64,000 nt of DNA, from positions 496,001-560,000 of the forward strand of contig JAIOOU010000003.1 of assembly GCA_021414245.1 (NCBI GenBank), read 5' to 3'. Shown in pieces: positions 1 to 64,000 of the stretch. A program made the position numbers and the translations under genes. The DNA is from Chloroflexota bacterium. GTDB taxonomy: Bacteria; Chloroflexota; Anaerolineae; Anaerolineales; Villigracilaceae. The first letter of the stretch is position 1. Every line of letters begins with the position of its first letter. Under the pieces are notes generated by a model. The model ran no database searches. It saw only the letters and a program-made list of their open reading frames with translations, and was not told the origin of the DNA.

Positions 1-1
1 C

Positions 2-115
2 CTGGACGATATTGAAAAACACGATTACAACGTATTTACCCGCCGGGCGAGTCTGTCGGCTTGGGGTAAGGTCAGTCGCATTCCGGGGCTTTGGTTGAAA
101 ATACGATCGCTCTAA
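2..115 (+). CDS. Squalene/phytoene synthase-like protein, C-terminal end only (partial)
   Basis: An open frame runs from the window edge to a TAA at 113-115. Its last 37 residues (LDDIEKHDYNVFTRRASLS... ending KIRSL) resemble the C-terminus of the HpnC/HpnD/CrtB-type prenyl synthases, where a helix with 'I-E-x-x-x-Y-D-V-F-x-R-R-A' precedes a short basic tail. These enzymes condense two isoprenoid diphosphates head to head for carotenoids or hopanoids. All catalytic Asp-rich motifs lie outside the window, so the family call rests on this tail alone. Two hairpins follow directly, consistent with the end of a transcription unit. Confidence 0.55.
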   Translation: MDDIEKHDYNVFTRRASLSAWGKVSRIPGLWLKIRSL

Positions 116-129
116 GGGATATGGTTTCC

Positions 130-171
130 AAACCACATTGGGACATTCGCAAGAATGTCCCAATGTGGTTT
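130..171. terminator. Perfect 19-bp inverted repeat with GCAA loop
   Basis: Bases 130-148 and 153-171 are exact reverse complements separated by GCAA, a GNRA tetraloop. The hairpin begins 15 bases after the stop of the upstream partial gene. No long T-run follows directly, so it may be a mobile palindrome or an mRNA 3'-end hairpin rather than a classic terminator. A second hairpin with a T-rich tail follows. Confidence 0.6.
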
Positions 172-183
172 AATCAAGAAATG

Positions 184-219
184 CGGAAGCTGTGGCTTCC
201 GGGTTTCTTATTTTTGAAT
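184..219 (+). terminator. Rho-independent terminator
   Basis: Arms CGGAAGC (184-190) and GCTTCCG (195-201) with a TGTG loop are followed by a T-rich tract (GGTTTCTTATTTTT). It lies between the upstream synthase tail and the SGNH hydrolase and supports a start for the latter downstream of about 220. Confidence 0.6.
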
Positions 220-234
220 TTTTGCGGAGGTCCC

Positions 235-864
235 TTGACAACCCCTGTTCCAGCTCCCCGGCCCGTTCGATTTCTTGCCTTGGGAGATTCGTATACCATT
301 GGGGAAAGTGTTCCGGAAGGGGAGCGCTGGCCCATTCAACTTTCCGGGATGCTGGCGGAAAAAGGGTTTGCAGCTGATGTCACCATCATTGCCCGTACCG
401 GCTGGACCACCGCCGAGCTCTGGCAGGGCATCCAGGATAACCCGCCTTCAGGAACTTATGACCTGGTTTCGCTGCTGGTCGGGGTCAATAATCAATATCG
501 CGGGTATGACCAGACCGAATATCGTGAACAGTTTCGCTTTCTGCTGTCCAGGTCCATTGAGTATGCAGCCGGGAAAAGCAACCATGTGGCCGTCCTGTCC
601 ATACCGGATTGGGGGGTGACTCCATATGCCGCCGGCCGGGATCGTGCCGGGATCGCTGATGAAATTGATGCCTATAATTCGATTAACCGCGAAGAGACGC
701 TCTCGATCGGTGCGAATTATTTGGACATTACCCCAGCTTCAAGGGAGGCGGTGGACGATCCCAGCCTGATCGCTGTGGATGGTTTACACCCTTCCGGAAA
801 AATGTACGCAGCCTGGGCCGGCCAAACCCTGCCCATCGCACTGGATATTTTAAATAAGAAGTAA
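235..864 (+). CDS. SGNH/GDSL-family hydrolase (lysophospholipase-like esterase)
   Basis: This 209-residue protein has the SGNH blocks in order: GDSYTIGE near the N-terminus with the catalytic Ser, a GVNNQ block in mid-protein matching the GxND block, and DGLHPS near the C-terminus carrying the Asp-His pair. Such enzymes cleave esters of lipids, acetylated sugars or thioesters; the substrate cannot be told. I chose the TTG at 235 because GCGGAGG sits four bases before it and the GDSY block follows about 16 residues later. A longer frame from 91 would overlap the upstream gene and run through two hairpins. No signal peptide is visible from this start, suggesting a cytoplasmic enzyme. The methylmalonyl-CoA epimerase gene follows after 16 bases. 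Confidence 0.8.
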   Translation: MTTPVPAPRPVRFLALGDSYTIGESVPEGERWPIQLSGMLAEKGFAADVTIIARTGWTTAELWQGIQDNPPSGTYDLVSLLVGVNNQYRGYDQTEYREQFRFLLSRSIEYAAGKSNHVAVLSIPDWGVTPYAAGRDRAGIADEIDAYNSINREETLSIGANYLDITPASREAVDDPSLIAVDGLHPSGKMYAAWAGQTLPIALDILNKK

Positions 865-880
865 AATCCTAATACGAGGA

Positions 881-1288
881 ATGATGCCAAAAATCAAATC
901 TGTCAATCATGTAGCCGTCGTTGTGGATGACATGCAAAAATCCCTTGCCTTCTGGCGCGATGCGCTTGGGATCGAACTGCACGAACTGCGGGATGTCCCC
1001 GCCGAAAATTCCCAGGTCGCTTTTTTGCCGATTGCCGGCGCCGAAGTGGAACTGGTCCTGCCAACCACGGACGATTCCGGTATTGCCAAATACCTGGCAA
1101 AACGGGGGCCGGGTATGCATCATATCTGTCTTGAAGTGGATGATATTGCCGGGATGATGTCCCATTTGAAATTAAAGGGTATTCGCCTTATTAATGAGCA
1201 ACCGCGCACGGGTGCAGATGGAAAACAATACGCCTTTATTCACCCCGAATCCACGGGTGGGGTGCTGGTTGAGCTGTATCAGATTTGA
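881..1288 (+). CDS. mce: Methylmalonyl-CoA epimerase (VOC fold)
   Basis: At 135 residues it has the usual length of methylmalonyl-CoA epimerase, which interconverts the (R) and (S) epimers between propionyl-CoA carboxylase and methylmalonyl-CoA mutase. Two glyoxalase/VOC modules are visible. Metal ligands are the early His in VNHVAVVVDD, the His in GMHHICLEVDD and the final Glu in VLVELYQI. The triplet 'GPGMHHI' and 'GKQYAFIHP' are typical of this subfamily and not of glyoxalase I. The start is ATG ATG, with AGGA just upstream; either Met could be used. It probably shares a transcript with the SGNH gene. Confidence 0.88.
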   Translation: MMPKIKSVNHVAVVVDDMQKSLAFWRDALGIELHELRDVPAENSQVAFLPIAGAEVELVLPTTDDSGIAKYLAKRGPGMHHICLEVDDIAGMMSHLKLKGIRLINEQPRTGADGKQYAFIHPESTGGVLVELYQI

Positions 1289-1323
1289 TTTTATTGGTTC
1301 CAAATATTTCCCGGTAGCCTGGC

Positions 1324-2766
1324 ATGCCAGAGAATTTTGATGCAATCTTAAGTAAAGAATGCGGTCTTGTGAAAGACCGGCCTGTTATCGCGGGCGTCTC
1401 CGGTGGGCCGGATAGCCTGTGTTTAATGGAGGTGCTGCGTCAGGCAGGCTATCCCGTGATCGTTGCCCATTTTGACCATCAGCTTCGGGAGGAGTCGGGT
1501 CAGGATGCACGCCTCGTGGAAAAGACCGCCACCCGCCTGATGCTTCCGTCCACCATCGATGGCGCGGATGTACGTGCATACGCCGATCGGGAAAAACTTT
1601 CCCTGGAGGAAGCTGCCCGGAATTTGCGCTATCAATTCCTTTTCAGGCTTGCGCGCGACCATAATGCCCAGGCGGTGGCCGTGGGTCATACTGCGGACGA
1701 TCAGGTTGAAACCATTCTGATGCATTTCCTGCGGGGCAGCGCCCTGACTGGTTTAAAGGGCATGTCCCATCGTTCGATCCTGAAAACATTTGATGCGGAT
1801 ATCCCGCTCGTGCGGCCCCTGCTCAACATGTGGCGCGAGGAAACGGTGGTCTATTGTGCGGTGAATGGCATGCGTCCACATTATGATTCAAGTAATGACT
1901 CCCTGAATTTTCAGCGAAATCGCATCCGGCATCTGTTGATCCCGAATTTGGAGACCTATAATCCGAAGTTTCGTGAGGCTGTCCTGCGCATGTCTGAATC
2001 CCTGAAAGGCGACCAAGCCTTATTAATGGAGACCATGGAACAGGCCTGGCAGGAAACAGTTGTGAAACTGGAGGAGAAGGTGGTCGCATTCAAGGCGGAC
2101 CGGCTTACAGCGCACCGGCTCGGACTTCAGCGCAGCCTGATCAAACAAGCCATGCAAACTCTGCGCCCGGGCATTGATGTCACCTTTTCCGCACTGGAAC
2201 GCGCTACCAAGTTAATTGCCGGGGAGGGAAATTCCTCCCGTGTGGACCTGAAATCCGGGTTGCGCATCTTTCGTGAAGCCAATACTGTGTATATCTGCGC
2301 CCTGGATGCGGAGTTGCCCATTAATCTCTGGCCGCAAATGGCTGGGACCCAATCCTTGCCGGTTTCGGTCCCTGGTCAACTTGCTTTGGCATGCGGTTGG
2401 AAATTTAGTTGCGAGCTTTGGCGTCTGCCGGCTTTGGCGAAGGAACAAGCTGATCGAAACGACGACCCGCTTCAAGTCTGGCTGGATGCGGAGAAACTTC
2501 CCGAAAATATGGAGTTGCGGGTTCGGCGTCAAGGTGATCAGTTTATTCCTCTCGGAATGGGTGGTCACTCCCAGAAGCTTTCCGATTTTTTTGTGAATGG
2601 AAAAATGCCACAAAGGGCACGCGAGCACTGGCCTTTGCTGTGCAATGGCGGAGAGATCATTTGGGTCCCGGGGTACCGTCCCGCCCATCCATATCGATTA
2701 ACCTCAGAGACCCGCAAGGTCGTGTATTTCTCAGTGAACCGTCTGTCTGAGAAATTACTGGAATAA
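1324..2766 (+). CDS. tilS: tRNA(Ile)-lysidine synthase
   Basis: This 480-residue protein carries the N-type ATP pyrophosphatase loop SGGPDS at residues 26-31. It also has the TilS signatures AHFDHQLR, GHTADDQVET, and the 'RN-RIRHLLIP' segment, followed by a TilS C-terminal domain (VRRQGDQFIPLG region). It adenylates C34 of tRNA-Ile(CAU) and attaches lysine, changing AUG to AUA decoding; it is normally essential. Length matches the long TilS class. No strong Shine-Dalgarno is seen before the ATG. The gene ends at a bidirectional terminator facing the recombinase-like gene. Confidence 0.93.
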   Translation: MPENFDAILSKECGLVKDRPVIAGVSGGPDSLCLMEVLRQAGYPVIVAHFDHQLREESGQDARLVEKTATRLMLPSTIDGADVRAYADREKLSLEEAARNLRYQFLFRLARDHNAQAVAVGHTADDQVETILMHFLRGSALTGLKGMSHRSILKTFDADIPLVRPLLNMWREETVVYCAVNGMRPHYDSSNDSLNFQRNRIRHLLIPNLETYNPKFREAVLRMSESLKGDQALLMETMEQAWQETVVKLEEKVVAFKADRLTAHRLGLQRSLIKQAMQTLRPGIDVTFSALERATKLIAGEGNSSRVDLKSGLRIFREANTVYICALDAELPINLWPQMAGTQSLPVSVPGQLALACGWKFSCELWRLPALAKEQADRNDDPLQVWLDAEKLPENMELRVRRQGDQFIPLGMGGHSQKLSDFFVNGKMPQRAREHWPLLCNGGEIIWVPGYRPAHPYRLTSETRKVVYFSVNRLSEKLLE

Positions 2767-2795
2767 AAAACGTCGACTCGAAGTCGACGTTTTTT
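2765..2795. terminator. Bidirectional terminator between tilS and a convergent gene
   Basis: Arms at 2765-2778 and 2782-2795 (A6-CGTCGACT and its complement) form a hairpin with A-runs and T-runs on both sides, so it can end transcription from either direction. It overlaps the last bases of tilS and stops just short of the convergent gene at 2798. Confidence 0.85.
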
Positions 2796-2797
2796 AT

Positions 2798-3697
2798 TCA
2801 CTTTATTTCGCCATTCAATTGTCTCAGCTTGATGAAAAGTTCACGCCATTGGATCTTCGAAACGCCCAATTTCTGGCGGATCTCATCCGTATCCATGCCG
2901 GATTGGTAATCGCGCAGGGCGCAGGTCCAACGGCACATGTCGAAGGATAGGTGCTTTTTTAGTCCGGCTTCTGCGCCGATATCCTCGAGCAAATATTCCA
3001 GCCTGCGTGGCGACCAGGCGAAGACCTGGTCAACAGGCTGGTATTGGATCAAATATTCCTGGTAGGCGGCAATCCAATCCTCGACCAGTTCGATCTTGCG
3101 CTCCTTGTAGCGGCTGGCCGGGCTGGCATAGCGGATGAACACGTGCGGTCCGCTTTTTGCATTCAGGTCAATGTGGTTGATATGAATGCCAAGGCATTCA
3201 CTTTTCTTGATGCCTGTGGTCAGCAGCAAATAAACGAGGGTGTAGGAACGGGCATCGGGTTTTTTGTCGCGGCGTTGACGGTCTGCGGCCAGAAGGACAG
3301 CTTCGTATTCGTCATTGGTTAATACTTGCGGGATGGGACTGATCGCGGAACGCTGCAAAACCTTCTCAGCGGGGTCAATGCTCATGGCGCCATGCTGGTG
3401 AAGCCAGCGAAAGAAGGACTTTACGGAAGTGATGCGCCTGGAAAGGGTCTTGGGGCTGCATGGGATGTCACGTTCCTTTTCCATCCAGACAAAAAAGCGA
3501 TTGAGGTCCTCAGTAGTGACGGTCCCTATGGTTTTGTCGGGGGCAAGGAATGTGGTCAGTAGGCGGACATCCGAGAGAAACGCCTTTACGGTATTGGAGG
3601 AACGTCCCTGATCATACATGAACATTTCCCAGCCATTGAGTGCGGTTGGGAGAAGCGTTTTGGAGGAGATATGTGCGGATTCAGAATTCTTTGTCAT
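2798..3697 (-). CDS. Tyrosine-recombinase-like protein with degenerate active site
   Basis: This 299-residue protein has the XerC/XerD layout: an N-terminal SAM-like DNA-binding domain (about 15-105, with SSNTVKAFLSDVRLL) and a C-terminal catalytic-type domain (about 125-295). By alignment to the usual motifs, the first catalytic Arg (TGLRxSE) is Lys164 in TGIKKSE, the HxxR His is Asp253 with Arg256 kept, the GH of LGHS is Gly-Val at 278-279, and the nucleophilic Tyr is Phe288. Only one of the classic residues remains, so strand cleavage is unlikely and DNA binding or a structural role is more plausible. The AAGGATAAATC leader gives a reasonable ribosome site. It could be a decayed integrase, but the frame is intact. 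Confidence 0.75.
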   Translation of the reverse strand: MTKNSESAHISSKTLLPTALNGWEMFMYDQGRSSNTVKAFLSDVRLLTTFLAPDKTIGTVTTEDLNRFFVWMEKERDIPCSPKTLSRRITSVKSFFRWLHQHGAMSIDPAEKVLQRSAISPIPQVLTNDEYEAVLLAADRQRRDKKPDARSYTLVYLLLTTGIKKSECLGIHINHIDLNAKSGPHVFIRYASPASRYKERKIELVEDWIAAYQEYLIQYQPVDQVFAWSPRRLEYLLEDIGAEAGLKKHLSFDMCRWTCALRDYQSGMDTDEIRQKLGVSKIQWRELFIKLRQLNGEIK

Positions 3698-3791
3698 GAT
3701 TTATCCTTGCCGGTAGCGCATAGCCTTTTTCGTATAGTTTAACTAAAAGTAGGCTGATTGTCAACATCTCAAAATGAAGTTCGGCTGATTT

Positions 3792-5288
3792 TTAGTGGGA
3801 AAGATCCTGGGGCTGAAAACAGGGTTCGTAATCATTCCCAAGGATTACCCGATACTGCACTGGATTGTTCAAGTCGGGCAGGGAAATTACGTTTGCGGAA
3901 TACAGGCCGAGGGTCGAAATGATCGTCTGCCTTTGGTTGAGATCCTGCCCGGGAGTGGAATCGATAATGACTGATGATGAATAATCCCTGCGGTCTGCCG
4001 GTGTCAGAATGGTCTGGAAGCCGGCGTAATTAAGGCGTGAAGCTGCGAGGGCATCCCAAGTGTCGGAGGCTGATCCGTTTTGGACTTCCACGGTAATCGA
4101 TTTCCGCTGAACGGCATAAGTCGAAAGGGTGGTGGCTTCGATGAGCATCTGGGTTAATTCCGCATCATTTGGCAAAAGCACGGCTGCTCCGCCGGGTGTG
4201 GTCCAGGGAGTCACATAAGGCGGGCGAATGTAATAGCCGCGGATGTTTGCATTTGTAAAGTTAAGCGCATAGGGAGCCATGCGCAGCATGTCGGCCAGGC
4301 CGAGATCGGTCACGATGGTGCTTGAGAAGTCGCTATAGAGTTGCGGGATCTTGCCGAAGGTGCCGGTTTTTAATGCCTGGCCAAAAATGGCACGCAAAAC
4401 CTCCTGCTGGCGGCGGCCGCGATCAAAATCATTTGACTTGGAACGGGCCCGTGCATACCAAAGCGCCAGGTCTCCATCCATGTGGATCTGGCCGGGACCG
4501 ACCGTGTACAGCCACCAGTTGTTTTCATTGTAAATATCGTAGGATGGGTCGATCAGGCGCCAGTCGGTGTAGGCGCAGGAAATGGGAACCTCCACGCCGC
4601 CGAGAGTGTCAACAATGCGACGGAAGCCGTCGAAATCGACCATGGCGGTGTGGTCAATGCGGATGCCCAGGTTGTAAGAGATTGTGTCTTTGAGCAATCC
4701 CGGCCCGCCACCGGCGTACCCGTCCAGTTCGCCGCTTTGATACGCGGTATTAATTCGCTGCATTCCCACCGATGGAATATAGATCCACAGATCGCGCGGG
4801 ATGGAGATCAGGGAGATCTGCCCCTCTTTGGGCCAGACCACCGCAACAACGATCGTGTCCGTGCGATATGAAGAACCGGGTCGTTTATCGGAGCCGATCA
4901 AAAGAAAGTTGATGGTTTCGTTATCGGTCAGCGGAGGCAGGGCCGTGGGATTGACCGCAACTGATTCGGCAACCGGCGGTGCGGCGATCGTAGGAAAGAG
5001 CTGGCCAAGATCCACGGTCGGTTGGGCAGTCACGGTTGGAAAGGGTGTCTCAGTTGGCAGGATGGCCCCAACGGTGGGGGAACTGTCGTTGACAGTCAGA
5101 AGGGAGGCCTGTGTGGGGGTAAATAAATCAGGTTGAAATGGAGTAGGCGTGGGAGAGGGATTGGGCGCAGAGGTGATCAGCAAAAATGGATACGGTGCCG
5201 TTTGCGCGCTTGCCTGTGGCGCACCGCCGCAGGCAGACAATAAAATGGCGAAGGCAATGCACAGGGAAAATTGTTGGAATAATTTCAT
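3792..5288 (-). CDS. LytR-CpsA-Psr (LCP) family lipoprotein
   Basis: This 498-residue protein starts with a signal peptide ending LLSAC (Cys20), a lipobox. A Pro/Thr-rich linker (about 25-120) leads to an LCP domain (about 128-300) with NFLLIGSDKR, the Arg-rich YRTDTIVV and the ISIPRDLW motif that bind polyprenyl diphosphate, then a C-terminal LytR_C domain (about 400-490). LCP enzymes transfer lipid-linked glycopolymers to the cell wall. It is the last gene of a reverse-strand run after a kinase-like sensor and a LysM protein, with a 98-base gap upstream. A lipoprotein anchor in place of the usual N-terminal transmembrane helix is uncommon for this family. Confidence 0.88.
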   Translation of the reverse strand: MKLFQQFSLCIAFAILLSACGGAPQASAQTAPYPFLLITSAPNPSPTPTPFQPDLFTPTQASLLTVNDSSPTVGAILPTETPFPTVTAQPTVDLGQLFPTIAAPPVAESVAVNPTALPPLTDNETINFLLIGSDKRPGSSYRTDTIVVAVVWPKEGQISLISIPRDLWIYIPSVGMQRINTAYQSGELDGYAGGGPGLLKDTISYNLGIRIDHTAMVDFDGFRRIVDTLGGVEVPISCAYTDWRLIDPSYDIYNENNWWLYTVGPGQIHMDGDLALWYARARSKSNDFDRGRRQQEVLRAIFGQALKTGTFGKIPQLYSDFSSTIVTDLGLADMLRMAPYALNFTNANIRGYYIRPPYVTPWTTPGGAAVLLPNDAELTQMLIEATTLSTYAVQRKSITVEVQNGSASDTWDALAASRLNYAGFQTILTPADRRDYSSSVIIDSTPGQDLNQRQTIISTLGLYSANVISLPDLNNPVQYRVILGNDYEPCFQPQDLSH

Positions 5289-5386
5289 TTACGGATCGTC
5301 TTTGAGGGGAAATTTGGGTCTGCCCATATTGGACCCCTGGGCTGCAGGGTCATTTGTGCGCGTTCCAGCTTCCTTGTTAAGGTCGA

Positions 5387-6184
5387 TCAAGGAGGCGGTG
5401 TCAGACTGGCGGTACCCGTCGGGATCATGGTGGATATGGGCGGGATGGATGTGTTGGTCGGGATAAAAAAGGTGGCTGTGAATGGCAGGGCGGTTTGGGT
5501 AAGCGGGTCCGTGGGCTGCGGTGTGACCGTCATGCCGGGCATCGCGGTTGGATAAGGTGTGCGGGTGGCAATATTCGGAATCCACAGGACTTCGCCCGAG
5601 ACGATCAGGTCGCTGGATTTGCAATTTACACTTTTCAACAGTCCCGCGGTTGTATAGTGGTTTGTGGCAATCGCATAGATTGTATCACCCGGTTTTACCA
5701 CATAGCCATTTATCCACCCGGCGGCGCCCTTGCTGCAAACAGCCGGCGTATTCGTGCTGACCGGGGGGACATATAAGTGAGTACCGGGCACAAGAATGTC
5801 GCTGATCAAACAATTCGCACTCTTTAGGGCATCCCTGCCAATGTTGTAGCGTGCAGCGAGACTATCCAGCGTATCGCTGGATAGAATGATGATCTGGCTC
5901 ACCCAACCCAGCGGCGGCAGGCATGAAAGCGGCGGTGTCGCCGTATTTACAAGACTGGGCGTGATCGAAGGTGCGGAAGTTTCAATGCTTTGGGTGGAAG
6001 TTTCCGTGGCAGGCAGTGTATCGGTTGCCGTGATAGGCACCGGCGATGGGAATATATTACTTGTCGGCGTGGGTGTCGGTTCCGGGTTGAATTCAACCAG
6101 TGAGATCGACAAAGCCCCAATGATTAATCCGATGGAGATGACAGCTGTAACCAGCGCGCTCCCAAATTCGCGCAAGCTTCGCAT
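5387..6184 (-). CDS. Membrane-anchored protein with two LysM-like domains
   Basis: This 265-residue protein has one N-terminal transmembrane helix (about 10-30), a Pro/Thr/Ser-rich spacer (about 35-90), then two LysM-like modules. The first is around 98-142 (SDTLDSLAARYNIGRDALKSAN) and the second around 163-205 (VKPGDTIYAIATNHY). A long Thr/Pro tail ends in PPP. LysM modules bind N-acetylglucosamine polymers such as peptidoglycan. Paired Cys residues flank each module. AAAGGA precedes the ATG. The start overlaps the stop of the kinase gene by one base (TAATG), so the two are translationally coupled. Confidence 0.82.
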   Translation of the reverse strand: MRSLREFGSALVTAVISIGLIIGALSISLVEFNPEPTPTPTSNIFPSPVPITATDTLPATETSTQSIETSAPSITPSLVNTATPPLSCLPPLGWVSQIIILSSDTLDSLAARYNIGRDALKSANCLISDILVPGTHLYVPPVSTNTPAVCSKGAAGWINGYVVKPGDTIYAIATNHYTTAGLLKSVNCKSSDLIVSGEVLWIPNIATRTPYPTAMPGMTVTPQPTDPLTQTALPFTATFFIPTNTSIPPISTMIPTGTASLTPPP

Positions 6185-8535
6185 TATTTCTTTCCTTTAG
6201 ATTTTGGTTTCTTGTCGTTTGCTGTTCCACCGGCTGTCGGCAATAATACGCTGAATGTTGATCCCACGCCCTGCTCACTCTCGACCCAGATGCGGCCGTG
6301 TTGCGCCTCGGTCAGGGTTTTGGCGATCGACAACCCGACTCCTGTATCCCCGATTCCCTGGATCAAGACATTATCCGCGCGGTACAAACGTGTGAATGCC
6401 CGTTGCAGATCCTCTGGAGCGATGCCTCCGCCGGAATCTGCCACCTGGATCAGGATATATTCCTGACCGTCCTCGGTCTGGGTTTGGACGTTTAATCTGA
6501 TCCGGCCTTCGAATGGAGTTGCGGCCCCGGCATTTTGTAAAAGATGAATCAGGATCTGCTGCAGGGCTTCGCGGTCCCCCTGAACAGGGGCAAGCGATTT
6601 TGGAAGTTCAAGATGAATGGAAATATTCTTTTCCCGGATCTGGGTGCTTGTATATGACATGGCGTTGTCAATGATCGAGTTCAGATCCACAGACTCAGGC
6701 TTGAGGTCGTTCAACTCCGTTTCCAGGGTTGTAATCTGGATCATATCATCGGTCAGGTTGTGAATTCGTTCCGTGGAGGCCTTGATGCGTTCCACAAACT
6801 TGCGCTGCAGGGCCCCGAGGATGCCCACCGATTCACCCAGAAGGAGATCTGTATACCCGACAATCGATGATAAGGGCTGGCGAAGTTCCTGCGAGATCGA
6901 TGCGATGACCTCAGCCTGTTCTGTACTCTTGGCAGCGACCTGGCCCTTTTTGATCTCGCTGGCATTCAAATTGGCATCTGCCAGCTGGTTTTGCAGGCGT
7001 GAGATTTCCAGCCGGGAATCCTGTAATTCCTGTTCCAGCAGCGGGGCGGAAGAAGGAGTGGCAGGGTTCGCAGCGCGCAATTCCCTGATTTCCACCTGAA
7101 GTTGTTCGATAATTCGCTGGGATTCATCCTGGGCGGCCAGCAGTGACGCACTGCCGGCCAAACCTGTCTGGGGAATCTCGCCGCGGGCCGTTTCCAATTC
7201 CCGGGTTAATTCCTGAACACGGCGCTCCAATCCCTCCATCTGCTCGCGAACCTGGTCGCTTTGTGCTTCGAGTTTGTTTACTTTCTGGGAGCGTCTGATG
7301 ATCGGAACCAGGGATGTGGCGATATTCGAAAGGAAAGCCTGGTCTTCCGCCGTCCATGATCTGTCGGAGTATGGAGAAAGAAGCAGTATTCCCCCGAGAG
7401 GTTCCTTATCAGCAGTCAGAATCGGCACACACAGGATGTGACCCGGATTGCTCAATCCCAGAATGTCTCCCAGTCCTTTGATGTCCGCGGAGGTGCTGCT
7501 GGAGGGCATGCGCAACGGACGCCCGCGTTGCAGGGAATTTGCCAGCATGGGAATGGAGGCCTTGTTGAGGGAGCCGCCTTCCAGACTGTCTTCACGGATC
7601 AAATCATATCCGCCCGCGATCACCATTTGTTTGTTCGAGTCTGTTAAATAGATCATGAAGCACAGATCGGACAGCATGGTCTGTGCAATTGCGCGCGTGA
7701 TCGCCTGGCTTACTTTTGTAGGATTGGATTCCGCAGCCAGTGCAAGCATGGCGTGGAAAGTCTTGGGATCGGTGCTGTAACGGCGGCGTTCCTGATTGGC
7801 GTTTTCCTGCTTTTTCGCCACTGCGGCCCGCGGGGGCGAAGGCGGGGTATTGGCGTTTGGAGCAATCGCATAACGCTGTGGGAGGGTCAAAAGTATAGGA
7901 AAGGCCGACATATAGGCCAGGCGTACGATGCCGGAATAATTTCCGGCCGTTGGAATAAGCATGTGGCCCACATGGCCGAGAAAGCCAATTCCCAACATCA
8001 TGACCCCACCCCACATGCCATCCGGTCTTCGAATAAACAGAATTGCGATCCCGATCAGAATGGCCAGCAGGGAGCCGATCTGCCAGAACCAATCATCGTT
8101 GGTTTGGTTGTAGCTCAACAGCGCAACCTGGGACTTCCAAACCAACAGGCTCAGCCCAAGGGCGGTCAAAACAAAGAAACTTAACAACCCAACCGCCGCG
8201 TCCGCTGCGCGGCTGGGCTCGGGAAAGGCGTATAACCAGGTGATCCAAAGGATGCTGAAGAGCACGAAAGCCCGGTCCATGGGGGGCAGGATCGATTTCG
8301 GATCCACGATATTTTGCCAGCCCAGACCGCTGAACAGGAACATGATAATCTGTGCGGACAGCAAAACCCCCAGACCCACCAGCGCCCGCCGGGCTTGGGG
8401 AAACTCTGTGGCACGCCAGTGATTGAAGGCCGACTGAAGCGCACTGGCGATGGCAAACGCCAAAACAATATAATAAATCAAGTCCCCAGGGGGAACGGTA
8501 AGCTGGTTGAGAATTAAACTTGTAAATGCGCTCAT
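6184..8535 (-). CDS. Membrane sensor, histidine-kinase-like, without the phospho-acceptor His
   Basis: This 783-residue protein has about seven N-terminal transmembrane helices (to about 215), a GAF domain (about 255-415), a coiled coil (about 425-535), a HisKA-like dimerisation helix and a HATPase_c domain with N-box LLQNAGA, G1 DSGGGI and G2 GVGLSIAKT. The H-box, normally SHELRTPL, reads SQELRQPL: the acceptor His is Gln, encoded at 6889-6891. The ATPase domain looks intact, so it may act on a partner or be a non-phosphorylating sensor. I start at 8535 because a TATAAT box lies nine bases upstream; a longer frame reaches 8574. It heads the operon with the LysM and LCP genes, suggesting envelope sensing. 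Confidence 0.82.
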   Translation of the reverse strand: MSAFTSLILNQLTVPPGDLIYYIVLAFAIASALQSAFNHWRATEFPQARRALVGLGVLLSAQIIMFLFSGLGWQNIVDPKSILPPMDRAFVLFSILWITWLYAFPEPSRAADAAVGLLSFFVLTALGLSLLVWKSQVALLSYNQTNDDWFWQIGSLLAILIGIAILFIRRPDGMWGGVMMLGIGFLGHVGHMLIPTAGNYSGIVRLAYMSAFPILLTLPQRYAIAPNANTPPSPPRAAVAKKQENANQERRRYSTDPKTFHAMLALAAESNPTKVSQAITRAIAQTMLSDLCFMIYLTDSNKQMVIAGGYDLIREDSLEGGSLNKASIPMLANSLQRGRPLRMPSSSTSADIKGLGDILGLSNPGHILCVPILTADKEPLGGILLLSPYSDRSWTAEDQAFLSNIATSLVPIIRRSQKVNKLEAQSDQVREQMEGLERRVQELTRELETARGEIPQTGLAGSASLLAAQDESQRIIEQLQVEIRELRAANPATPSSAPLLEQELQDSRLEISRLQNQLADANLNASEIKKGQVAAKSTEQAEVIASISQELRQPLSSIVGYTDLLLGESVGILGALQRKFVERIKASTERIHNLTDDMIQITTLETELNDLKPESVDLNSIIDNAMSYTSTQIREKNISIHLELPKSLAPVQGDREALQQILIHLLQNAGAATPFEGRIRLNVQTQTEDGQEYILIQVADSGGGIAPEDLQRAFTRLYRADNVLIQGIGDTGVGLSIAKTLTEAQHGRIWVESEQGVGSTFSVLLPTAGGTANDKKPKSKGKK

Positions 8536-8544
8536 ACGTCCACG

Positions 8545-8550
8545 ATTATA
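8545..8550 (-). promoter_or_regulatory. -10 box, probable leaderless start
   Basis: On the reverse strand a perfect TATAAT ends nine bases before the ATG at 8535, leaving almost no room for a leader or Shine-Dalgarno. No clear -35 hexamer was found. Confidence 0.5.
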
Positions 8551-8628
8551 CTGCCAGTTGCCAAAGTGCTGCATATTTTGTCCAGCTGGTTTTTTGAAGA
8601 TGATGGGACTGGCGGATAGAAGATGGCG

Positions 8629-8634
8629 TAGAAT
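8629..8634 (+). promoter_or_regulatory. -10 box, probable leaderless start
   Basis: TAGAAT ends seven bases before the ATG at 8642, the spacing expected if transcription starts at or next to the start codon. There is no Shine-Dalgarno. Confidence 0.5.
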
Positions 8635-8641
8635 TCACTCC

Positions 8642-10042
8642 ATGTTTCAACAAAAACGGTTTGTGCCCATTCTGGTGATCGTTCTGTTGGTCCTGATCGT
8701 TGCGCCGGTCCTGTTTACAGGTTTCTTGGACATCCGTCGGGCGGATGTGGCCAGTCAGGCTGGGGATTTCCCCGGGGCGGTGAGATCCTATTTGCATGCG
8801 ATCAAGATCTTTCCCTGGCGCGACGACCTGTGGGAAAAAGCCGGATTGGCTGCACATGAGGATGGGAATTATGATGATGCCATCGCCTATCTTTCACGCT
8901 CTCCGGAACTTTCGGAGCAGGGCTGGGCGGCCCTTGGATCTTCCTATTTGAAATCCGGGCAGATCTCTTCCGCACTGGATGCCTATCGGCGTGGTCTGCA
9001 GAAGTATGATTCCGCAAGCCTGTATTTGGGACTGTCGTATGGTTATCGTTCGCAAAAAAACTGGCAGGCTGAAAAAGACGCGTTGATGAATCAAATCCGG
9101 CTGGATCAGGAAAATATCTACGCTCATTACCGGGTCGGCCTCCTGATGACAGTCCTTGAGCCGGAACAGGCCCTGCCCGAATTGATGCTCGCCTCCTCTC
9201 TGGACCCTGAAACTGATTCTGCCGTGCAGACACTGAGGGCAGCTTTGAATTTGTCAGCCACACAGACGGCTCCGGCGGAAAAAATGCTTTCGATTGGCCG
9301 GGCGCTGGGTCTCGTGCAGGAATGGGAGTTGGCCGTTGTGGCATTTGAAAAAGCCGTCTCGGAAGACCCGCGAAATGCTGAAGCATGGGCATGGCTTGGA
9401 GAGGCGAAACAGCAAACAGGTCAGGATGGAAGCGTTGAACTCGACCGGGCCGCCTCCCTTCAGAATTCCTCTGTCATCGTGCATGCCTTGCGCGGACTAT
9501 ATTGGAATCGTCAAAAGCAATATTCAAAAATGCTGGCGGAATATCAACGGGCTGCAGAACTGGAACCGGATAATCCGGCCTGGCAGACTGAATTGGGGAA
9601 TGCCTATTCCAGGATGAACGACCTGGCATCCGCTTTCAGTGCGTATCAACATGCCACCGTACTTGCTCCCAATGATGCCACCTACTGGCGTCTGCTGGCG
9701 GTTTTTTGTGCGGAGAACGGTATCTATCTCGAGGAAACCGGTTTGCCGGCGGCGCAAGAAGCGCTCGAACTTTCACCCGACGATCCATTTGTCCAGGATG
9801 CACTGGGCTGGTCCTACCTTTCTTCCGGACGGTATGCAAACGCCGAGCAGGTCCTTAAGAACACCGTGACTCTCTTTCCGGATCACCTTCCGGCGAGGAT
9901 TCATCTGGCGATGACCTATCTTGCCCAGGGAAATAGATCAGCCGCTTATGGGGAGCTTACTTATGTTCGTAATGCGGATCCCGAGGGCACGAATGGTCAG
10001 CTTGCGATGAAATTGCTTGAACAATATTTTCCTTCGGGCTGA
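8642..10042 (+). CDS. Membrane-anchored TPR-repeat protein
   Basis: This 466-residue protein starts with a transmembrane helix (about 6-27, PILVIVLLVLIVAPVLF) and is then almost entirely tetratricopeptide repeats, e.g. AWAWLGEAKQQTG, LAEYQRAAELEPDNPAWQ and DPFVQDALGWSYLSSGRYA. TPRs scaffold protein complexes; the partner is unknown. I place the start at 8642 because the hydrophobic anchor follows at once and a TAGAAT box lies seven bases before it; the open frame extends back to 8507 across the divergent promoter. It is divergent from the kinase-like sensor and 39 bases from a lipoprotein gene. Confidence 0.8.
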   Translation: MFQQKRFVPILVIVLLVLIVAPVLFTGFLDIRRADVASQAGDFPGAVRSYLHAIKIFPWRDDLWEKAGLAAHEDGNYDDAIAYLSRSPELSEQGWAALGSSYLKSGQISSALDAYRRGLQKYDSASLYLGLSYGYRSQKNWQAEKDALMNQIRLDQENIYAHYRVGLLMTVLEPEQALPELMLASSLDPETDSAVQTLRAALNLSATQTAPAEKMLSIGRALGLVQEWELAVVAFEKAVSEDPRNAEAWAWLGEAKQQTGQDGSVELDRAASLQNSSVIVHALRGLYWNRQKQYSKMLAEYQRAAELEPDNPAWQTELGNAYSRMNDLASAFSAYQHATVLAPNDATYWRLLAVFCAENGIYLEETGLPAAQEALELSPDDPFVQDALGWSYLSSGRYANAEQVLKNTVTLFPDHLPARIHLAMTYLAQGNRSAAYGELTYVRNADPEGTNGQLAMKLLEQYFPSG

Positions 10043-10068
10043 TGTCAATGGGCCGGCAGGGCCCATGA

Positions 10069-10074
10069 TAAAAT
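10069..10074 (+). promoter_or_regulatory. -10 box, probable leaderless start
   Basis: TAAAAT ends seven bases before the ATG of the lipoprotein gene at 10082, with no Shine-Dalgarno between. The sequence GGGCC-GGCAG-GGCCC just upstream may form a small hairpin at the end of the TPR transcript. Confidence 0.5.
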
Positions 10075-10081
10075 CGCCTTT

Positions 10082-10735
10082 ATGAAATCCTTCTCATTTC
10101 TTCTTTCAGCCCTGCTGGCCTCCACGATTGCCTGTGCGTCCGCCGCAGGTACGCCGCCTGCGCCTGCCGATCAGGTGGTTCCATCAGGAAATGTTCTGTT
10201 CCAGGATGATTTTGCGACTCAGATGGCAGGCTGGGACCGCCTGATGACTTCTGAAGGAACGATTGATTATGACGGGGGCGGGTACCGGTTGTTGATCAAT
10301 TCCCTGAATACGAATTTTTGGTCCACGCCGCATAAGAATTTTTCGGATGTTCGCCTTGAAGTGGATGCAGGCAAACTTGGTGGACCCGATGAAAATCGCA
10401 TCGGCCTGATCTGCAGATATACCGGCAACGATTATTATTTTTTCATCATCTCCAGTGACGGCTTTTACGGGATCGGATTGTATTCCGGCGGACAGGCGGT
10501 CCTGCTTGGACAAAGTGAAATGCAATCGAGCAGCAATATCAATACAGGCCTGGCGGTTAATCATCTGCGTGCAGACTGCGCCGGCGATTTGCTCACCTTG
10601 TATGTGAATGGCTTCCAGGTGGCTTCCGCACAGGATGGCGTTTTGAAGGCAGGGGATGTGGGATTGCTGGCGGGAACTTTTTCCCAACCCGGCGTTGACA
10701 TCATTTTTGATAACTTTGTGGTTCTCAGGCCTTAA
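10082..10735 (+). CDS. Lipoprotein with LamG/concanavalin-like domain
   Basis: This 217-residue protein has a signal peptide with lipobox STIAC (Cys18), a short Ala/Pro linker and a beta-sandwich of the LamG/DUF1080 type. The domain begins with LFQDDFATQMAGWD and ends with IIFDNFVVLRP, the pattern of these 'laminin G-like' jelly rolls. They usually bind sugars or act as adhesion modules; no catalytic residues can be assigned. It is probably exported and membrane-anchored. It may be transcribed from its own leaderless promoter. Confidence 0.75.
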   Translation: MKSFSFLLSALLASTIACASAAGTPPAPADQVVPSGNVLFQDDFATQMAGWDRLMTSEGTIDYDGGGYRLLINSLNTNFWSTPHKNFSDVRLEVDAGKLGGPDENRIGLICRYTGNDYYFFIISSDGFYGIGLYSGGQAVLLGQSEMQSSSNINTGLAVNHLRADCAGDLLTLYVNGFQVASAQDGVLKAGDVGLLAGTFSQPGVDIIFDNFVVLRP

Positions 10736-10858
10736 AGCCCGGCAGAGGCGAAGTATTTCAAGGAAAAAATCGGGATAAGTGTCACTTTTGGCAATTCTTT
10801 GCCGGTCGTATAATTTTTTTGGTCTGAAATTCGAAGAAATCCCTTCAAGGAGCAACAA

Positions 10859-11737
10859 ATGACAGCTCAATTAATAGACGGCAAGTTGATCGCCCAGCAA
10901 GTTCGTGACGAAGTGGCGGCTGCTGTGGCAAAACGCACAGTTGCCGGGAAGCGCAAACCAACCTTGGCAACGGTGCTTGTCGGAGATCGTCCGGATTCAG
11001 CCGCCTACGTGGCCTCCAAGGGGAAGGCCTGTCAGGAATTGGGGATGGGTTCGGTCAGCGAGCATCTTCCTGCGGATGCCACCCAGGAACAGGTGGAAAG
11101 CCTTGTAAAGAAATTAAATGCTGATCCGAATATCAGCGGTATTTTGGTCCAATTACCCATGCCCTCCCACATTGATGAAGAGCGCGTGCTTTCCCTGATC
11201 AATATCGAGAAGGATGTGGATGGGTTTTCACCCATGAATATTGGCAGACTGGCGCAAAAGGGACGGGAGCCTCTATTCGTTCCATGCACACCGTTTGGCT
11301 GTATTTATCTCCTTGAAAAATCCGGGGTCAAGATCGAAGGCGCGAATGCCGTGGTCCTTGGCCGTTCGAATATTGTAGGAATGCCTGCGGCCTTGTTGCT
11401 GATTGGCAGGAATGCCACTGTAACCGTCTGCCATTCGAGGACAAAGGATATTGCCGGCACTGTCCGGCAGGCGGATATTTTGATCGCTGCAATAGGCAAG
11501 ACCGAGTTCGTGCGCGGGGATTGGATCAAGCCCGGGGCTGCCATCATTGACGTCGGGATCAATGCCGTGCCCGATGCCACCAAGAAGAGCGGTCAGCGCC
11601 TGGTGGGGGATGTCAATTTCAATGAGGCGAAGGAAGTAGCCGGGTTTATCACTCCGGTTCCGGGTGGCGTGGGTCCTATGACGATCGCAATGTTAATGAA
11701 GAATACCCTTCGGGCTGCTGAAATCCAGGAACCGTAA
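10859..11737 (+). CDS. folD: Bifunctional methylenetetrahydrofolate dehydrogenase/cyclohydrolase
   Basis: This 292-residue protein has the typical FolD length and motifs: YVASKGKACQELGM with the catalytic Lys, ILVQLPMPSHI, KDVDGFSPMNIG, PCTPFGC and the Rossmann VVLGRSNIVGMP, ending with PVPGGVGPMTIAMLM. It oxidises 5,10-methylene-THF and hydrolyses the methenyl product to 10-formyl-THF in the cytoplasm. An AAGGAG Shine-Dalgarno lies six bases before the ATG and a TATAAT box at 10809-10814 gives a leader of about 40 bases. A strong terminator follows, so it is probably monocistronic. Confidence 0.95.
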   Translation: MTAQLIDGKLIAQQVRDEVAAAVAKRTVAGKRKPTLATVLVGDRPDSAAYVASKGKACQELGMGSVSEHLPADATQEQVESLVKKLNADPNISGILVQLPMPSHIDEERVLSLINIEKDVDGFSPMNIGRLAQKGREPLFVPCTPFGCIYLLEKSGVKIEGANAVVLGRSNIVGMPAALLLIGRNATVTVCHSRTKDIAGTVRQADILIAAIGKTEFVRGDWIKPGAAIIDVGINAVPDATKKSGQRLVGDVNFNEAKEVAGFITPVPGGVGPMTIAMLMKNTLRAAEIQEP

Positions 11738-11758
11738 CGATAAAATTGCCATTTGAGG

Positions 11759-11784
11759 GCCCCGTCATTTGACGGGGCTTTTTT
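11759..11784 (+). terminator. Rho-independent terminator after folD
   Basis: GCCCCGTC and GACGGGGC pair around an ATTT loop, followed by a run of six Ts (TTTTTTG). Confidence 0.88.
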
Positions 11785-11806
11785 GTTGGATGGGTGGCGA
11801 ATTTCC

Positions 11807-11856
11807 TTGACATAGTATCAATTTCGTACTATTATTGATTTATCACTAGTGTTGAT
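11807..11856 (+). promoter_or_regulatory. Near-consensus promoter with palindromic operators upstream of padR
   Basis: TTGACA (11807-11812), a 17-base spacer and TATTAT (11830-11835) form one of the best sigma-70-type promoters in the window. The spacer and -10 contain TAGTA...TACTA, and the start-site region contains the palindrome CACTAGTG flanked by AT-rich sequence. PadR regulators commonly bind dyads in their own promoter, so autoregulation is likely, although the exact operator is inferred. Confidence 0.6.
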
Positions 11857-11882
11857 TTGATAATACATTGAAAGGAAAATGG

Positions 11883-12239
11883 ATGATAGAGAACAGCTCT
11901 CAAACCAAAAAATTCCAAAAAGAACTGAATGCGGGCACGTCCTCGCTGATTTTGTTAAGTGTCCTGAGTCGCAGTGGGGAAGCTATGTATGGCTATCAGA
12001 TTGCAAAGTTGCTTGGCCAGAATGGGCCTGATTTTCCCATGATGAAACAGGGGGCCCTGTACCCGGTCCTTCGATCGCTCGAGGAAAACGGCCTGTTGGA
12101 GAGTTTGGTGGAACCTTCCGTGTCGGGCCCACCGCGCAGATACTACAAGATTACAAAGGAGGGGCAGGTTGCTCTTGAAGAGTGGCTTGATATTTGGAAG
12201 CAGACCAAAAAATTTGTAGATTCGATTTTGAAAGGATAG
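11883..12239 (+). CDS. PadR-family transcriptional regulator
   Basis: This 118-residue protein is a winged-helix regulator of the short PadR-s2 type: ILLSVLSRSGEAMYGYQIAKLL forms helix 1-2, GALYPVLRSLEENGLLES is the recognition helix and turn, and PPRRYYKITKEG is the wing. PadR proteins are dimeric repressors responding to small molecules or membrane stress. I prefer the ATG at 11883, preceded by AAAGGA at good spacing, over the in-frame TTG at 11868. The next gene starts two bases after the stop, and PadR plus HAAS-type membrane protein is a recurring pair. Confidence 0.88.
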   Translation: MIENSSQTKKFQKELNAGTSSLILLSVLSRSGEAMYGYQIAKLLGQNGPDFPMMKQGALYPVLRSLEENGLLESLVEPSVSGPPRRYYKITKEGQVALEEWLDIWKQTKKFVDSILKG

Positions 12240-12240
12240 A

Positions 12241-13128
12241 ATGATGAATACAATTGAAGATTATCTTGAAGCGCTAAAAAATGAAATGAAGGACACGGAT
12301 GCCGCCCTGGTACAGGATGCGCTGGCCGATGCCCGTGAGCATTTGTCCAATGCCCTGGCGGTTGCTCGTGAAACTGATCCTGATGTTGATGAGACGGCTG
12401 CGCTTGGAAAAATAATTGAAGAATACGGAACCCCGGAAGAGACAATGTCTGCTTACAAGGAAGTGGAGCGCCGTACCTCGCCTGTTTTTCAGCAAAGCAT
12501 TAAATCGCGTTCGGCTTTGGGAAGATTTTTCGGCGTTTATTCTGATCCGCGATCCTGGGGGGCGTTGCTCTTCATGTTGATCAGCTTTGTCACAGGCATT
12601 TTCTATTTCACATGGGCAGTGACAGGCTTGTCCGTTTCCATTTCGTTTTCCATTTTTATTTTTGGAATGCCGGTGGCCCTGCTGTTCCTCCTATCGGTCC
12701 GCGGTTTGTCACTTTTGGAAGGACGGCTTGTGGAGGCTCTCCTGGGTATCCGCATGCCAAGGCGCCCTTTATTCTCCCATCAAGGCATGAAGTGGCTCGA
12801 CCGACTTAAGGCTCTTGTGACCGACAAGACCACCTGGCTGATGTTGATATATATGATCGTTCAATTTGTTTTGGGAGTTGCCTATTTTGTTTCCATTGTG
12901 ACCGTTTTGAGCTTTTCCCTTTCCTTTGTCGCGATCCCTTTTTTACAGGAATGGCTCGGACAGGGCGCCATCTACAACAATGGTATTCGTTATTTTCTCC
13001 CAACCTGGTCTTACCCGCTTTTGGTACTGGCAGGCATCCTGCTTTGGACGATTTTTATGAACATCGTACGGGCAGTGGGGCAGCTGCACGGACGGCTTGC
13101 GAAGTGGTTGCTGGTAACAGAAACATAG
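12241..13128 (+). CDS. HAAS-type membrane protein with sensor-like transmembrane domain
   Basis: This 295-residue protein has an N-terminal soluble HAAS-like helical module (about 1-80: IEDYLEALKNEM ... EYGTPEETM), which is almost always encoded next to PadR regulators. Four to six transmembrane helices follow in two repeats, each with the 'sensor' pattern of paired helices (GALLFMLISFVTGIFYF and LMLIYMIVQFVLGVAYF). AAAGGA precedes ATG ATG. The probable role is a membrane sensor or target controlled by the adjacent PadR, but the stimulus is not known. A symmetrical terminator follows. Confidence 0.75.
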   Translation: MMNTIEDYLEALKNEMKDTDAALVQDALADAREHLSNALAVARETDPDVDETAALGKIIEEYGTPEETMSAYKEVERRTSPVFQQSIKSRSALGRFFGVYSDPRSWGALLFMLISFVTGIFYFTWAVTGLSVSISFSIFIFGMPVALLFLLSVRGLSLLEGRLVEALLGIRMPRRPLFSHQGMKWLDRLKALVTDKTTWLMLIYMIVQFVLGVAYFVSIVTVLSFSLSFVAIPFLQEWLGQGAIYNNGIRYFLPTWSYPLLVLAGILLWTIFMNIVRAVGQLHGRLAKWLLVTET

Positions 13129-13138
13129 TATATTCAAT

Positions 13139-13188
13139 TTCAACAAATAAAAAATCCCGGTCTTACCCGGGATTTTTTATTTGTTGAA
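13139..13188. terminator. Bidirectional terminator, 22-bp perfect arms
   Basis: Bases 13139-13160 and 13167-13188 are exact reverse complements with a six-base loop. The GC core (TCCCGG/CCGGGA) is flanked by A- and T-runs on both sides, serving the HAAS gene and the convergent GH25 gene. Confidence 0.88.
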
Positions 13189-13237
13189 ATTATTGGTTTG
13201 CCGAATTCAGATACGACAGGCGAACCCCTTCGATACT

Positions 13238-15631
13238 CTATTTCCTGATGTAGAGTCCAAGGTGATTTGCAACCGCCCGCTCTTTTCCAGGCACATTAAG
13301 ATCGATCGGAGAATTCAGGATGCGTGGCTTGCCATCCATCCCTTTCATGACCATCGTGGAGGACCCGCCGCCGTCCAAATTCACACCAGTATATACACCA
13401 TAGGAGATCAACAGCTCGCCCAGTTCCGGGAAGGTAACGCCTTCGCTATACCCGTCCTGCCGGCCGTCGACGACCATTAAAGTCAGCCAGCGCCCGTTCT
13501 TGTTAAGACCCAGTGCCGTACGCGGCTGCGGGATGGTTGCTGCCAGGTTCTTGACCACGATCCCGTTTTGAACAACCACCCGGTCGCCTGCGAAGGCATT
13601 GAAAGGCTTGACGGGAGGGGTGTTAATAGTGACCTGATTCCGGGGACCGATATATATTTCCGGCTCATAGGTTTTTACCGGGGAATAGACTGTACCGCGG
13701 GAGGCGGCATATCCATTCACTTTGACCGGATCGCCGCTGGCGCAAGCTCCTCCCGGAACGGAGCCGGGATCCAAATATCTCCATCCATCGGCATTGATCG
13801 CGAGATGCAGCTTGAATTCTTCGAGGAACTTCGATGTGGTTCGTGTGCACAAGGTGCCGTCCTGCTTCGAAGCCGGGGTGACAAGGAACTCGAGGTTTAA
13901 TGTTTGCAGATCGATCGCCAAAACATGGACGACATTCAGGCGCGGGGTGGTTAAGTCTTTGCGTAGATAGGTAATGCCAGGAAACAGGCCCTGCCGGATG
14001 GATGCTGGCCGGGTTGCGCTTAATAAAACCAGAAACTTTCTGTCGCACCAGCCTGTCAGCCCGTCCAGCTTTTGGATCTTGATCCAGCCCGGATTGCTCG
14101 TATCGTCCAGCGCGGGAATCGTGTCATTTTTCAGTACGGTGCCCAATATCTTGTTTGTCATGGCAGGTCCCTCCCGGACATTGAGGGATAATGTATTAAC
14201 CCGATACCACTTTTTGTCATTGTTGTCGGGAATTGGTGTGGGGGGGATGTCGTCTGGTCCGGGTGCCGCTGAAGCCTTGAGATATTGACTGAAGCTCCAA
14301 CCCGTGATGCTCCCATTGGATTTACGGATCCTTAACCAGGTCCGGTCGGAATTCGCTTCAAGCTCTTCAACAAAGTCTCCGAAATTAACGTGTCCCAAAG
14401 AAGCGGATGTTAAATCCGGTTTCTCACGAACATTCAAGGAGGTTGTGGTGACACGATACCATTTGCTGGCCGGCGTTGGTGTGGGTGGGATGCTGACTTT
14501 TTGCAGGTAGGCGCCGGAGCTCCATCCGATCAGACTTCCATCCTCGTTTCGGATTTTCAACCAGGCACGGTCGGGAGTGGCGTCGAATTCTTCAACCAGG
14601 TCGCCAAATCTAACGTTGCCAAGCGAGTTGAAGGTCAGCCCTGGGCCTTCCCTCACCTTTAAGCTAGAAGTGGTCACGCGCAGCCAGTTTTTGTCTTCAG
14701 GATCAGGTGGAGGATCCGGGACGGGATCCGGGGCTGGTGCATTGGTGTTTTGCAGATAGGCGCTGAAACTCCATCCAGTCAGACTCTGATCCAGTTTACG
14801 GATGTTTAGCCAGGAACGGTCTGAGTTTGCACCGATCTCTTCCACGATTTCATTCAGAACAATGCTTCCCAGTTGGTTGAATGTGGTGCCGGCTCCAGCC
14901 CGGACCTTCAAGGAGGGCACCGTCACCCGGAACATTTTGCTGGGGACAGGCGGTGGCGGGAGCGGACCGTCACTGAGCTTGAACCGGGCGCGAAATGCGG
15001 CAAGGTCCCCGTTAAAATAATTTAGATCTATATTTCCGCTTTCCACTCCGTAAGTGCCGCCAATTCCATTATCTGTGAACTGCCAGAAGAGCCATTCGTT
15101 TTTGCCCCATGGCTTCGGAATCATGGGTTCGGGATTTCCGTAATTTGCTATCCATAATGGATATTTATGAAAATATTCGAGGCTGGCTGCTTCATAGGCG
15201 GGGCTGGGCGCGTTCTCCAGCCAGTAGAAGTAGCCTGTGTAAATGGCGATTTCCTTGGTGGGCAACAGTTGTTTTAGCCTTTCGAGGAAGTTGTACCAGT
15301 TTTTCCAGCCTTTGTAGGTCCCGTTGTAGGTCTCCTCAAAATCCGCGAACATGGGAAGCTCGCCTGGGTCCCCCTCAAATTGCTGAACCCATAGTTCGGC
15401 CTGCTTTTTCGGGTCAGCCCGGCTATCGTAGAACCAATACGAACCGCGCGGGAGACCTGCCAGTTTTGCTTCGCGCCAATTGCCCTTGAAATCCGAATCG
15501 GCCCATAAATTTTGACCGGCACGGATGATGACGTACCCGGCTGAATCGCGCATCTTGAAAAAGTCTATTCCCTGCGGGGTCTCAGGGTCGTCTTGATAAA
15601 AACTAACATCGGGTCCGATGAGGTTAGCCAT
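13238..15631 (-). CDS. GH25 lysozyme - four SH3b - NAGPA-type phosphodiester glycosidase fusion
   Basis: This 797-residue multidomain protein starts with a GH25 muramidase domain (1-225) showing GPDVSFYQ and the acidic pair in FADFEET. Four bacterial SH3 repeats follow (about 232-300, 312-382, 392-458, 475-545), each with SLKVR or SLNVRE and a W-x-x-I core. The C-terminus is a NAGPA/DUF2233 phosphodiester-glycosidase domain (about 560-797) with NADGWRYLDPG, ALGLNKNGRW and NLDGGGSST. GH25 cuts MurNAc-GlcNAc bonds; NAGPA-type domains remove a sugar from a phosphodiester. No signal peptide is visible: GH25 begins at residue 4. AAGGAG precedes the ATG. The domain order suggests wall remodelling. 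Confidence 0.88.
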   Translation of the reverse strand: MANLIGPDVSFYQDDPETPQGIDFFKMRDSAGYVIIRAGQNLWADSDFKGNWREAKLAGLPRGSYWFYDSRADPKKQAELWVQQFEGDPGELPMFADFEETYNGTYKGWKNWYNFLERLKQLLPTKEIAIYTGYFYWLENAPSPAYEAASLEYFHKYPLWIANYGNPEPMIPKPWGKNEWLFWQFTDNGIGGTYGVESGNIDLNYFNGDLAAFRARFKLSDGPLPPPPVPSKMFRVTVPSLKVRAGAGTTFNQLGSIVLNEIVEEIGANSDRSWLNIRKLDQSLTGWSFSAYLQNTNAPAPDPVPDPPPDPEDKNWLRVTTSSLKVREGPGLTFNSLGNVRFGDLVEEFDATPDRAWLKIRNEDGSLIGWSSGAYLQKVSIPPTPTPASKWYRVTTTSLNVREKPDLTSASLGHVNFGDFVEELEANSDRTWLRIRKSNGSITGWSFSQYLKASAAPGPDDIPPTPIPDNNDKKWYRVNTLSLNVREGPAMTNKILGTVLKNDTIPALDDTSNPGWIKIQKLDGLTGWCDRKFLVLLSATRPASIRQGLFPGITYLRKDLTTPRLNVVHVLAIDLQTLNLEFLVTPASKQDGTLCTRTTSKFLEEFKLHLAINADGWRYLDPGSVPGGACASGDPVKVNGYAASRGTVYSPVKTYEPEIYIGPRNQVTINTPPVKPFNAFAGDRVVVQNGIVVKNLAATIPQPRTALGLNKNGRWLTLMVVDGRQDGYSEGVTFPELGELLISYGVYTGVNLDGGGSSTMVMKGMDGKPRILNSPIDLNVPGKERAVANHLGLYIRK

Positions 15632-15697
15632 AGTTGTGCTCCTTGTTGTTAGTTGCTTAATAAATTATACCAAACCGGGAAATTTGACGTTCGGAGG

Positions 15698-16051
15698 TCA
15701 GACTGCGTTCTTAAAATGGGTAATAACGGGGTTTACGCCGGGTTTTCCCTCTACGGCGATGGCGTCGATCTGGAAATGGTCGATTTCGTGTTCGGAGCAG
15801 TAATATTGGGCGGCATTCAGCATGTGCTGCTGTTTTTTGGGCGTGATGTTCTTTTCCGGGAAAAATTCCCGGCTGGAGGTCAGGGTTTTTACTTCGACGA
15901 AGACAGTCACATCTTCGACTTGTGCGATGATGTCGATCTCACCGTAAGGGGTGCGGACGTTTCGGCCGATAATTTGATAACCCTGTCCGGTCAGCCACTC
16001 TGCGGCAATTCCTTCCCCCCATGCACCGAGTTCCTTTTTAAAGGTGGTCAT
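15698..16051 (-). CDS. UPF0102 / YraN-family endonuclease-like protein
   Basis: This 117-residue protein matches the YraN family: GAWGEGIAAEWLTGQGYQI, then GEIDIIAQ...VFVEVKT, the Asp and Glu-x-Lys of a restriction-endonuclease-like fold, and KKQQHMLNAAQYY. Family length is about 120 residues. Its physiological role is not established; a link to DNA repair or recombination is often supposed. Its ATG overlaps the stop of the upstream glycosyltransferase (ATGA). Confidence 0.88.
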   Translation of the reverse strand: MTTFKKELGAWGEGIAAEWLTGQGYQIIGRNVRTPYGEIDIIAQVEDVTVFVEVKTLTSSREFFPEKNITPKKQQHMLNAAQYYCSEHEIDHFQIDAIAVEGKPGVNPVITHFKNAV

Positions 16052-17250
16052 TGGTTGAAATTCTGGATGATCTTTCGAAGGCGCAACGCCCAGTTTCTTT
16101 TTCCTGTCGGCGTCTGACTGGCGAGTCTTTCGTAATGCTGAAGCATTAATTGTGTGGTTCGTTCGATGGAATAAGTGCCAGATGCCTCCCGGGCTGACCG
16201 GCTCATTTGAGCCCGCAGGCCCGGGTCAAGACAGAGGCGCATCAGTTTGGCGGTAAAGGCGGCCTGATCGTGAGTCGACAGAAATCCGGTGACGGAATCC
16301 TGAACCGTATCGCCCACACCAACCGATTGTATACCCATGACCGGCAGACCTGTCCCCATGGCCTCGATGACGGAAAGGGGGTGAACTTCGGTGACGGAAG
16401 CTGTCACGAAGATGTCGCACATGGCAAGAAATGCCGGCAGCTCGTCGTATTCAATTTTGCCGGTCAGGCGTACACGTTCGTTCAAATCGAGTTCGCCCAC
16501 GAGAGCCCGGATCTCCTCCTCATATTGGCGAATCCCGCTTCCGATCAACAGCAGCTGAGCATTGGGAATAGCTTTCGCGATCCCGGCAAAAGCCTGCAGA
16601 AGAAAAGGGATGTTCTTTTCAAGGGCGATCCGGCCCGAATATACCAACAGGACATCCTTGTCCGAATAGCCAAAATCGGCGCGCACAAGAGGATTGGCAG
16701 TGCTGAATTTTTGTAGATCGACTCCATTGGGAACGACTTCGATGTGCCCCTCCACATTTAATTCGCGCAGCACCTTTTCCATTCCATGCGAGGGAGTGAT
16801 CACCAGGTCCACGGCTTTGCAGAAGGACGGCATGTAGGATTGCAACAAGCCAAGACTGACCTGATCCGGCATGATCGGCAAATACGCCTGGGCATAAAGA
16901 TCATAGCGGGTATGGTTTGTATATGCGATCGGGATATTCTCGGGGTGGCAATACCTTAAGGCAAGGCGCCCGCTCAGGAAGGGATGGTGTACATGGACGA
17001 TATCCATGGTTTGCAGAAGCTTCCGCGCCGCGCGCGAATATCGCATGGACAGGTAAAATCCTGAATCCGAGAGAGGGACTCCGCGGCTGCGCATGACCCG
17101 CGGTTCGTCGTCCTTGTATTCAAGGTCGCCGAAAGTGAATACAAAGACTTCATGTCCGGCCATTTCCAGGTGGCGTTTGTTGATATCGACATAATTCGTG
17201 ATTCCACTTGTGTAGGGCTTGTAGGAATCGACCATCATTCCAATTCGCAT
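16048..17250 (-). CDS. GT4-family glycosyltransferase
   Basis: This 400-residue protein has the two Rossmann domains of GT-B enzymes. The N-terminus MRIGMMVDSYKPYTSGI, the VHVHHPFLSG loop and a C-terminal EVHPLSVIEAMGTGLPV segment carrying the E-x7-E motif place it near 1,2-diacylglycerol 3-glucosyltransferases and phosphatidylinositol mannosyltransferase-like enzymes. It probably transfers a nucleotide-sugar donor to a lipid acceptor at the membrane; the substrate is unproven. A TAGCAT box ends six bases before the ATG. It overlaps yraN by four bases. Confidence 0.85.
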   Translation of the reverse strand: MRIGMMVDSYKPYTSGITNYVDINKRHLEMAGHEVFVFTFGDLEYKDDEPRVMRSRGVPLSDSGFYLSMRYSRAARKLLQTMDIVHVHHPFLSGRLALRYCHPENIPIAYTNHTRYDLYAQAYLPIMPDQVSLGLLQSYMPSFCKAVDLVITPSHGMEKVLRELNVEGHIEVVPNGVDLQKFSTANPLVRADFGYSDKDVLLVYSGRIALEKNIPFLLQAFAGIAKAIPNAQLLLIGSGIRQYEEEIRALVGELDLNERVRLTGKIEYDELPAFLAMCDIFVTASVTEVHPLSVIEAMGTGLPVMGIQSVGVGDTVQDSVTGFLSTHDQAAFTAKLMRLCLDPGLRAQMSRSAREASGTYSIERTTQLMLQHYERLASQTPTGKRNWALRLRKIIQNFNQ

Positions 17251-17323
17251 GTATACATGCTAAGACAAGCGATGATGAATGTCAAGCGGATTAAGCGGTT
17301 CCGGAAGGGGAAATTGTGTATGA

Positions 17324-17329
17324 TAAAAT
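17324..17329 (+). promoter_or_regulatory. -10 box before the sulfur-carrier gene
   Basis: TAAAAT ends nine bases before the ATG at 17339, with no Shine-Dalgarno, again suggesting a leaderless or near-leaderless transcript for the sulfur carrier-tRNA thiolase pair. Confidence 0.45.
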
Positions 17330-17338
17330 GAGTTTTCC

Positions 17339-17539
17339 ATGAGCGCGAAACTGATTCTGAGAGATAAGGAATATGAGGTCCGGCCGGGCATGACCCTCCT
17401 GGATGCTTTGAAGAAAAATGGCATTGTTCCTGAATCTGTCATTGCGACCCGGAACGGCGAAATGATCACAGACGATGAAGTGCTCCGAACCGGGGATGTG
17501 GTCAAACTGATCGCCGTGATCTCCGGAGGCAGTGTATGA
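17339..17539 (+). CDS. Ubiquitin-like sulfur carrier (TtuB/MoaD/ThiS type)
   Basis: This 66-residue beta-grasp protein shows LILRDKEYEVRPGMTLLDALKK, a NGEMITDDEVL turn, and GDVVKLIAVISGGSV at the end. The diglycine is the site normally activated by an E1-like enzyme and converted to a thiocarboxylate. Here two residues, Ser-Val, follow Gly-Gly; they are encoded by the bases that hold the overlapping start of the next gene. The tail would need trimming before activation. The direct overlap with a TtuA/Ncs6 homologue points to tRNA thiolation rather than molybdopterin or thiamine synthesis. Confidence 0.82.
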   Translation: MSAKLILRDKEYEVRPGMTLLDALKKNGIVPESVIATRNGEMITDDEVLRTGDVVKLIAVISGGSV

Positions 17540-18486
17540 AGTGCCGCAGATGTGAAAACAAGGCTTCAGTCCACATGCGCCAGCACAAGCTGGCCCTGTG
17601 CAAGGAGCATTATCTTGAATGGATCCCCGAGCAGACGGAAAGATTTATCAAGAAATATGAAATGTTCACCCGTCATGAGCGAATCCTTGTGGCGGTTTCC
17701 GGCGGCAAGGATTCGCTTTCGTTATGGGATATTCTGGTACGCCTGGGTTATCAGGTGGATGGTTTGTATCTTGGACTTGGAATTGATGGGGGAATCGGAT
17801 ATTCGGATGAGTCCAGGCGCCTGACGGAGAAATTTGCGAACGCGAACAACCTAAAGCTTCATATTGTGGATATCGAAAAAGAATACGGTCAGCCCATTCC
17901 TGTGCTCTCCCAGATCAGTCACCGCGGATATGGAAAGCCATGCGCGGTCTGCGGACTGGCGAAACGTCACGAAATGAACCGCATCGCCCGTGACCTTGGT
18001 TATGATGTGCTCGCGACAGGCCATAACCTTGACGATGAGGCGGCTGTACTTTTTGGAAACACTTTGAGCTGGTCGGGTGATTATCTGCTTCGGCAGGGAC
18101 CTGTGCTGGCTGGTGCGCAAGGATTGGCCCGCAAAGTGAAACCCCTGTGCCGGTTCTATGAGCGCGAGATGACGGCCTATGCCATTGCCCGCGATATCGA
18201 ATATATCTATGAAGAATGCCCCTTTGCAGACGGGTCCCAATCCATTTTTTACAAGGAATCGTTGAATTTACTGGAAACTGCCAGGCCGGGCGTAAAACTA
18301 ACCTTTTATTTGAATTTTCTGGAAGCGAAGAAAAGCGGAAATCTATTCGTGGATAGGAATGCCGGACAGGCGCTCCTGCATTCGTGTCCCAAATGCGGGC
18401 AGCCAACCTCGGCACCTGATCTGTGTTCCTTTTGCAGGATGATCGGGAAAGCTTCGACAGCCAGGACGCCGGATTTACAGCTTTAA
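17536..18486 (+). CDS. TtuA/Ncs6-type tRNA thiolation enzyme
   Basis: This 316-residue protein has an N-terminal zinc ribbon (CRRCENKA ... CKEHY), a PP-loop AVSGGKDSLSLW, the central CAVCGLAKRH pair and a third Cys in YEECPFADGSQ that together would hold a 4Fe-4S cluster. A C-terminal zinc finger (CPKCGQPTSAPDLCSFC) follows. This layout is that of TtuA/Ncs6 (TIGR00269), which adenylates a tRNA uridine and inserts sulfur delivered by a ubiquitin-like carrier. TtuA acts on m5U54 and Ncs6 on U34; sequence alone does not decide. It overlaps the carrier gene (ATGA), and its last 12 bases overlap the convergent kinase gene. Confidence 0.88.
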   Translation: MKCRRCENKASVHMRQHKLALCKEHYLEWIPEQTERFIKKYEMFTRHERILVAVSGGKDSLSLWDILVRLGYQVDGLYLGLGIDGGIGYSDESRRLTEKFANANNLKLHIVDIEKEYGQPIPVLSQISHRGYGKPCAVCGLAKRHEMNRIARDLGYDVLATGHNLDDEAAVLFGNTLSWSGDYLLRQGPVLAGAQGLARKVKPLCRFYEREMTAYAIARDIEYIYEECPFADGSQSIFYKESLNLLETARPGVKLTFYLNFLEAKKSGNLFVDRNAGQALLHSCPKCGQPTSAPDLCSFCRMIGKASTARTPDLQL

Positions 18487-19467
18487 CAAAGTTGTCACCA
18501 GCCCCAACACAAATAATCCGATAGCGGTGATGCCGGCGATCATTTCCTGAGGGAAGATCGAAAAAGCGGGAATCTCAAAACTTGACTGCCGCAAGTCTGC
18601 CCGCTCCGGGACATCCTGCTTGCCCAACAAGGCTTCGCGGAATTCGATCACGGATTTCGGACGATCATCCGGATGCAGGGACATGGCCCACAAAATGGCT
18701 TTTTCCACGCGCGGACTGATGTTGGGATTGATCTCCCGGGGCCGGGTCAGGCTGCGGGTGTCCAGGAAGCGTTTGCGTGCCTCCGCAGGAGGTTCATTGG
18801 TCAACAGGTTGTACAGGGTGGCGCCAAATGAAAAAATATCCGCCCGGGCATCCGTGTGGGCATCATCTCCGCCATATTGCTCGAGCGGAGTGAAGAGGGC
18901 GGTGCCCTGTCCTTGAATGATGGTGATGGTCACTTCATCCAGGGCCATGATCTTGACCAGGCCGAAGTCGACCAGTTTGATCAATCCACTTGGCGTGATC
19001 TTGAGGTTGCTGGGTTTAATGTCGCGGTGAATGATGGACGGATCCTGGCTGTGCAGGTAATTTAAAGCATCCGCCAGTTGAACTGCCCAACGCAAGACTT
19101 CATTTTCAGAGAGAAAGGTTTTGTTGCGGCGTGCCTCCAGCATGCGTTCGCGCAGGTCCTTGCCTGGTACATAATCCATGACCAGGTAATCGCGCGGACC
19201 TTCAGAGAAAAAATCCGAGACCTTCGGCAGGTTGGGATGATCCAGGCGCGCAAGAACGGAAGCCTCGCGAAAGAATTGTTCGCGTGCCTGTTCAATGAAT
19301 TGTGCCGGGAGAGCCTGGTTGTGCTCAACTTCCTTGAGCGCGCATAATCTACCTTCCAGACGGGTGTCTTCTGCAAGATAAATACTGCCGGTGCCGCCCT
19401 GTCCGATCTGTTCGCGGATCTTGTAGCGGTCACGCAGGATCTGCCCATTCTGAATCGACTGGGGCAA
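18475..19467 (-). CDS. Membrane Ser/Thr protein kinase (PknB-like)
   Basis: This 330-residue protein has a Hanks-type kinase domain (about 12-275) with glycine loop IGQGGTGSIY, ALKE Lys, catalytic IIHRDIKPSN and VDFGLVKI, and one C-terminal transmembrane helix (about 308-328, GITAIGLFVLGLVTTLL) with nothing outside. It begins with TTG at 19467, preceded by GGAGAAGAG. It is divergent from an FHA-domain regulator; FHA domains bind phosphothreonine, so the neighbour is a natural substrate or reader. Its 3' end overlaps the thiolase gene. Confidence 0.9.
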   Translation of the reverse strand: MPQSIQNGQILRDRYKIREQIGQGGTGSIYLAEDTRLEGRLCALKEVEHNQALPAQFIEQAREQFFREASVLARLDHPNLPKVSDFFSEGPRDYLVMDYVPGKDLRERMLEARRNKTFLSENEVLRWAVQLADALNYLHSQDPSIIHRDIKPSNLKITPSGLIKLVDFGLVKIMALDEVTITIIQGQGTALFTPLEQYGGDDAHTDARADIFSFGATLYNLLTNEPPAEARKRFLDTRSLTRPREINPNISPRVEKAILWAMSLHPDDRPKSVIEFREALLGKQDVPERADLRQSSFEIPAFSIFPQEMIAGITAIGLFVLGLVTTLLKL

Positions 19468-19513
19468 CTCTTCTCCTTGCTGGTTTTGCAGGTGAATTCC
19501 GGGACCGGCCTGA

Positions 19514-19544
19514 TGAAGTGATATTTTCGGCGTGTATCACTTCA
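19514..19544. promoter_or_regulatory. Inverted repeat, possible operator, in the kinase-FHA intergenic region
   Basis: TGAAGTGATA (19514-19523) and TATCACTTCA (19535-19544) are exact complements with an 11-base spacer, so the half-site centres are 21 bases apart, two helical turns. This fits a dimeric regulator, possibly the neighbouring winged-helix FHA protein. No T-run follows, so a terminator is unlikely. The rest of 19545-19756 is AT-rich with no gene seen. Confidence 0.5.
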
Positions 19545-19756
19545 TGTTGTCAGACCATAAAGGTTTTATAATCAAGCATCCACAGAATTGCACTTTTCTG
19601 CTATATTATAAACGTCTTTATCGATACCGCGCACCTTGCTTTTCAGAACAGGTTCGGATTTGTTTCAGGATTTTCGGGGACATGCCTCGAACGGGCCGCC
19701 ATTGAAAAGACATCCGGATAGGAATATGATTTATTAAAGTGATATTTGAGGCATCT

Positions 19757-20416
19757 ATGGAAAACAAGGAAGATGAATATCCCATTCTCGTTGCCCAGGA
19801 CGGACCTCTGAAGGGCCAACGCTGGTCTTTAAGCCATACATTAATGGTGGGACGCGATCCAACCTGTGAAATCACTGTACAGGACAGACAGGTCTCGCGC
19901 TTTCATGCACGCATTACACCCACACAGGAAGGCGTAACCATAGAGGATCTTGGCAGCAAGAACGGCACCAATCATAACGGGGTCGAATTGACCGCTCCAG
20001 TCATGTTGCAGGATGGCGACCTGTTGGGGATCGCACTCGCACAACAATTTCTATTCCTGACCTCTGATGCAACCATGCCGCTCATTGAAGGCGGGAACAG
20101 GCCAGGCCGGCTCTTAATGGATCAAAAATCCAGACAGGTTTGGGTCAATCAACAGCAGGTAACGCCGCCATTGTCTGCCCAGCAGTTCAGATTATTGTGG
20201 ATGCTGTATGAAAATCAGGGGCAGGTCATCACCCGCAGTGATTTGGTGGCCATTGTCTGGGGTGAGGATCAAATGGCCGGCGTGTCCGATCAGGCTCTTG
20301 ATGCGCTAATCCGCCGTCTGCGCGACAGACTGGCAGGCTATGACCCAACTCATCAATTCATTGATACTGTGCGAGGCCATGGCATGCGCTTGGATAATCC
20401 GCCGGTTGGGGAGTAG
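19757..20416 (+). CDS. FHA-domain, OmpR-type winged-helix regulator
   Basis: This 219-residue protein has an N-terminal FHA domain (about 10-95: LMVGRDPTCEI, VSRFHARI, DLGSKNGTNHNG) and a C-terminal OmpR/PhoB-type winged helix (about 115-215: LSAQQFRLLWMLYE, LIRRLRDRL, TVRGHGMRL). It combines phosphothreonine recognition and DNA binding, similar in logic to EmbR but with reversed domain order. The ATG at 19757 has GAGG upstream; an in-frame GTG at 19739 is less likely. It lies divergent from the kinase and six bases before the next gene. Confidence 0.85.
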   Translation: MENKEDEYPILVAQDGPLKGQRWSLSHTLMVGRDPTCEITVQDRQVSRFHARITPTQEGVTIEDLGSKNGTNHNGVELTAPVMLQDGDLLGIALAQQFLFLTSDATMPLIEGGNRPGRLLMDQKSRQVWVNQQQVTPPLSAQQFRLLWMLYENQGQVITRSDLVAIVWGEDQMAGVSDQALDALIRRLRDRLAGYDPTHQFIDTVRGHGMRLDNPPVGE

Positions 20417-20422
20417 GTCATC

Positions 20423-20896
20423 ATGGATGCCCAATCTGAGAAACTGCTGGCGCAGATCATCCGTTCCACGCGTATTGCCTCGCTCGGCACCTTGCGGGAT
20501 GAGGCTCCGCTGATTTCCCTGGTGCCCTTTGTATTCGCGGAAGATTTTTCCATGTTTTATATATTTGTCAGCCGCCTGGCCCAGCACACCGTTGACATGC
20601 AGAAAGATAAACATGTCAGTCTCATGATCGCGGAAGCGGATGACGGCCGCGATGACCCGCATACCCTGGCTCGGGTTTCCATCCGCGGATCCGCCGAGTC
20701 AATTCCCAACGGCGTCCCCGGGTATACACCCTTAAAAAACTTATATCTCGAACGGTTTCCGGAATCCGGCCAGCTTTTCAAACTTGACGATTTTAATTTC
20801 TGGAGCATCCGACCCCGGGGTGGAAGATATGTGGCCGGTTTTTCCAGGGCATATAACATCACGGTTGAGACTCTTCAGGATGTCTCCGGGCGATAG
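20423..20896 (+). CDS. Pyridoxamine 5'-phosphate oxidase-like (HugZ-type) flavin/heme-binding protein
   Basis: This 157-residue protein has the split-barrel fold of PNPOx-like proteins: IIRSTRIASLGTL, the strand PLISLVPFVF, QHTVDMQKDKHVSLMI and a C-terminal YVAGFSRAYNI. The latter resembles the HugZ/heme-utilisation subgroup with a pre-C-terminal Gly-Phe motif. Such proteins bind FMN or heme; the reaction is unassigned. It starts six bases after the FHA regulator and is probably co-transcribed with it. Confidence 0.78.
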   Translation: MDAQSEKLLAQIIRSTRIASLGTLRDEAPLISLVPFVFAEDFSMFYIFVSRLAQHTVDMQKDKHVSLMIAEADDGRDDPHTLARVSIRGSAESIPNGVPGYTPLKNLYLERFPESGQLFKLDDFNFWSIRPRGGRYVAGFSRAYNITVETLQDVSGR

Positions 20897-20904
20897 TTAA
20901 ATTT

Positions 20905-20936
20905 ATTCCTGCCGCCTCAACGACAGGAATTTTATT
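20905..20936 (+). terminator. Weak terminator-like hairpin
   Basis: ATTCCTG (20905-20911) and CAGGAAT (20924-20930) pair around a 12-base loop and are followed by TTTATT. It lies just before the deacetylase start, so read-through is likely. Confidence 0.4.
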
Positions 20937-20947
20937 GTGGAGCATCG

Positions 20948-21757
20948 ATGGATCCATTAAAACTTCTCGCAGTCTTTGCACATCCGGATGACGAATCAAT
21001 GGGCATGGGTGGCACCCTGGCAAAGTATGCCGCCGAAGGGGTGGAGACTCATCTGGTGTGCGCTTCACGCGGCGAACGGGGCTGGTTTGGCCCCGAAGAA
21101 CGGAATCCTGGCCTGAGTGCCCTTGGTCAGATCCGCACGAAGGAACTGGAAAATGCCGTCCGCGAGCTTGGCATGAAGGGGCTGTATTTCCTGAATTACA
21201 TCGATGGTGAAGTGGATCAGGCCGACCCTGTTGAGGCCATTGGCAGGATCGCCGCCCATATCCGCAGGATCACTCCCCAAGTCATGGTCACCTTTCCTCC
21301 TGACGGCAATTACGGTCATCCTGATCATATTGCCATCGGCCAATTCACCTCGGCTGCGATTGTCTGCGCCGCAGACTCAACCTACAGGGATCCTGAGAGC
21401 CTCCCCGCCCACCGTGTCTCAAAGTTATACTACATGGTGGATGGAGAGAACTTTATCAATCTGATCACACCTTTTATGGGCGATATGACCTTCCCAGTAG
21501 ATGACCAATTGCGCGGCGAGATCCCGTGGAAGGAATGGATGATCACCACTCGTATTGACATGGCTGCACACTGCGGCGCGGCCTGGAAGGCCATTCAATG
21601 CCATCAAAGCCAGCTGGCCACGCTGGGTGAGCTGGCCGAAATGCCCGAAGAGTCAGCCGCATCCGTGCTGGCCATGCAGGGGACCTTCTATCGTGTGTTC
21701 AGTCTGGTGAATGGGGGTAGAAAAATTGAGGTCGACTTTTTTGAAGGCTTAAGATAA
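20948..21757 (+). CDS. PIG-L/LmbE-family zinc deacetylase
   Basis: This 269-residue protein carries the zinc motif AHPDDESMGMGG near the N-terminus and the second motif HPDHIAIG near residue 120, typical of LmbE/PIG-L N-acetylglucosamine deacetylases, including MshB, BshB and mycothiol conjugate amidase. It removes an acetyl group or cleaves an amide on a GlcNAc-linked small molecule. Which low-molecular-weight thiol or glycolipid is involved cannot be decided here. The gene ends at a symmetrical terminator. Confidence 0.88.
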   Translation: MDPLKLLAVFAHPDDESMGMGGTLAKYAAEGVETHLVCASRGERGWFGPEERNPGLSALGQIRTKELENAVRELGMKGLYFLNYIDGEVDQADPVEAIGRIAAHIRRITPQVMVTFPPDGNYGHPDHIAIGQFTSAAIVCAADSTYRDPESLPAHRVSKLYYMVDGENFINLITPFMGDMTFPVDDQLRGEIPWKEWMITTRIDMAAHCGAAWKAIQCHQSQLATLGELAEMPEESAASVLAMQGTFYRVFSLVNGGRKIEVDFFEGLR

Positions 21758-21791
21758 AAAAATTGGGTTCCAATTGGAACCCAATTTTTTT
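21756..21791. terminator. Bidirectional terminator
   Basis: A7-TTGGGTTCC (21756-21771) pairs perfectly with GGAACCCAA-T7 (21776-21791) around an AATT loop. It ends the deacetylase and the convergent CpXC gene. Confidence 0.9.
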
Positions 21792-23145
21792 ATCCCATAT
21801 TTTTCTTCATGACCCGCCGCAAGGCGATTTTGTATATTTCGCCAAGCTTCCCGCTCATGGCTTTGGCCTCCGGGTTTTCATCCCCTTGGGCGTCGATCTG
21901 GGAGATCAACCCGCTCAGCGCGTCCACAAATTGCTGGTTGAGGATGGGGTCGTTTTCGTTGAGCATTTTTTCCACGGCGTCGTCCGGGGTTTGCAGCAGT
22001 TCCTCGATGAAAGCGATCTCCGGCGGGGGGGCGCTGGCCTCCTGCAATACCTGCACCATTTTCTGCAGTTTTCCCATGCGGGTATAGTCATTTTTTTCAG
22101 AGGCCTGTCTCAGCAGTTGGTTGACCACTTCGACAGAATCCTGCGTAAATCCCTCGATGTTGTCACGGGTGACTTTTTCCACATCCTCCTGCTCGAGGAT
22201 GGATTCAACGAATCCCTGGGCTTGTTTGAAGCGTGCTTCCAGCTGCTTGTCCACTTCATTGGTAAAACCCATTAATTTTTCGCGGATCGATTCGAGTCGG
22301 GCCTTTTCCTCTCCCGAGGCCTTGTCTATCTTCTCGGTCAGGTTCTGGAAGAAGACATAATCCATGCCGCCGCGCGCCAGGGAGACATAAGCGCGGATGC
22401 GGGCGTCATTTTTTGCTTCAAGGACGAAATCCAGCAGCAACTCGCGGGTAAGATTCTTCCCCGCATCCTGCAGGACCTTTGTGGCTGCTTCCACTTCCCC
22501 GACGGATTCCTTCAGCTCCCGGCCAAAGGCGGTCTCGTCCAGCAGTTGTTTCTGCAAATCGATGAGCGCTCTGGCGATGGGTTCCTGTCCGCCTGCCATG
22601 GCATTTTGTGCGATGCGGCTGAACAAGCCGAAGAATTGCTCGTCGATGATCTTCTCGTTCTGCTTGATCAGTTCCAGCCGGGCATCGGCCGAGGTGATTT
22701 GAAGCAGCTTCTCGACCAGCATGACCCGTTCCTGCTGGGACTTGATCATTTCCGATGTGATGCCGTCCTTGTTCAGGATGGTTTCCATCATGGATTCATA
22801 GGTAAAGTTGGCCTGGGGTTTGAATAAATATCCTTTGCGTTTTTCAGCCGGCAGTCTGTCCACGACCTGCTTGATCAACGGCCCGATCAGCCTTTCCTGC
22901 TCATTAATGGGCAGACCCAATTCCGGGGGGAAGAAGGTGAGCAGCAATTCCTTTTCGTTATCGTGGTAAACGATCGGGGTGGCAAGGCGGCCTTCGTATC
23001 CGCAGTTCGGACAGCGGGCATGGTTGGATTGTCCGCTTAACAAGCGCTGCTTGGAGGCGGGATCATGAGTGACATCGACCAGCTGTTCCACATTGGCAGC
23101 GATCATTTGTCTACAACGGGGACATGCGATTTGAGTTTGGGGCAT
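21790..23145 (-). CDS. CpXC-domain protein with long helical region
   Basis: This 451-residue protein starts with a zinc-ribbon CpXC domain (CPRC at 9-12, CPNC near 45-48, about 1-110). A long, charged, mainly helical region follows (about 130-440), with coiled-coil stretches and no membrane helix. CpXC domains occur widely in bacteria with no proven function. The helical part resembles nothing I can name. No clear Shine-Dalgarno is visible before the ATG. It lies 60 bases from the pepF stop on the same strand. Confidence 0.75.
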   Translation of the reverse strand: MPQTQIACPRCRQMIAANVEQLVDVTHDPASKQRLLSGQSNHARCPNCGYEGRLATPIVYHDNEKELLLTFFPPELGLPINEQERLIGPLIKQVVDRLPAEKRKGYLFKPQANFTYESMMETILNKDGITSEMIKSQQERVMLVEKLLQITSADARLELIKQNEKIIDEQFFGLFSRIAQNAMAGGQEPIARALIDLQKQLLDETAFGRELKESVGEVEAATKVLQDAGKNLTRELLLDFVLEAKNDARIRAYVSLARGGMDYVFFQNLTEKIDKASGEEKARLESIREKLMGFTNEVDKQLEARFKQAQGFVESILEQEDVEKVTRDNIEGFTQDSVEVVNQLLRQASEKNDYTRMGKLQKMVQVLQEASAPPPEIAFIEELLQTPDDAVEKMLNENDPILNQQFVDALSGLISQIDAQGDENPEAKAMSGKLGEIYKIALRRVMKKNMG

Positions 23146-23205
23146 CTAATGGTTTCCGATTTCTTGATTCACGATTTTTATTTCATGTTCCTGTGAAGAT
23201 TCTTA

Positions 23206-25014
23206 TCAGCCAACCAGCTCTTCCAGCCGGTCTATATATCCTTCCATGACAGCGAAGGTTTCCTCCACAGCCTTGGGGGTGGTCAGGTTTACGCCGGCCT
23301 TCTTGAGCACATCCAGCGGGTAGACTGACGATCCGGATTTCAGGAATCCCAAATAATCTTCCACGGCATGCGGTTCTCCGCGCAGGATCCGGCCGGAGAG
23401 GGCGTGAGCGCCGGAAATGCCGGTCGCATACGCGTAGACATAATAATCCGAAAAAAGATGACCAAAGGTGGACCAAACCATCCCAACCCGCGGCCGATCC
23501 ACTTTCACCTTGGGACCAAACCCTTCGGTGAACAGATCCGCCATCAATTCCTGCATGGAATCGGCAGTCAGGGACTCGCCGCGCTCAATGCGTTGGTGGG
23601 TCTCCAATTCGAAACGTGCCAGGGTGGGCATCTGGAAGAAATATCGGAAGAAATTGCCGCCAACGGCTTCCTCGATCAGGGAGATCAGGAAGTTTTTGTC
23701 TGTGATCGTCTTGAGCAAATGACCGCGCATCATGGCCTGATTGAAATTCGAGGCCACTTCGGCTACAAACAGGGAGTAATCCGAGTAGGCGAGAGGCTGG
23801 TTCTTCCAGGTCAAATACGAATGCATGGAGTGGCCGAGTTCATGCGCCAGGGTGCTCATGCTGCCGACTTCGTCGGTGTAGCTCATCATGATGAAGGGAT
23901 GGGTGCCGGATGCACCCCAGGAAAAGGCTCCGTTTGATTTTCCCTGATTGGGATAGACATCCACCCAGCGGTCTTTGAGACAGCCCTGGCGGACCGTGTC
24001 CGTATATTCCTTGCCCAGAGGGGCCAGGCTCTCACAAATCAGTTCGACCGCCTTTTCATAGGGAACCTTGGTCTTCTTCTTTGCGATCGGGGCCCACATA
24101 TCATAGTAGGTGACCTCTTTTAATTTCAAAGCCTTGCGGCGGATCTCAAAGTACCGATGCCAGACAGGCAGGTTCTTCTTAAAGGTGTCGATCAGGTTGT
24201 GAAAGACTTCGACCGGGATGTTGTTCTCAAACAGGGAGGCTGAAAGGGAGTTCTCATGTTTCCGCACCTGGCTGTAGAAGACATTGGCCTTGATCGAGGT
24301 GGTCAGATTGGTGGCCAGGGTGTTCTTGAATTCAAGGTGTTTGTCCATGTAGCTTTCGAAAGCGGACTGCCTTACTTTGCGATCAGGGTGCTCCATCAGG
24401 GCGGTGTGAAAATTACCCTGGGTGACGACGATCTTCTTCCCCTTGCTGTCCTTGGCGGGGGCGAATTTGAAGTCTGCATTGGTCAACATGCTGGAACTGT
24501 TGCCGGCTCCACCCAGCGGATCGCTGACCATACCCAGTACCTCTTCGACTTCACCGGAACGTACATGTGCCTGCTTGCGGAACAGGTTGTCCAAATTATG
24601 GGCCTGTATGGCGAGTTTCGCATTCTGGCGCATCCATTCGTCCAGCCTGGGTTTGCCGATCTGCAGTAATTCAGGATTGATGAAGGCAATCATGCCGGCG
24701 ACCTGACCGTACACCCCCTGGGCCTTTCCATACATGGCCGCCGAGCTTTGATTGGTCGTATCCACATTGTATGAAAAGCCTGCGTACACAAATACATGCA
24801 TCAGGCGTTTCATCAGGTTTTCAACCTGATCGAAGGCTTCCGCCAGGGTCTCCGCACTTTCGCCAAGCCTGCCTTCATATTTCTTGATCTTCGGCAGGTC
24901 TGCAAGAATGGCGGCCACCTCCGCCTCCCAATCCTTTTTGGTCTTAAAGACACTTTCTGCGTTCCAGGTATATTTTTTGTTGACCTTGCTGCGCGGGGGA
25001 ATCGGAGTCGCCAT
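23206..25014 (-). CDS. pepF: M3B oligoendopeptidase F
   Basis: This 602-residue metallopeptidase has the zinc motif HELGH inside STLAHELGHSMHSYLTW, the upstream NGAFSWG segment, and DLFTEGFGPKV of the M3B family; about 600 residues is the standard PepF length. It cleaves short cytoplasmic peptides of about 7-17 residues. I start at the ATG at 25014, preceded by AAAAAGGAAAAATC; the open frame extends to 25278 but would overlap the neighbouring kinase stop. No signal peptide is seen. Confidence 0.92.
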   Translation of the reverse strand: MATPIPPRSKVNKKYTWNAESVFKTKKDWEAEVAAILADLPKIKKYEGRLGESAETLAEAFDQVENLMKRLMHVFVYAGFSYNVDTTNQSSAAMYGKAQGVYGQVAGMIAFINPELLQIGKPRLDEWMRQNAKLAIQAHNLDNLFRKQAHVRSGEVEEVLGMVSDPLGGAGNSSSMLTNADFKFAPAKDSKGKKIVVTQGNFHTALMEHPDRKVRQSAFESYMDKHLEFKNTLATNLTTSIKANVFYSQVRKHENSLSASLFENNIPVEVFHNLIDTFKKNLPVWHRYFEIRRKALKLKEVTYYDMWAPIAKKKTKVPYEKAVELICESLAPLGKEYTDTVRQGCLKDRWVDVYPNQGKSNGAFSWGASGTHPFIMMSYTDEVGSMSTLAHELGHSMHSYLTWKNQPLAYSDYSLFVAEVASNFNQAMMRGHLLKTITDKNFLISLIEEAVGGNFFRYFFQMPTLARFELETHQRIERGESLTADSMQELMADLFTEGFGPKVKVDRPRVGMVWSTFGHLFSDYYVYAYATGISGAHALSGRILRGEPHAVEDYLGFLKSGSSVYPLDVLKKAGVNLTTPKAVEETFAVMEGYIDRLEELVG

Positions 25015-25072
25015 GATTTTTCCTTTTTGTTTAATGAGTTTCCGGATTATTTTACCATTTGAAGTTGTGCGA

Positions 25073-26623
25073 TCAGCGCGGAAGGGAGAAACAGATCCTC
25101 GCGCCGGAATCAGGTTTCGGGTCCGCCCAGATGCGGCCGCCGTGGGCTTCCACGATGGCACGCGCGAGATAGAGTCCCAATCCCGCGCCTTTGGTCTGCT
25201 TGACGGCATTGGTCGAACGATAGAAGCGGTCGAAAATGTGCGGCAGATCCCTGGCTTCGATGCCGGAGCCTTCATCACTGACGCAGATCACGACCTGCTC
25301 AGGGCGGATCGAACCGCTGATCCTGATCTCGCCTTTGGGCGCATATTTCAAGGCATTCGATACAAGGTTGGAGATCACCTGCTCGATGCGGGTTTCATCG
25401 CCGATGATGACGGGGAAGTTTTCCGGAAAATCGGTCACGAGATGATGTTTGGGGGATTGGGGCGCAAAGCGCTCGGTCACACGTAACGCCAGGCCGGGGA
25501 TGGCGACATCGGCTTGATTCAAGCTCAGGCCGCCGGCCTGCAGGCGTGAGGCGTCGAGCAGATCATCGATCATTCTGGATAAACGGTCCGCTTCATCCTC
25601 GATCACGGCCAGGGAATCGCTGATGGTGGCCTTGTCCCATTTGGCATCATCGCGGCGCAGTGTGGAGGCGTAGCCTTTGATGAGCGCAACCGGGGTGCGT
25701 AATTCGTGGCTGACAATGGAGATGAAAGTCGACTTGATCTCGTCCGCGGTCCTGAAATGCGTGATGTCACGCACGCTGACGATGATATTGCGTAACTTGT
25801 TTTCGTCCGAAAGCAAAGGCGCATAGGTAATGCCAACTGGAAGATGCGGGGGAAGGGGTCTTTCGATATCGCCTTCCACATACAGGGTGGCATTTGGCGT
25901 TAAGGGCCAGCCGTCGGCAAGGGATTCTTCGAGCGTTTTACCCTGCGGTTCCTTTTTCCAGTGAATGATCTCGCTGTGATTTTTCCCGACAATATTGTCG
26001 CGTGTCAGTCCGTACAGTTTCTCAAAGGCGGCGTTGCATCTCTCCACGACCTGATTGGTGTCCAGGATCAGGATTCCATCCGCTGCAGAATCAAGCAGGG
26101 CATCAAGGCGCTGCTTTTCATAGGACACCTGTCCGTACAGCTGGGCATTGAATACGGCGATGGCGGCCTGGTCCGCAAAAGATTGCAGGAGAGTGCGGTC
26201 GTTTGGGGTAAAGAGGTCGGCGTAATTGCGAAAGATGAAAATGACGCCGATCACCTGCCCATGGGCGGCCAGGGGCAGACCGGTCCCATTGAGCAGGCCT
26301 GTACTGGCGGTATAGGTCAATTCCTTTAACATGCGATTGAGTTCCCGCACATCCAGTTCGCGCACGACCTCTTCGGCCAGGAGGGGAGTCAGGTAACTCA
26401 GGAAGGCTGGCGCAATATTATGGGCAGCGGAGACACTCCAGCCCTCGGGTTTTTTAAGGGCTATTAAGCCAGCCTGTCCGGCCAGCATCTCGATCGAAAC
26501 ACGCAAAATACGTGCCAGTAATTTCTCGAGATCCAATTCCTGGGTGAGCATGCGCGAGATTTCGAGCAAATAATCCCGCTGTCGGACACGAAAATCTGGG
26601 AGCATGGAAGGGATAAGGGACAT
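25073..26623 (-). CDS. Soluble hybrid-input histidine kinase (GAF-PAS-HisKA-HATPase)
   Basis: This 516-residue kinase has a GAF domain (about 25-180), a PAS domain (about 190-310: LDALLDSAADGILILD), a HisKA domain with intact H-box SHELRTPVALIKGY (about 325-390) and HATPase_c (about 425-516) with LVSNALKYAPKG, DEGSGI and GAGLGLYLA. No transmembrane helix is seen, so it senses something cytoplasmic. I chose the Met at 26623 (MSLIPSML), where the GAF follows; the frame extends to 26824 through AT-rich non-coding-like sequence. No response regulator is adjacent, so its partner is elsewhere. Confidence 0.87.
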   Translation of the reverse strand: MSLIPSMLPDFRVRQRDYLLEISRMLTQELDLEKLLARILRVSIEMLAGQAGLIALKKPEGWSVSAAHNIAPAFLSYLTPLLAEEVVRELDVRELNRMLKELTYTASTGLLNGTGLPLAAHGQVIGVIFIFRNYADLFTPNDRTLLQSFADQAAIAVFNAQLYGQVSYEKQRLDALLDSAADGILILDTNQVVERCNAAFEKLYGLTRDNIVGKNHSEIIHWKKEPQGKTLEESLADGWPLTPNATLYVEGDIERPLPPHLPVGITYAPLLSDENKLRNIIVSVRDITHFRTADEIKSTFISIVSHELRTPVALIKGYASTLRRDDAKWDKATISDSLAVIEDEADRLSRMIDDLLDASRLQAGGLSLNQADVAIPGLALRVTERFAPQSPKHHLVTDFPENFPVIIGDETRIEQVISNLVSNALKYAPKGEIRISGSIRPEQVVICVSDEGSGIEARDLPHIFDRFYRSTNAVKQTKGAGLGLYLARAIVEAHGGRIWADPKPDSGARICFSLPR

Positions 26624-26730
26624 AAAGTTTAAATATTTTATCACCCGGCCGGGCCGGCGGCGTGTAAGAGTTGTATAAGCGCTTAAAATTGACTTTTTGG
26701 CCGTCCTGTTTGTTTGTGAGGCAAAATTGA

Positions 26731-26759
26731 TTGACGGTAGTATGAAATACCTATAAAAT
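26731..26759 (+). promoter_or_regulatory. Candidate promoter of the giant surface-protein gene
   Basis: TTGACG (26731-26736), 17 bases, then TAAAAT (26754-26759) would start transcription near 26766 and give a leader of about 185 bases. The 26624-26950 region holds no gene; it contains this promoter, a GTCAT-AAAT-ATGAC hairpin (26789-26802), the attenuator below, and an AT-rich stretch. Confidence 0.5.
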
Positions 26760-26837
26760 ACTATGAAATCTACAGTTTTGTTTGTTTTGTCATAAATATG
26801 ACCTATTGCCCGATTTTTATGCATTTTCCCTGGGGCG

Positions 26838-26894
26838 ACTGTTAACCATAAGACAGTAAAGCCGGCCGTGGTTGGCAGGGCTTGCTGTTTTTTT
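26838..26894 (+). promoter_or_regulatory. Attenuator: intrinsic terminator with competing upstream arm
   Basis: A terminator stem is built from ACAG...AAGCC...GCC (26853-26867) pairing with GGC...GGCTT...CTGT (26874-26888), followed by seven Ts, about 56 bases before the start codon. The same ACAG(T) at 26853-26857 can instead pair with ACTGT at 26838-26842. Mutually exclusive hairpins in front of a 9-kb gene suggest attenuation or a riboswitch-like control. The ligand class is not recognised; a plain terminator for an unseen short RNA is also possible. Confidence 0.5.
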
Positions 26895-26950
26895 ATATGA
26901 TTATTGAAAAAATTATTTCTTTTTGTGCACCATGTTCACAGGAGCGAACA

Positions 26951-29900
26951 ATGCGGACGAAAGTTTATGGATCGACGATTGATCTGAAGCCAATCCTGCT
27001 TCGAATTGTTGTAGCCGTGTTGTTGTTCGGGACTGTTTTTGCACAAGAGAAAGTGCCGGGTGTGCAGGCTGCCGGGGAGCAATTGATCCTGACCAAGACC
27101 GTGGAAGGGAATGTTACCGAGGCCCAGGTAGGCGACATGCTTCGTTACCGCATTCGATTTTCGTGCAGCAGCCTTACCACGCCCTGCGGCCCCATGGAAA
27201 TTACGGACGTGCTGCAACCCGGTTTGATCTACATGCCCCCTCCGGCTTCCTCGGTACCGGCAGGCTTTAGCATCGGTTACGCGTCAGCCACCCGCACGAT
27301 CACGATCACCAAGGATGATAATAACCTGTTGGACGGGTCGCAGTATGATGCCGTCATTGCAGTCACCGTGGATTACGACCTGCGTCCCCTGCCAGCCGCC
27401 ATCAACAATACGGTCAATGGGCGAATTAATCCTTCAGGGACCTGGATTCCCGCAACACCAGCCAGCGCGCCGCCAGTCACGATCGATGCGGCCAATCCGC
27501 ACTGGGGGTTGACAAAGACTTTGTCCAGTCCAATCATCAATCCGACTGTTGACACCGATGTTACCTATCAGATCAGGCTCTGTCCGACGACTCCTCCGCC
27601 CGGCGAAGGAAATGTGCCTTTAAGGAACATTACGATTACCGATACCATGCCGGTCGGGGCAACATTTGTTTCCGCCAGTAATGGCGGTACGGAATTGTCC
27701 GGTACTGTGACCTGGCCCGTTGTTGCCGGGCCAATTTATCCCCCGAACTGTCTGACGCGGCTTGTAACCATCCGATATAACAGTCCCATATTTAGTATAG
27801 GAGATAGTGTTACGAACACTGCCAGTGCCGATGGCGTATATACCGATTCAACCGGAGGCACCGTGGGACCTGTGGGGGTTGCCACCAACCCCATTATTCA
27901 TGATATTGACCCGATTTCAGAAATCCCTACTTACAGCAAAAATGACGTGGGAGACCCCGTGGGATTCAGCGGTACGGGGCGCTTTGTGTTAAATCTGAAT
28001 ACCAACGGGACGAATTACCCATCCAATGAATTGATATTGATTGATAACCTGCCTCCTGAATTACAGGTAACCGGCGTGACCACCGGCCAGTGGTCCTCGG
28101 CCTTTAACCATGTTCGGGCGTATGTCGAATATTCCACCAATAACGGCAGCAGTTATACCGCGTTCCCCGGGCAGCCGATCAGTTACAACACCAATGCCGC
28201 TTATGCAGCGCCTTCCACCAAAATCACCAATGTGAGATGGCGTTTTGAATATGACCCCGATGGTTTGGCGCCTTTCACTTACACACAGGCCGGCCTGCCA
28301 TATACCTGGTCCTTCACGACCGGTCCCGAGGTTCGCATTACCCCGCGTGCTGTTGCCACCACGGCAGATTTGCCCTCCGGAGCACCTCTCCCGGCTGCTG
28401 TCCCCGGCTCCACTTATAATAACTGTCTGCAGGTCAGCCGCAGGGACAGCAGCGGGACTTCCATCACCGATGCGTGTGATATTGAGCCGATGACTGTGCA
28501 GGGCAGTTTTGTCAGTTTGCGTACATCGAAAAATGAAACACCGGGCGCCAGTTGGGATGATTTGGATGATCCGTTGATTAATACGTTCACGGCGGATGGA
28601 ACGATTTTGCCCGGTGATACTTTAAGATATAGAATTACCGTTGAAGTTACCGAGCGTTCCTCGGCACCCTTGATTGACCCAACTATTCTGGACACCCTCC
28701 CATCAACGACGGATTTTATATTTGTGCGGAACGGGACTGCCCAGTTGGATGGAGTGGATCTTGCCACGCAGCCTGTTTTTTCACAGCCAGCGGCGGATAA
28801 ACTGCAATGGGATTTTCCCGGCCTTACAATCAATCCTTTACCTTTGGGCAGCCATTTCCTAACAGTTGAGTTCTTTGCCCGTATCCCGCGCGGTCAGGCG
28901 CCGGGCACATATACAAACAACCTCTATACGGTCACTGATTCGGTCGATGCCCTGTGCGAGAACGGGACCCAGGTGGAGGATTCCGTCAACGGCGATGTGG
29001 ATGGCGACAATGACCTGACCGATCCCGCCTGCCAATTCCCCGATACTTATGTGGTCGAACGTTCAGCTGCACTGCGAGGTGAAAAATGGATTCGCAGCAC
29101 CGATACGGACAACATCCTGGTGGTCGAATCGAACACCTTCCTGCCAAGCGGCTCCTGTCCGAATGGCGGTTCGACCGGTTTGGCCGGGGGCGGGAGCAAT
29201 CCCTTCACGCGTTTTCCTTGTATTTCCCAGGCGTTTCCCGAGGGGGCGCTCAGTCTGGGCCAGGTTGCACCACCGCCTGCCAGCACCACGCTGGATGATT
29301 TTGAGTACAACCTGCGCATCTTCAATGACGGCAATGTGCCGATGTTGGAATATGTGCTTTATGACATTCTGCCTTTTGTTGGTGATACCGGTTCTGGCGG
29401 CACGCTTTCCTCTTCGGCGCGCCTGTCTGAGTTCCGTCCCACTTTGCGAGGTCCGGTTGATTTTATTAGCGGGCCGGCGGGGTTAAGCAGTTCAGACTTC
29501 ACGATTGAATACAACTTAACTTCCAATCCATGCCGCCCCGAAGTGTTCGATCAGCCGATCGCCACACCGAATGTACCTTCGGCTTGTGATGATACCTGGA
29601 CGACCATCTGGTCCACCGCAGCCCGTTCCTACCGGATCCGTTTGAATTCAGGGTCGCTAATCCAGCCTTCTTCGATATCTTCGGAAGTGCGCTTTGGTGT
29701 TCCGATGTATATTCCCTTGGACGCGCTTCCGGCTGGTTTTGACCCCAATGATGCTCTGTCGCATGAAATTGCATGGAACTCATTTTCTCACGTTGGTTCC
29801 TACGACAAGGATCCAAGTGCTGCGGTGGTGATCCAGGATTTGCTCGCATCGGAACCGCGCAAGGTCGGGATCACAGTTCCCGAGGTGATGAGTGTCGGTA

Positions 29901-32900
29901 ATCGTGTTTGGCGCGACTCGGATAACAGCGGTACGATCAATCCGCCCGATGACTCTACGCCCGGTATCGCGAATGTCGTTGTGAATTTGTACCAGGATTT
30001 CAATAATGACGGCCTACCTGACGGAACTCCAATTGGCACAACTCTCACGGACAGCGGCGGTTATTATCTATTTAGCAATATTCCATTTGATTCAGCGGTC
30101 CTGAATAACAACCGCTATGTGATCGGAGTTCCATCGTCCAATTTTGGCGCCGGGCAACCTCTGGTGAGCCTGCGCTCCAGCACTGGAACTCCGGCCACCA
30201 GCACCTATACCAGTCCGCCGTCCACCAATGGAGATAATAATGATAATGGAATCGATCCGATAACCCCCGGCTTGGAGGTTTTCAGCGCCAGTTTCCTCCT
30301 TCAGCCCGGAACCGAACCTGTGTCGGAGACGGATCTATCGGCCAATGACCGGGATGGCCTGGCTGGACAGCGGCGGGGTGTCAATGGAGAACGCGATAAT
30401 AATAGCGATCTCACACTTGACTTTGGCTTCTTCGGCGGGACGGATATCCCGTTCAGCCTTGGCAATCATCTTTGGTACGATAACGGACAGACAGCACCGG
30501 GTATCTTTAATTATGCCGAACGTAATGATGGCATCCGGCAGAGCACGGAGCCGCCGGTTGCGGGTGTAACGGTGCGTTTGTATCGCGACGGTAATTACAA
30601 TGGCGCCCCGGAAACCAACGAAATGATCCGCACCGATGTCACAGATTCGAATGGTTTTTACCTGTTCGATAATCTCGACCCGGGAAATTATTACGTTGAA
30701 ATCCCTGCCACTGAGTTTGGCCCGGGAATGCCGCTGGCCGGTTGGTACAGCAGTCAACCGACGGGCACGGAGACCACCGGGGTGAATGGTGGTACGACCA
30801 CGGCTGACATAGATAATGATGATAATGGAATCAATACCAACTTCCCCGAGACAAATGGGGTGTTCAGCGGGGTGGTGGTGCTTACCCGTGGCGTCCCCGA
30901 ACCAATAGGTGAAACCTACCTGAGCGGTGAGGCAGATCCGGGCGCCCCTGGCAACCAGGGATATAGTCCAACTGGCTGGGACGGTTCTGGTTCGATTGGC
31001 CGTTTCGGCGAAAGTGATGACACCAGCAATATCACCATTGATTTCGGCTTCATCCCGCCAATGAGCCTGGGCAACCGGGTCTGGATTGATGAAGGTGCCG
31101 GGACGACACCCTTCCGGGCTGGCTACAACAACGGCCTCCAGGATGGGACCGAGGCCGGCATGGCCAATGTGCGTGTCGAACTCTGGCGCGACACTAACGG
31201 GACGCCGGGGCTGCAAGTTACCGGGACGCCTGATACCTTTCTGCGCTTTACCAGCACGGATGCTGCAGGCTATTACCTGTTCGATCGCCTGCAACCTGGC
31301 ACTGATTACTTTGTACATATCGCAGCCTCGAATTTTGCGGCTGGTCAGCCGTTGCGTGGTTACCTGAGCAGCACGGATACAAACCAGGCCAGTCCTCCGG
31401 CAGACGATGCGCAAGATGCAGATGATGACGGTCTCGACAGTGCCACGCCAGCCACAACTGGAATCACCAGCCCGTTGATCGTGATGACGTACAGTACTGA
31501 ACCGCTTACTCCGGGCAATGAAGTTGATATCCCGGCCAACACACCGGCGAACGTAGCGGCTTATGGCGTCAATCTGCGCGGGTTATCGAATCCGGGAGAC
31601 GGCGACAGCAATCTGACAATGGACTTTGGGTTTATCCGCCCGCCGCGCAGCCTCGGCAACCGCCTGTGGATCGACGCAAACAATAACGGGTTGGTGGATG
31701 GCGCCGAAGGTCCGGTGCCTGCGGGTGTGCGTGTCAGCTTATACCTGGATACGAATGCAGATAATCAGCCGGATGACCTGGGAGTTACGGGTGATCGTAC
31801 AGATGATTGGATTGCCTATGACCTCACCGATTCGAATGGTTATTATCTCTTTGATGGCCTGCCAGCAGGCATTTATATCGTCGGTGTGGACCGCTCCAAC
31901 TTTGCCGCTGGCGGTTTGCTGGAAGGCTATAACAGCAGCACAGGCAATGTGGATAACGCTTCCAATAATACTGACGACCGTGATAATGGAATCGATCGTC
32001 TGCTGCGGGCGGACCCGGTCGCCTCGCCGCATGGGATCCTTTCAACCCGCGTCAACCTTACGGCGACGCCTGTTGGAGCTCCAACGACCGAGATCGGAAG
32101 CGGTGACACAAGTACCGCGTCAGGTTTTAATCCGACAGCCGGCGATGGTGCGAATTCCCGCGGACGCTATGGCGAGGCCAATAATAACAGCGACCTGACG
32201 ATCGACTTCGGTTTCTTTGTTCCGATGAGCCTCGGGAACCGTGTTTTTGTGGACGATGGCACTGGCGGCGGAATCTACAACAACGGCATCATGGATGGCA
32301 GCGAAGTCCCGGTGCCGGGCGTGCGTGTCGAGCTTTATCACGATGTGGATGCAAACGGGGTCCCGGATATTGGCGGCCTGCTGGGTTTTGATGTCACCGA
32401 TGCAGGCGGTTATTATCTCTTCGACGATTTGGCTGAAGGTTCGTACGTGGTCCTGATCGTGCCCGGCAACTTCACGGCTAGTTTTGATCCGGATGGTGGT
32501 GGTCCCTTACCGACGGCTGTTGGTGCTTTGCTGGGTTACAACACGAGCGTCCCAACTGGGACAGAGACTGCCGGTGTGGCAGGCAACTCCCATGTCCCCA
32601 ATACGGACGCGGATGATAATGGCGTCAATGCCGGTACCCCTGCCACCACCGGAGTCCTGAGCGGCACGATTGCACTTTTGCATGATACTGAACCGACGGT
32701 GGAAACGGAATTGAGCGGCCAGGTCGATCCTGGTTCACCGGCCAATCTGGCCTTTAGCCCAACCGGTTGGGATGGACCAGTACCCGGTTCGCGCGGACGC
32801 TGGGATGAGATCGATGCCAACAGCAATCTGACAATTGACTTTGGCTTCATTCCAATCTTCTCGCTCGGCAACCGGGTCTGGTTTGACACGGATAACAACG

Positions 32901-35900
32901 GCTCCATCAACGGGGCGGAGGTCGGTATTAACGGCATTGTTGTCAATCTGTATTCAGCCAGTGACCTGGGCACGATCCTGGCAACACAGACAACAGCAGG
33001 CGGTGGTTATTACCTGTTCAACGATTTGGAGGCGGGAGATTACATAATCTCGATCGATGCAAGTAATTTCAGCGGGGTCCTGGCGGGCTATTGGTCCTCT
33101 GGTACAACCCGCTCGCTCGCCGGCACGGTCTCGGAATTGACAGCTGCCCTCTCCAACAACGACATCGACTCCGATGACAATGGCACTCTTCAAACAGGTG
33201 CGCCATTGAGCGGTGCGGTTATTTCCTCGGTCATCACCCTCGGACCGGACGCTGTTTCAGAGCCGTCCGGTGAAACCGACTTGGATGTCAGTCTCCCAGG
33301 AAATCATCAGGGTCAGCCGGATACACACGCAAATATGACCGTGGATTTCGGTTTTTATACGATTCAACTCGGCAATTTGATCTGGGATGACACTAATAAT
33401 AATGGTTTGCTTGATGGCGGTGAATCAGGCATCAATGCTGTGGATGTACAACTCTGGACGGGTGATGGTACGCTGCAACTTGCCTCCACCACGACGGCTG
33501 GCGGAGGGCTTTACGCATTCAACAACCTGCCCGAAGGCAGTTATCTGATTCGCATCCCGGCATCCGAGTTCAACCCGGGAGGCACATTGCGGGATTACGT
33601 TTCCAGCACCGGCTCGCTGGTTACACCTCCCTCCACCTACCAATATGAAGCGGCTCCAAACGCCGAGAGCACCACCACAGATTCAGATGATAATGGCACG
33701 GCGGTGGGATCCAGCCTGGGTCCGGATGGGACCTACAACTCCTCCCTCGGCTTGGGCGGATATGTTCAATCGAGTGTCTTCACGTTGACGCCAGGCGGAG
33801 AGGCAACAGTTACGAATTCCACGGGGCTGACGTCCGAACCGCGGATCGACTTCGGCTTGTATACCAATGTGCAGACCGACCTGACCATCACCAAGGATGA
33901 TGGCGTTAGCTTTTATATTCCCGGCGAGGTCCTTAATTACACCATTGTGGTCAGTAACAATGGTCCGAGCGATGTTACCGGTGCGCAGGTGGCTGATGTC
34001 ATCCCGCCGCAGTTTGCTTCATGGGTTTGGGCCTGTGATGCGGGCAACCCGGTCGGCAGTGATTGTGATGGCACATCCTCTTCGGCGGACTTCCAGGACA
34101 CGATCAATCTGCTGCAAGGGGAGAGGGTCACATACGATGTGACTGCTACAGTATCGACCACACCCTCCGGTGTTTTGGACAACACGGCCACGATATCAGC
34201 GCCACCCGGGACCCTGGAACTTAACCCGGCGGATAATACGGATACCGATAGCGACGATTTCGCATCCCTGCAGATTAGCAAAGATGACGGCTTGGATATT
34301 GTGAGCGCCGGCAACACGATTACCTATCAGATTGTGGTGACCAACAACGGTCTGATAGACCTGACGGCCATTAATGTGACCGACACCCTGCCGGCGGACT
34401 TGACCTTTGTGAGTGCCTCGCCTGTCCCGACCACCCAGGTCGGAAACGCACTTGCCTGGACGGGATTGTCTCTGACTGCCGGCTCCAGCACAACCCTCGC
34501 TGTGACCGCCACGATCGGCGCCTCGCCATCCGCAACCATTACGAATACGGCAAATGCTGTCGACACCAACACGAACGCATCCGATTCCGATGATGATGTT
34601 GACTATACGGCTTCCACGCCTCAAAGCAGCATTACAAAGACCCTGATCGCCACGGATGCAATTCACACTGCGGACCCGGATGTAACGATCGGGGAGATCC
34701 TGACATACGAAGTTGTCCTGTCGATGCCTGTCGGATCCATGACCAATGCAATCGTGGTGGATACCCCTCAAACTGGACTGGCCTTCGTGGATCTGACCTC
34801 CCTGATGGTCTCAAACGTGGATACCGACGGTGCTGCCTTAACGGATACCGGGATTTACAGTTCGCTGATGACGTTTGACACGGGCACGCGCGAATGCTCC
34901 AATTGTGTGGCCGGCAGTACGCCTGGCACCAGCAATCCCCTGGTTGAAAACAACGGCCAAAAGGTCACATTTGATTTTGACACGCTGACCAACACCAGCG
35001 CGACGACCGAAACCATCACCATCCAATATACGGTGGTAATCCTGGATATCGCGTCCAACCAGCATAGTCTTGGCACTACCCTCACGAACGACGTCACCTG
35101 GACCTGGGACGGCGGCAATTCGGTCCGTCCCGCGACTGTGCCTGCAGTAACAGTGGTCGAGCCCGAACTGACGATCGATAAAAATGCCGTGCCCATGATC
35201 GCCCCCCTGGGTGCCACCATCACCTTCACGATCGACCTCTCCCATTCGAGTCTGAGTTCTGCGGATGCCTTCGATGTGGTTGTAACGGATGTTCTTCCGT
35301 CCGGGCTGGAATACGTGCCGGGTACATTTACCTTTACCCGAACAGCAGGCACCTTGCTGCAGCCGCCGACTTTTAATTACAATTCCGCCACCGCAACCTT
35401 GACCTTTGTTTGGGACGAATTCCAACTTGCCCAGGGTGCCCATCTTGAATTCCAGGCTACTTTTATCGGCCCATCGCCGGTTCAAAATACGGCAACAGCG
35501 GAATGGACCTCGCTCGAAATCGACCCGAGCACCACGCAGCGCTCTGCATACAATCCAAACTCCACCGAACGCTGGTATGACCCGCTCTCGACTGGCGGCT
35601 TGGATGATTATGGAGTGACAGACTCGATCAGTGTGCATGTTCCCCGCAAACTACCCAAGACCGGATTCGCACCGGGTATTGTCACGCGGCTCCCAGCCAT
35701 GCCCGCGGACCTGGCTTATTCTCAAACCGACTTGGTACTCGAGATTCCGCGGCTTGGCGTCCAGCTAACCATCGTAGGTGTGCCTTTCGGGAAAGAGAAC
35801 TGGGACCTGACCTGGCTGGGTGAGAACGCCGGCTGGCTCGAAGGTTCTGCCTTCCCGACACATGCAGGCAATTCGGCATTGACCGCACACGCCTATCTGG

Positions 35901-36154
35901 CCGATGGCACAGCCGGGCCCTTTGCTCAATTGAATAGTTTGAGATATGGAGATCAAATCATTGTTCATCTGGGCGGGCAGAAATATATCTACGAAGTGCG
36001 TGAAAATCTGCGCGTCGGTTCCAACGGTGTGTCTGTGCTTAAGCACGAGGAGCTTCCCTGGCTGACACTCATTACCTGCCAGACCTACAGCGAAGGGCTG
36101 GGTGATTATATTTATCGCATTGCCATCCGGGCTGTATTGATCAAAGTGGAGTAG
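26951..36154 (+). CDS. Giant secreted DUF11/SdrD-repeat protein with LPKTG motif and fused sortase domain
   Basis: This 3,067-residue protein starts at an ATG preceded by AGGAGCGAACA and has a signal peptide of about 40 residues (LLRIVVAVLLFGTVFA). DUF11-like beta domains fill about 45-970. Seven SdrD B-like repeats start near 29890, 30460, 31060, 31648, 32225, 32857 and 33362 (SLGNRVW-x-D, then GYYLF), rich in Asp/Asn as in Ca-binding B repeats. Four more DUF11 repeats follow (33868-35640). LPKTG sits at residues 2901-2905 (35651-35665), and a class E/F-like sortase domain closes the protein: His2980 (TAHAY), Cys3043 (LITCQTY) and Arg3056 (YRIAIRA). There is no C-terminal membrane helix or basic tail. 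Probable role: a surface stalk, adhesin or sheath component. Confidence 0.88.
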   Translation: MRTKVYGSTIDLKPILLRIVVAVLLFGTVFAQEKVPGVQAAGEQLILTKTVEGNVTEAQVGDMLRYRIRFSCSSLTTPCGPMEITDVLQPGLIYMPPPASSVPAGFSIGYASATRTITITKDDNNLLDGSQYDAVIAVTVDYDLRPLPAAINNTVNGRINPSGTWIPATPASAPPVTIDAANPHWGLTKTLSSPIINPTVDTDVTYQIRLCPTTPPPGEGNVPLRNITITDTMPVGATFVSASNGGTELSGTVTWPVVAGPIYPPNCLTRLVTIRYNSPIFSIGDSVTNTASADGVYTDSTGGTVGPVGVATNPIIHDIDPISEIPTYSKNDVGDPVGFSGTGRFVLNLNTNGTNYPSNELILIDNLPPELQVTGVTTGQWSSAFNHVRAYVEYSTNNGSSYTAFPGQPISYNTNAAYAAPSTKITNVRWRFEYDPDGLAPFTYTQAGLPYTWSFTTGPEVRITPRAVATTADLPSGAPLPAAVPGSTYNNCLQVSRRDSSGTSITDACDIEPMTVQGSFVSLRTSKNETPGASWDDLDDPLINTFTADGTILPGDTLRYRITVEVTERSSAPLIDPTILDTLPSTTDFIFVRNGTAQLDGVDLATQPVFSQPAADKLQWDFPGLTINPLPLGSHFLTVEFFARIPRGQAPGTYTNNLYTVTDSVDALCENGTQVEDSVNGDVDGDNDLTDPACQFPDTYVVERSAALRGEKWIRSTDTDNILVVESNTFLPSGSCPNGGSTGLAGGGSNPFTRFPCISQAFPEGALSLGQVAPPPASTTLDDFEYNLRIFNDGNVPMLEYVLYDILPFVGDTGSGGTLSSSARLSEFRPTLRGPVDFISGPAGLSSSDFTIEYNLTSNPCRPEVFDQPIATPNVPSACDDTWTTIWSTAARSYRIRLNSGSLIQPSSISSEVRFGVPMYIPLDALPAGFDPNDALSHEIAWNSFSHVGSYDKDPSAAVVIQDLLASEPRKVGITVPEVMSVGNRVWRDSDNSGTINPPDDSTPGIANVVVNLYQDFNNDGLPDGTPIGTTLTDSGGYYLFSNIPFDSAVLNNNRYVIGVPSSNFGAGQPLVSLRSSTGTPATSTYTSPPSTNGDNNDNGIDPITPGLEVFSASFLLQPGTEPVSETDLSANDRDGLAGQRRGVNGERDNNSDLTLDFGFFGGTDIPFSLGNHLWYDNGQTAPGIFNYAERNDGIRQSTEPPVAGVTVRLYRDGNYNGAPETNEMIRTDVTDSNGFYLFDNLDPGNYYVEIPATEFGPGMPLAGWYSSQPTGTETTGVNGGTTTADIDNDDNGINTNFPETNGVFSGVVVLTRGVPEPIGETYLSGEADPGAPGNQGYSPTGWDGSGSIGRFGESDDTSNITIDFGFIPPMSLGNRVWIDEGAGTTPFRAGYNNGLQDGTEAGMANVRVELWRDTNGTPGLQVTGTPDTFLRFTSTDAAGYYLFDRLQPGTDYFVHIAASNFAAGQPLRGYLSSTDTNQASPPADDAQDADDDGLDSATPATTGITSPLIVMTYSTEPLTPGNEVDIPANTPANVAAYGVNLRGLSNPGDGDSNLTMDFGFIRPPRSLGNRLWIDANNNGLVDGAEGPVPAGVRVSLYLDTNADNQPDDLGVTGDRTDDWIAYDLTDSNGYYLFDGLPAGIYIVGVDRSNFAAGGLLEGYNSSTGNVDNASNNTDDRDNGIDRLLRADPVASPHGILSTRVNLTATPVGAPTTEIGSGDTSTASGFNPTAGDGANSRGRYGEANNNSDLTIDFGFFVPMSLGNRVFVDDGTGGGIYNNGIMDGSEVPVPGVRVELYHDVDANGVPDIGGLLGFDVTDAGGYYLFDDLAEGSYVVLIVPGNFTASFDPDGGGPLPTAVGALLGYNTSVPTGTETAGVAGNSHVPNTDADDNGVNAGTPATTGVLSGTIALLHDTEPTVETELSGQVDPGSPANLAFSPTGWDGPVPGSRGRWDEIDANSNLTIDFGFIPIFSLGNRVWFDTDNNGSINGAEVGINGIVVNLYSASDLGTILATQTTAGGGYYLFNDLEAGDYIISIDASNFSGVLAGYWSSGTTRSLAGTVSELTAALSNNDIDSDDNGTLQTGAPLSGAVISSVITLGPDAVSEPSGETDLDVSLPGNHQGQPDTHANMTVDFGFYTIQLGNLIWDDTNNNGLLDGGESGINAVDVQLWTGDGTLQLASTTTAGGGLYAFNNLPEGSYLIRIPASEFNPGGTLRDYVSSTGSLVTPPSTYQYEAAPNAESTTTDSDDNGTAVGSSLGPDGTYNSSLGLGGYVQSSVFTLTPGGEATVTNSTGLTSEPRIDFGLYTNVQTDLTITKDDGVSFYIPGEVLNYTIVVSNNGPSDVTGAQVADVIPPQFASWVWACDAGNPVGSDCDGTSSSADFQDTINLLQGERVTYDVTATVSTTPSGVLDNTATISAPPGTLELNPADNTDTDSDDFASLQISKDDGLDIVSAGNTITYQIVVTNNGLIDLTAINVTDTLPADLTFVSASPVPTTQVGNALAWTGLSLTAGSSTTLAVTATIGASPSATITNTANAVDTNTNASDSDDDVDYTASTPQSSITKTLIATDAIHTADPDVTIGEILTYEVVLSMPVGSMTNAIVVDTPQTGLAFVDLTSLMVSNVDTDGAALTDTGIYSSLMTFDTGTRECSNCVAGSTPGTSNPLVENNGQKVTFDFDTLTNTSATTETITIQYTVVILDIASNQHSLGTTLTNDVTWTWDGGNSVRPATVPAVTVVEPELTIDKNAVPMIAPLGATITFTIDLSHSSLSSADAFDVVVTDVLPSGLEYVPGTFTFTRTAGTLLQPPTFNYNSATATLTFVWDEFQLAQGAHLEFQATFIGPSPVQNTATAEWTSLEIDPSTTQRSAYNPNSTERWYDPLSTGGLDDYGVTDSISVHVPRKLPKTGFAPGIVTRLPAMPADLAYSQTDLVLEIPRLGVQLTIVGVPFGKENWDLTWLGENAGWLEGSAFPTHAGNSALTAHAYLADGTAGPFAQLNSLRYGDQIIVHLGGQKYIYEVRENLRVGSNGVSVLKHEELPWLTLITCQTYSEGLGDYIYRIAIRAVLIKVE
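29889..33600 (+). repeat. Seven tandem SdrD B-like coding repeats
   Basis: Seven related units of about 500-600 bases each encode the pattern L-G-N-x-x-W-x-D ... V-x-L-x-x-D ... T-D-x-x-G-Y-Y-L-F-D-x-L-x-x-G-x-Y-x-V. Units 1-5 include a variable Asp/Asn-rich insert ending in DFGFF or DFGFI; units 6-7 are shorter. Divergence between units is high, so the array is old and selected as protein rather than a recent DNA expansion. Confidence 0.85.
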
Positions 36155-36197
36155 CCTTCGCATCCCGGATGATTGAATCCTTTCCCCTTCATTAAAT

Positions 36198-36240
36198 AAA
36201 ACAGGACCATGAGAATTCAAAATTCTCATGGTCCTGTTTT
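36198..36240. terminator. Bidirectional terminator, 20-bp perfect arms
   Basis: Bases 36198-36217 and 36221-36240 are exact complements with a CAA loop and flanking A/T runs, separating the giant gene from the convergent aminotransferase. Confidence 0.9.
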
Positions 36241-36270
36241 GGAAGATTATCCGGATCCCGGGTAATCTTC

Positions 36271-37593
36271 CTACTTCATTTCCTTTTCCGCAACCGTCAC
36301 GGCTTCCTCGAATAATTTCAGCCCTTCGTCCATTTCACTCTTGCTCATGGAAAGGGGCGGGGCGATTCGAATCACGCTCTTGCCGCAGGACAGCATCAAC
36401 AAGCCGCGTTCATATCCGAGGTCCACGATGCGATCGGTAAGTTCCTTGGCAGGTTCCTTCGTCTCGCGATCCGTGACAAATTCCACGCCGATCATCAAAC
36501 CCTTTCCGCGCACTTCCCCGATGCTGGTGTGCCGGGCTTTGATCTCTTCCAGGGCATCCAGCGCGTACTCGCCGACTTCCTTCGCATTTTGCATATATCC
36601 GTTTTCGATCAGGTCGATCGTGGCCAGGGATGCAGCGCAGGAGATGGGGTTTCCGCCATAGGTATTGCCATGCGTGCCGATTTCCCAATCCATGACGGAT
36701 TTGCGGGCGATGCAGGCCCCAAGGGGCATCCCGGAGGCAATCCCTTTTGCAGAGGTCAACATGTCCGGTTCCACTCCGAAATGTTCGATGGCCCACCACT
36801 TGCCTGTCCGTCCCATTCCGGATTGAACCTCATCAACGATCAACAGGATGCCATGTTTGTCGCATAGTTTTCGCAGGGCCGGGAAAAAGCCCGCCGGGGG
36901 AATCAGATATCCGCCTTCGCCCTGGATCGACTCCACCAGAATCCCGGCCACATCCTTGGGCGGCATGATCTGATGCAGGATCTCCTCTTCAATATAGCGA
37001 ACAGTTGCTTCACCGTAATCTTCACCCTTGCGGCGTTCCAGGACCGGGCGATAGGGGTTTGGAAATGGGGCGTGAGTCACGCCGTTCATCAACGGGTAAA
37101 AACCGCCGTGGTATTTTGCCTTGCTGGCGGTAAATGTCACCGCTCCCATGGTTCGTCCATGAAATGCACCGGTAAAGCCGATAAAATTCGTTCGTTTGGT
37201 GTGATAACGCGCCAGCTTGATGGCCGTCTCAACGGCTTCAGTGCCGGAGTTCGTCATGAATGACAGGGCATCCTCTTTGAAAGGAGCGATCTCGTCGAGT
37301 TTTTCCGCAAGTTTGACCCAGTTTTCGTGATAAAAATCCGAGGATATGTGAATGAATTTTTCGGCCTGTTCCTGAATGGCTTTCACAACCTTGGGATGGG
37401 AGTATCCCGTTGAGACCACGGCAATACCGCCCATGAAATCCAGAAAACGGTTGCCGTCCACGTCCCATACTTCACTGCCTTTGCCGTGGTCCATCACGAA
37501 GGGATACCCGCGTGGATAGGAAGGGGAGATCACTTTTCGGTCTCGTTCGATCAAGGCCCGTGCCTTGGGGCCGGGCAAATTGGATTTTGTCAT
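36271..37593 (-). CDS. Class III PLP aminotransferase (acetylornithine/4-aminobutyrate type)
   Basis: This 440-residue protein has class III motifs: FMTNSGTEAVETAIKLAR, GAFHGRTMGAVT, LLIVDEVQSGMGRTGKWW, and the PLP-binding Lys in SAKGIASGMPLG. It resembles the 'acetyl ornithine aminotransferase family' group, which includes 4-aminobutyrate, lysine and ornithine aminotransferases and some amino-acid racemases, so the substrate is open. AAAAGGAG precedes the ATG at 37593; the frame continues to 37638 without a ribosome site. No arginine or GABA pathway genes are nearby. Confidence 0.88.
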   Translation of the reverse strand: MTKSNLPGPKARALIERDRKVISPSYPRGYPFVMDHGKGSEVWDVDGNRFLDFMGGIAVVSTGYSHPKVVKAIQEQAEKFIHISSDFYHENWVKLAEKLDEIAPFKEDALSFMTNSGTEAVETAIKLARYHTKRTNFIGFTGAFHGRTMGAVTFTASKAKYHGGFYPLMNGVTHAPFPNPYRPVLERRKGEDYGEATVRYIEEEILHQIMPPKDVAGILVESIQGEGGYLIPPAGFFPALRKLCDKHGILLIVDEVQSGMGRTGKWWAIEHFGVEPDMLTSAKGIASGMPLGACIARKSVMDWEIGTHGNTYGGNPISCAASLATIDLIENGYMQNAKEVGEYALDALEEIKARHTSIGEVRGKGLMIGVEFVTDRETKEPAKELTDRIVDLGYERGLLMLSCGKSVIRIAPPLSMSKSEMDEGLKLFEEAVTVAEKEMK

Positions 37594-37709
37594 ACATTCT
37601 CCTTTTAAGAACCAAATGCTTTTTGCAGGGATATACACGCTGAGTCCCGTCGTTCCTTGCGGGCAATTTCAAGGTCCGGTAGGATCGCGCAGATAATTTC
37701 AGGGTTGCC

Positions 37710-38651
37710 TTAAAGCGAATTAAATTTAAGTTCAGCCAGTGCCCGTGCACCCAGCAGTCCGGCATCGTCACCGAGCTCGGCCCGTGTGATGATCAGTCCT
37801 TCCAAATAACGCGGATGGATGATGCGCTCTTTCAAACTGGCCTCGAACGAATCAAATAATATGGGTCCGCTTTGAGAGACGCCGCCGCCAAAAATAACGA
37901 TGGATGGATCAAAGGCGTGCAGGAAATTTGCCACGCCGATCCCCAGATATTTTCCGGCCACCTGATAGGCCTCGATGGATAACGCATCCCCCTGTTTTGC
38001 CGCCTCCGAGATGGCGTACGCGGAGTTTTTCTTCCCGGATTCGAGTATCGAGTCGCGCCCCGCCTTGAGCTGTTCCGCCACAAAACGCTCGATGCCTGTC
38101 CCGGAGGAAAAGGATTCCAGGTGACCATGTTGTCCGCAGCCACATAATGGTCCATCTGCCTGCAGGGTGGTATGGCCCAGCTCAGCTGCCAGACCATGAT
38201 GTCCTTGAAGAAGATGGTCATCAATGATGACACCGCCTCCCACACCCGTACTTACCGTAAGATAAAGGACGTTGTGGTGGCCGCGTCCCGCGCCAAATTT
38301 CCATTCCGCCAGCCCCGCCAGATTGGCGTCATTATCGAGACAGGATGGAATCCCGAAATGTTCGGTTAATTTGGAGGTAATGGGAAAGTCCCGCCACTCT
38401 TTGATGTTGGGTGGATTCATGATAATGCCTGTATGCGGGTCGAGCGGACCCGGTGAGGAAACCCCGATTGCGGCAACTTGCTCGTTCTTCGGCCAGATAT
38501 CCTCGATTAATTTGACGAGTCTGCCAAAGGTATCCGGCTCATTGGCCTTGGTTTCGACTCTTTTTTGGGTAAGGGGGTGGATTTGATCCTGTTTGTACGC
38601 GGCGGCCCGCAATTGGGTGCCGCCAATGTCCACTGCTATGATTGTGCGCAT
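37710..38651 (-). CDS. ROK-family sugar kinase (glucokinase-like)
   Basis: This 313-residue protein has the N-terminal ATP loop AVDIGGTQLRAAAY, the catalytic LDNDANLAGLAEW, and the ROK zinc motif in HTTLQADGPLCGCGQHGHLES. It phosphorylates glucose or a related hexose with ATP. A TATAAT box ends seven bases before the chosen ATG at 38651; an alternative ATG at 38660 overlaps that box. It is divergent from yvcK across 93 bases and close to gap, pgk and tpiA, consistent with glycolysis. Confidence 0.87.
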   Translation of the reverse strand: MRTIIAVDIGGTQLRAAAYKQDQIHPLTQKRVETKANEPDTFGRLVKLIEDIWPKNEQVAAIGVSSPGPLDPHTGIIMNPPNIKEWRDFPITSKLTEHFGIPSCLDNDANLAGLAEWKFGAGRGHHNVLYLTVSTGVGGGVIIDDHLLQGHHGLAAELGHTTLQADGPLCGCGQHGHLESFSSGTGIERFVAEQLKAGRDSILESGKKNSAYAISEAAKQGDALSIEAYQVAGKYLGIGVANFLHAFDPSIVIFGGGVSQSGPILFDSFEASLKERIIHPRYLEGLIITRAELGDDAGLLGARALAELKFNSL

Positions 38652-38658
38652 GAGCGCC

Positions 38659-38737
38659 ATTATACCGTAAGGTCATTTTGAAGGCTGGGGACGAATCCGG
38701 TTCGGGGTTTGACTCATCCCTTCAACCCTGCTATCAT
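38659..38737. promoter_or_regulatory. Divergent leaderless promoters of glucokinase and yvcK
   Basis: TATAAT on the reverse strand (38659-38664) ends seven bases before the glucokinase ATG, and TATCAT on the forward strand (38732-38737) ends seven bases before the yvcK ATG at 38745. Neither gene has a Shine-Dalgarno. Confidence 0.55.
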
Positions 38738-38744
38738 CTTTTTT

Positions 38745-40079
38745 ATGCGGTCTGATTTTTTCAAGCGCCTTTGGCAGACCTTGCGTGACATCCCTCGCTG
38801 GTTGCGCCCGGGGTTGGGGATCAAACGCTGGTTCACGCTGGTCTTTATCGGCATTACCCTGCTTGGACTGGGTTTTGCCGTCATCCTGATCGACTTGTAC
38901 CGTACTGATTCTGCCAATCCAATCCTGCTGACCTTCCTTTCGTATGCATCCTTAAGATTTATTCCGCGTTTGTGGCGGGCGGTCATCTTTGGGGGGCTCG
39001 GGATCGGGCTGGTCGTTTACGGTATTGTCGGGCTCAACCGGTCGCTGTTGAGACCATTCATTCGCCCAGGATCGGATGTGTTTGACCAGCTTGCCAATTT
39101 CCAGCGCCGGGAACGTGGGCCCCGCATTGTTGCCATTGGCGGCGGTCACGGACTGGCTACTCTATTGCGTGGATTGAAGACACACACCAGCAACCTCACT
39201 GCTGTTGTGACCGTTGCAGACGACGGGGGCTCATCCGGGCGCCTGCGTGAGAGTCACGGCATTCTGCCGCCAGGGGATATTCGTAATTGTCTGGCAGCGC
39301 TTTCCAATGATGAAGCCTTGTTAACCCAGCTTTTCCAGTATCGCTTCAGCGGATCGCCGGATCTGGATGGGCATTCATTTGGGAATTTGTTCATCACCGC
39401 CCTGGCGGATATCACCGGCAGTTTTGAGGATGCAGTGGTTGAATCGGGTCGCGTTCTTTCCGTGAATGGACGCGTGTTGCCTTCCACGCTGCATGACGTG
39501 AAGCTGGTGGCGAGCATGGAATTGCCGCACACGAACAATGAGGTCAGAGTCGAAGGGGAAAGCAAAATTCCAACCATGGCGGGCAGAGTCCGGCGCGTCT
39601 GGCTCGAACCGGATGACACACCTGCATTTCCACCTGTGATCCGGGCCATTCTGAGCGCGGATCTGATCGTGGTGGGTCCCGGCAGTCTGTACACAAGCCT
39701 TCTGCCAAATCTTCTTGTTCAGGATCTGCTGGCAGCGATGCGGATCAGCAGGGCTTCGAAAGTATATGTTAGTAATATTGCCACCCAGGCTGGTGAAACG
39801 GATGCCTATACCTGTTATGATCATGTTCGCGGGCTGGAAGAGCATGTGGGGGAGGACCTGTTTGACGTTATATTGTGTAACGACAATTACTCTGGAGAGA
39901 TCAACCCGCTATCCCAATGGGTCCGTGCCGATGAAAAGACCCTTTCAGATTCCCGCTCTTATTGTGCCGACCTTGTGGATGACGGGCATCCCTGGCGGCA
40001 CGATTCAAATAAACTTGCAAAAATCATTATGGATATTTATTTCGAGAGAACAGGGCCGCTTGGAGGGAATGCGGGGTAG
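38745..40079 (+). CDS. yvcK: YvcK/CofD-like gluconeogenesis factor with membrane anchor
   Basis: This 444-residue protein starts with two transmembrane helices (about 27-50 and 70-92) and continues with a YvcK domain: VAIGGGHGLATLLRGLK, VTVADDGGSSGRLR, and LPPGDIRNCLAAL. YvcK homologues bind UDP-GlcNAc and are needed for growth on gluconeogenic carbon and for peptidoglycan precursor supply; some are Ser/Thr kinase substrates. Soluble in Bacillus, it is membrane-anchored here. A TATCAT box lies seven bases before the ATG. Confidence 0.9.
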   Translation: MRSDFFKRLWQTLRDIPRWLRPGLGIKRWFTLVFIGITLLGLGFAVILIDLYRTDSANPILLTFLSYASLRFIPRLWRAVIFGGLGIGLVVYGIVGLNRSLLRPFIRPGSDVFDQLANFQRRERGPRIVAIGGGHGLATLLRGLKTHTSNLTAVVTVADDGGSSGRLRESHGILPPGDIRNCLAALSNDEALLTQLFQYRFSGSPDLDGHSFGNLFITALADITGSFEDAVVESGRVLSVNGRVLPSTLHDVKLVASMELPHTNNEVRVEGESKIPTMAGRVRRVWLEPDDTPAFPPVIRAILSADLIVVGPGSLYTSLLPNLLVQDLLAAMRISRASKVYVSNIATQAGETDAYTCYDHVRGLEEHVGEDLFDVILCNDNYSGEINPLSQWVRADEKTLSDSRSYCADLVDDGHPWRHDSNKLAKIIMDIYFERTGPLGGNAG

Positions 40080-40108
40080 TCGGTGCTATAATTCCTGAAA
40101 ATTTATGA

Positions 40109-40136
40109 TAAAATACAACTTGTGTGAAAATTCACA
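40109..40136 (+). promoter_or_regulatory. gap promoter region with palindromic operator
   Basis: A TAAAAT -10 box (40109-40114) is followed by the exact palindrome TGTGAA-AA-TTCACA (40123-40136), which would straddle the transcription start. Such a position suits a repressor. The regulator is not identified; sugar-responsive control is a guess from the gene order. Confidence 0.5.
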
Positions 40137-40168
40137 AATAAATCATTTTCCTTATAAGGAGATATACA

Positions 40169-41179
40169 ATGGCAGTAAAAGTAGGTATTAATGGCTTTGG
40201 CCGTATCGGTCGTCTTGTTTTTAGAACCCTTAAGGCCCGTTACCCCAAGGATCTCGAGGTGGTGGCGATTAATGACTTGTTCGATCCCGGGACGAATGCA
40301 CATCTTCTCAAGTATGATTCGACCTACGGTCATTTTGACGGAACCGTAGGTGTAAAGGACGGCAATATTGTAGTGGATGGCAAATCCATCAAGGTCTCGG
40401 CAGAAAAAGATCCCGGCGCCATCAAGTGGAAGGAAATGGGCGTGGACATCGTCATCGAATCCACAGGTTTCTTTACGGATGCCACCAAAGCCAGGGCTCA
40501 TATCGAATCAGGCGGCGCAAAAAAAGTGATTATCTCCGCGCCTGCAAAGAACGAAGACATCACCGTTGTGCTGGGTGTGAATGAGAAGAATTATGATGCC
40601 AAAAAGCACAACATTGTCTCAAATGCTTCCTGCACCACGAACGGTCTTGCTCCCGTGGCCAAGGTTTTGAACGACAAATTCGGAATCGACAAAGGCTTCC
40701 TGACCACCATTCACGCCTACACCAACTCACAGAAGCTGCAGGACCTCGGCGCAAAGGATTTGCGCGATGCCCGTGCGGCAGCGCAAAATATTGTGCCTTC
40801 CTCAACCGGCGCGGCAAAAGCTGTCGGTCTGGTCATTCCCGAACTCAAGGGCAAGTTCACAGGCATGGCTTTCCGGGTGCCCACTCCCACAGTCTCCGTC
40901 GTGGACTTTACTGCCATCCTGAACAAGGAGGCAACTGCGGATGAGATCCGCGCCGCCATGCTTGAATACGCCAACGGCTCCATGAAGGGAATTCTCGATG
41001 TGACCGATGAACCGCTTGTTTCCACCGATTTGCGCGGCACGACCTTCTCCTCCGTCTTCAGCTCCATGGATACCATCGTCATGGGCAACATGATCAAGGT
41101 TGTGGCCTGGTACGACAATGAATGGGGCTATGCCTGCCGCACCGCCGACCTGACCTCCTTGATGGCAAAGAGCCTGTAA
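40169..41179 (+). CDS. gap: Glyceraldehyde-3-phosphate dehydrogenase
   Basis: This 336-residue enzyme has the NAD-binding [13 protein letters not shown], the catalytic Cys in [13 protein letters not shown], a conserved His in [12 protein letters not shown], and [11 protein letters not shown]. It converts glyceraldehyde-3-phosphate to 1,3-bisphosphoglycerate in the cytoplasm. An ideal AAGGAGATATACA leader precedes the ATG. pgk, a Ser/Thr kinase and tpiA follow, a lower-glycolysis cluster. Confidence 0.97.
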
Positions 41180-41198
41180 AGGTACGTCCCGTAAAAAT

Positions 41199-41238
41199 AA
41201 ACAGGTACACAAGTCGTTCATGACCTGTGTACCTGTTT
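41199..41238 (+). terminator. Hairpin between gap and pgk
   Basis: AAACAGGTACACA (41199-41211) and TGTGTACCTGTTT (41226-41238) are exact complements with a 14-base loop and a short T-run. It may be a leaky terminator or processing hairpin that sets gap and pgk at different levels. Confidence 0.6.
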
Positions 41239-41263
41239 TCATGAATGAATGACTGGAGCAACA

Positions 41264-42436
41264 ATGAGCAAGAAAACTGTAAAAGATATTGACCTGAAGA
41301 ACAAACGTGTGCTGATGCGCGTCGATTTCAATGTGCCCATGGCCGACGGAAAAGTGACCGATGACAAGCGCATTCGGGCCGCGCTGCCGACCATTAAATA
41401 CGTTTTGGAACAGGACGCCTCCTTGATGTTAATGAGTCATCTGGGACGTCCCAAGGGCGGTTCGGACCCCGAGTTCAGCCTGCGAGCTGCTTCGCAGGTT
41501 TTATCTGCCCTGTTGGAACGCCCTGTGCAAATGGCGCCCGATTGCGTCGGCCCGGAAGTGGAAAAGATGGCGAAAGCCCTCAAACCCGGCGACGTGTTGA
41601 TGCTGGAAAATACCCGTTTCCATGCCGGCGAGGAAAAGAACGATTTGGGACTTGCAAGGCAAATGGCATCGCTGGGTGACGTGTACGTCAATGACGCCTT
41701 TGGCTCCGCTCATCGCGCCCATTCCTCCACGGAAGGGATTGCGCGCTTTCTGCCCGCGGTCTCCGGCTTCCTGATGGAACAGGAACTCGAATATCTGGGG
41801 CGTGCGGTCGCGAATCCCGAACATCCCTATATCGCCATTCTCGGCGGCGCCAAGATCAGCGATAAGATCCTCGTTGTGGAAACTCTGCTCTCCAAATGTG
41901 ACAAACTCATCATCGGCGGGGGAATGGCGAACACCTTCCTTTCCGCAAAAGGCCTGAACATGCAGGACAGCCTTGTCGAAGCAGACTCCATCGAGACGGC
42001 CGGGAAACTGCTTGCAAAATTTGGCGATAAACTCGTCCTGCCGGTGGACGCAGTCATCGCTGATAAATTCGACGCCGCAGCCAACGCCCAAACCGTGGAC
42101 GTCGACAAGATTCCCGCCGGCTGGCGCATGCTGGATGTCGGGCCAAAAACCATTGAGGTCTATAAATCCACATTGAGCGATGCCAGGCTTATTGTGTGGA
42201 ATGGCCCTGTTGGTGTCTTCGAAATGCCGAAGTTTGCCGAAGGGACATTTGCCCTGGCGAAAATCCTTGCGGAATCGAAAGCGATCACGGTCATCGGCGG
42301 CGGTGACTCGGCCAGCGCCGTCAAGAAGGCGGGCGTCGCAAACAAAATGACCCATGTTTCAACGGGCGGTGGTGCTTCCCTGGAGTTCCTGGAAGGAAAA
42401 GAATTGCCGGGTGTGGCAGCCCTGCTCGATAAATGA
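41264..42436 (+). CDS. pgk: Phosphoglycerate kinase
   Basis: This 390-residue enzyme has [30 protein letters not shown], the [12 protein letters not shown] segment and the C-terminal [13 protein letters not shown] with [13 protein letters not shown]. It transfers phosphate from 1,3-bisphosphoglycerate to ADP. I choose the ATG at 41264, with GGAG seven bases upstream, over the frame-extending ATG at 41249. It is preceded by the gap hairpin and followed by a terminator. Confidence 0.97.
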
Positions 42437-42525
42437 CCAAAGTTATGGCTATACGAGAACCGAGTCTGGCAGTGAGTTTAAAGCTGTAAAGACGGTATTT
42501 GCCCCAAAAACAGGAATTGTGAAGA

Positions 42526-42555
42526 AAATGGGAGGGTTAATTCCCTCCCATTTCA
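42526..42555 (+). terminator. Terminator after pgk
   Basis: AAATGGGAGGG (42526-42536) pairs with CCCTCCCATTT (42543-42553) around a TTAATT loop, followed by a short T/C tract. Confidence 0.7.
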
Positions 42556-42642
42556 TTTCAATTTGGAAACAATTTGCGCCGGGGCGGCTGAAATAAACCG
42601 CGCTCGGCTATAATCGTGGAAAATTATACGCGGAGAGCAAGA

Positions 42643-44433
42643 ATGTCTTTCAACATCGGTGAAAATATTGGACCCTATCGCATCATTGAGCAGCTGGGCC
42701 AGGGCGGCATGGCGACCGTCTATAAGGCCTATCATGCCGCCCTGGATCGGTATGTTGCCTTGAAGGTTTTGCATCCGGCTTTTCATCAGGACCAGTCCTT
42801 CACTGCCCGGTTTCAACGGGAAGCCCGGGTGGTGGCCCGTTTGGAACATCCGAACATTGTTCCGGTCTATGATTATTCCGAACACGAGAACCGGCCGTAT
42901 CTGGTCATGAAGTATATCGAGGGGGATACGCTCAAGGCACGCTTGAATAAAGGCCCCCTAACCTCGAAGGAAATCGAAAATGTTGTAAATTCCGTTGGCT
43001 CTGCCCTGGCTTTCGCCCATAAGCAGGGCGTTTTGCATCGTGATATTAAACCATCCAATGTCATGATCGCCCTGGATGGAATCATGTATCTCGCGGATTT
43101 CGGCCTGGCCCGCATTGCGGAAGCCGGGGAATCCACCATGTCCTCGGATTCCATCATGGGTACGCCGCAATACATTTCGCCCGAGCAGGCCATGGGGAAG
43201 AAGGACCTGGATGCGGGAACCGATATCTATTCCTTCGGTGTGATGTTGTATGAGATGGTGGTGGGTCAGGTCCCCTTTAGTGCGGACACGCCTTTTTCCA
43301 TCATTCACGATCATATCTATACCCCGCTGCCTTTGCCGATGAAGATCAATCCGAAGGTCCCGGAAAGCGTACAGCTTGTCCTGCTGAAAGCCCTGGCCAA
43401 GGATCGGATCGACCGCTATGAAACCGTTGAAGAGTTGATGGCGGCGTTCAAGGATGCATGGACCCAGGCGGGCGTCCCCATGCAGGGCACGGCGATCACA
43501 ATGCGGCCGGCTGCTCTCAAGGCTGCAAAAACTGAGGATCAGGTCAAGTCGGTTGCGGGTGAAACCGTGGCGGCCAAAGCGCCGAAAAAGAAGCGCTCCC
43601 CCTGGATGTGGGTCGGGGTCGGGATTGTCGGCATCCTGTGTTGTCTCGTCGCCTTCGTGGCTGTGCGTAACAACCGTCTCAATCAACCGCCTCAATCAAC
43701 CGCAGTCGTATCCACCGACGTTCCTCCATCGGAGCTGCCGGATACCCCCTTGCCTTCATCCGGGGATGCTTCGCCCCAGCCGACTGTTGGAGTAGCGCCG
43801 GTCGATGATTTATCCCCAGAAATCACAGCCGCCCGCGAACTGGTTAACAAGAATACCGGTGACCCCTTGGCACATCTCCAGCTTTCCCTGGCCTTTTGGG
43901 ATGCCAAGCAGGTTCGTCAGTCGATGGAGGAACTTGCCCAGGCCGCCAACCTGGCCGGCCCGGACAACAAGGAGTTCTTCCTGAAGGCGGCCGATGAGTT
44001 CAGAAGCCGGGAGGCCTGGATCGCCGCGGCCGGAATGTACTTAAGGCTGGTCCCGATCTACCAAAATGAAGGCATGCCCGCAGATGTGGAGAATAATTTC
44101 CATGAAGCGGTGTATAAAGCATCCGAACAGAAGGATATGCCGCTCTTCGTTTTCTTCGAACGGATCGATTCTGCCAGCCTGCCGCTTGGATATGTTTCGC
44201 GCGGACGCTACGCCTTGTATAACGGCAAGTTGTCGGAGGCCAAATTACAGCTGGCAAATGCCCAAAAGATCAAACCTGACCAGTATGAAAACTTCCTGCT
44301 TCAAGCAGAGATCGAATTCAAAACGGGAAGCCAGACGGATGCCAGGAACATTCTGCTTTCCCTTTCCTCCGATCTTGGCGCACCGGAATGGATCCGGTTC
44401 ATGGCCGAAAACTATCTTGCATCGATGAAATAG
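42643..44433 (+). CDS. PknB-type membrane Ser/Thr kinase with extracellular helical-repeat domain
   Basis: This 596-residue protein has a Hanks-type kinase domain (about 10-270: LGQGGMATVYKA, VALKV, VLHRDIKPSNVM, ADFGLARI, GTPQYISPEQ), one transmembrane helix (about 324-346) after a Lys-rich juxtamembrane stretch, a Pro/Ser linker and a C-terminal TPR-like region (about 395-590). There are no PASTA repeats. Its own TATAAT (42609-42614) gives a short leader, with CGGAGAG before the ATG. It sits between pgk and tpiA, eight bases from the latter, so kinase and triose-phosphate isomerase are probably co-expressed. Confidence 0.9.
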   Translation: MSFNIGENIGPYRIIEQLGQGGMATVYKAYHAALDRYVALKVLHPAFHQDQSFTARFQREARVVARLEHPNIVPVYDYSEHENRPYLVMKYIEGDTLKARLNKGPLTSKEIENVVNSVGSALAFAHKQGVLHRDIKPSNVMIALDGIMYLADFGLARIAEAGESTMSSDSIMGTPQYISPEQAMGKKDLDAGTDIYSFGVMLYEMVVGQVPFSADTPFSIIHDHIYTPLPLPMKINPKVPESVQLVLLKALAKDRIDRYETVEELMAAFKDAWTQAGVPMQGTAITMRPAALKAAKTEDQVKSVAGETVAAKAPKKKRSPWMWVGVGIVGILCCLVAFVAVRNNRLNQPPQSTAVVSTDVPPSELPDTPLPSSGDASPQPTVGVAPVDDLSPEITAARELVNKNTGDPLAHLQLSLAFWDAKQVRQSMEELAQAANLAGPDNKEFFLKAADEFRSREAWIAAAGMYLRLVPIYQNEGMPADVENNFHEAVYKASEQKDMPLFVFFERIDSASLPLGYVSRGRYALYNGKLSEAKLQLANAQKIKPDQYENFLLQAEIEFKTGSQTDARNILLSLSSDLGAPEWIRFMAENYLASMK

Positions 44434-44440
44434 GAAACCA

Positions 44441-45199
44441 ATGCGAAAACCCCTTGTAGCCGGCAATTGGAAAATGAATAAATCGGTCGCGGAGGCGCGG
44501 GATCTGATCTCCGCCCTGCGTCCGAAATTGGACTCGATTCGGGATGTGGAAAAAGTCCTGTGCCCGCCATTCATCGCGCTGACAACCGCCTCCGCATTGT
44601 TGGAGAATTCCGGGATCGGATTGGGCGCCCAGAACATGCATTGGGAGGAGAAGGGTGCCTTCACCGGTGAAATTTCCCCGGCCATGGTAAGGGAGATCTG
44701 CAATTATGTCATCCTTGGCCATTCCGAGCGGCGGGCTTATTTCGGTGAAACCGATGAAATTGTGAATCGGAAACTGATCGCCGCCCAGGCAGCGGGCCTG
44801 ACCCCGATCGTTTGTGTGGGCGAGACCCTCGACCAGTACGAATCAAAACTGACCCGTGAGGTGGTCTCCAAACAAACCGGCAGTGGACTCAGGGGGGTAT
44901 CTCCTGATTTCGCTCCGCGCATGGTCGTTGCATACGAACCGGTTTGGGCGATCGGGACCGGCAAGGCTTCCAATGGCGTGGAGGCGAACGCGGTTGTAAA
45001 GGACGTTATTCGCCCGGCTCTGGCAGACCTGTTTGGGATGGAAACGGCGCAAGCCATTCGTGTGCTTTATGGCGGTTCGGTGACTTCCGCCAACGCGGCT
45101 GAATTCTTTGGACAGCCCGATATTGACGGGGCGCTGGTGGGCGGGGCCAGTTTGAAAGCCGATGAATTTGCGGCGATCACAAAAGCTGCGGCGGGTTGA
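44441..45199 (+). CDS. tpiA: Triose-phosphate isomerase
   Basis: This 252-residue enzyme has VAGNWKMNKS, the catalytic His in VILGHSERRAYFGE, the catalytic Glu in AYEPVWAIGTG, and RVLYGGSV near the end. It interconverts dihydroxyacetone phosphate and glyceraldehyde-3-phosphate. It starts eight bases after the kinase and its stop overlaps the TTGA start of the next gene. Confidence 0.97.
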   Translation: MRKPLVAGNWKMNKSVAEARDLISALRPKLDSIRDVEKVLCPPFIALTTASALLENSGIGLGAQNMHWEEKGAFTGEISPAMVREICNYVILGHSERRAYFGETDEIVNRKLIAAQAAGLTPIVCVGETLDQYESKLTREVVSKQTGSGLRGVSPDFAPRMVVAYEPVWAIGTGKASNGVEANAVVKDVIRPALADLFGMETAQAIRVLYGGSVTSANAAEFFGQPDIDGALVGGASLKADEFAAITKAAAG

Positions 45200-45996
45200 T
45201 TTTCCCGGTATTGATTCGGCAATTTCCCTTCGCGCCTATGCCCGTTCCGCTTTCAGGTTTGTTTTGGTTCCTGGTTATGCTGCTGCCGCTGGTTTTCCTC
45301 CAGCGGTTTTTGCATCGTGAGATCCAGGCGGTTTTCCTGATCATCACCCGCAGCCCGCAACTGACCATCGGATTATTCTCGGTTCTATTTTTCCCCGGTG
45401 TGTTCCTGCACGAAGTCAGCCATTATCTCATGGCAAGGATTCTGGGGGTTCATACGGAGAACTTTTCCCTCATTCCGCATGCACTCCCGAATGGACGGCT
45501 TCAAATGGGTTTTGTGGAAACGGAGGAAGTGGACGTCTTTCGGGATTCCATGATCGGCCTTGCCCCGCTGATCGCCGGCTCACTCTTCGTGGCGTATGCG
45601 GGTTTGAACCAGTTGGGATTGAGGACGCTGGTGGATGTGTTGACGAACGGCCAGGTGGAGTTGTTTTGGATGGGGATCAAGGTGCTTCCGCAGGTCAACG
45701 ATTTCTATTTATGGTTTTATCTTGTCTTTGCAGTTTCCAGCACCATGATGCCTTCCGATTCAGACCGGCACGCCTGGCTGCCGCTCGGGCTGTGGGCGGC
45801 TGTGCTGCTTGCGTTGGCAGTCTTTGCCGGCGCCGGAAGCTGGATGCTGGAAAATCTCGCCCCCTGGCTGGATGACTTTCTGCATGTGCTGGCCACCCTG
45901 TTCGGGTTGAGTGCGGCCTTCCATCTGGTACTGTTATTCCCGATTTTCCTTCTTCATCGTACGATTGCAAAGGTCACAGGGGTGGACGTGAAATAA
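45196..45996 (+). CDS. Polytopic membrane protein with HExxH motif (M50-like, unassigned)
   Basis: This 266-residue protein has six or seven hydrophobic helices and a zinc-type motif HEVSH in FPGVFLHEVSHYLMARILG, within a helix as in site-2 metalloproteases. Downstream GLAPLIAGSLF resembles an intramembrane loop, but the LDG/NPDG motif of true M50 enzymes is not seen, so activity is uncertain. The start may be the TTG at 45196, overlapping the tpiA stop, or the ATG at 45238. It could be a protease or a non-catalytic relative. Confidence 0.6.
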   Translation: MIFPVLIRQFPFAPMPVPLSGLFWFLVMLLPLVFLQRFLHREIQAVFLIITRSPQLTIGLFSVLFFPGVFLHEVSHYLMARILGVHTENFSLIPHALPNGRLQMGFVETEEVDVFRDSMIGLAPLIAGSLFVAYAGLNQLGLRTLVDVLTNGQVELFWMGIKVLPQVNDFYLWFYLVFAVSSTMMPSDSDRHAWLPLGLWAAVLLALAVFAGAGSWMLENLAPWLDDFLHVLATLFGLSAAFHLVLLFPIFLLHRTIAKVTGVDVK

Positions 45997-46023
45997 TGCC
46001 GGGGATCCAGGGCGGCTAATTGC

Positions 46024-46323
46024 TTAATTATTTTCGGGAAAAAGAATGGACCAGCACAGCTTGTCTCCCGCGATCAGCTCCAGCCCCGCGCGGACCGGTC
46101 TGGCACATGGAATTGCGTTCAGGGCTTTTGCCGCTTCGATGGCTGCCGGGGAAAAATACGCGATCACTTCACAATGCAGCCGGCCTTCGGATTCACTTCT
46201 GGTGAAGACCGCCATATCCGCCGGTTTTCCGGAGGAGGCAAACAGGGAATTAAAAACGGTTTCGATCTCCTCAAAATACAGCGAGGCCGTCATCCCATCT
46301 CCAAGAGATTTTGCATGCCACAT
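46024..46323 (-). CDS. Hypothetical protein, 99 residues
   Basis: I do not recognise this small soluble protein. It has an alternating pattern consistent with an alpha/beta fold (ASLYFEEIETVFNSLF, LHCEVIAYFSP, GLELIAGDKLCWSILF) and no signal peptide or membrane helix. The ATG at 46323 has AAAGG at 10 bases; the frame extends to 46404 over the tail of the neighbouring gene. It lies directly downstream of the C69 hydrolase on the same strand. Confidence 0.6.
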   Translation of the reverse strand: MWHAKSLGDGMTASLYFEEIETVFNSLFASSGKPADMAVFTRSESEGRLHCEVIAYFSPAAIEAAKALNAIPCARPVRAGLELIAGDKLCWSILFPENN

Positions 46324-46360
46324 GGTTGAATTACCTTTGTTTGGTCGGACCAACTTATTG

Positions 46361-47683
46361 CTAAACGGAAATCTTCGCCTTCTTATTAAAGGTTCTCCAG
46401 GCATTGGTGTGCAGGAATTTTTCCCTAGCCGGGATCCGTTCGACGCGTTTCAGCCATTCGGCTTCAGCGGCGAGGCTTTCCGCGATGCATTGATTGGAAA
46501 AATCCGCCCGGTCTTTGGCGCTTGCATGGGCGTTATGCAGCTTTAATGCCTCCTGCGTGAAGCGCAGTTCCAGTGCGTCGCGGTCGGCGGCGTAGGCTTT
46601 GATTCGTTCGGGGTAGTTGAGCAGGGTGGCGCGGTGTAATTTTTCGTGGATCCAGTAATGGGAGGAATCCGCCTGATGGGCCGGAGCAGGCCCGAGGTTA
46701 AGTGAAGAGGCGGCATCCATCCAGAAGGGTTTGAAAATGCTGGTGCACGGAGCGGATGTCCCGGTGGCGAAAATGAGTGGATTGTTCTTGTCCAGATACA
46801 CCACCATGGACGCAGTGCTCTGGCTGACACGAATGGGACCGAACCCGGCGTGCATGCAGACATCCACCTGGGTGATGCTGGTTTGTGGATCGAAATGTTC
46901 ATCGTTGTGGTGACGCAGGGTGCCCATCATCGATTCGATCGAGACCCGGCCTTTTTGTTCGCCAAGCACGGCAAACGTGGTGGCGCGGCGGTTACGGCCC
47001 TTGCCGAAATTGGTGAACAGGAAATCGGAATAATCCCTGGCGAGGTCGAAACTTTGTTTTGATTTTGCAAACCCCTTTTTCACGGCCATTTCAACCAAAT
47101 CGGGGGAGGCGATATCCCACTGGTCCTTGATGGTCAGGCAGTTGGAGATGGAATATACATCCTTGATCTGCTTGGCAGCCCATTGTTTGTCGACGGTTTC
47201 CAGAACCCAGGCATCGTCTGCATTGGCCAGGATGAAACTGTTGTGATAATACAGTTCCTCGCCGAAGGTGCAATTGCCCCCCTGCCCGAATTTTTCCAGC
47301 AGGTCGATGATGACCTGCACGGCTTCGCGGGGTGTGACGGCGCGTTCGAGCGCGGCGCGCAGCATGTCCATGCCCAGCAGGGCGGGAGTCTTGTTGGCGG
47401 GGACCTTTGAAAAAACGGCCTCATTACCGATCACGAGTCCGTGCTCATTGACGCCCATTTCGGCGCCCCACATCCAGAAGGGTTTGGAGAGCAGCACGGC
47501 GTGGGTGTGTTCGGCCTGCGGAATCTCGATGTAGGTGCATTTTAAGGAACTGCCGGGATTGTGTTTGGCGGCAGGGAAGTAGGCGATGTGCTGGCCTTCG
47601 TTCGGCGGACGGTCGGAATTCTTTCCGAAGATGGCGATGTTATTGGTCGTGGCGAGTTTGGTGGCAATCAGTGTGTCACACAT
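46361..47683 (-). CDS. Secernin-like peptidase C69 family hydrolase
   Basis: This 440-residue protein begins MCDTLIA, the secernin/C69 N-terminus in which Cys2 becomes the N-terminal nucleophile after Met removal. It then shows IFGKNSDRPPNEGQHI and WMWGAEMGVNEHGLVIGNEAVF, typical of this Ntn-hydrolase family. Family members are dipeptidases or acyltransferases; the substrate is unknown. The longer frame to 48004 would bury the catalytic Cys, so the Met at 47683 is favoured. There is no signal peptide. Confidence 0.85.
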   Translation of the reverse strand: MCDTLIATKLATTNNIAIFGKNSDRPPNEGQHIAYFPAAKHNPGSSLKCTYIEIPQAEHTHAVLLSKPFWMWGAEMGVNEHGLVIGNEAVFSKVPANKTPALLGMDMLRAALERAVTPREAVQVIIDLLEKFGQGGNCTFGEELYYHNSFILANADDAWVLETVDKQWAAKQIKDVYSISNCLTIKDQWDIASPDLVEMAVKKGFAKSKQSFDLARDYSDFLFTNFGKGRNRRATTFAVLGEQKGRVSIESMMGTLRHHNDEHFDPQTSITQVDVCMHAGFGPIRVSQSTASMVVYLDKNNPLIFATGTSAPCTSIFKPFWMDAASSLNLGPAPAHQADSSHYWIHEKLHRATLLNYPERIKAYAADRDALELRFTQEALKLHNAHASAKDRADFSNQCIAESLAAEAEWLKRVERIPAREKFLHTNAWRTFNKKAKISV

Positions 47684-47787
47684 GGTTTGACCTCGTTTAT
47701 CGTGATGGGCAAAGTATAGCATACCTGATTTGCGACCCGGGAAATTAAAATTGACCGGCTCGAAGACAGGAGCCGGCCAATTTTCCG

Positions 47788-48522
47788 TTAACCATTTCGC
47801 CACAGCGAAATCAACATTTTTACGCGGATCCTCGGCCGCGCGTCCGCGTTGGCAAGCGCCCACAGGGATTTGACCTGTTCGAAAACGTGATCCTCCATTT
47901 TTTCGAAATCCTCCCATTCCGAATCCATGAACTCCTTCATTTCCGAAGGCGTATCCCAGGAATAGAAGAAGGCGAACTCCTCCTCCCTTTCCTTGATGAA
48001 CCATCCGCGGGATTCGACTTCATGCATGGCATGGAAGGCCGCTTCGTCATCCGCCATGGCAACCGGCAGATCGGTCAACCTTCCCGCCACCTGATCCCCG
48101 GCCGATGAGGAGATTTCCACCGACCAGTTCGCTTCCACCGGCCTCAAGTCAATCAGGATCCCGCCCGGTTTGAGCACCCTTCGAATTTCATCCAGAGCAT
48201 GAACCATGCTCTCGTGCTCCATTCATCAGAGCGACCAGGCCAGGATCGCAATATCAAAGGTTTCCGCTGCAAAGGGAATGTTGGCTGCGCCGGCCTGGGC
48301 GAAGTGGACATGCTTTTGCAGGGCCACGGGCGAGTCGGCCCGGGCGATGCGTAATGCATCATGGTCGGGGTCAAAACCAACGGTCAGGGAGGATTCGCCG
48401 GCATATTTCCAGGTCAGCCGGCCTTCGCCGCATCCAATTTCCAGGACGTGCTTGTGTGCAAAGCCTGTGAATTTGTGCAGGATCTTTTTTTCGGTTTCCT
48501 CGGGGTCTCTTTGCAGGGTCAT
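47788..48522 (-). CDS. Class I SAM-dependent methyltransferase interrupted by tandem in-frame UGA UGA (possible selenoprotein)
   Basis: Read through, the frame is 244 codons. Motif I VLEIGCGEGRLTW lies near residue 29, FDPDHDALRIAR is motif II, FDIAILAWSL is motif IV, then TGA TGA (48228-48223), then MEHESMVHALDEI and RRVLKPGGILIDLRP, motifs V-VI. Both halves are in the same frame with no indel and together make one complete Rossmann methyltransferase; neither half is complete alone. A seven-bp hairpin with a GGUUC loop starts 10-13 bases after the UGAs, as in bacterial SECIS elements. The start overlaps the upstream stop (ATGA). Alternatives are a nonsense-mutated pseudogene or read-through. 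Confidence 0.6.
48194..48212 (-). promoter_or_regulatory. SECIS-like hairpin after UGA UGA
   Basis: On the reverse strand AGAGCAT (48212-48206) and ATGCTCT (48200-48194) form seven perfect pairs around the loop GGTTC (48205-48201). The loop begins 17 bases after the second UGA and 20 after the first. Bacterial SECIS elements put a small loop with G in its first two positions at about 16-37 bases from the UGA; the E. coli fdhF loop is GGUCU at about 18. Confidence 0.45.
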
Positions 48523-48929
48523 TTTGCAGTCGCCGCCTTGACGGAGGTCTTGATCAATTGTTTCAATACCGGGATGTTCACATCCTCCAGCTTCCTGATG
48601 TAAAGACAGCCGCCGCCCTTCTTGTGTTTGCCGAGTTTCGCGAGAAGGTCCGCGTATTGCTCCAGACTCCCCGGAATGTACAGGGTCAAGTTTTGTTTGC
48701 GGGGCGAAAAACCGATCACCATCCAATCCAGTTCCCGGCCGCTGGCATACTTGAGGCGCATGCTGCCGAACCCGACAATGTTCGCCCCCCACATTTTGGG
48801 CTCCTGTTTGGTGACCTGTTGAATTAACTTCACGATCTCGAAACTGTCCGCCCGCTTTTCCCCGCCTTCGACCCGGTTTAGAAACGTGGTCACACTGGCA
48901 TCGGTGAGTTTTGTTTTTAATTCAGCCAT
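48519..48929 (-). CDS. DUF1801-domain protein
   Basis: This 136-residue protein matches the DUF1801 (YdhG-like) fold: KMWGANIVGFGSMRLKY, DWMVIGFSPRKQNLTLYI, KHKKGGGCLYIRKLEDV. The family is small, cytoplasmic and without a proven function. GGAGAAAG precedes the ATG at 48929. Its stop overlaps the start of the methyltransferase, implying coupled translation. Confidence 0.82.
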   Translation of the reverse strand: MAELKTKLTDASVTTFLNRVEGGEKRADSFEIVKLIQQVTKQEPKMWGANIVGFGSMRLKYASGRELDWMVIGFSPRKQNLTLYIPGSLEQYADLLAKLGKHKKGGGCLYIRKLEDVNIPVLKQLIKTSVKAATAK

Positions 48930-48978
48930 GGCTTTCTCCCAGTGATAAATATCTGGCGCGGTCCTTCAATCAAAAAAA

Positions 48979-49605
48979 TTAACCGGTGCCAAATTGCCTG
49001 TCACCGGCATCGCCCAGGCCGGGGACGATGTAGGCCCGTTCGTTGAGACGTTCGTCAATGGCGGCTGTGAAAATATCAATGTCCGGGTGCGCGCTCTGCA
49101 TGGCTTTGATGCCTTCAGGCGCCGCGATCAGGCCGACGTATTTGATCTTCTTTACGCCCCAGCGTTTGAGAATGTCTGCGGTGGCGGTGGCGGAGCCCCC
49201 GGTCGCGAGCATCGGATCGAGGATCAGGCAGACGGCCACACGTGGGTCCACCGGGAGTTTGTTGTAATACTCCACGGGCTGCAGGGTGTGTTCATCGCGA
49301 TACAGGCCGATATGCCAGACCTCCGCCGAGGGCATCAGCTCCCAGATTCCTTCCACCATGCCGAGCCCCGCGCGCAGGATCGGGACCAGCCCGATCTTTT
49401 CCCTGAGTTCATACGCGGTCATTTTGGTGAGCGGGGTTTCGATTTCGATCGGCCGGGTCTGCAGGTCTGCAGTGGCCTCATATGCAAGAAGTCCCGCGAT
49501 CTCCCGGACGAGTTCACGGAACTTCTTGGGTTCGGTATTTCGGTCGCGCAGGCGCGACAGTTTGTGGGCAACAAGCGGATGGTTGGATGCGTGGACATTG
49601 GACAT
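48979..49605 (-). CDS. upp: Uracil phosphoribosyltransferase
   Basis: This 208-residue enzyme shows [14 protein letters not shown] at the start, [13 protein letters not shown], the PRPP-binding [12 protein letters not shown], and the terminal [12 protein letters not shown] that binds uracil. It makes UMP from uracil and PRPP. The length is standard. AGGAGA precedes the ATG at 49605. It is divergent from the radical SAM gene. Confidence 0.96.
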
Positions 49606-49714
49606 GGGCCGTCTCCTGAAATGAGTTGATTAATTATAGCCTTGAAGGTGATTTTTGACCCGTGACTCGCGGCGCGTAATTCCGTATAGTAAAGGGGAAC
49701 CACGGGAGGTTTGC

Positions 49715-50605
49715 ATGAAATTGAACGGTCTTCACATCCTTCTGACGTATCAATGCACCCTGGAGTGCGATCATTGTTTTGTGTGGGGCAGTCCGCGCCA
49801 GACGGGCACTCTGACCCTGGCGCAGCTCGAAGAGATCCTCGGGCAGGCCAAAGAGGCGGGAGTCTCCTCCATTTATTTTGAGGGCGGTGAACCGTTTTTG
49901 TATTATGCCGTTTTGGTGAAGGCGGTCCATCTTGCGGCAGACATGGGCTTCTCGGTTGGCATTGTTTCCAACGCCTACTGGGCCAGTTCCGTGGCGGATG
50001 CCGTCGAGTGGCTGCGTCCTCTTGCGGGGCTCGTCGAAGATTTCACCGTCAGCAGTGACCTGTTCCATTGCGATGAATGCCTGGGAGAACGGCCGCAGAA
50101 TGCGCTGGTGGCCGCCAAATGGCTGGGCATCCCGACCGGCATGATCAGTATTGCGCAGCCTGAGCAGCAGGCCAGGCAAACGCACGGTCAGATCGAAGAG
50201 GAAGGCGCGGTCATGTACCGCGGCCGGGCGGCGAAAATGCTTGTTGGAAAAGCAGCCAGCCATCCCTGGCAGGGATTCGATTCCTGTCCGCATGAAGACC
50301 TGCGCGAACCCGGGCGTGCCCATCTGGACCCGTTGGGGAATGTCCAGATCTGTCAGGGGATTTCGATCGGTAATGTGTTTGAAAAACATCTCAAGACGAT
50401 CTGTGACGAATACGAACCGGATTCCCATCCGATCTGCGGACTTCTGCTCGAAGGCGGACCGGCTGCACTGGTGGCGGAGTATCGCCTTCCGCACGCTTCG
50501 CACTACGCCGACGCCTGCCACCTGTGTGATCAGGCCCGTTCGTCGCTCCGGGAAAGTTTTCCCGAGATTCTTAATCCCGATCAAATGTATGGAGTTGTGA
50601 AATGA
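49715..50605 (+). CDS. Radical SAM protein
   Basis: This 296-residue protein has CTLECDHC (Cys14, Cys18, Cys21), the CxxxCxxC motif for the SAM-bound 4Fe-4S cluster, then YFEGGEPFLYY. More Cys residues follow in SCPHEDL, NVQICQGISIGN, ICGLL and CHLCDQAR, the pattern of a SPASM-like auxiliary cluster region. Such proteins often modify peptides or act as anaerobic maturases, but no precursor peptide is seen nearby. GGGAGG precedes the ATG. It overlaps the next gene by four bases, so a functional link with a deazaflavin-type reductase is likely. Confidence 0.85.
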   Translation: MKLNGLHILLTYQCTLECDHCFVWGSPRQTGTLTLAQLEEILGQAKEAGVSSIYFEGGEPFLYYAVLVKAVHLAADMGFSVGIVSNAYWASSVADAVEWLRPLAGLVEDFTVSSDLFHCDECLGERPQNALVAAKWLGIPTGMISIAQPEQQARQTHGQIEEEGAVMYRGRAAKMLVGKAASHPWQGFDSCPHEDLREPGRAHLDPLGNVQICQGISIGNVFEKHLKTICDEYEPDSHPICGLLLEGGPAALVAEYRLPHASHYADACHLCDQARSSLRESFPEILNPDQMYGVVK

Positions 50606-51030
50606 ATGGAAATGATTTTATGACCTGGATCCTGCGTTCGCCCCTGCATGCCATCTTAAGCAACGGTATGATGTTGTTGACGGTCAAGGGCCGCAAAACC
50701 GGCGCGAGCTATACGCTGCCGGTCGGCTATTACAGGGAAGGCGTTTATCTATGGGTCATCACCAGCCGTGACCGGACCTGGTGGCGGAATCTGCAGGGCG
50801 GTGCGCTCGTTAATCTATTATTGAAACGCAAGCCCGTGCAGGGCGTCGCGGATGTGGAACTGGATGGAAAGGCGGTCGAGGCGCGCATGTCCGAATATCT
50901 TCAGCATGTGCCCCAGGCTGCCGGTTCGCTGGGGATTCGGATGGAGAATCGAATTCCCAATTCCGGGGATATTGCCCGCACGGCCCGGGAGAGATTGTTC
51001 GTCAAGATCATGGTGCCCGGCGAAGGATAA
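50602..51030 (+). CDS. Deazaflavin-dependent (F420) nitroreductase-family protein
   Basis: This 142-residue protein fits the F420H2-dependent reductase/DUF385 split-barrel family: LLTVKGRKTGASYTLPVGYY, LWVITSRDRTWWRNLQGG, then a short helical end. Many members bind F420, others FMN or heme, so the cofactor is not certain. Its start overlaps the radical SAM stop (ATGA). A hairpin follows at 51063-51097. Confidence 0.78.
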   Translation: MNGNDFMTWILRSPLHAILSNGMMLLTVKGRKTGASYTLPVGYYREGVYLWVITSRDRTWWRNLQGGALVNLLLKRKPVQGVADVELDGKAVEARMSEYLQHVPQAAGSLGIRMENRIPNSGDIARTARERLFVKIMVPGEG

Positions 51031-51062
51031 GCCCGGCAGTCCGGGGGAGTCCGTATTTACGG

Positions 51063-51097
51063 AAGGATCGGAGTTCGACCGTCGAATTCCGATCCTT
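51063..51097 (+). terminator. Terminator-like hairpin
   Basis: AAGGATCGGAGTTCGA (51063-51078) pairs with TCGAATTCCGATCCTT (51082-51097) with one G-T pair. No T-run follows; a TAAAAT (51102-51107) that could serve the next gene comes directly after. Confidence 0.6.
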
Positions 51098-51138
51098 GCG
51101 TTAAAATGGGTGCAGCCAAACCCAGAGGAGCAGTCCAT

Positions 51139-53097
51139 ATGACGGAACCGTTTACGTTCGGTGGTGATATTGTTTGGAAGCCGCAGCCGGAACAGATCGA
51201 ACACGCGAATTTAACCGAATTCATGCGCAGGCATGCCATTCGGGATTATGGGGAACTGATGAAACGCTCCACGCAGGATGTGACCTGGTTCACCGACGCG
51301 GTCTTGAAATTCCTGGACATCCAATTCCAAGAACCGTATTCGGACGCGGTGGACCTGTCCGACGGAATCCAGTTTCCGCGCTGGTGCGTGAATGGAAAAA
51401 TGAACATCGTCCATAACTGCGTGGACAAACATCAGTCAACGGCTGCCCGGGACCGCGCGGCGGTGACCTGGGCAGGCGAGGAGGGCCAGACAAAGTCCCT
51501 TACTTATGCAGACTTATACGAACAGGTGAATCGCTGTGCCAATGGGCTGCGTTCGCTTGGTTTGGGCAAAGGTGATGCGGTCGGTATTTTCATGCCGATG
51601 ACCCCCGAGATCGTGATCGCATTGCTCGCGATTGCCAGGATCGGCGGGATCATCCTTCCGTTGTTTTCCGGGTATGGTGCGGGCGCCATTGTCTCACGCC
51701 TGCAGGATGCCGGGGCGAAGGCGCTCTTTGCGGCGGATGGAGCCTTTCGGCGCGGGAAGGCCGTGGAAATGAAGTCGATCGCCGACGAAGCCGCCGACCA
51801 GACCGACTCGTTGAAGCACATAATCGTCCTCAAGCGGACCGGTCAGGATGTGAAGATGAAAGCGGGCCGGGATCATTGGTGGCATGAGTGGATGGATGCC
51901 CAAGGCGATCGAGCCGAAATGGAGATCACTTCCGCCGAGGATCCTTTGATGATCATTTATACCTCCGGCACGACCGGCAAACCCAAGGGCGCGCTTCATA
52001 CTCATTGCGGGTTTCCGGTCAAAGCCGCGCAGGATATGGCCTTTGGGACGGATGTGCACGCCGGCGATGTGATCTATTGGATGACCGACATGGGTTGGAT
52101 GATGGGCCCCTGGCAGGTCTTTGGCAGCCTGTTGTTGGGGGCGACCATGTTCCTGTACGATGGAGCTCCGGATTTTCCCGGCCCCGACCGCTTGTGGGAG
52201 CTGGTGGAGACTCATCACATCAATCAAATGGGTGTCTCCCCGACCCTGATCCGTTCGCTGATCCCGCATGGCGAGGAGCATTTCAAAAAACACGATCTCT
52301 CTTCATTGAAATGTTTTGCCTCCACCGGCGAACCGTGGAATCCGGACCCGTGGATGTGGTTGTTCGAAAAAGTTGGCGAAGGCAAGCGGCCGATCATTAA
52401 TTATTCGGGCGGCACGGAGATCTCCGGTGGGATCGTGATGGGCAATCCATTGCTGCCGTTGAAGCCTTGTGCATTTTCCGCGGCCTGCCCCGGCATGGAT
52501 GCGGATGTGTTCGACGAGAACGGCCGGCCGGTCCGCAATGCGGTCGGGGAACTGGTCATCAAGGCACCCTGGATCGGGATGACGCGCGGATTCTGGAAGG
52601 ATGAACAACGCTACCTCGACACGTATTGGTCGCGCTGGGAAAACGTGTGGGTGCACGGGGATTTTGCCGCGATCGATAATGACGGGCTTTGGTATATCCT
52701 CGGGCGTTCGGACGACACGATCAAGATCGCCGGGAAACGCCTGGGACCTGCCGAAGTGGAATCGATCCTCGTCCGGCATGCGGATATCGTGGAAGCGGCC
52801 GCAATCGGGGTGCCGCATGAAGTCAAAGGCAGCGAACTGATCCTTTTTGCAGTGACCCGGCCCGGGTTAAGTCCGACCGAGGCGCTTCGTCAGGAATTAA
52901 AAACGATGGTGGTGGCTGAAATGGGCAAGGCGCTCGCGCCCAAGTCTATTCTGTTCGTCTCCGATCTTCCCAAAACCCGCAATGCGAAGGTGATGCGCAG
53001 GATGATCCGCGCCGCTTATCTTGGGTTGGAGCTGGGGGATACCTCCTCGTTGGTCAACCCGGGGGCGGTGGAGGAGATCAGGTCATCCGGGCATTGA
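51139..53097 (+). CDS. AMP-forming acyl-CoA synthetase (acetyl/propionyl-CoA synthetase-like)
   Basis: This 652-residue ANL-superfamily enzyme has an ACS-type N-terminus (NGKMNIVHNCVDKH), the P-loop IIYTSGTTGKPKGALHTH, WMTDMGWMMGPWQ, the hinge region GRSDDTIKIAGKRLGPAEVE and the terminal catalytic Lys in PKTRNAKVMRR. It activates a carboxylate through an acyl-adenylate to acyl-CoA. The overall layout is acetyl- or propionyl-CoA synthetase-like; a slightly longer acyl chain cannot be excluded. I choose the ATG at 51139, after AGAGGAG, over the frame-extending one at 51106. Confidence 0.88.
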   Translation: MTEPFTFGGDIVWKPQPEQIEHANLTEFMRRHAIRDYGELMKRSTQDVTWFTDAVLKFLDIQFQEPYSDAVDLSDGIQFPRWCVNGKMNIVHNCVDKHQSTAARDRAAVTWAGEEGQTKSLTYADLYEQVNRCANGLRSLGLGKGDAVGIFMPMTPEIVIALLAIARIGGIILPLFSGYGAGAIVSRLQDAGAKALFAADGAFRRGKAVEMKSIADEAADQTDSLKHIIVLKRTGQDVKMKAGRDHWWHEWMDAQGDRAEMEITSAEDPLMIIYTSGTTGKPKGALHTHCGFPVKAAQDMAFGTDVHAGDVIYWMTDMGWMMGPWQVFGSLLLGATMFLYDGAPDFPGPDRLWELVETHHINQMGVSPTLIRSLIPHGEEHFKKHDLSSLKCFASTGEPWNPDPWMWLFEKVGEGKRPIINYSGGTEISGGIVMGNPLLPLKPCAFSAACPGMDADVFDENGRPVRNAVGELVIKAPWIGMTRGFWKDEQRYLDTYWSRWENVWVHGDFAAIDNDGLWYILGRSDDTIKIAGKRLGPAEVESILVRHADIVEAAAIGVPHEVKGSELILFAVTRPGLSPTEALRQELKTMVVAEMGKALAPKSILFVSDLPKTRNAKVMRRMIRAAYLGLELGDTSSLVNPGAVEEIRSSGH

Positions 53098-53116
53098 GAC
53101 ATTGGTACTGGGGGGC

Positions 53117-53144
53117 TTGAATTTTCCTCTTCGTTTCTTATAAT
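53117..53144 (+). promoter_or_regulatory. Promoter of the first FGE-fold lipoprotein gene
   Basis: TTGAAT (53117-53122), 16 bases, TATAAT (53139-53144); the ATG follows 39 bases later with GAGGAGG before it. Confidence 0.6.
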
Positions 53145-53183
53145 TTAGACAGGCTTTGTGTGATTTGGAAACGAGGAGGAAAA

Positions 53184-55190
53184 ATGAAAAAATCCAGTGG
53201 ACCTTTGAACGGTGTCCTGCTGCTGGCCCTGATTCTGACATCCTGTGGATTGCCGGGGTATTCCACGCAATTGCCGCCATCATCCCCGCCTGCCGTCGTG
53301 GAGACCAGCCCGCCTGTTCCTGACACGGTTGCGAAGGAGGCCCTGCAGGTTGTCAATATTGACCTGCAAAAGCCTGTAGTGGGCACCACCATGCAATGGA
53401 TGGATGGAAGCATCCTTGTTTATGTGCCTGAAGGAAGTTTCCAGATGGGGGCGGACCAGATCGACAATCCCGAACATACAGTCAACCTGTCTTCCTATTG
53501 GATTTACCAAACCAAGGTCACCAATCGCATGTATGGGCTATGCGTCAAGCTTGGCATCTGCAGCCTGCCGTTGACCAGTCAGGCGCAGGCCGATCTTGAG
53601 AATCATTATCTGCTGGATCGCCCGGTCGTGGATGTGGATTGGGAACAGGCGCAGAATTATTGCACTTGGGTCCACGGACAATTGCCGACCGAAGCGCAAT
53701 GGGAAAAATCCGCGCGCGGACCGGATGGAAACGTGTATCCGTGGGGGCAGGCGGATCCGGTCTGCGACCTGCTTAATTTTAACAAATGCCTCGGGAAGAC
53801 ATCCCGGGTTTTCGATTACATCAACGGCAAATCCTATTACAGCGCCTATGATCTGGCCGGGAACACCTTCGAATGGGTGAATGACTGGTACGATCCGGAT
53901 TATTACCCCAACGGGCCGGACGACAATCCGCCCGGTCCACAAACCGGCACGCGGCGGGCGGTGCGTGGCAGCAGCTTCCTGAGTAATAAAGACCAGATCC
54001 CTGTTTCTTTAAGATCCTTCAGCGCACCGGATCAATATCGGCCGGATCTGGGTTTTCGCTGTGTGGTGGAGCAGCCGCATGTCTTTGCACCTTATTGTGT
54101 ATCGAATAACTTTGTGCCCGGCGACGCGAATGTGCCGCCTCCTTCCAGAAGCTGTGACGTCAGCGAACATGAAGTCGGGCGGTCGTGCGGACTGGTCAAT
54201 CATGATATAGAGGGCGCCGGTGAATTGAGGGGTGTGACTGGCCGCCCGCCATTGACGGGCTGTGTGATCGCCGGTGCGCCAAACCGGATCTCGTGTTCGG
54301 GGCCTGCCAGCACCACCGGACTGGTGACGGTTGCGGTGGTGTGCGGAACCATCAACCCCGGAGATCGGCCTGCCGATCCGACCTGCATGGAAGGCTACGT
54401 TCCTGCTCCGGGAAGTGAGACCAGTTGTGCGATCGTTCCGGGATCTTCCCCCAGTGGACCGGGCGGCTGCCCGGCCGGAATGGTGCCCAGCCCCGGACCA
54501 GGCGGCTTGACTTTTTGCGTCGGCAGGACCAGTGGCGGTGAGGGTGAGTTGGAGGTCGTGGAGGAGATTGGAACTGCCGTGCCCACCGATCCGGCTGAAG
54601 CGGAAGCGCGTGCCCTGGGATGTTTGCCCGGGATGACCGCGGAGACCGCGCCGGATGGAAGCACGATTTGCACAGCCACGGCACCGGATGGAAGGAGTGT
54701 CTTGTGCCCGGCACATACCATCCCCATGCTCACCACGGATGGAAGTTTTGTTTGTGTGGGAAGAGGCGCGCCGGGAGAACCCTGTCCGCCCGGAACCTAT
54801 TCAACCCCCTTTGCAGGAGGCAGCGTGTGCATGGGTCCGGCAGGCGAGACTTTGCCCGATGGCGAACTGACCAACCCCTGTCTTGAGGGCTTCACCTTTG
54901 ACTCTGCCTTGGGCTGCTGCCAGTCACCCGGGGGAGCGTATCCGGGTTGTGCCGAGGGTGAATATTATGATACCGTGCACGGCTGCCAGCCGCGCCCTGA
55001 AGCCTCGGGCGCCATCGTAACCGCGTTGAGCTTTAATGCGACCACCGGTTCATGCGGTGGAGACCTGCCTGGCGGCGGACCCGATGGCGGACCTGACTGC
55101 GGGGCGATTGAGTCGAGCGCTACCTGCGATACCACGCCCGGCTGTCATTTTGATTATGACCCGGGAGTCAAAGCCTGTGTCCCTGATTAA
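53184..55190 (+). CDS. Lipoprotein with FGE/SUMF1-fold domain and Cys-rich tail
   Basis: This 668-residue protein has a signal peptide with lipobox ILTSC (Cys21), a short linker, an FGE-sulfatase-type domain (about 72-300: FQMGADQIDNPEH, TKVTNRMYG, LPTEAQWEKSARG, YPWGQ, DLAGNTFEWVNDWYDP, GFRCVVE) and a long Cys-, Gly- and Pro-rich C-terminal part (about 310-668). In true formylglycine-generating enzymes the RGGSW loop is followed by two active-site Cys; here RGSSFLSNKD has none. It is therefore probably a binding or structural protein using the fold. The tail has many short CPPG or CLPG-type turns and could be disulfide-bonded. Confidence 0.82.
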   Translation: MKKSSGPLNGVLLLALILTSCGLPGYSTQLPPSSPPAVVETSPPVPDTVAKEALQVVNIDLQKPVVGTTMQWMDGSILVYVPEGSFQMGADQIDNPEHTVNLSSYWIYQTKVTNRMYGLCVKLGICSLPLTSQAQADLENHYLLDRPVVDVDWEQAQNYCTWVHGQLPTEAQWEKSARGPDGNVYPWGQADPVCDLLNFNKCLGKTSRVFDYINGKSYYSAYDLAGNTFEWVNDWYDPDYYPNGPDDNPPGPQTGTRRAVRGSSFLSNKDQIPVSLRSFSAPDQYRPDLGFRCVVEQPHVFAPYCVSNNFVPGDANVPPPSRSCDVSEHEVGRSCGLVNHDIEGAGELRGVTGRPPLTGCVIAGAPNRISCSGPASTTGLVTVAVVCGTINPGDRPADPTCMEGYVPAPGSETSCAIVPGSSPSGPGGCPAGMVPSPGPGGLTFCVGRTSGGEGELEVVEEIGTAVPTDPAEAEARALGCLPGMTAETAPDGSTICTATAPDGRSVLCPAHTIPMLTTDGSFVCVGRGAPGEPCPPGTYSTPFAGGSVCMGPAGETLPDGELTNPCLEGFTFDSALGCCQSPGGAYPGCAEGEYYDTVHGCQPRPEASGAIVTALSFNATTGSCGGDLPGGGPDGGPDCGAIESSATCDTTPGCHFDYDPGVKACVPD

Positions 55191-55345
55191 GATTTGTCAT
55201 CAGAGAGCGTTCTGCCGCTGAATAGCTTGGAAACAGGAACAGCCGGTTGAACGCCGGCTGTTCTGCGTTAATGCCTATGACCTTCATGGGATTGTTATCG
55301 GCGGATTCCATCTTATACTGTTAAAGAGGAAAGAGAGGTGTCGCC

Positions 55346-56392
55346 ATGAAGAAAAATAATAAAAGCGTTTTATCCCTGTTCTCTTTGTTTCTTCTCATCA
55401 CGATTGCCTGTAATCTAAGCACGGGTCCCGCCGCGACAGAGGCGCCGGTAGATATAGCCACACAGCCGCCGGCCGCCACGGCGGAGCCGGCCGTTCAACA
55501 TGCAATGACCCCTCCGGCTGCCCTGCCTTCCGTGCAAAGCGGACTGGCCGGGGATTACGATTCGTCCACCACGGCCTCCAAGCGCCGCGCGCCGGGCGGT
55601 GACCGCTTTACCTTCGACCGCTTCGAGCGTCCGTTCAACTCCACCAGCATGGATGTTTATTATCCGGGCCTCGACATCCAGAATTCGATCTTTTATCAGG
55701 ACGCCGCCTGGATGTATGGCGTGATCGCGTTGAAGAATTTCGACTCCAGCCAGAATGTAGCGGGCAAGTACGGTTTTGAGATCGACCTGAATGCGGATGG
55801 GGGCGGTGATCTGCTGGTCATGACGACCCAGCCTGCATCCACCGAATGGACGACCGACGGCCTGCAGGTCTGGTTCGACAGCAACGATGATGTCGGCGGC
55901 AGCCTGCTCGGGCTGACGGATAAACAACCCGTGCCGGAGGACGGCTACGAAACCCAGTTGTTTGGGAACGGTCAGGGCGATGATCCGGACCTGGCCTGGG
56001 CGCGCATCTCGCCCGATGACCCAACCATTGTGCAGATCGCAGCCAAACTGTCCCTGCTCCAAGGCGACACCACCTTTTTGGTGGGCATGTGGGCCGGCGC
56101 GGACGATTTCAACCCCGCGCTCTTTGACCTGAACGATCATTTCACGCATGAGCAGGCCGGGACCTCCCTGCCGGAGTTGGAATATTATTATCCGATCAAG
56201 GAGCTGTCCGAACTCGACAATGCCTGCCGCATGGCCATTGGTTTTCAACCGAGAGGCGATGAGCCCGGTTTGTGCGAACAGCCGAATTCACCCGGCCCGA
56301 CTGGTTGTCAATTGAATGACCAAATTTGCGCTGCAAGGGGCTTTGGATATTATTTCTGGGAGCCGACTTGCGAATGCAGGTGGCTTGGATAA
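55346..56392 (+). CDS. Acidic lipoprotein, paralogue A (unknown family)
   Basis: This 348-residue protein has a lipobox LITIAC (Cys22), a Pro/Ala linker (about 25-75) and one folded domain (about 85-300) with RAPGGDRFTFDRFERPFNS, then Asp-rich loops (DLNADGGGDLL, DSNDDVGGSL, GQGDDPDLAWARI) that look like calcium-binding turns. A Cys-containing C-terminus ends CNxxxDQICA ... CECRW. I cannot assign a known family. The next gene is a clear paralogue on the same strand, so this is a local duplication. A TATACT box lies upstream. Confidence 0.72.
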   Translation: MKKNNKSVLSLFSLFLLITIACNLSTGPAATEAPVDIATQPPAATAEPAVQHAMTPPAALPSVQSGLAGDYDSSTTASKRRAPGGDRFTFDRFERPFNSTSMDVYYPGLDIQNSIFYQDAAWMYGVIALKNFDSSQNVAGKYGFEIDLNADGGGDLLVMTTQPASTEWTTDGLQVWFDSNDDVGGSLLGLTDKQPVPEDGYETQLFGNGQGDDPDLAWARISPDDPTIVQIAAKLSLLQGDTTFLVGMWAGADDFNPALFDLNDHFTHEQAGTSLPELEYYYPIKELSELDNACRMAIGFQPRGDEPGLCEQPNSPGPTGCQLNDQICAARGFGYYFWEPTCECRWLG

Positions 56393-56451
56393 ACGGCTGT
56401 GTTTTGTCCTGTTGGATTCCAATTGAAAATGCCATTGACCGGAGGTGTTTC

Positions 56452-57483
56452 ATGGCAAAGCTCACGAAAGTTCTGCTCTCTTCAAGTTCCGTGCTGATGC
56501 TGGCCGCGCTGGCCTGCGGTTCGGGCACGCCCACACAGATTCCGGTTGAAAACGCAACCACGGCCCCGGTGGCCGGCGGGACTCCTGCGATCGTGCAGGC
56601 TCCCTTGACTCAGCATGAGATGACTCCCGGCGAACTGCCCGCGGACAAACTCGGTTCGGTCGGCGACCAGGATTCCTCCATCACAGCGGCTAAAAAACGC
56701 GCTCCCGGCGGGGACCGTTTTACCTTCAATCGGTTCGAGCGGCCCTTTAACTCCGTCAGCATGGACACGTATTTTCCGTATCTCGATATTCTCGAGTCCA
56801 CGGTCTACCAGGACGATCTGTGGCTGTACATGGTCGTGCGCATGAAGGGTCAAAGCCAGCAGGAGACCCTGCCCGGGAAATATGCCCTTGAACTGGATAC
56901 CAATCTGGATGGCGGCGGGGACTGGTATGTGGAGGTCAATGCGCCCTCCAAAACGGAGTGGAGCGTGGATGGCGTGCGCGTGCTCTTCGATGACAATGAC
57001 GATGTGGGCGGCACTCTTTCCATGCACACCGATGACCCGGCCACGACCGGGAACGGATACGAGAAAAGCGTGTTCGACTCGGGCCAGGGCGATGACCCGG
57101 ATCTGGCCTGGGCGCGCATCTCTCCCGCGGACCCGACCGTGGTTCAACTTGCGGTCAAGCGTGCCATGATCGACAACGACACGACCTTCATGATCAATGC
57201 CTGGGCCGGCGCGGACGACATGGATCCCGCCCGCTTTGACTTAAGCGACAGCTACACCCACGAACAGGCCGGCACCTCGCTGACCGAACTGCCCATTTAT
57301 TACCCGATCAAGGAAGTCTCCGAATTGGACAATGCCTGCCGCATCCCGGTCGGTTTCCAGCCCACCGGAAACGAACCGGGGCTGTGCCCGACCAAGCCCG
57401 CTGAAAATGTGGCCTGTGCCTCGGAACAATATATCTGCATCCCCTTCGGCAATCAGGTCATCTGCTACTGCATCGATAACTAG
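56452..57483 (+). CDS. Acidic lipoprotein, paralogue B (unknown family)
   Basis: This 343-residue protein shares the layout of paralogue A: lipobox LAALAC (Cys22), linker, RAPGGDRFTFNRFERPFNS, DTNLDGGGDWY, DDNDDVGGTL, GQGDDPDLAWARI and a TSLTELPIYYPIKEVSELDNAC stretch split over two strands, ending with a short Cys cluster. GGAGG precedes the ATG at 56452; the frame extends to 56326 over the end of paralogue A. Function is unknown; the two are likely exported, membrane-anchored and expressed together. Confidence 0.72.
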   Translation: MAKLTKVLLSSSSVLMLAALACGSGTPTQIPVENATTAPVAGGTPAIVQAPLTQHEMTPGELPADKLGSVGDQDSSITAAKKRAPGGDRFTFNRFERPFNSVSMDTYFPYLDILESTVYQDDLWLYMVVRMKGQSQQETLPGKYALELDTNLDGGGDWYVEVNAPSKTEWSVDGVRVLFDDNDDVGGTLSMHTDDPATTGNGYEKSVFDSGQGDDPDLAWARISPADPTVVQLAVKRAMIDNDTTFMINAWAGADDMDPARFDLSDSYTHEQAGTSLTELPIYYPIKEVSELDNACRIPVGFQPTGNEPGLCPTKPAENVACASEQYICIPFGNQVICYCIDN

Positions 57484-57499
57484 CAGCCATCTCTACTGT

Positions 57500-57549
57500 G
57501 TCATCCTGAGCCGCGCCCTGAACGGAGTGAAGGGGCCGGCGAAGGATCT
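57500..57549. repeat. Dispersed palindromic repeat (TCATCCTGAG ... GAAGGATCT type)
   Basis: GTCATCCTGAG and GCGAAGGATCT flank a 28-base core that itself contains CCCTGAACGGAGTGAAGGGG, a nested version of the same CCTGA-N-GAAGG pattern. I recall this family as a short intergenic repeat seen in many bacterial genomes; only one copy was noticed here. No gene is in 57484-57690. Confidence 0.55.
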
Positions 57550-57606
57550 CCCCCTCGGGAATTCGGGACTTTCAGCTGCAGATTCAATCCCGAAATTAAA
57601 TCTCCG

Positions 57607-57651
57607 CGTCCCCGCCCGTGCTTTTTTCGGGCGGGGACGTTGCATTATAAT
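57607..57651 (+). promoter_or_regulatory. Strong hairpin plus promoter before the second FGE-fold gene
   Basis: CGTCCCCGCCCG (57607-57618) and CGGGCGGGGACG (57628-57639) are exact complements; a TATAAT (57646-57651) follows after six bases, and the ATG at 57691 has AAGGAG. The hairpin probably ends upstream transcription, placing the promoter just behind it. Confidence 0.6.
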
Positions 57652-57690
57652 CATATGCGTCTCACAGACTTCGTGAGAAAAGGAGATTTA

Positions 57691-59460
57691 ATGAAAAACG
57701 CCCGTATCGTGTCGTTCGCATCCGCTTTCATGCTGGCCGTCCTTTTATTAACGGCCTGCAGCGCTGCGACCCCCACGCCGCTTGTGATCGTGGTGACCGC
57801 GACACCCCTTCCTCCCACACAGGCCCCGCTCGTGGAGCCCACCTCCACCCAGGCCTTCGCGCCCGTTTCCCTGGCCGGACCGCAGAGCGGCGCAAAGATG
57901 AAATGGATCGACGGCAGCACGCTCCTGTATGTGCCGCAGTCGGAATTCGAAATGGGATATGGTTATAACGCGCCCATTCACAGCGTTTCCCTGGATGCCT
58001 ACTGGATCCAGCAGACCAAGGTCACCAACCGCATGTTCGCGCAGTGCGTGGCGGTCGGTTCGTGCACCCCGCCCACCCAGGAGGTCGGTGGACCGGTCTA
58101 CAGCAACCCGGAATTCGCCAGCCATCCCGTGGTGGGTGTGACCTGGGATCAGGCCCAGGCCTATTGCGCATGGACCCAGGGCAGCCTGCCCAGTGAAGCG
58201 CAATGGGAAAAAGCCGCGCGCGGACTGGGCGGCAACACCTATCCGTGGGGCAACGACGAACCCGCCTGTGACCTGCTTAACTTCGGCTTTTGCAGCGGCC
58301 GCACTTCGGAAGTGACCGCCTTCCTCTCCGGCGCCAGCCCCTTTGGCTTACTGGATATGGCCGGCAACGTCTTCGAGTGGGCCGCCGATTGGTACAGCGA
58401 CACCTATTACAACGAAGCGCCCGCTTTGAATCCGACCGGCCCGGCTTTCGGTGAGGACCGGGTCATTCGCGGCAGTTCCTTTGAGACCAACGCCGACCAG
58501 CTTCCCTCGGCCGTGCGTCACTTCGGACCGCAGACTTATCACAGCCGTGACCTGGGCTTCCGTTGTGTCGTTCCGAATCCCCAGCCGGTCGCGCCGTACT
58601 GTCAGCTTTCCGCGCTCGTGCCCACCGGCGCGCCGGATGTGAACGGCTGCGAACTTCCCGCCGCGCAGGTCACCGCGCAATATTGTTCGGGCAAGCAAAG
58701 CTACGCCCACCTGGATATTCCGGAAGGCGCGGTGTACGACGTGGGCAAGAATCTGAACTGCGAGGAAGTTGTGGTCGAAGGCCAGCGCAGACTGGTCTGT
58801 ACCGGACCGCAAACCCAGGAGACCACCACCGAGATCACGGTCTGCAACCCGGCCTGCAGCGGCTCGCCGGATGTGACCGGTGCCAAGCCGTCCTGCGGAC
58901 CCGGTTATACGCTCGACCCGGCCACCGGCGCGTGCAATTACACGCCCATCCTGCCGCAGGTCAATGTGGCCGGCTGCCCGGTCGGGTACAGTGTCTTGAA
59001 CAACGGCGGACAACAGACCTGCGTGCTGGCGCTGGATGCGAATGGACAATGTTCGGCCGGTTTGTATTTCGATAGCCTGGCCGGTATGTGCGTTCCCGCC
59101 AATGGCGCGGCCCAAACCCCGTATGGGATCGATAACCCCGGGCTGGCCTCGCAGACCTTCGCGGGCTGCGCCGCCGGATATACCTACAGCGACACCTTCC
59201 AGTGCTGCCAGGCGGCGACCGCCGATAAGTATCCGGGCTGCCCGCCCGGCACCTCGTTCAATACGGACCTCGGAGCCTGCTCGGTGGGCGAGGTCAAGCT
59301 CAGCGGCCCGGGCTGTGTGACCGTGGACGTGACCACCCTGCAGTGCGACAAGCCGGTGGATGTGTGTTTCCGCATCGTGACCGAGGTCGCCTGCATACGC
59401 AACGCCTACGCCTGCACCTGGATCGAAAGCCAGGGCAAGTGCCAGATGAAGACCAAATAA
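57691..59460 (+). CDS. Lipoprotein with FGE/SUMF1-fold domain and Cys-rich tail
   Basis: This 589-residue protein has lipobox LLTAC (Cys23), a Pro/Thr linker, an FGE-type domain (about 68-295: FEMGYGYNAPIHSV, TKVTNRMFAQ, LPSEAQWEKAARG, YPWGNDEP, DMAGNVFEWAADWYS, GFRCVVP) and a Cys-rich tail (about 300-589) with repeated C-x-P-G-Y/T-x turns. RGSSFETNADQ again lacks the catalytic Cys of formylglycine-generating enzymes. It is similar in plan to the 53184 gene, but the tail differs. AAGGAG precedes the ATG at 57691. It is probably exported and lipid-anchored. Confidence 0.82.
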   Translation: MKNARIVSFASAFMLAVLLLTACSAATPTPLVIVVTATPLPPTQAPLVEPTSTQAFAPVSLAGPQSGAKMKWIDGSTLLYVPQSEFEMGYGYNAPIHSVSLDAYWIQQTKVTNRMFAQCVAVGSCTPPTQEVGGPVYSNPEFASHPVVGVTWDQAQAYCAWTQGSLPSEAQWEKAARGLGGNTYPWGNDEPACDLLNFGFCSGRTSEVTAFLSGASPFGLLDMAGNVFEWAADWYSDTYYNEAPALNPTGPAFGEDRVIRGSSFETNADQLPSAVRHFGPQTYHSRDLGFRCVVPNPQPVAPYCQLSALVPTGAPDVNGCELPAAQVTAQYCSGKQSYAHLDIPEGAVYDVGKNLNCEEVVVEGQRRLVCTGPQTQETTTEITVCNPACSGSPDVTGAKPSCGPGYTLDPATGACNYTPILPQVNVAGCPVGYSVLNNGGQQTCVLALDANGQCSAGLYFDSLAGMCVPANGAAQTPYGIDNPGLASQTFAGCAAGYTYSDTFQCCQAATADKYPGCPPGTSFNTDLGACSVGEVKLSGPGCVTVDVTTLQCDKPVDVCFRIVTEVACIRNAYACTWIESQGKCQMKTK

Positions 59461-59473
59461 AAAGTCAAATCAA

Positions 59474-59508
59474 GAAAAGGACCGCAGTCCACGACTGCGG
59501 TCCTTTTC
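59474..59508. terminator. Terminator, 15-bp perfect arms
   Basis: GAAAAGGACCGCAGT (59474-59488) pairs exactly with ACTGCGGTCCTTTTC (59494-59508) around a CCACG loop. Confidence 0.85.
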
Positions 59509-59568
59509 TATTACCTTTGGGTGATGAAAACCCGGCCCGGATTTGCACCCATCCAATTCAGGGCGGGT

Positions 59569-59574
59569 TATAAT
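59569..59574 (+). promoter_or_regulatory. -10 box shared in position with the last gene of the window
   Basis: TATAAT followed by TTT lies about 50 bases before the ATG at 59624, with CAGAGGAGAG as ribosome site. The same TATAATTTT ... CAGAGGAGAG arrangement recurs before the gene at 62641. Confidence 0.6.
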
Positions 59575-59623
59575 TTTAGCGGTTTGCCAAGTTCGAGGAA
59601 CGAAATTTATCAGAGGAGAGAAT

Positions 59624-61273
59624 ATGAAGAGAGTGCTATATTTTATTTCCATAGTGACCCTGGCGTCGATCGTGCTGTCGGCCTGCTCCGGCAGTGCCGA
59701 ACCGTCCGCCACGGCCGTGCCTGCGGCCACCGAGCCGCCCGCGGCGGTCACCGAAGCGCCGGCTGCCACGGAGGCGCCCACCACTGCCCCCGTGGACACT
59801 GCCCCGACATTACGCACGATTGACATCGCCGGCCCGGTCATGGAAGTGGGCGCGAAGTATCCGTATGTGGATGGGACCGTTCTGGTGGGTGTGCCCGCCG
59901 GCCCGTTCACGATGGGCTACAACAGCGTCGACAATCCTGTCCACGAAGTGACCCTTTCGGAGTTTTGGATCTATTCCACCAAGGTCACCAATCAGCAGTA
60001 TGCGCTGTGCGTGCAGACCGGCAAGTGTTCGCCGCCCGACCCAACCAACAGCCCGACCTTCAATAATTATCGCTTTGTCAACTATCCTGTGACCGGTGTG
60101 AACTATGACCAAGCCGCGGCCTACTGCACTTTCGTGCATGGCCGCCTGCCCACCGAAGCGGAATGGGAAAAGACCGCGCGCGGACCGGATGCGAATCTGT
60201 TCCCGTGGGGCAACAATGCGCCTGTCTGTGACCTGTTGAACTACAAGTTCTGCGAGGGCAAGACCACCTCCGTGACAACCTACAAAAAAGGTGTCAGCTA
60301 TTATAGCGCCTACGACATGTCCGGCAATGCGCGCGAGTGGGTGGCCGATTGGTACAGCCCGACCTATTACACCGATTCATCCGCAGCCGCCGATCCGTTG
60401 GGACCCGCCCTCGGTGAGAAACGCTCGGTGCGCGGCAGCAGTTATCAGGACAGCGCCGATCCGTCCATCTCGGCCCATCGCTTCTCCTTGAAGCCCACCG
60501 AAACCCTGGTCGATCTCGGCTTCCGCTGCGTGGTCGAAGATCCCACTTATTTCGCGCCTTCCTGCACCCAGATCGGGTTCATTGGGACCGGGCCGAACGG
60601 CGAGGAAGCCGACTGCAAGCCCGAAGTCAAATGCAACGATGTCAACCTGACCCAGGCGCCCAACTGCACCGGCAACCCGGCCTACATCAAGTACACCATC
60701 GTCACCTTTGACCTGGCGGGCACGCCCCCGGACGGCTGGAGCAAGGAAGCGCCCGGTTGTTCCCTGCTGGGCGGCGGGACTCCCACCCAGGAAAAATATC
60801 AATGTGACCCCGGCCCGGTCGGACCGGTGAAAGTGGCCGGCACCTGCATTGACACCAAGTCGTGCGTTTCGGCCTGCCCGGCCCATTACAACAAGGTCGG
60901 TGACGTCTGCCAGTGGGACGGTTCCGGCACGATCGGCACCGAATGTCTGCCCGGACAAACCTACGATCCGTTGACCCAATGCTGTACAGCGGACCCCGGC
61001 CTGGGCGTGGACTTCGCCCTGTGCCCGGCCGGCTTCTATCGCGTAGGGGATGCGTGCGTGGCCAACCCGCCCAAGATCGAGGAGACCATCATTCAGGATG
61101 TGATCTTCGCGGACAAGTGCTCGCCGCCCGTGGTCAACACCTGCGATCCGAAGGTTGACCCGGATTGTCAGCCACAGGCTTGTACTCCGCCGGTTAATGG
61201 ATGTAGCATGTTCTTCTCCTGGGATCAGGGACAATGTTGTTGTTATAACGCCGCCAAAGGCGGTTGCGAATAA
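59624..61273 (+). CDS. Lipoprotein with FGE/SUMF1-fold domain and Cys-rich tail, paralogue of the last gene
   Basis: This 549-residue protein has lipobox VLSAC (Cys21), an Ala/Pro/Thr linker (about 22-65), an FGE-type domain (about 80-310: FTMGYNSVDNPVHEV, TKVTNQQYALCV, LPTEAEWEKTARG, FPWGNN, DMSGNAREWVADWYS, LGFRCVVED) and a Cys-rich tail with paired CPxH/CxPG motifs ending in CCCYNAAKGGC. RGSSYQDSADP lacks FGE cysteines. Its promoter, ribosome site and first about 450 residues are highly similar to the gene at 62641, so this is a recent tandem duplication. Confidence 0.82.
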   Translation: MKRVLYFISIVTLASIVLSACSGSAEPSATAVPAATEPPAAVTEAPAATEAPTTAPVDTAPTLRTIDIAGPVMEVGAKYPYVDGTVLVGVPAGPFTMGYNSVDNPVHEVTLSEFWIYSTKVTNQQYALCVQTGKCSPPDPTNSPTFNNYRFVNYPVTGVNYDQAAAYCTFVHGRLPTEAEWEKTARGPDANLFPWGNNAPVCDLLNYKFCEGKTTSVTTYKKGVSYYSAYDMSGNAREWVADWYSPTYYTDSSAAADPLGPALGEKRSVRGSSYQDSADPSISAHRFSLKPTETLVDLGFRCVVEDPTYFAPSCTQIGFIGTGPNGEEADCKPEVKCNDVNLTQAPNCTGNPAYIKYTIVTFDLAGTPPDGWSKEAPGCSLLGGGTPTQEKYQCDPGPVGPVKVAGTCIDTKSCVSACPAHYNKVGDVCQWDGSGTIGTECLPGQTYDPLTQCCTADPGLGVDFALCPAGFYRVGDACVANPPKIEETIIQDVIFADKCSPPVVNTCDPKVDPDCQPQACTPPVNGCSMFFSWDQGQCCCYNAAKGGCE

Positions 61274-61281
61274 AGAATTAC

Positions 61282-61320
61282 AAAAGAGACTCTGCCAAAT
61301 TGGTAGAGTCTCTTTTTATT
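61282..61320. terminator. Bidirectional terminator
   Basis: AAAAGAGACTCTGCC (61282-61296) pairs with GGTAGAGTCTCTTTT (61302-61316), one G-T pair, AAATT loop, T-run after. It serves the FGE gene and the convergent acyltransferase. Confidence 0.85.
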
Positions 61321-61329
61321 ACCAATATT

Positions 61330-62445
61330 TTATCGTTGAGCTGGAATTGCCTTGTAATTTTCTTTTATGTTGGTAAAAGGTTTCTCAAGGTAATGGAAAG
61401 ACAGTACAGAAAAAATTAAGGTTAGGAGAAATCCAAATATAACTAATAAAGCAGGATAGTCTGAAATTGCTGATGGTAGCATTCCCAGAATCCGAGTAAA
61501 AACTTCATTTGCAATCGATATGCTGATGATATGAAAGATATATAATCCATATGAAATTTTCCCAAAATAAACTAACATCTTGTTTCTAAGGATGCGGGAT
61601 GTTTTGCTTTCCTTGAAAATAAACGCGCTTATGATCAAGGCCGCGCCAAAACCAGACAAGGGATAGGTTAACATTAATTTCCAACTAGTCACATACGTGT
61701 TTGGGAGAAGAAAAACCCCGATCATAAACAGGGAGCCTAGTGTGAGCAGAAACCCACTATGTATCTTGTTTATTATGTTATCAAACACCCCTGCGCCCAT
61801 TGCTATCCCACAGATCATTGCGTCAAAATGCGTAAAGGGCAACATGTAAATTGCTGGATGCTCAATATGGAAATAAATAAATCCACCTCGAATCAAAACC
61901 CCAATCGCATAAATTAAGAGAAGTGCGGTGAGCTTGACCGTTTTGGTCTTCGACATGAAACTCCGTAGCACCAAAGGAATGATGAAGTAAAACTGTTCTT
62001 CATATGAAATCGTCCAGAGATGAACGAAGACGAAGAAAATCTTTTCATTTAATAGCAGATAAGCAAAATTATAGGTGAAAGTCAGCAATCCCGCCCCGTG
62101 TTTCAAGATGTCGTTGTTCCAGCCCTGATCTTGAACGATAAAAAGAGTGGCGAATACCAGGTAAAAGAAATATAACGGCCAAATTCTCAGAGTGCGGCGA
62201 ATGTAAAAATAACGAATGTTGATAGCTTGAGTTTGTTGATGTTCAAGGACGAGCAGTTTTGTAATGAGAAAAGCCGACAGGCAAAAGAACAGGTCAACAC
62301 CGATCCAGCCGTATTCATGCAGGGCGGTCCAGATGCGGCTTGATTCTAAATACGGGGCATTATGAATGAAGACCAATAAGAAAGCAAAGAAGCGCAGGCC
62401 GTCCAGTTCCGGGTAATAGAAGCGTTGAGTCTGGGAGTCTGCCAT
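61330..62445 (-). CDS. Acyltransferase 3 family membrane protein (OafA-like)
   Basis: This 371-residue polytopic protein begins with the family motif FYYPELDGLRFFAFLLVFIHN and WIGVDLFFCLSAFLI and has about ten hydrophobic helices. Acyltransferase-3 proteins move acetyl or other acyl groups onto lipopolysaccharide, wall glycans or small molecules. Its catalytic His is in FIHN. A TATACT box ends seven bases before the ATG at 62445, so the mRNA may be leaderless. The coding sequence is visibly more AT-rich than its neighbours and it separates two near-identical genes in the opposite direction, which suggests later insertion or transfer. Confidence 0.87.
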   Translation of the reverse strand: MADSQTQRFYYPELDGLRFFAFLLVFIHNAPYLESSRIWTALHEYGWIGVDLFFCLSAFLITKLLVLEHQQTQAINIRYFYIRRTLRIWPLYFFYLVFATLFIVQDQGWNNDILKHGAGLLTFTYNFAYLLLNEKIFFVFVHLWTISYEEQFYFIIPLVLRSFMSKTKTVKLTALLLIYAIGVLIRGGFIYFHIEHPAIYMLPFTHFDAMICGIAMGAGVFDNIINKIHSGFLLTLGSLFMIGVFLLPNTYVTSWKLMLTYPLSGFGAALIISAFIFKESKTSRILRNKMLVYFGKISYGLYIFHIISISIANEVFTRILGMLPSAISDYPALLVIFGFLLTLIFSVLSFHYLEKPFTNIKENYKAIPAQR

Positions 62446-62452
62446 GCGTCCA

Positions 62453-62458
62453 AGTATA
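62453..62458 (-). promoter_or_regulatory. -10 box, probable leaderless start of the acyltransferase
   Basis: On the reverse strand TATACT ends seven bases before the ATG at 62445 and no Shine-Dalgarno is present. Confidence 0.5.
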
Positions 62459-62581
62459 AATGCAGGCGCGCCTTTTCCGGTCCTCTTCATCGGAAATCAG
62501 GGACCTTTTGGGGAGCGGGGCTTGTTACCAATGGGTGATAAAAAAGCGGCTTGTTTTAATGCAAAAAGCAAACGCGGGAGC

Positions 62582-62587
62582 TATAAT
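62582..62587 (+). promoter_or_regulatory. -10 box of the last FGE-fold gene
   Basis: TATAAT followed by TTT, about 53 bases before the ATG at 62641, with CAGAGGAGAG as ribosome site, as in the paralogous gene at 59624. Confidence 0.6.
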
Positions 62588-62640
62588 TTTCTCGATCGAA
62601 TTCATTTTTTGTCCGTCGTAATGCATCAGAGGAGAGAACG

Positions 62641-64000
62641 ATGAAGAGAGCATTGTATTTTGTGTCGATCGTCAGCCTGGCGGCGGTCATCCTGTCGGCT
62701 TGTTCCGGCAGTGTTGAACCGTCCGCTACGGCCGTGCCTGCCGCCTCCGAGCCGCCCGCGGCGGTCACCGAAGCGCCTGTTGCCACCGAAGCGCCCGTCG
62801 TCGCCACTGTAGACACGGCTCCCACACTCCGGACCATTGACATCGGCGGTCCCGTGATGGAAGTGGGTGCCCATTATCCGTACGTGGACGGCACGGTTCT
62901 GGTGGGCGTGCCGGCCGGTCCCTTCACGATGGGCTACAACAGTGTTGACAATCCCGTGCACGAAGTGACCCTCTCGGAATTCTGGATTTACAGCACCAAG
63001 GTCACCAACCAGCAGTATGCCTTGTGCGTGCAAAGCGGAAAATGCTCGCCGCCTGATCCGGTCAACGGACAGACCTTCAACAATTACCGCTTCATCAATT
63101 ACCCGGTCACGGGGGTCAACTACGATCAGGCTGCCTCGTACTGCACCTTTGTCCACGGACGCCTGCCGACCGAAGCGGAATGGGAAAAGACCGCGCGCGG
63201 ACCGGATGCCAACCTGTTCCCGTGGGGCAACACCGCGCCCCAGTGTGATCTGTTGAACTACAAGTTCTGCGAAGGCAAGACCAGCCTGGTCACCAAATAC
63301 AAGAAGGGCGTCAGCTACTACAGCGCCTACGACATGTCCGGTAACGCGCGCGAGTGGGTGGCCGATTGGTACAGTCCCACCTATTACACCGAGTCCGGCG
63401 CCGCGGCTGATCCGTTGGGACCCGCCCTGGGCGAGAAACGCTCGGTGCGTGGCAGCAGCTATCAGGACAGCGCCGACCCGTCCATCTCGGCGCATCGCTT
63501 CTCGCTTAAACCGACAGAGACTCTGCCGGATTTGGGCTTCCGCTGCGTTGTGCAGGACCCGACCTACTTCGCCCCGTCCTGCACGCAGATCGCCTATATC
63601 GGCACCGGCCCAAATGGCGAGGAAGCCAACTGTACGCCCGAAGTCAAATGCAATGATGTGAATATCACCCAGGCCCCCAACTGCACCGGCGCCCCGACCT
63701 GGCAAAAGTACACCATCGTCACCTTTGATCTGGCGGGTACACCTCCGGACAACTGGGCCAGGGAAGCTCCGGGTTGTTCGCTGCTGGGCGGCGGCACGCC
63801 CACCCAGGAAAAATATCAATGCGATCCCGGCGCGGTCGGCCCGTTGAAGGTGTACGGCTATTGCATCGACACCAAGTCGTGTGTCTCGGCCTGCCCGGAG
63901 CATTACAACAAGGTCGGCGATGTCTGCCAGTGGGACGGTTCCGGAACGACAGGAACGGAATGCCTGCCCGGCCAGACCTACGATCCGCTGACCCAGTGTT
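62641..64000 (+). CDS. Lipoprotein with FGE/SUMF1-fold domain (partial, runs off the window)
   Basis: The frame from the ATG at 62641 stays open to the window end, 453 codons. It has lipobox VILSAC (Cys21), a linker (EPPAAVTEAPVATEAP), an FGE-type domain (FTMGYNSVDNPVHEV, TKVTNQQYALCV, LPTEAEWEKTARG, FPWGNT, DMSGNAREWVADWYS, LGFRCVVQD) and the start of the same Cys-rich tail as the 59624 gene. Most residues are identical between the two. RGSSYQDSADP lacks the FGE active-site Cys. The C-terminal part and stop lie beyond the window. Confidence 0.85.
   Translation, partial: MKRALYFVSIVSLAAVILSACSGSVEPSATAVPAASEPPAAVTEAPVATEAPVVATVDTAPTLRTIDIGGPVMEVGAHYPYVDGTVLVGVPAGPFTMGYNSVDNPVHEVTLSEFWIYSTKVTNQQYALCVQSGKCSPPDPVNGQTFNNYRFINYPVTGVNYDQAASYCTFVHGRLPTEAEWEKTARGPDANLFPWGNTAPQCDLLNYKFCEGKTSLVTKYKKGVSYYSAYDMSGNAREWVADWYSPTYYTESGAAADPLGPALGEKRSVRGSSYQDSADPSISAHRFSLKPTETLPDLGFRCVVQDPTYFAPSCTQIAYIGTGPNGEEANCTPEVKCNDVNITQAPNCTGAPTWQKYTIVTFDLAGTPPDNWAREAPGCSLLGGGTPTQEKYQCDPGAVGPLKVYGYCIDTKSCVSACPEHYNKVGDVCQWDGSGTTGTECLPGQTYDPLTQC

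Follow-up and report, generated by a model that had tools for sequence, protein, structure and literature searches.

Insertion of selenocysteine (Sec) at a single UGA already competes with termination, and double recoding at adjacent codons should be inefficient. In the methyltransferase ArsM, three or four conserved cysteines bind As(III). Selenoproteins that are SAM-dependent methyltransferases appear in Table 1 of PMC13188914 (2026), which is said to comprise 119 selenoprotein families or subfamilies. They include the methyltransferase domain-containing double selenoprotein MduS (NF045649) as well as ArsM and its fusions (NF041536, NF041537), which are named for a metalloid; the arsenite methyltransferase selenoproteins are given the motif UxxG, plus CxxU in one fusion. 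Adjacent pairs are found in the same table as CU or UC inside longer motifs. A vicinal Cys-Sec (CU) pair is assigned to SaoL, SaoC, MbdU, HgcA and KCU-star/DUF466, and some of these CU selenoproteins are linked to metals or organomercury through their names or the accompanying text. For the L gene of Ebola virus, two tandem UGA codons within a frameshift region have been proposed (PMC11510084).

The window analyzed here, a stretch of 64,000 nucleotides from a Chloroflexota genome, contains a gene for a SAM-dependent methyltransferase at 47788-48522 on the minus strand. Its translated frame comprises 245 codons, from an ATG start to a final TAA (47790-47788), and is free of stops except for TGA codons at 48228-48226 and 48225-48223. 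Read through both UGAs, it yields 244 residues, and the pair (48223-48228, minus strand) is read as Sec99-Sec100 on the basis of the codons in 85 distinct homologues. An earlier note on this DNA had described the frame as broken only by the TGA pair, the start as translationally coupled, and UGA as an ordinary stop for other genes, and translation and inspection of the neighboring ORF bore out the first two statements and, for the gene directly upstream, the third. The start codon overlaps the TGA stop of a DUF1801 ORF (48519-48929, minus strand) in the sequence ATGA, and because this TGA terminates the directly upstream ORF, UGA acts there as an ordinary stop. With the TGAs read as Cys, the protein matched the Pfam domains Methyltransf_25 (PF13649; 66.6 bits, cut-off 27) and Methyltransf_11 (PF08241; 66.1 bits, cut-off 21.2), with others also above cut-off, and the methyltransferase matches run across the TGA pair. 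The matched domain contains motif I (EIGCGEGR, 48418-48441, minus strand), the SAM-binding loop of the methyltransferase fold, which was assigned from Pfam and from the glycines G30, G32 and G34, and which places the protein in the class I SAM-dependent methyltransferases. From the sequence evidence presented below, we predict that the gene very likely encodes a functional methyltransferase in which both UGAs are decoded as Sec, a judgement that leaves the substrate aside.

Bacterial selenoproteins are recognized by in-frame UGAs that align with Cys in homologues and by the presence of selA, selB, selC and selD in the genome. A first scan of genome contigs was performed with six peptides, one of which (CCMEHESM) spans the site as Cys-Cys, while the five others lie outside it. 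It returned 10 relatives, from records labeled Anaerolineales, Anaerolineaceae, Anaerolineae, Chloroflexi, Villigracilaceae or Brevefilum; the site was TGA TGA in 7/10, TGA with a Cys codon in 2/10, and Cys-Cys in 1/10. With read-through profile searches, family members were detected in 46 of the 396 genomes examined from the window's class (48 matches, all carrying one or two TGAs in frame). A draw of 400 genomes from the phylum, which overlaps with the first, contained them in 46 (52 matches, of which 51 had one or two TGAs). A match without TGA (L146 in genome G635, 75.6 bits) is missing the site; it represents a different methyltransferase and was excluded. After copies identical around the site had been dropped, the set contained 85 distinct homologues, all from the same phylum, Chloroflexota.

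The two site positions were occupied by Sec-Sec (UU) in 63 homologues, Sec-Cys (UC) in 19, Cys-Sec (CU) in two and Cys-Cys (CC) in one, such that Sec was present at position 1 in 82/85 and at position 2 in 65/85. All in-frame TGAs (147/147) fell into these two columns; the matched stretches, 19,527 codons in total, contain no others. Because TGA TGA recurs at the same place in 63/85 homologues, and one TGA with a Cys codon in 21/85, neither chance nor sequencing error accounts for the pair. When Sec was equated with Cys, the columns identical in 85/85 were both site columns, the three motif I glycines and Leu110. Cys or Sec was found at columns 99 and 100 in all 85 and at the motif I residue Cys31 in 73/85, and at no other column did Cys occur in 15 or more rows. 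The proposal that the UGAs may encode Sec where homologues carry Cys was thus confirmed at exactly these positions, and residues unrelated to Cys or Sec, which had been named as a refuting outcome, were not seen at the site among the 85.

Some genomes carry the family twice. In one case, two UC copies are separated by about 5 kb (L061; G148:C16:16713-17444 and 21603-22334), and two family matches each were also present in genomes G372, G477, G582 and G720. A scan of viral contigs with the family alignment gave 6 loci with 24-44% identity, and tblastn matched 58 plasmid records, none of which reached 60% identity. In the sole viral match to the hairpin pattern (L154), the second codon is TGG, and similarity to the family is absent.

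The machinery for Sec insertion was found in the window's genome, where its absence had been proposed as a refutation. All four components scored above their cut-offs: selA with 549.4 bits (cut-off 267.9), selB with 325.6 bits (242.25), selD with 350 bits (125), and the selC product tRNA-Sec, with the anticodon TCA (UCA), with 66.4 bits (47). The selD gene (L028 1501-2433, minus strand) contains one in-frame TGA in a UxxK context, and SelD itself is therefore a predicted selenoprotein. Within the class, selA was detected (E <= 1e-20) in 45 of the 46 genomes with the methyltransferase gene versus 275 of the 350 genomes without it (Fisher p 5.6e-4, uncorrected for kinship). Genome G335, which is 90% complete, has the methyltransferase gene and a tRNA-Sec, and selA was not found in it. 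A tRNA-Sec above the gathering score was present in 17/17 chosen genomes (57.8-76.1 bits), including G335 and the genome with the Cys-Cys homologue. Because the model also passed the gathering score in 5/14 control genomes, and matched at second places in some genomes, tRNA-Sec was taken as supporting evidence only.

A bacterial SECIS-type hairpin, AGAGCAUG-GUU-CAUGCUCU, is located at 48194-48212 on the minus strand, as judged from folding, covariation and the bSECIS constraints quoted in PMC13188914. It consists of 8 base pairs and a GUU loop of 3 nt, and, counted on the sequence, the apical loop lies 21 nt past the first UGA and 18 nt past the second. The hairpin fits the constraints, as far as that paper quotes them, for both UGAs at once. 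The 45-nt region of the window folds with -13.1 kcal/mol, and 0/200 shuffles were as good; in this comparison, which covered four sequences, the values for two relatives (L078 and L018) were 5/200 and 10/200. A pattern that combined the site and the hairpin occurred once in the window's genome, and the reversed-pattern control yielded 0.

In 55 aligned sequences, 95.5% of the cells of the 8 pairs were paired, versus at most 55.9% in slid controls. The covariation score of these 55 rows was higher than in 500/500 shuffles, which do not preserve relatedness, and double changes were observed in three pairs; 1/500 shuffles reached the observed number of pairs with double changes, and 45/500 reached that of further pair types. 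The key pair 49/63 was G-C in 31 rows, A-U in 24, and broken in none of the 55. In 54/55 rows it links the first base of a Ser/Gly codon to the synonymous third base of an Ala codon, AGY occurring with GCU and GGY with GCC, and the one remaining row has GCC (Ala) with GGC (Gly). An RNA structure is favored, because it is hard to explain otherwise why a synonymous base should track a replacement base. Pairs 47/65 and 54/58 were open in 16/55 and 4/55 rows, respectively. In the wider set, the key pair was formed in 83/84 Sec-bearing sequences and broken in one (AGC with GCC), at least 6 of the 8 pairs were formed in 84/84, and the 3-nt loop was GUC, GUU or GUG in 83/84. The MVHAL peptide encoded under the hairpin is variable, with SVGDTL (L119), SVVDAL (L121) and GVVNAL (L118) as examples. 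This covarying, bSECIS-like element below the UGAs adds to the case for the Sec reading that the earlier note had offered.

Both sides of the UGAs are under purifying selection in the pairs computed. For the window gene compared with 8 relatives, dN/dS was below 0.25 on both sides wherever it was defined; 5/16 values were undefined, and the gap-free procedure evidently misaligned L035 in the upstream comparison. On the tree of the 85 homologues, which has long branches (L050, for example, is joined with L056), at least 15 changes among UU, UC, CU and CC are required. The UU label changed at least 13 times, at least 11 of them on well-supported branches, and therefore single-Cys forms are easily reached. 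The sole Cys-Cys row, L017, groups with a UC row (support 95/94). It forms 4 of the 8 hairpin pairs, and 143/200 shuffles fold as well. Both the hairpin and the MVHAL peptide are missing, although the genome retains selA and tRNA-Sec. This would fit a stepwise loss of Sec, first at one position and then at the other, followed by decay of the hairpin, an order that we infer.

With Cys in place of Sec, AlphaFold2 predicted a methyltransferase fold (mean pLDDT 94.4, pTM 0.89), and 999 of the top 1000 Foldseek chains aligned at Z >= 8. Because many small-molecule methyltransferases matched about equally, the nearest including ordinary O-, N- and S-acceptor enzymes, the substrate cannot be read from the fold. 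The Sec-Sec pair is aligned with the Cys-His of SLCH in TleD, which was the best match by sequence. The loop after motif IV that carries the pair presumably faces the acceptor, as expected for this fold. Alignment, predicted fold and this knowledge together suggest that the Sec pair is situated beside the predicted meeting place of the SAM methyl group and the acceptor.

The gene neighborhoods did not name a substrate either. Relatives of the DUF1801 ORF were present near the gene in 14/80 loci, a count that includes the window and several loci from one genome. By eye, a upp-like ORF was recognized in 15/80 loci and an amidase-like ORF in 8/80, and no neighbor recurred in more than 15/80. Among the ORFs of 22 loci, no metal, metal-resistance or arsenic gene stood out by eye, and a redox partner gene recurring beside the methyltransferase was not found in the loci looked at. 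The window also encodes a radical SAM protein (49655-50605, plus strand) that belongs to no named family, because its best NCBIfam match, rSAM_yydG, gave 48.3 of 300 bits; in 5 other loci, ORFs that resemble it on visual inspection are found close to the methyltransferase. Further along the window (53160-55190, plus strand), an ORF was seen by eye to combine a lipoprotein-like start, a formylglycine-generating-enzyme-like domain and a long Cys-, Gly- and Pro-rich tail. At locus L093, the gene is near a homologue (337.4 bits, cut-off 220) of YqeB, which belongs to selenium-dependent molybdenum cofactor synthesis, and at L094 a BLAST relative of that yqeB-type gene is found beside an XdhC-like gene that is below both XdhC cut-offs. 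The two loci (genomes G057 and G129) make a link of the methyltransferase to selenium handling possible in one family of genomes.

Predicted Sec-Sec decoding was weighed against four other readings of the UGA pair. Two in-frame stops within an otherwise intact frame are what a decaying pseudogene with two nonsense changes would show. The earlier note had regarded adjacent nonsense changes as an unlikely form of decay, and we agree: TGA is present at one or both of the same columns in 84/85 homologues and nowhere else, and the downstream part is under purifying selection and contains the covarying hairpin, which together leave a pseudogene a vanishingly small probability. It is also highly improbable that two genes are present, with translation ending at UGA UGA and resuming at the next ATG. 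The codon after the pair is indeed ATG in the window, and the part beyond the pair is listed as a separate ORF (47788-48222), but that codon is ATG in 21/85 homologues, GTG in 8/85 and mostly ATC or ATT in the other 56; moreover, the methyltransferase matches in Pfam extend across the pair, and the Cys-Cys homologue has a single frame free of stops. A reassigned or suppressed UGA, for example read as Trp, has nothing in its favor except the open frame, and can be dismissed almost entirely, given that UGA ends the directly upstream ORF, that the TGAs are confined to columns where relatives have Cys, and that tRNA-Sec and the sel genes are present. All three readings were therefore rejected on the strength of the conserved TGA columns, the hairpin, the spanning domains and the upstream UGA stop. 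The fourth reading is that only one UGA is decoded as Sec while the second is decoded poorly or as a different residue, with mostly one-Sec or truncated product. The natural UC and CU variants suggest that one Sec suffices, and adjacent double recoding is generally expected to be inefficient; nevertheless, both TGAs have been kept in 63/85 homologues although single-Cys forms are easily reached, and both UGAs lie within reach of the hairpin, which makes this reading very unlikely.

For the favored Sec-Sec decoding, the hairpin and its spacing are observed features, and one SECIS can serve both UGAs because the spacing to each is permitted. SelB and Sec-tRNA-Sec, held by this single downstream hairpin, would insert Sec at each UGA, with SelB presumably binding it and being reused. 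The first selenolate would probably act as the main ligand or nucleophile, with the second as a partner, because Sec is nearly obligatory at position 1, while position 2 accepts Sec or Cys. As neither the neighborhoods nor the fold name a substrate, the acceptor was inferred from chemistry alone. Our leading but tentative guess is that the Se/S pair holds a soft acceptor, for instance a metal(loid) or thiol/selenol. If Sec-Sec is real, the pair might instead act mainly as a redox sensor or switch, in which a reversible Se-Se or Se-S bond gates methylation of an ordinary O, N or C acceptor. A vicinal pair with Sec/Cys interchange would resemble redox dyads, and ordinary O-, N- and S-acceptor enzymes are among the nearest fold matches, yet the loci looked at lack a recurrent redox partner gene and the pair probably lies in the expected acceptor pocket; a switch is rather unlikely, though close behind the leading guess. 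A covalent methyl- or substrate-selenium intermediate appears improbable. As an overall reading, it is moderately likely that these Chloroflexota-wide methyltransferases use an active-site Sec-Sec, decoded from one SECIS, with the selenolates holding a soft metal(loid) or chalcogen acceptor or forming an Se-Se switch.

Selection has preserved two back-to-back UGAs even though a single base change would yield a single-Cys form, and this implies that SelB can serve adjacent codons from one hairpin and that a neighboring selenolate pair offers something that Sec-Cys does not. The UU, UC, CU and CC forms within one fold constitute a natural series for vicinal selenol chemistry. The proteins would add a selenoprotein family whose gene standard gene calling would split in two. 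Should the soft metal(loid)/chalcogen acceptor or the Se-Se switch prove true, it would represent a chemistry for which no described enzyme was found in the literature searched.

The adjacent Sec-Sec arrangement is absent from the selenoprotein lists consulted. Table 1 of PMC13188914 contains no UU motif, and some of its two-Sec rows give one motif or none, so that an adjacent pair is conceivable there. No bacterial Sec-Sec protein was recognized in the part of the literature that was searched, and an earlier description elsewhere is possible. The CU selenoproteins share the adjacent pair with the window family, but are other families by their entries in that table, and UU is listed for none of them. 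MduS is likewise a methyltransferase with two Sec, according to the table, but it has the motif CxxU instead of UU and a profile of 338 positions compared with the 244 residues here, and it matched residues 6-124 of the window protein with 42.5 bits versus a cut-off of 380. ArsM and its fusions are likewise SAM methyltransferases with Sec in the table; NF041536 and NF041537 gave 28.7 of 575 and 30.0 of 510 bits. Pfam assigned general methyltransferase domains only, and the best 25 of the 36 matched NCBIfam models were all below cut-off. The best of them was CpaM (NF043040), a corrinoid protein-associated methyltransferase, which shares the methyltransferase core (63.3 bits, cut-off 180), but the description of which names no Sec. 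TleD, RebM, AtmM and SpnF (PDB 5gm1, 3bus, 6uv6 and 4pne) have the same fold, with about 18-23% identity in structural alignments, and to our knowledge these and similar methyltransferases contain no Sec. The closest of them in sequence illustrates the difference directly, as TleD has SLCH where the window family has SL-Sec-Sec.
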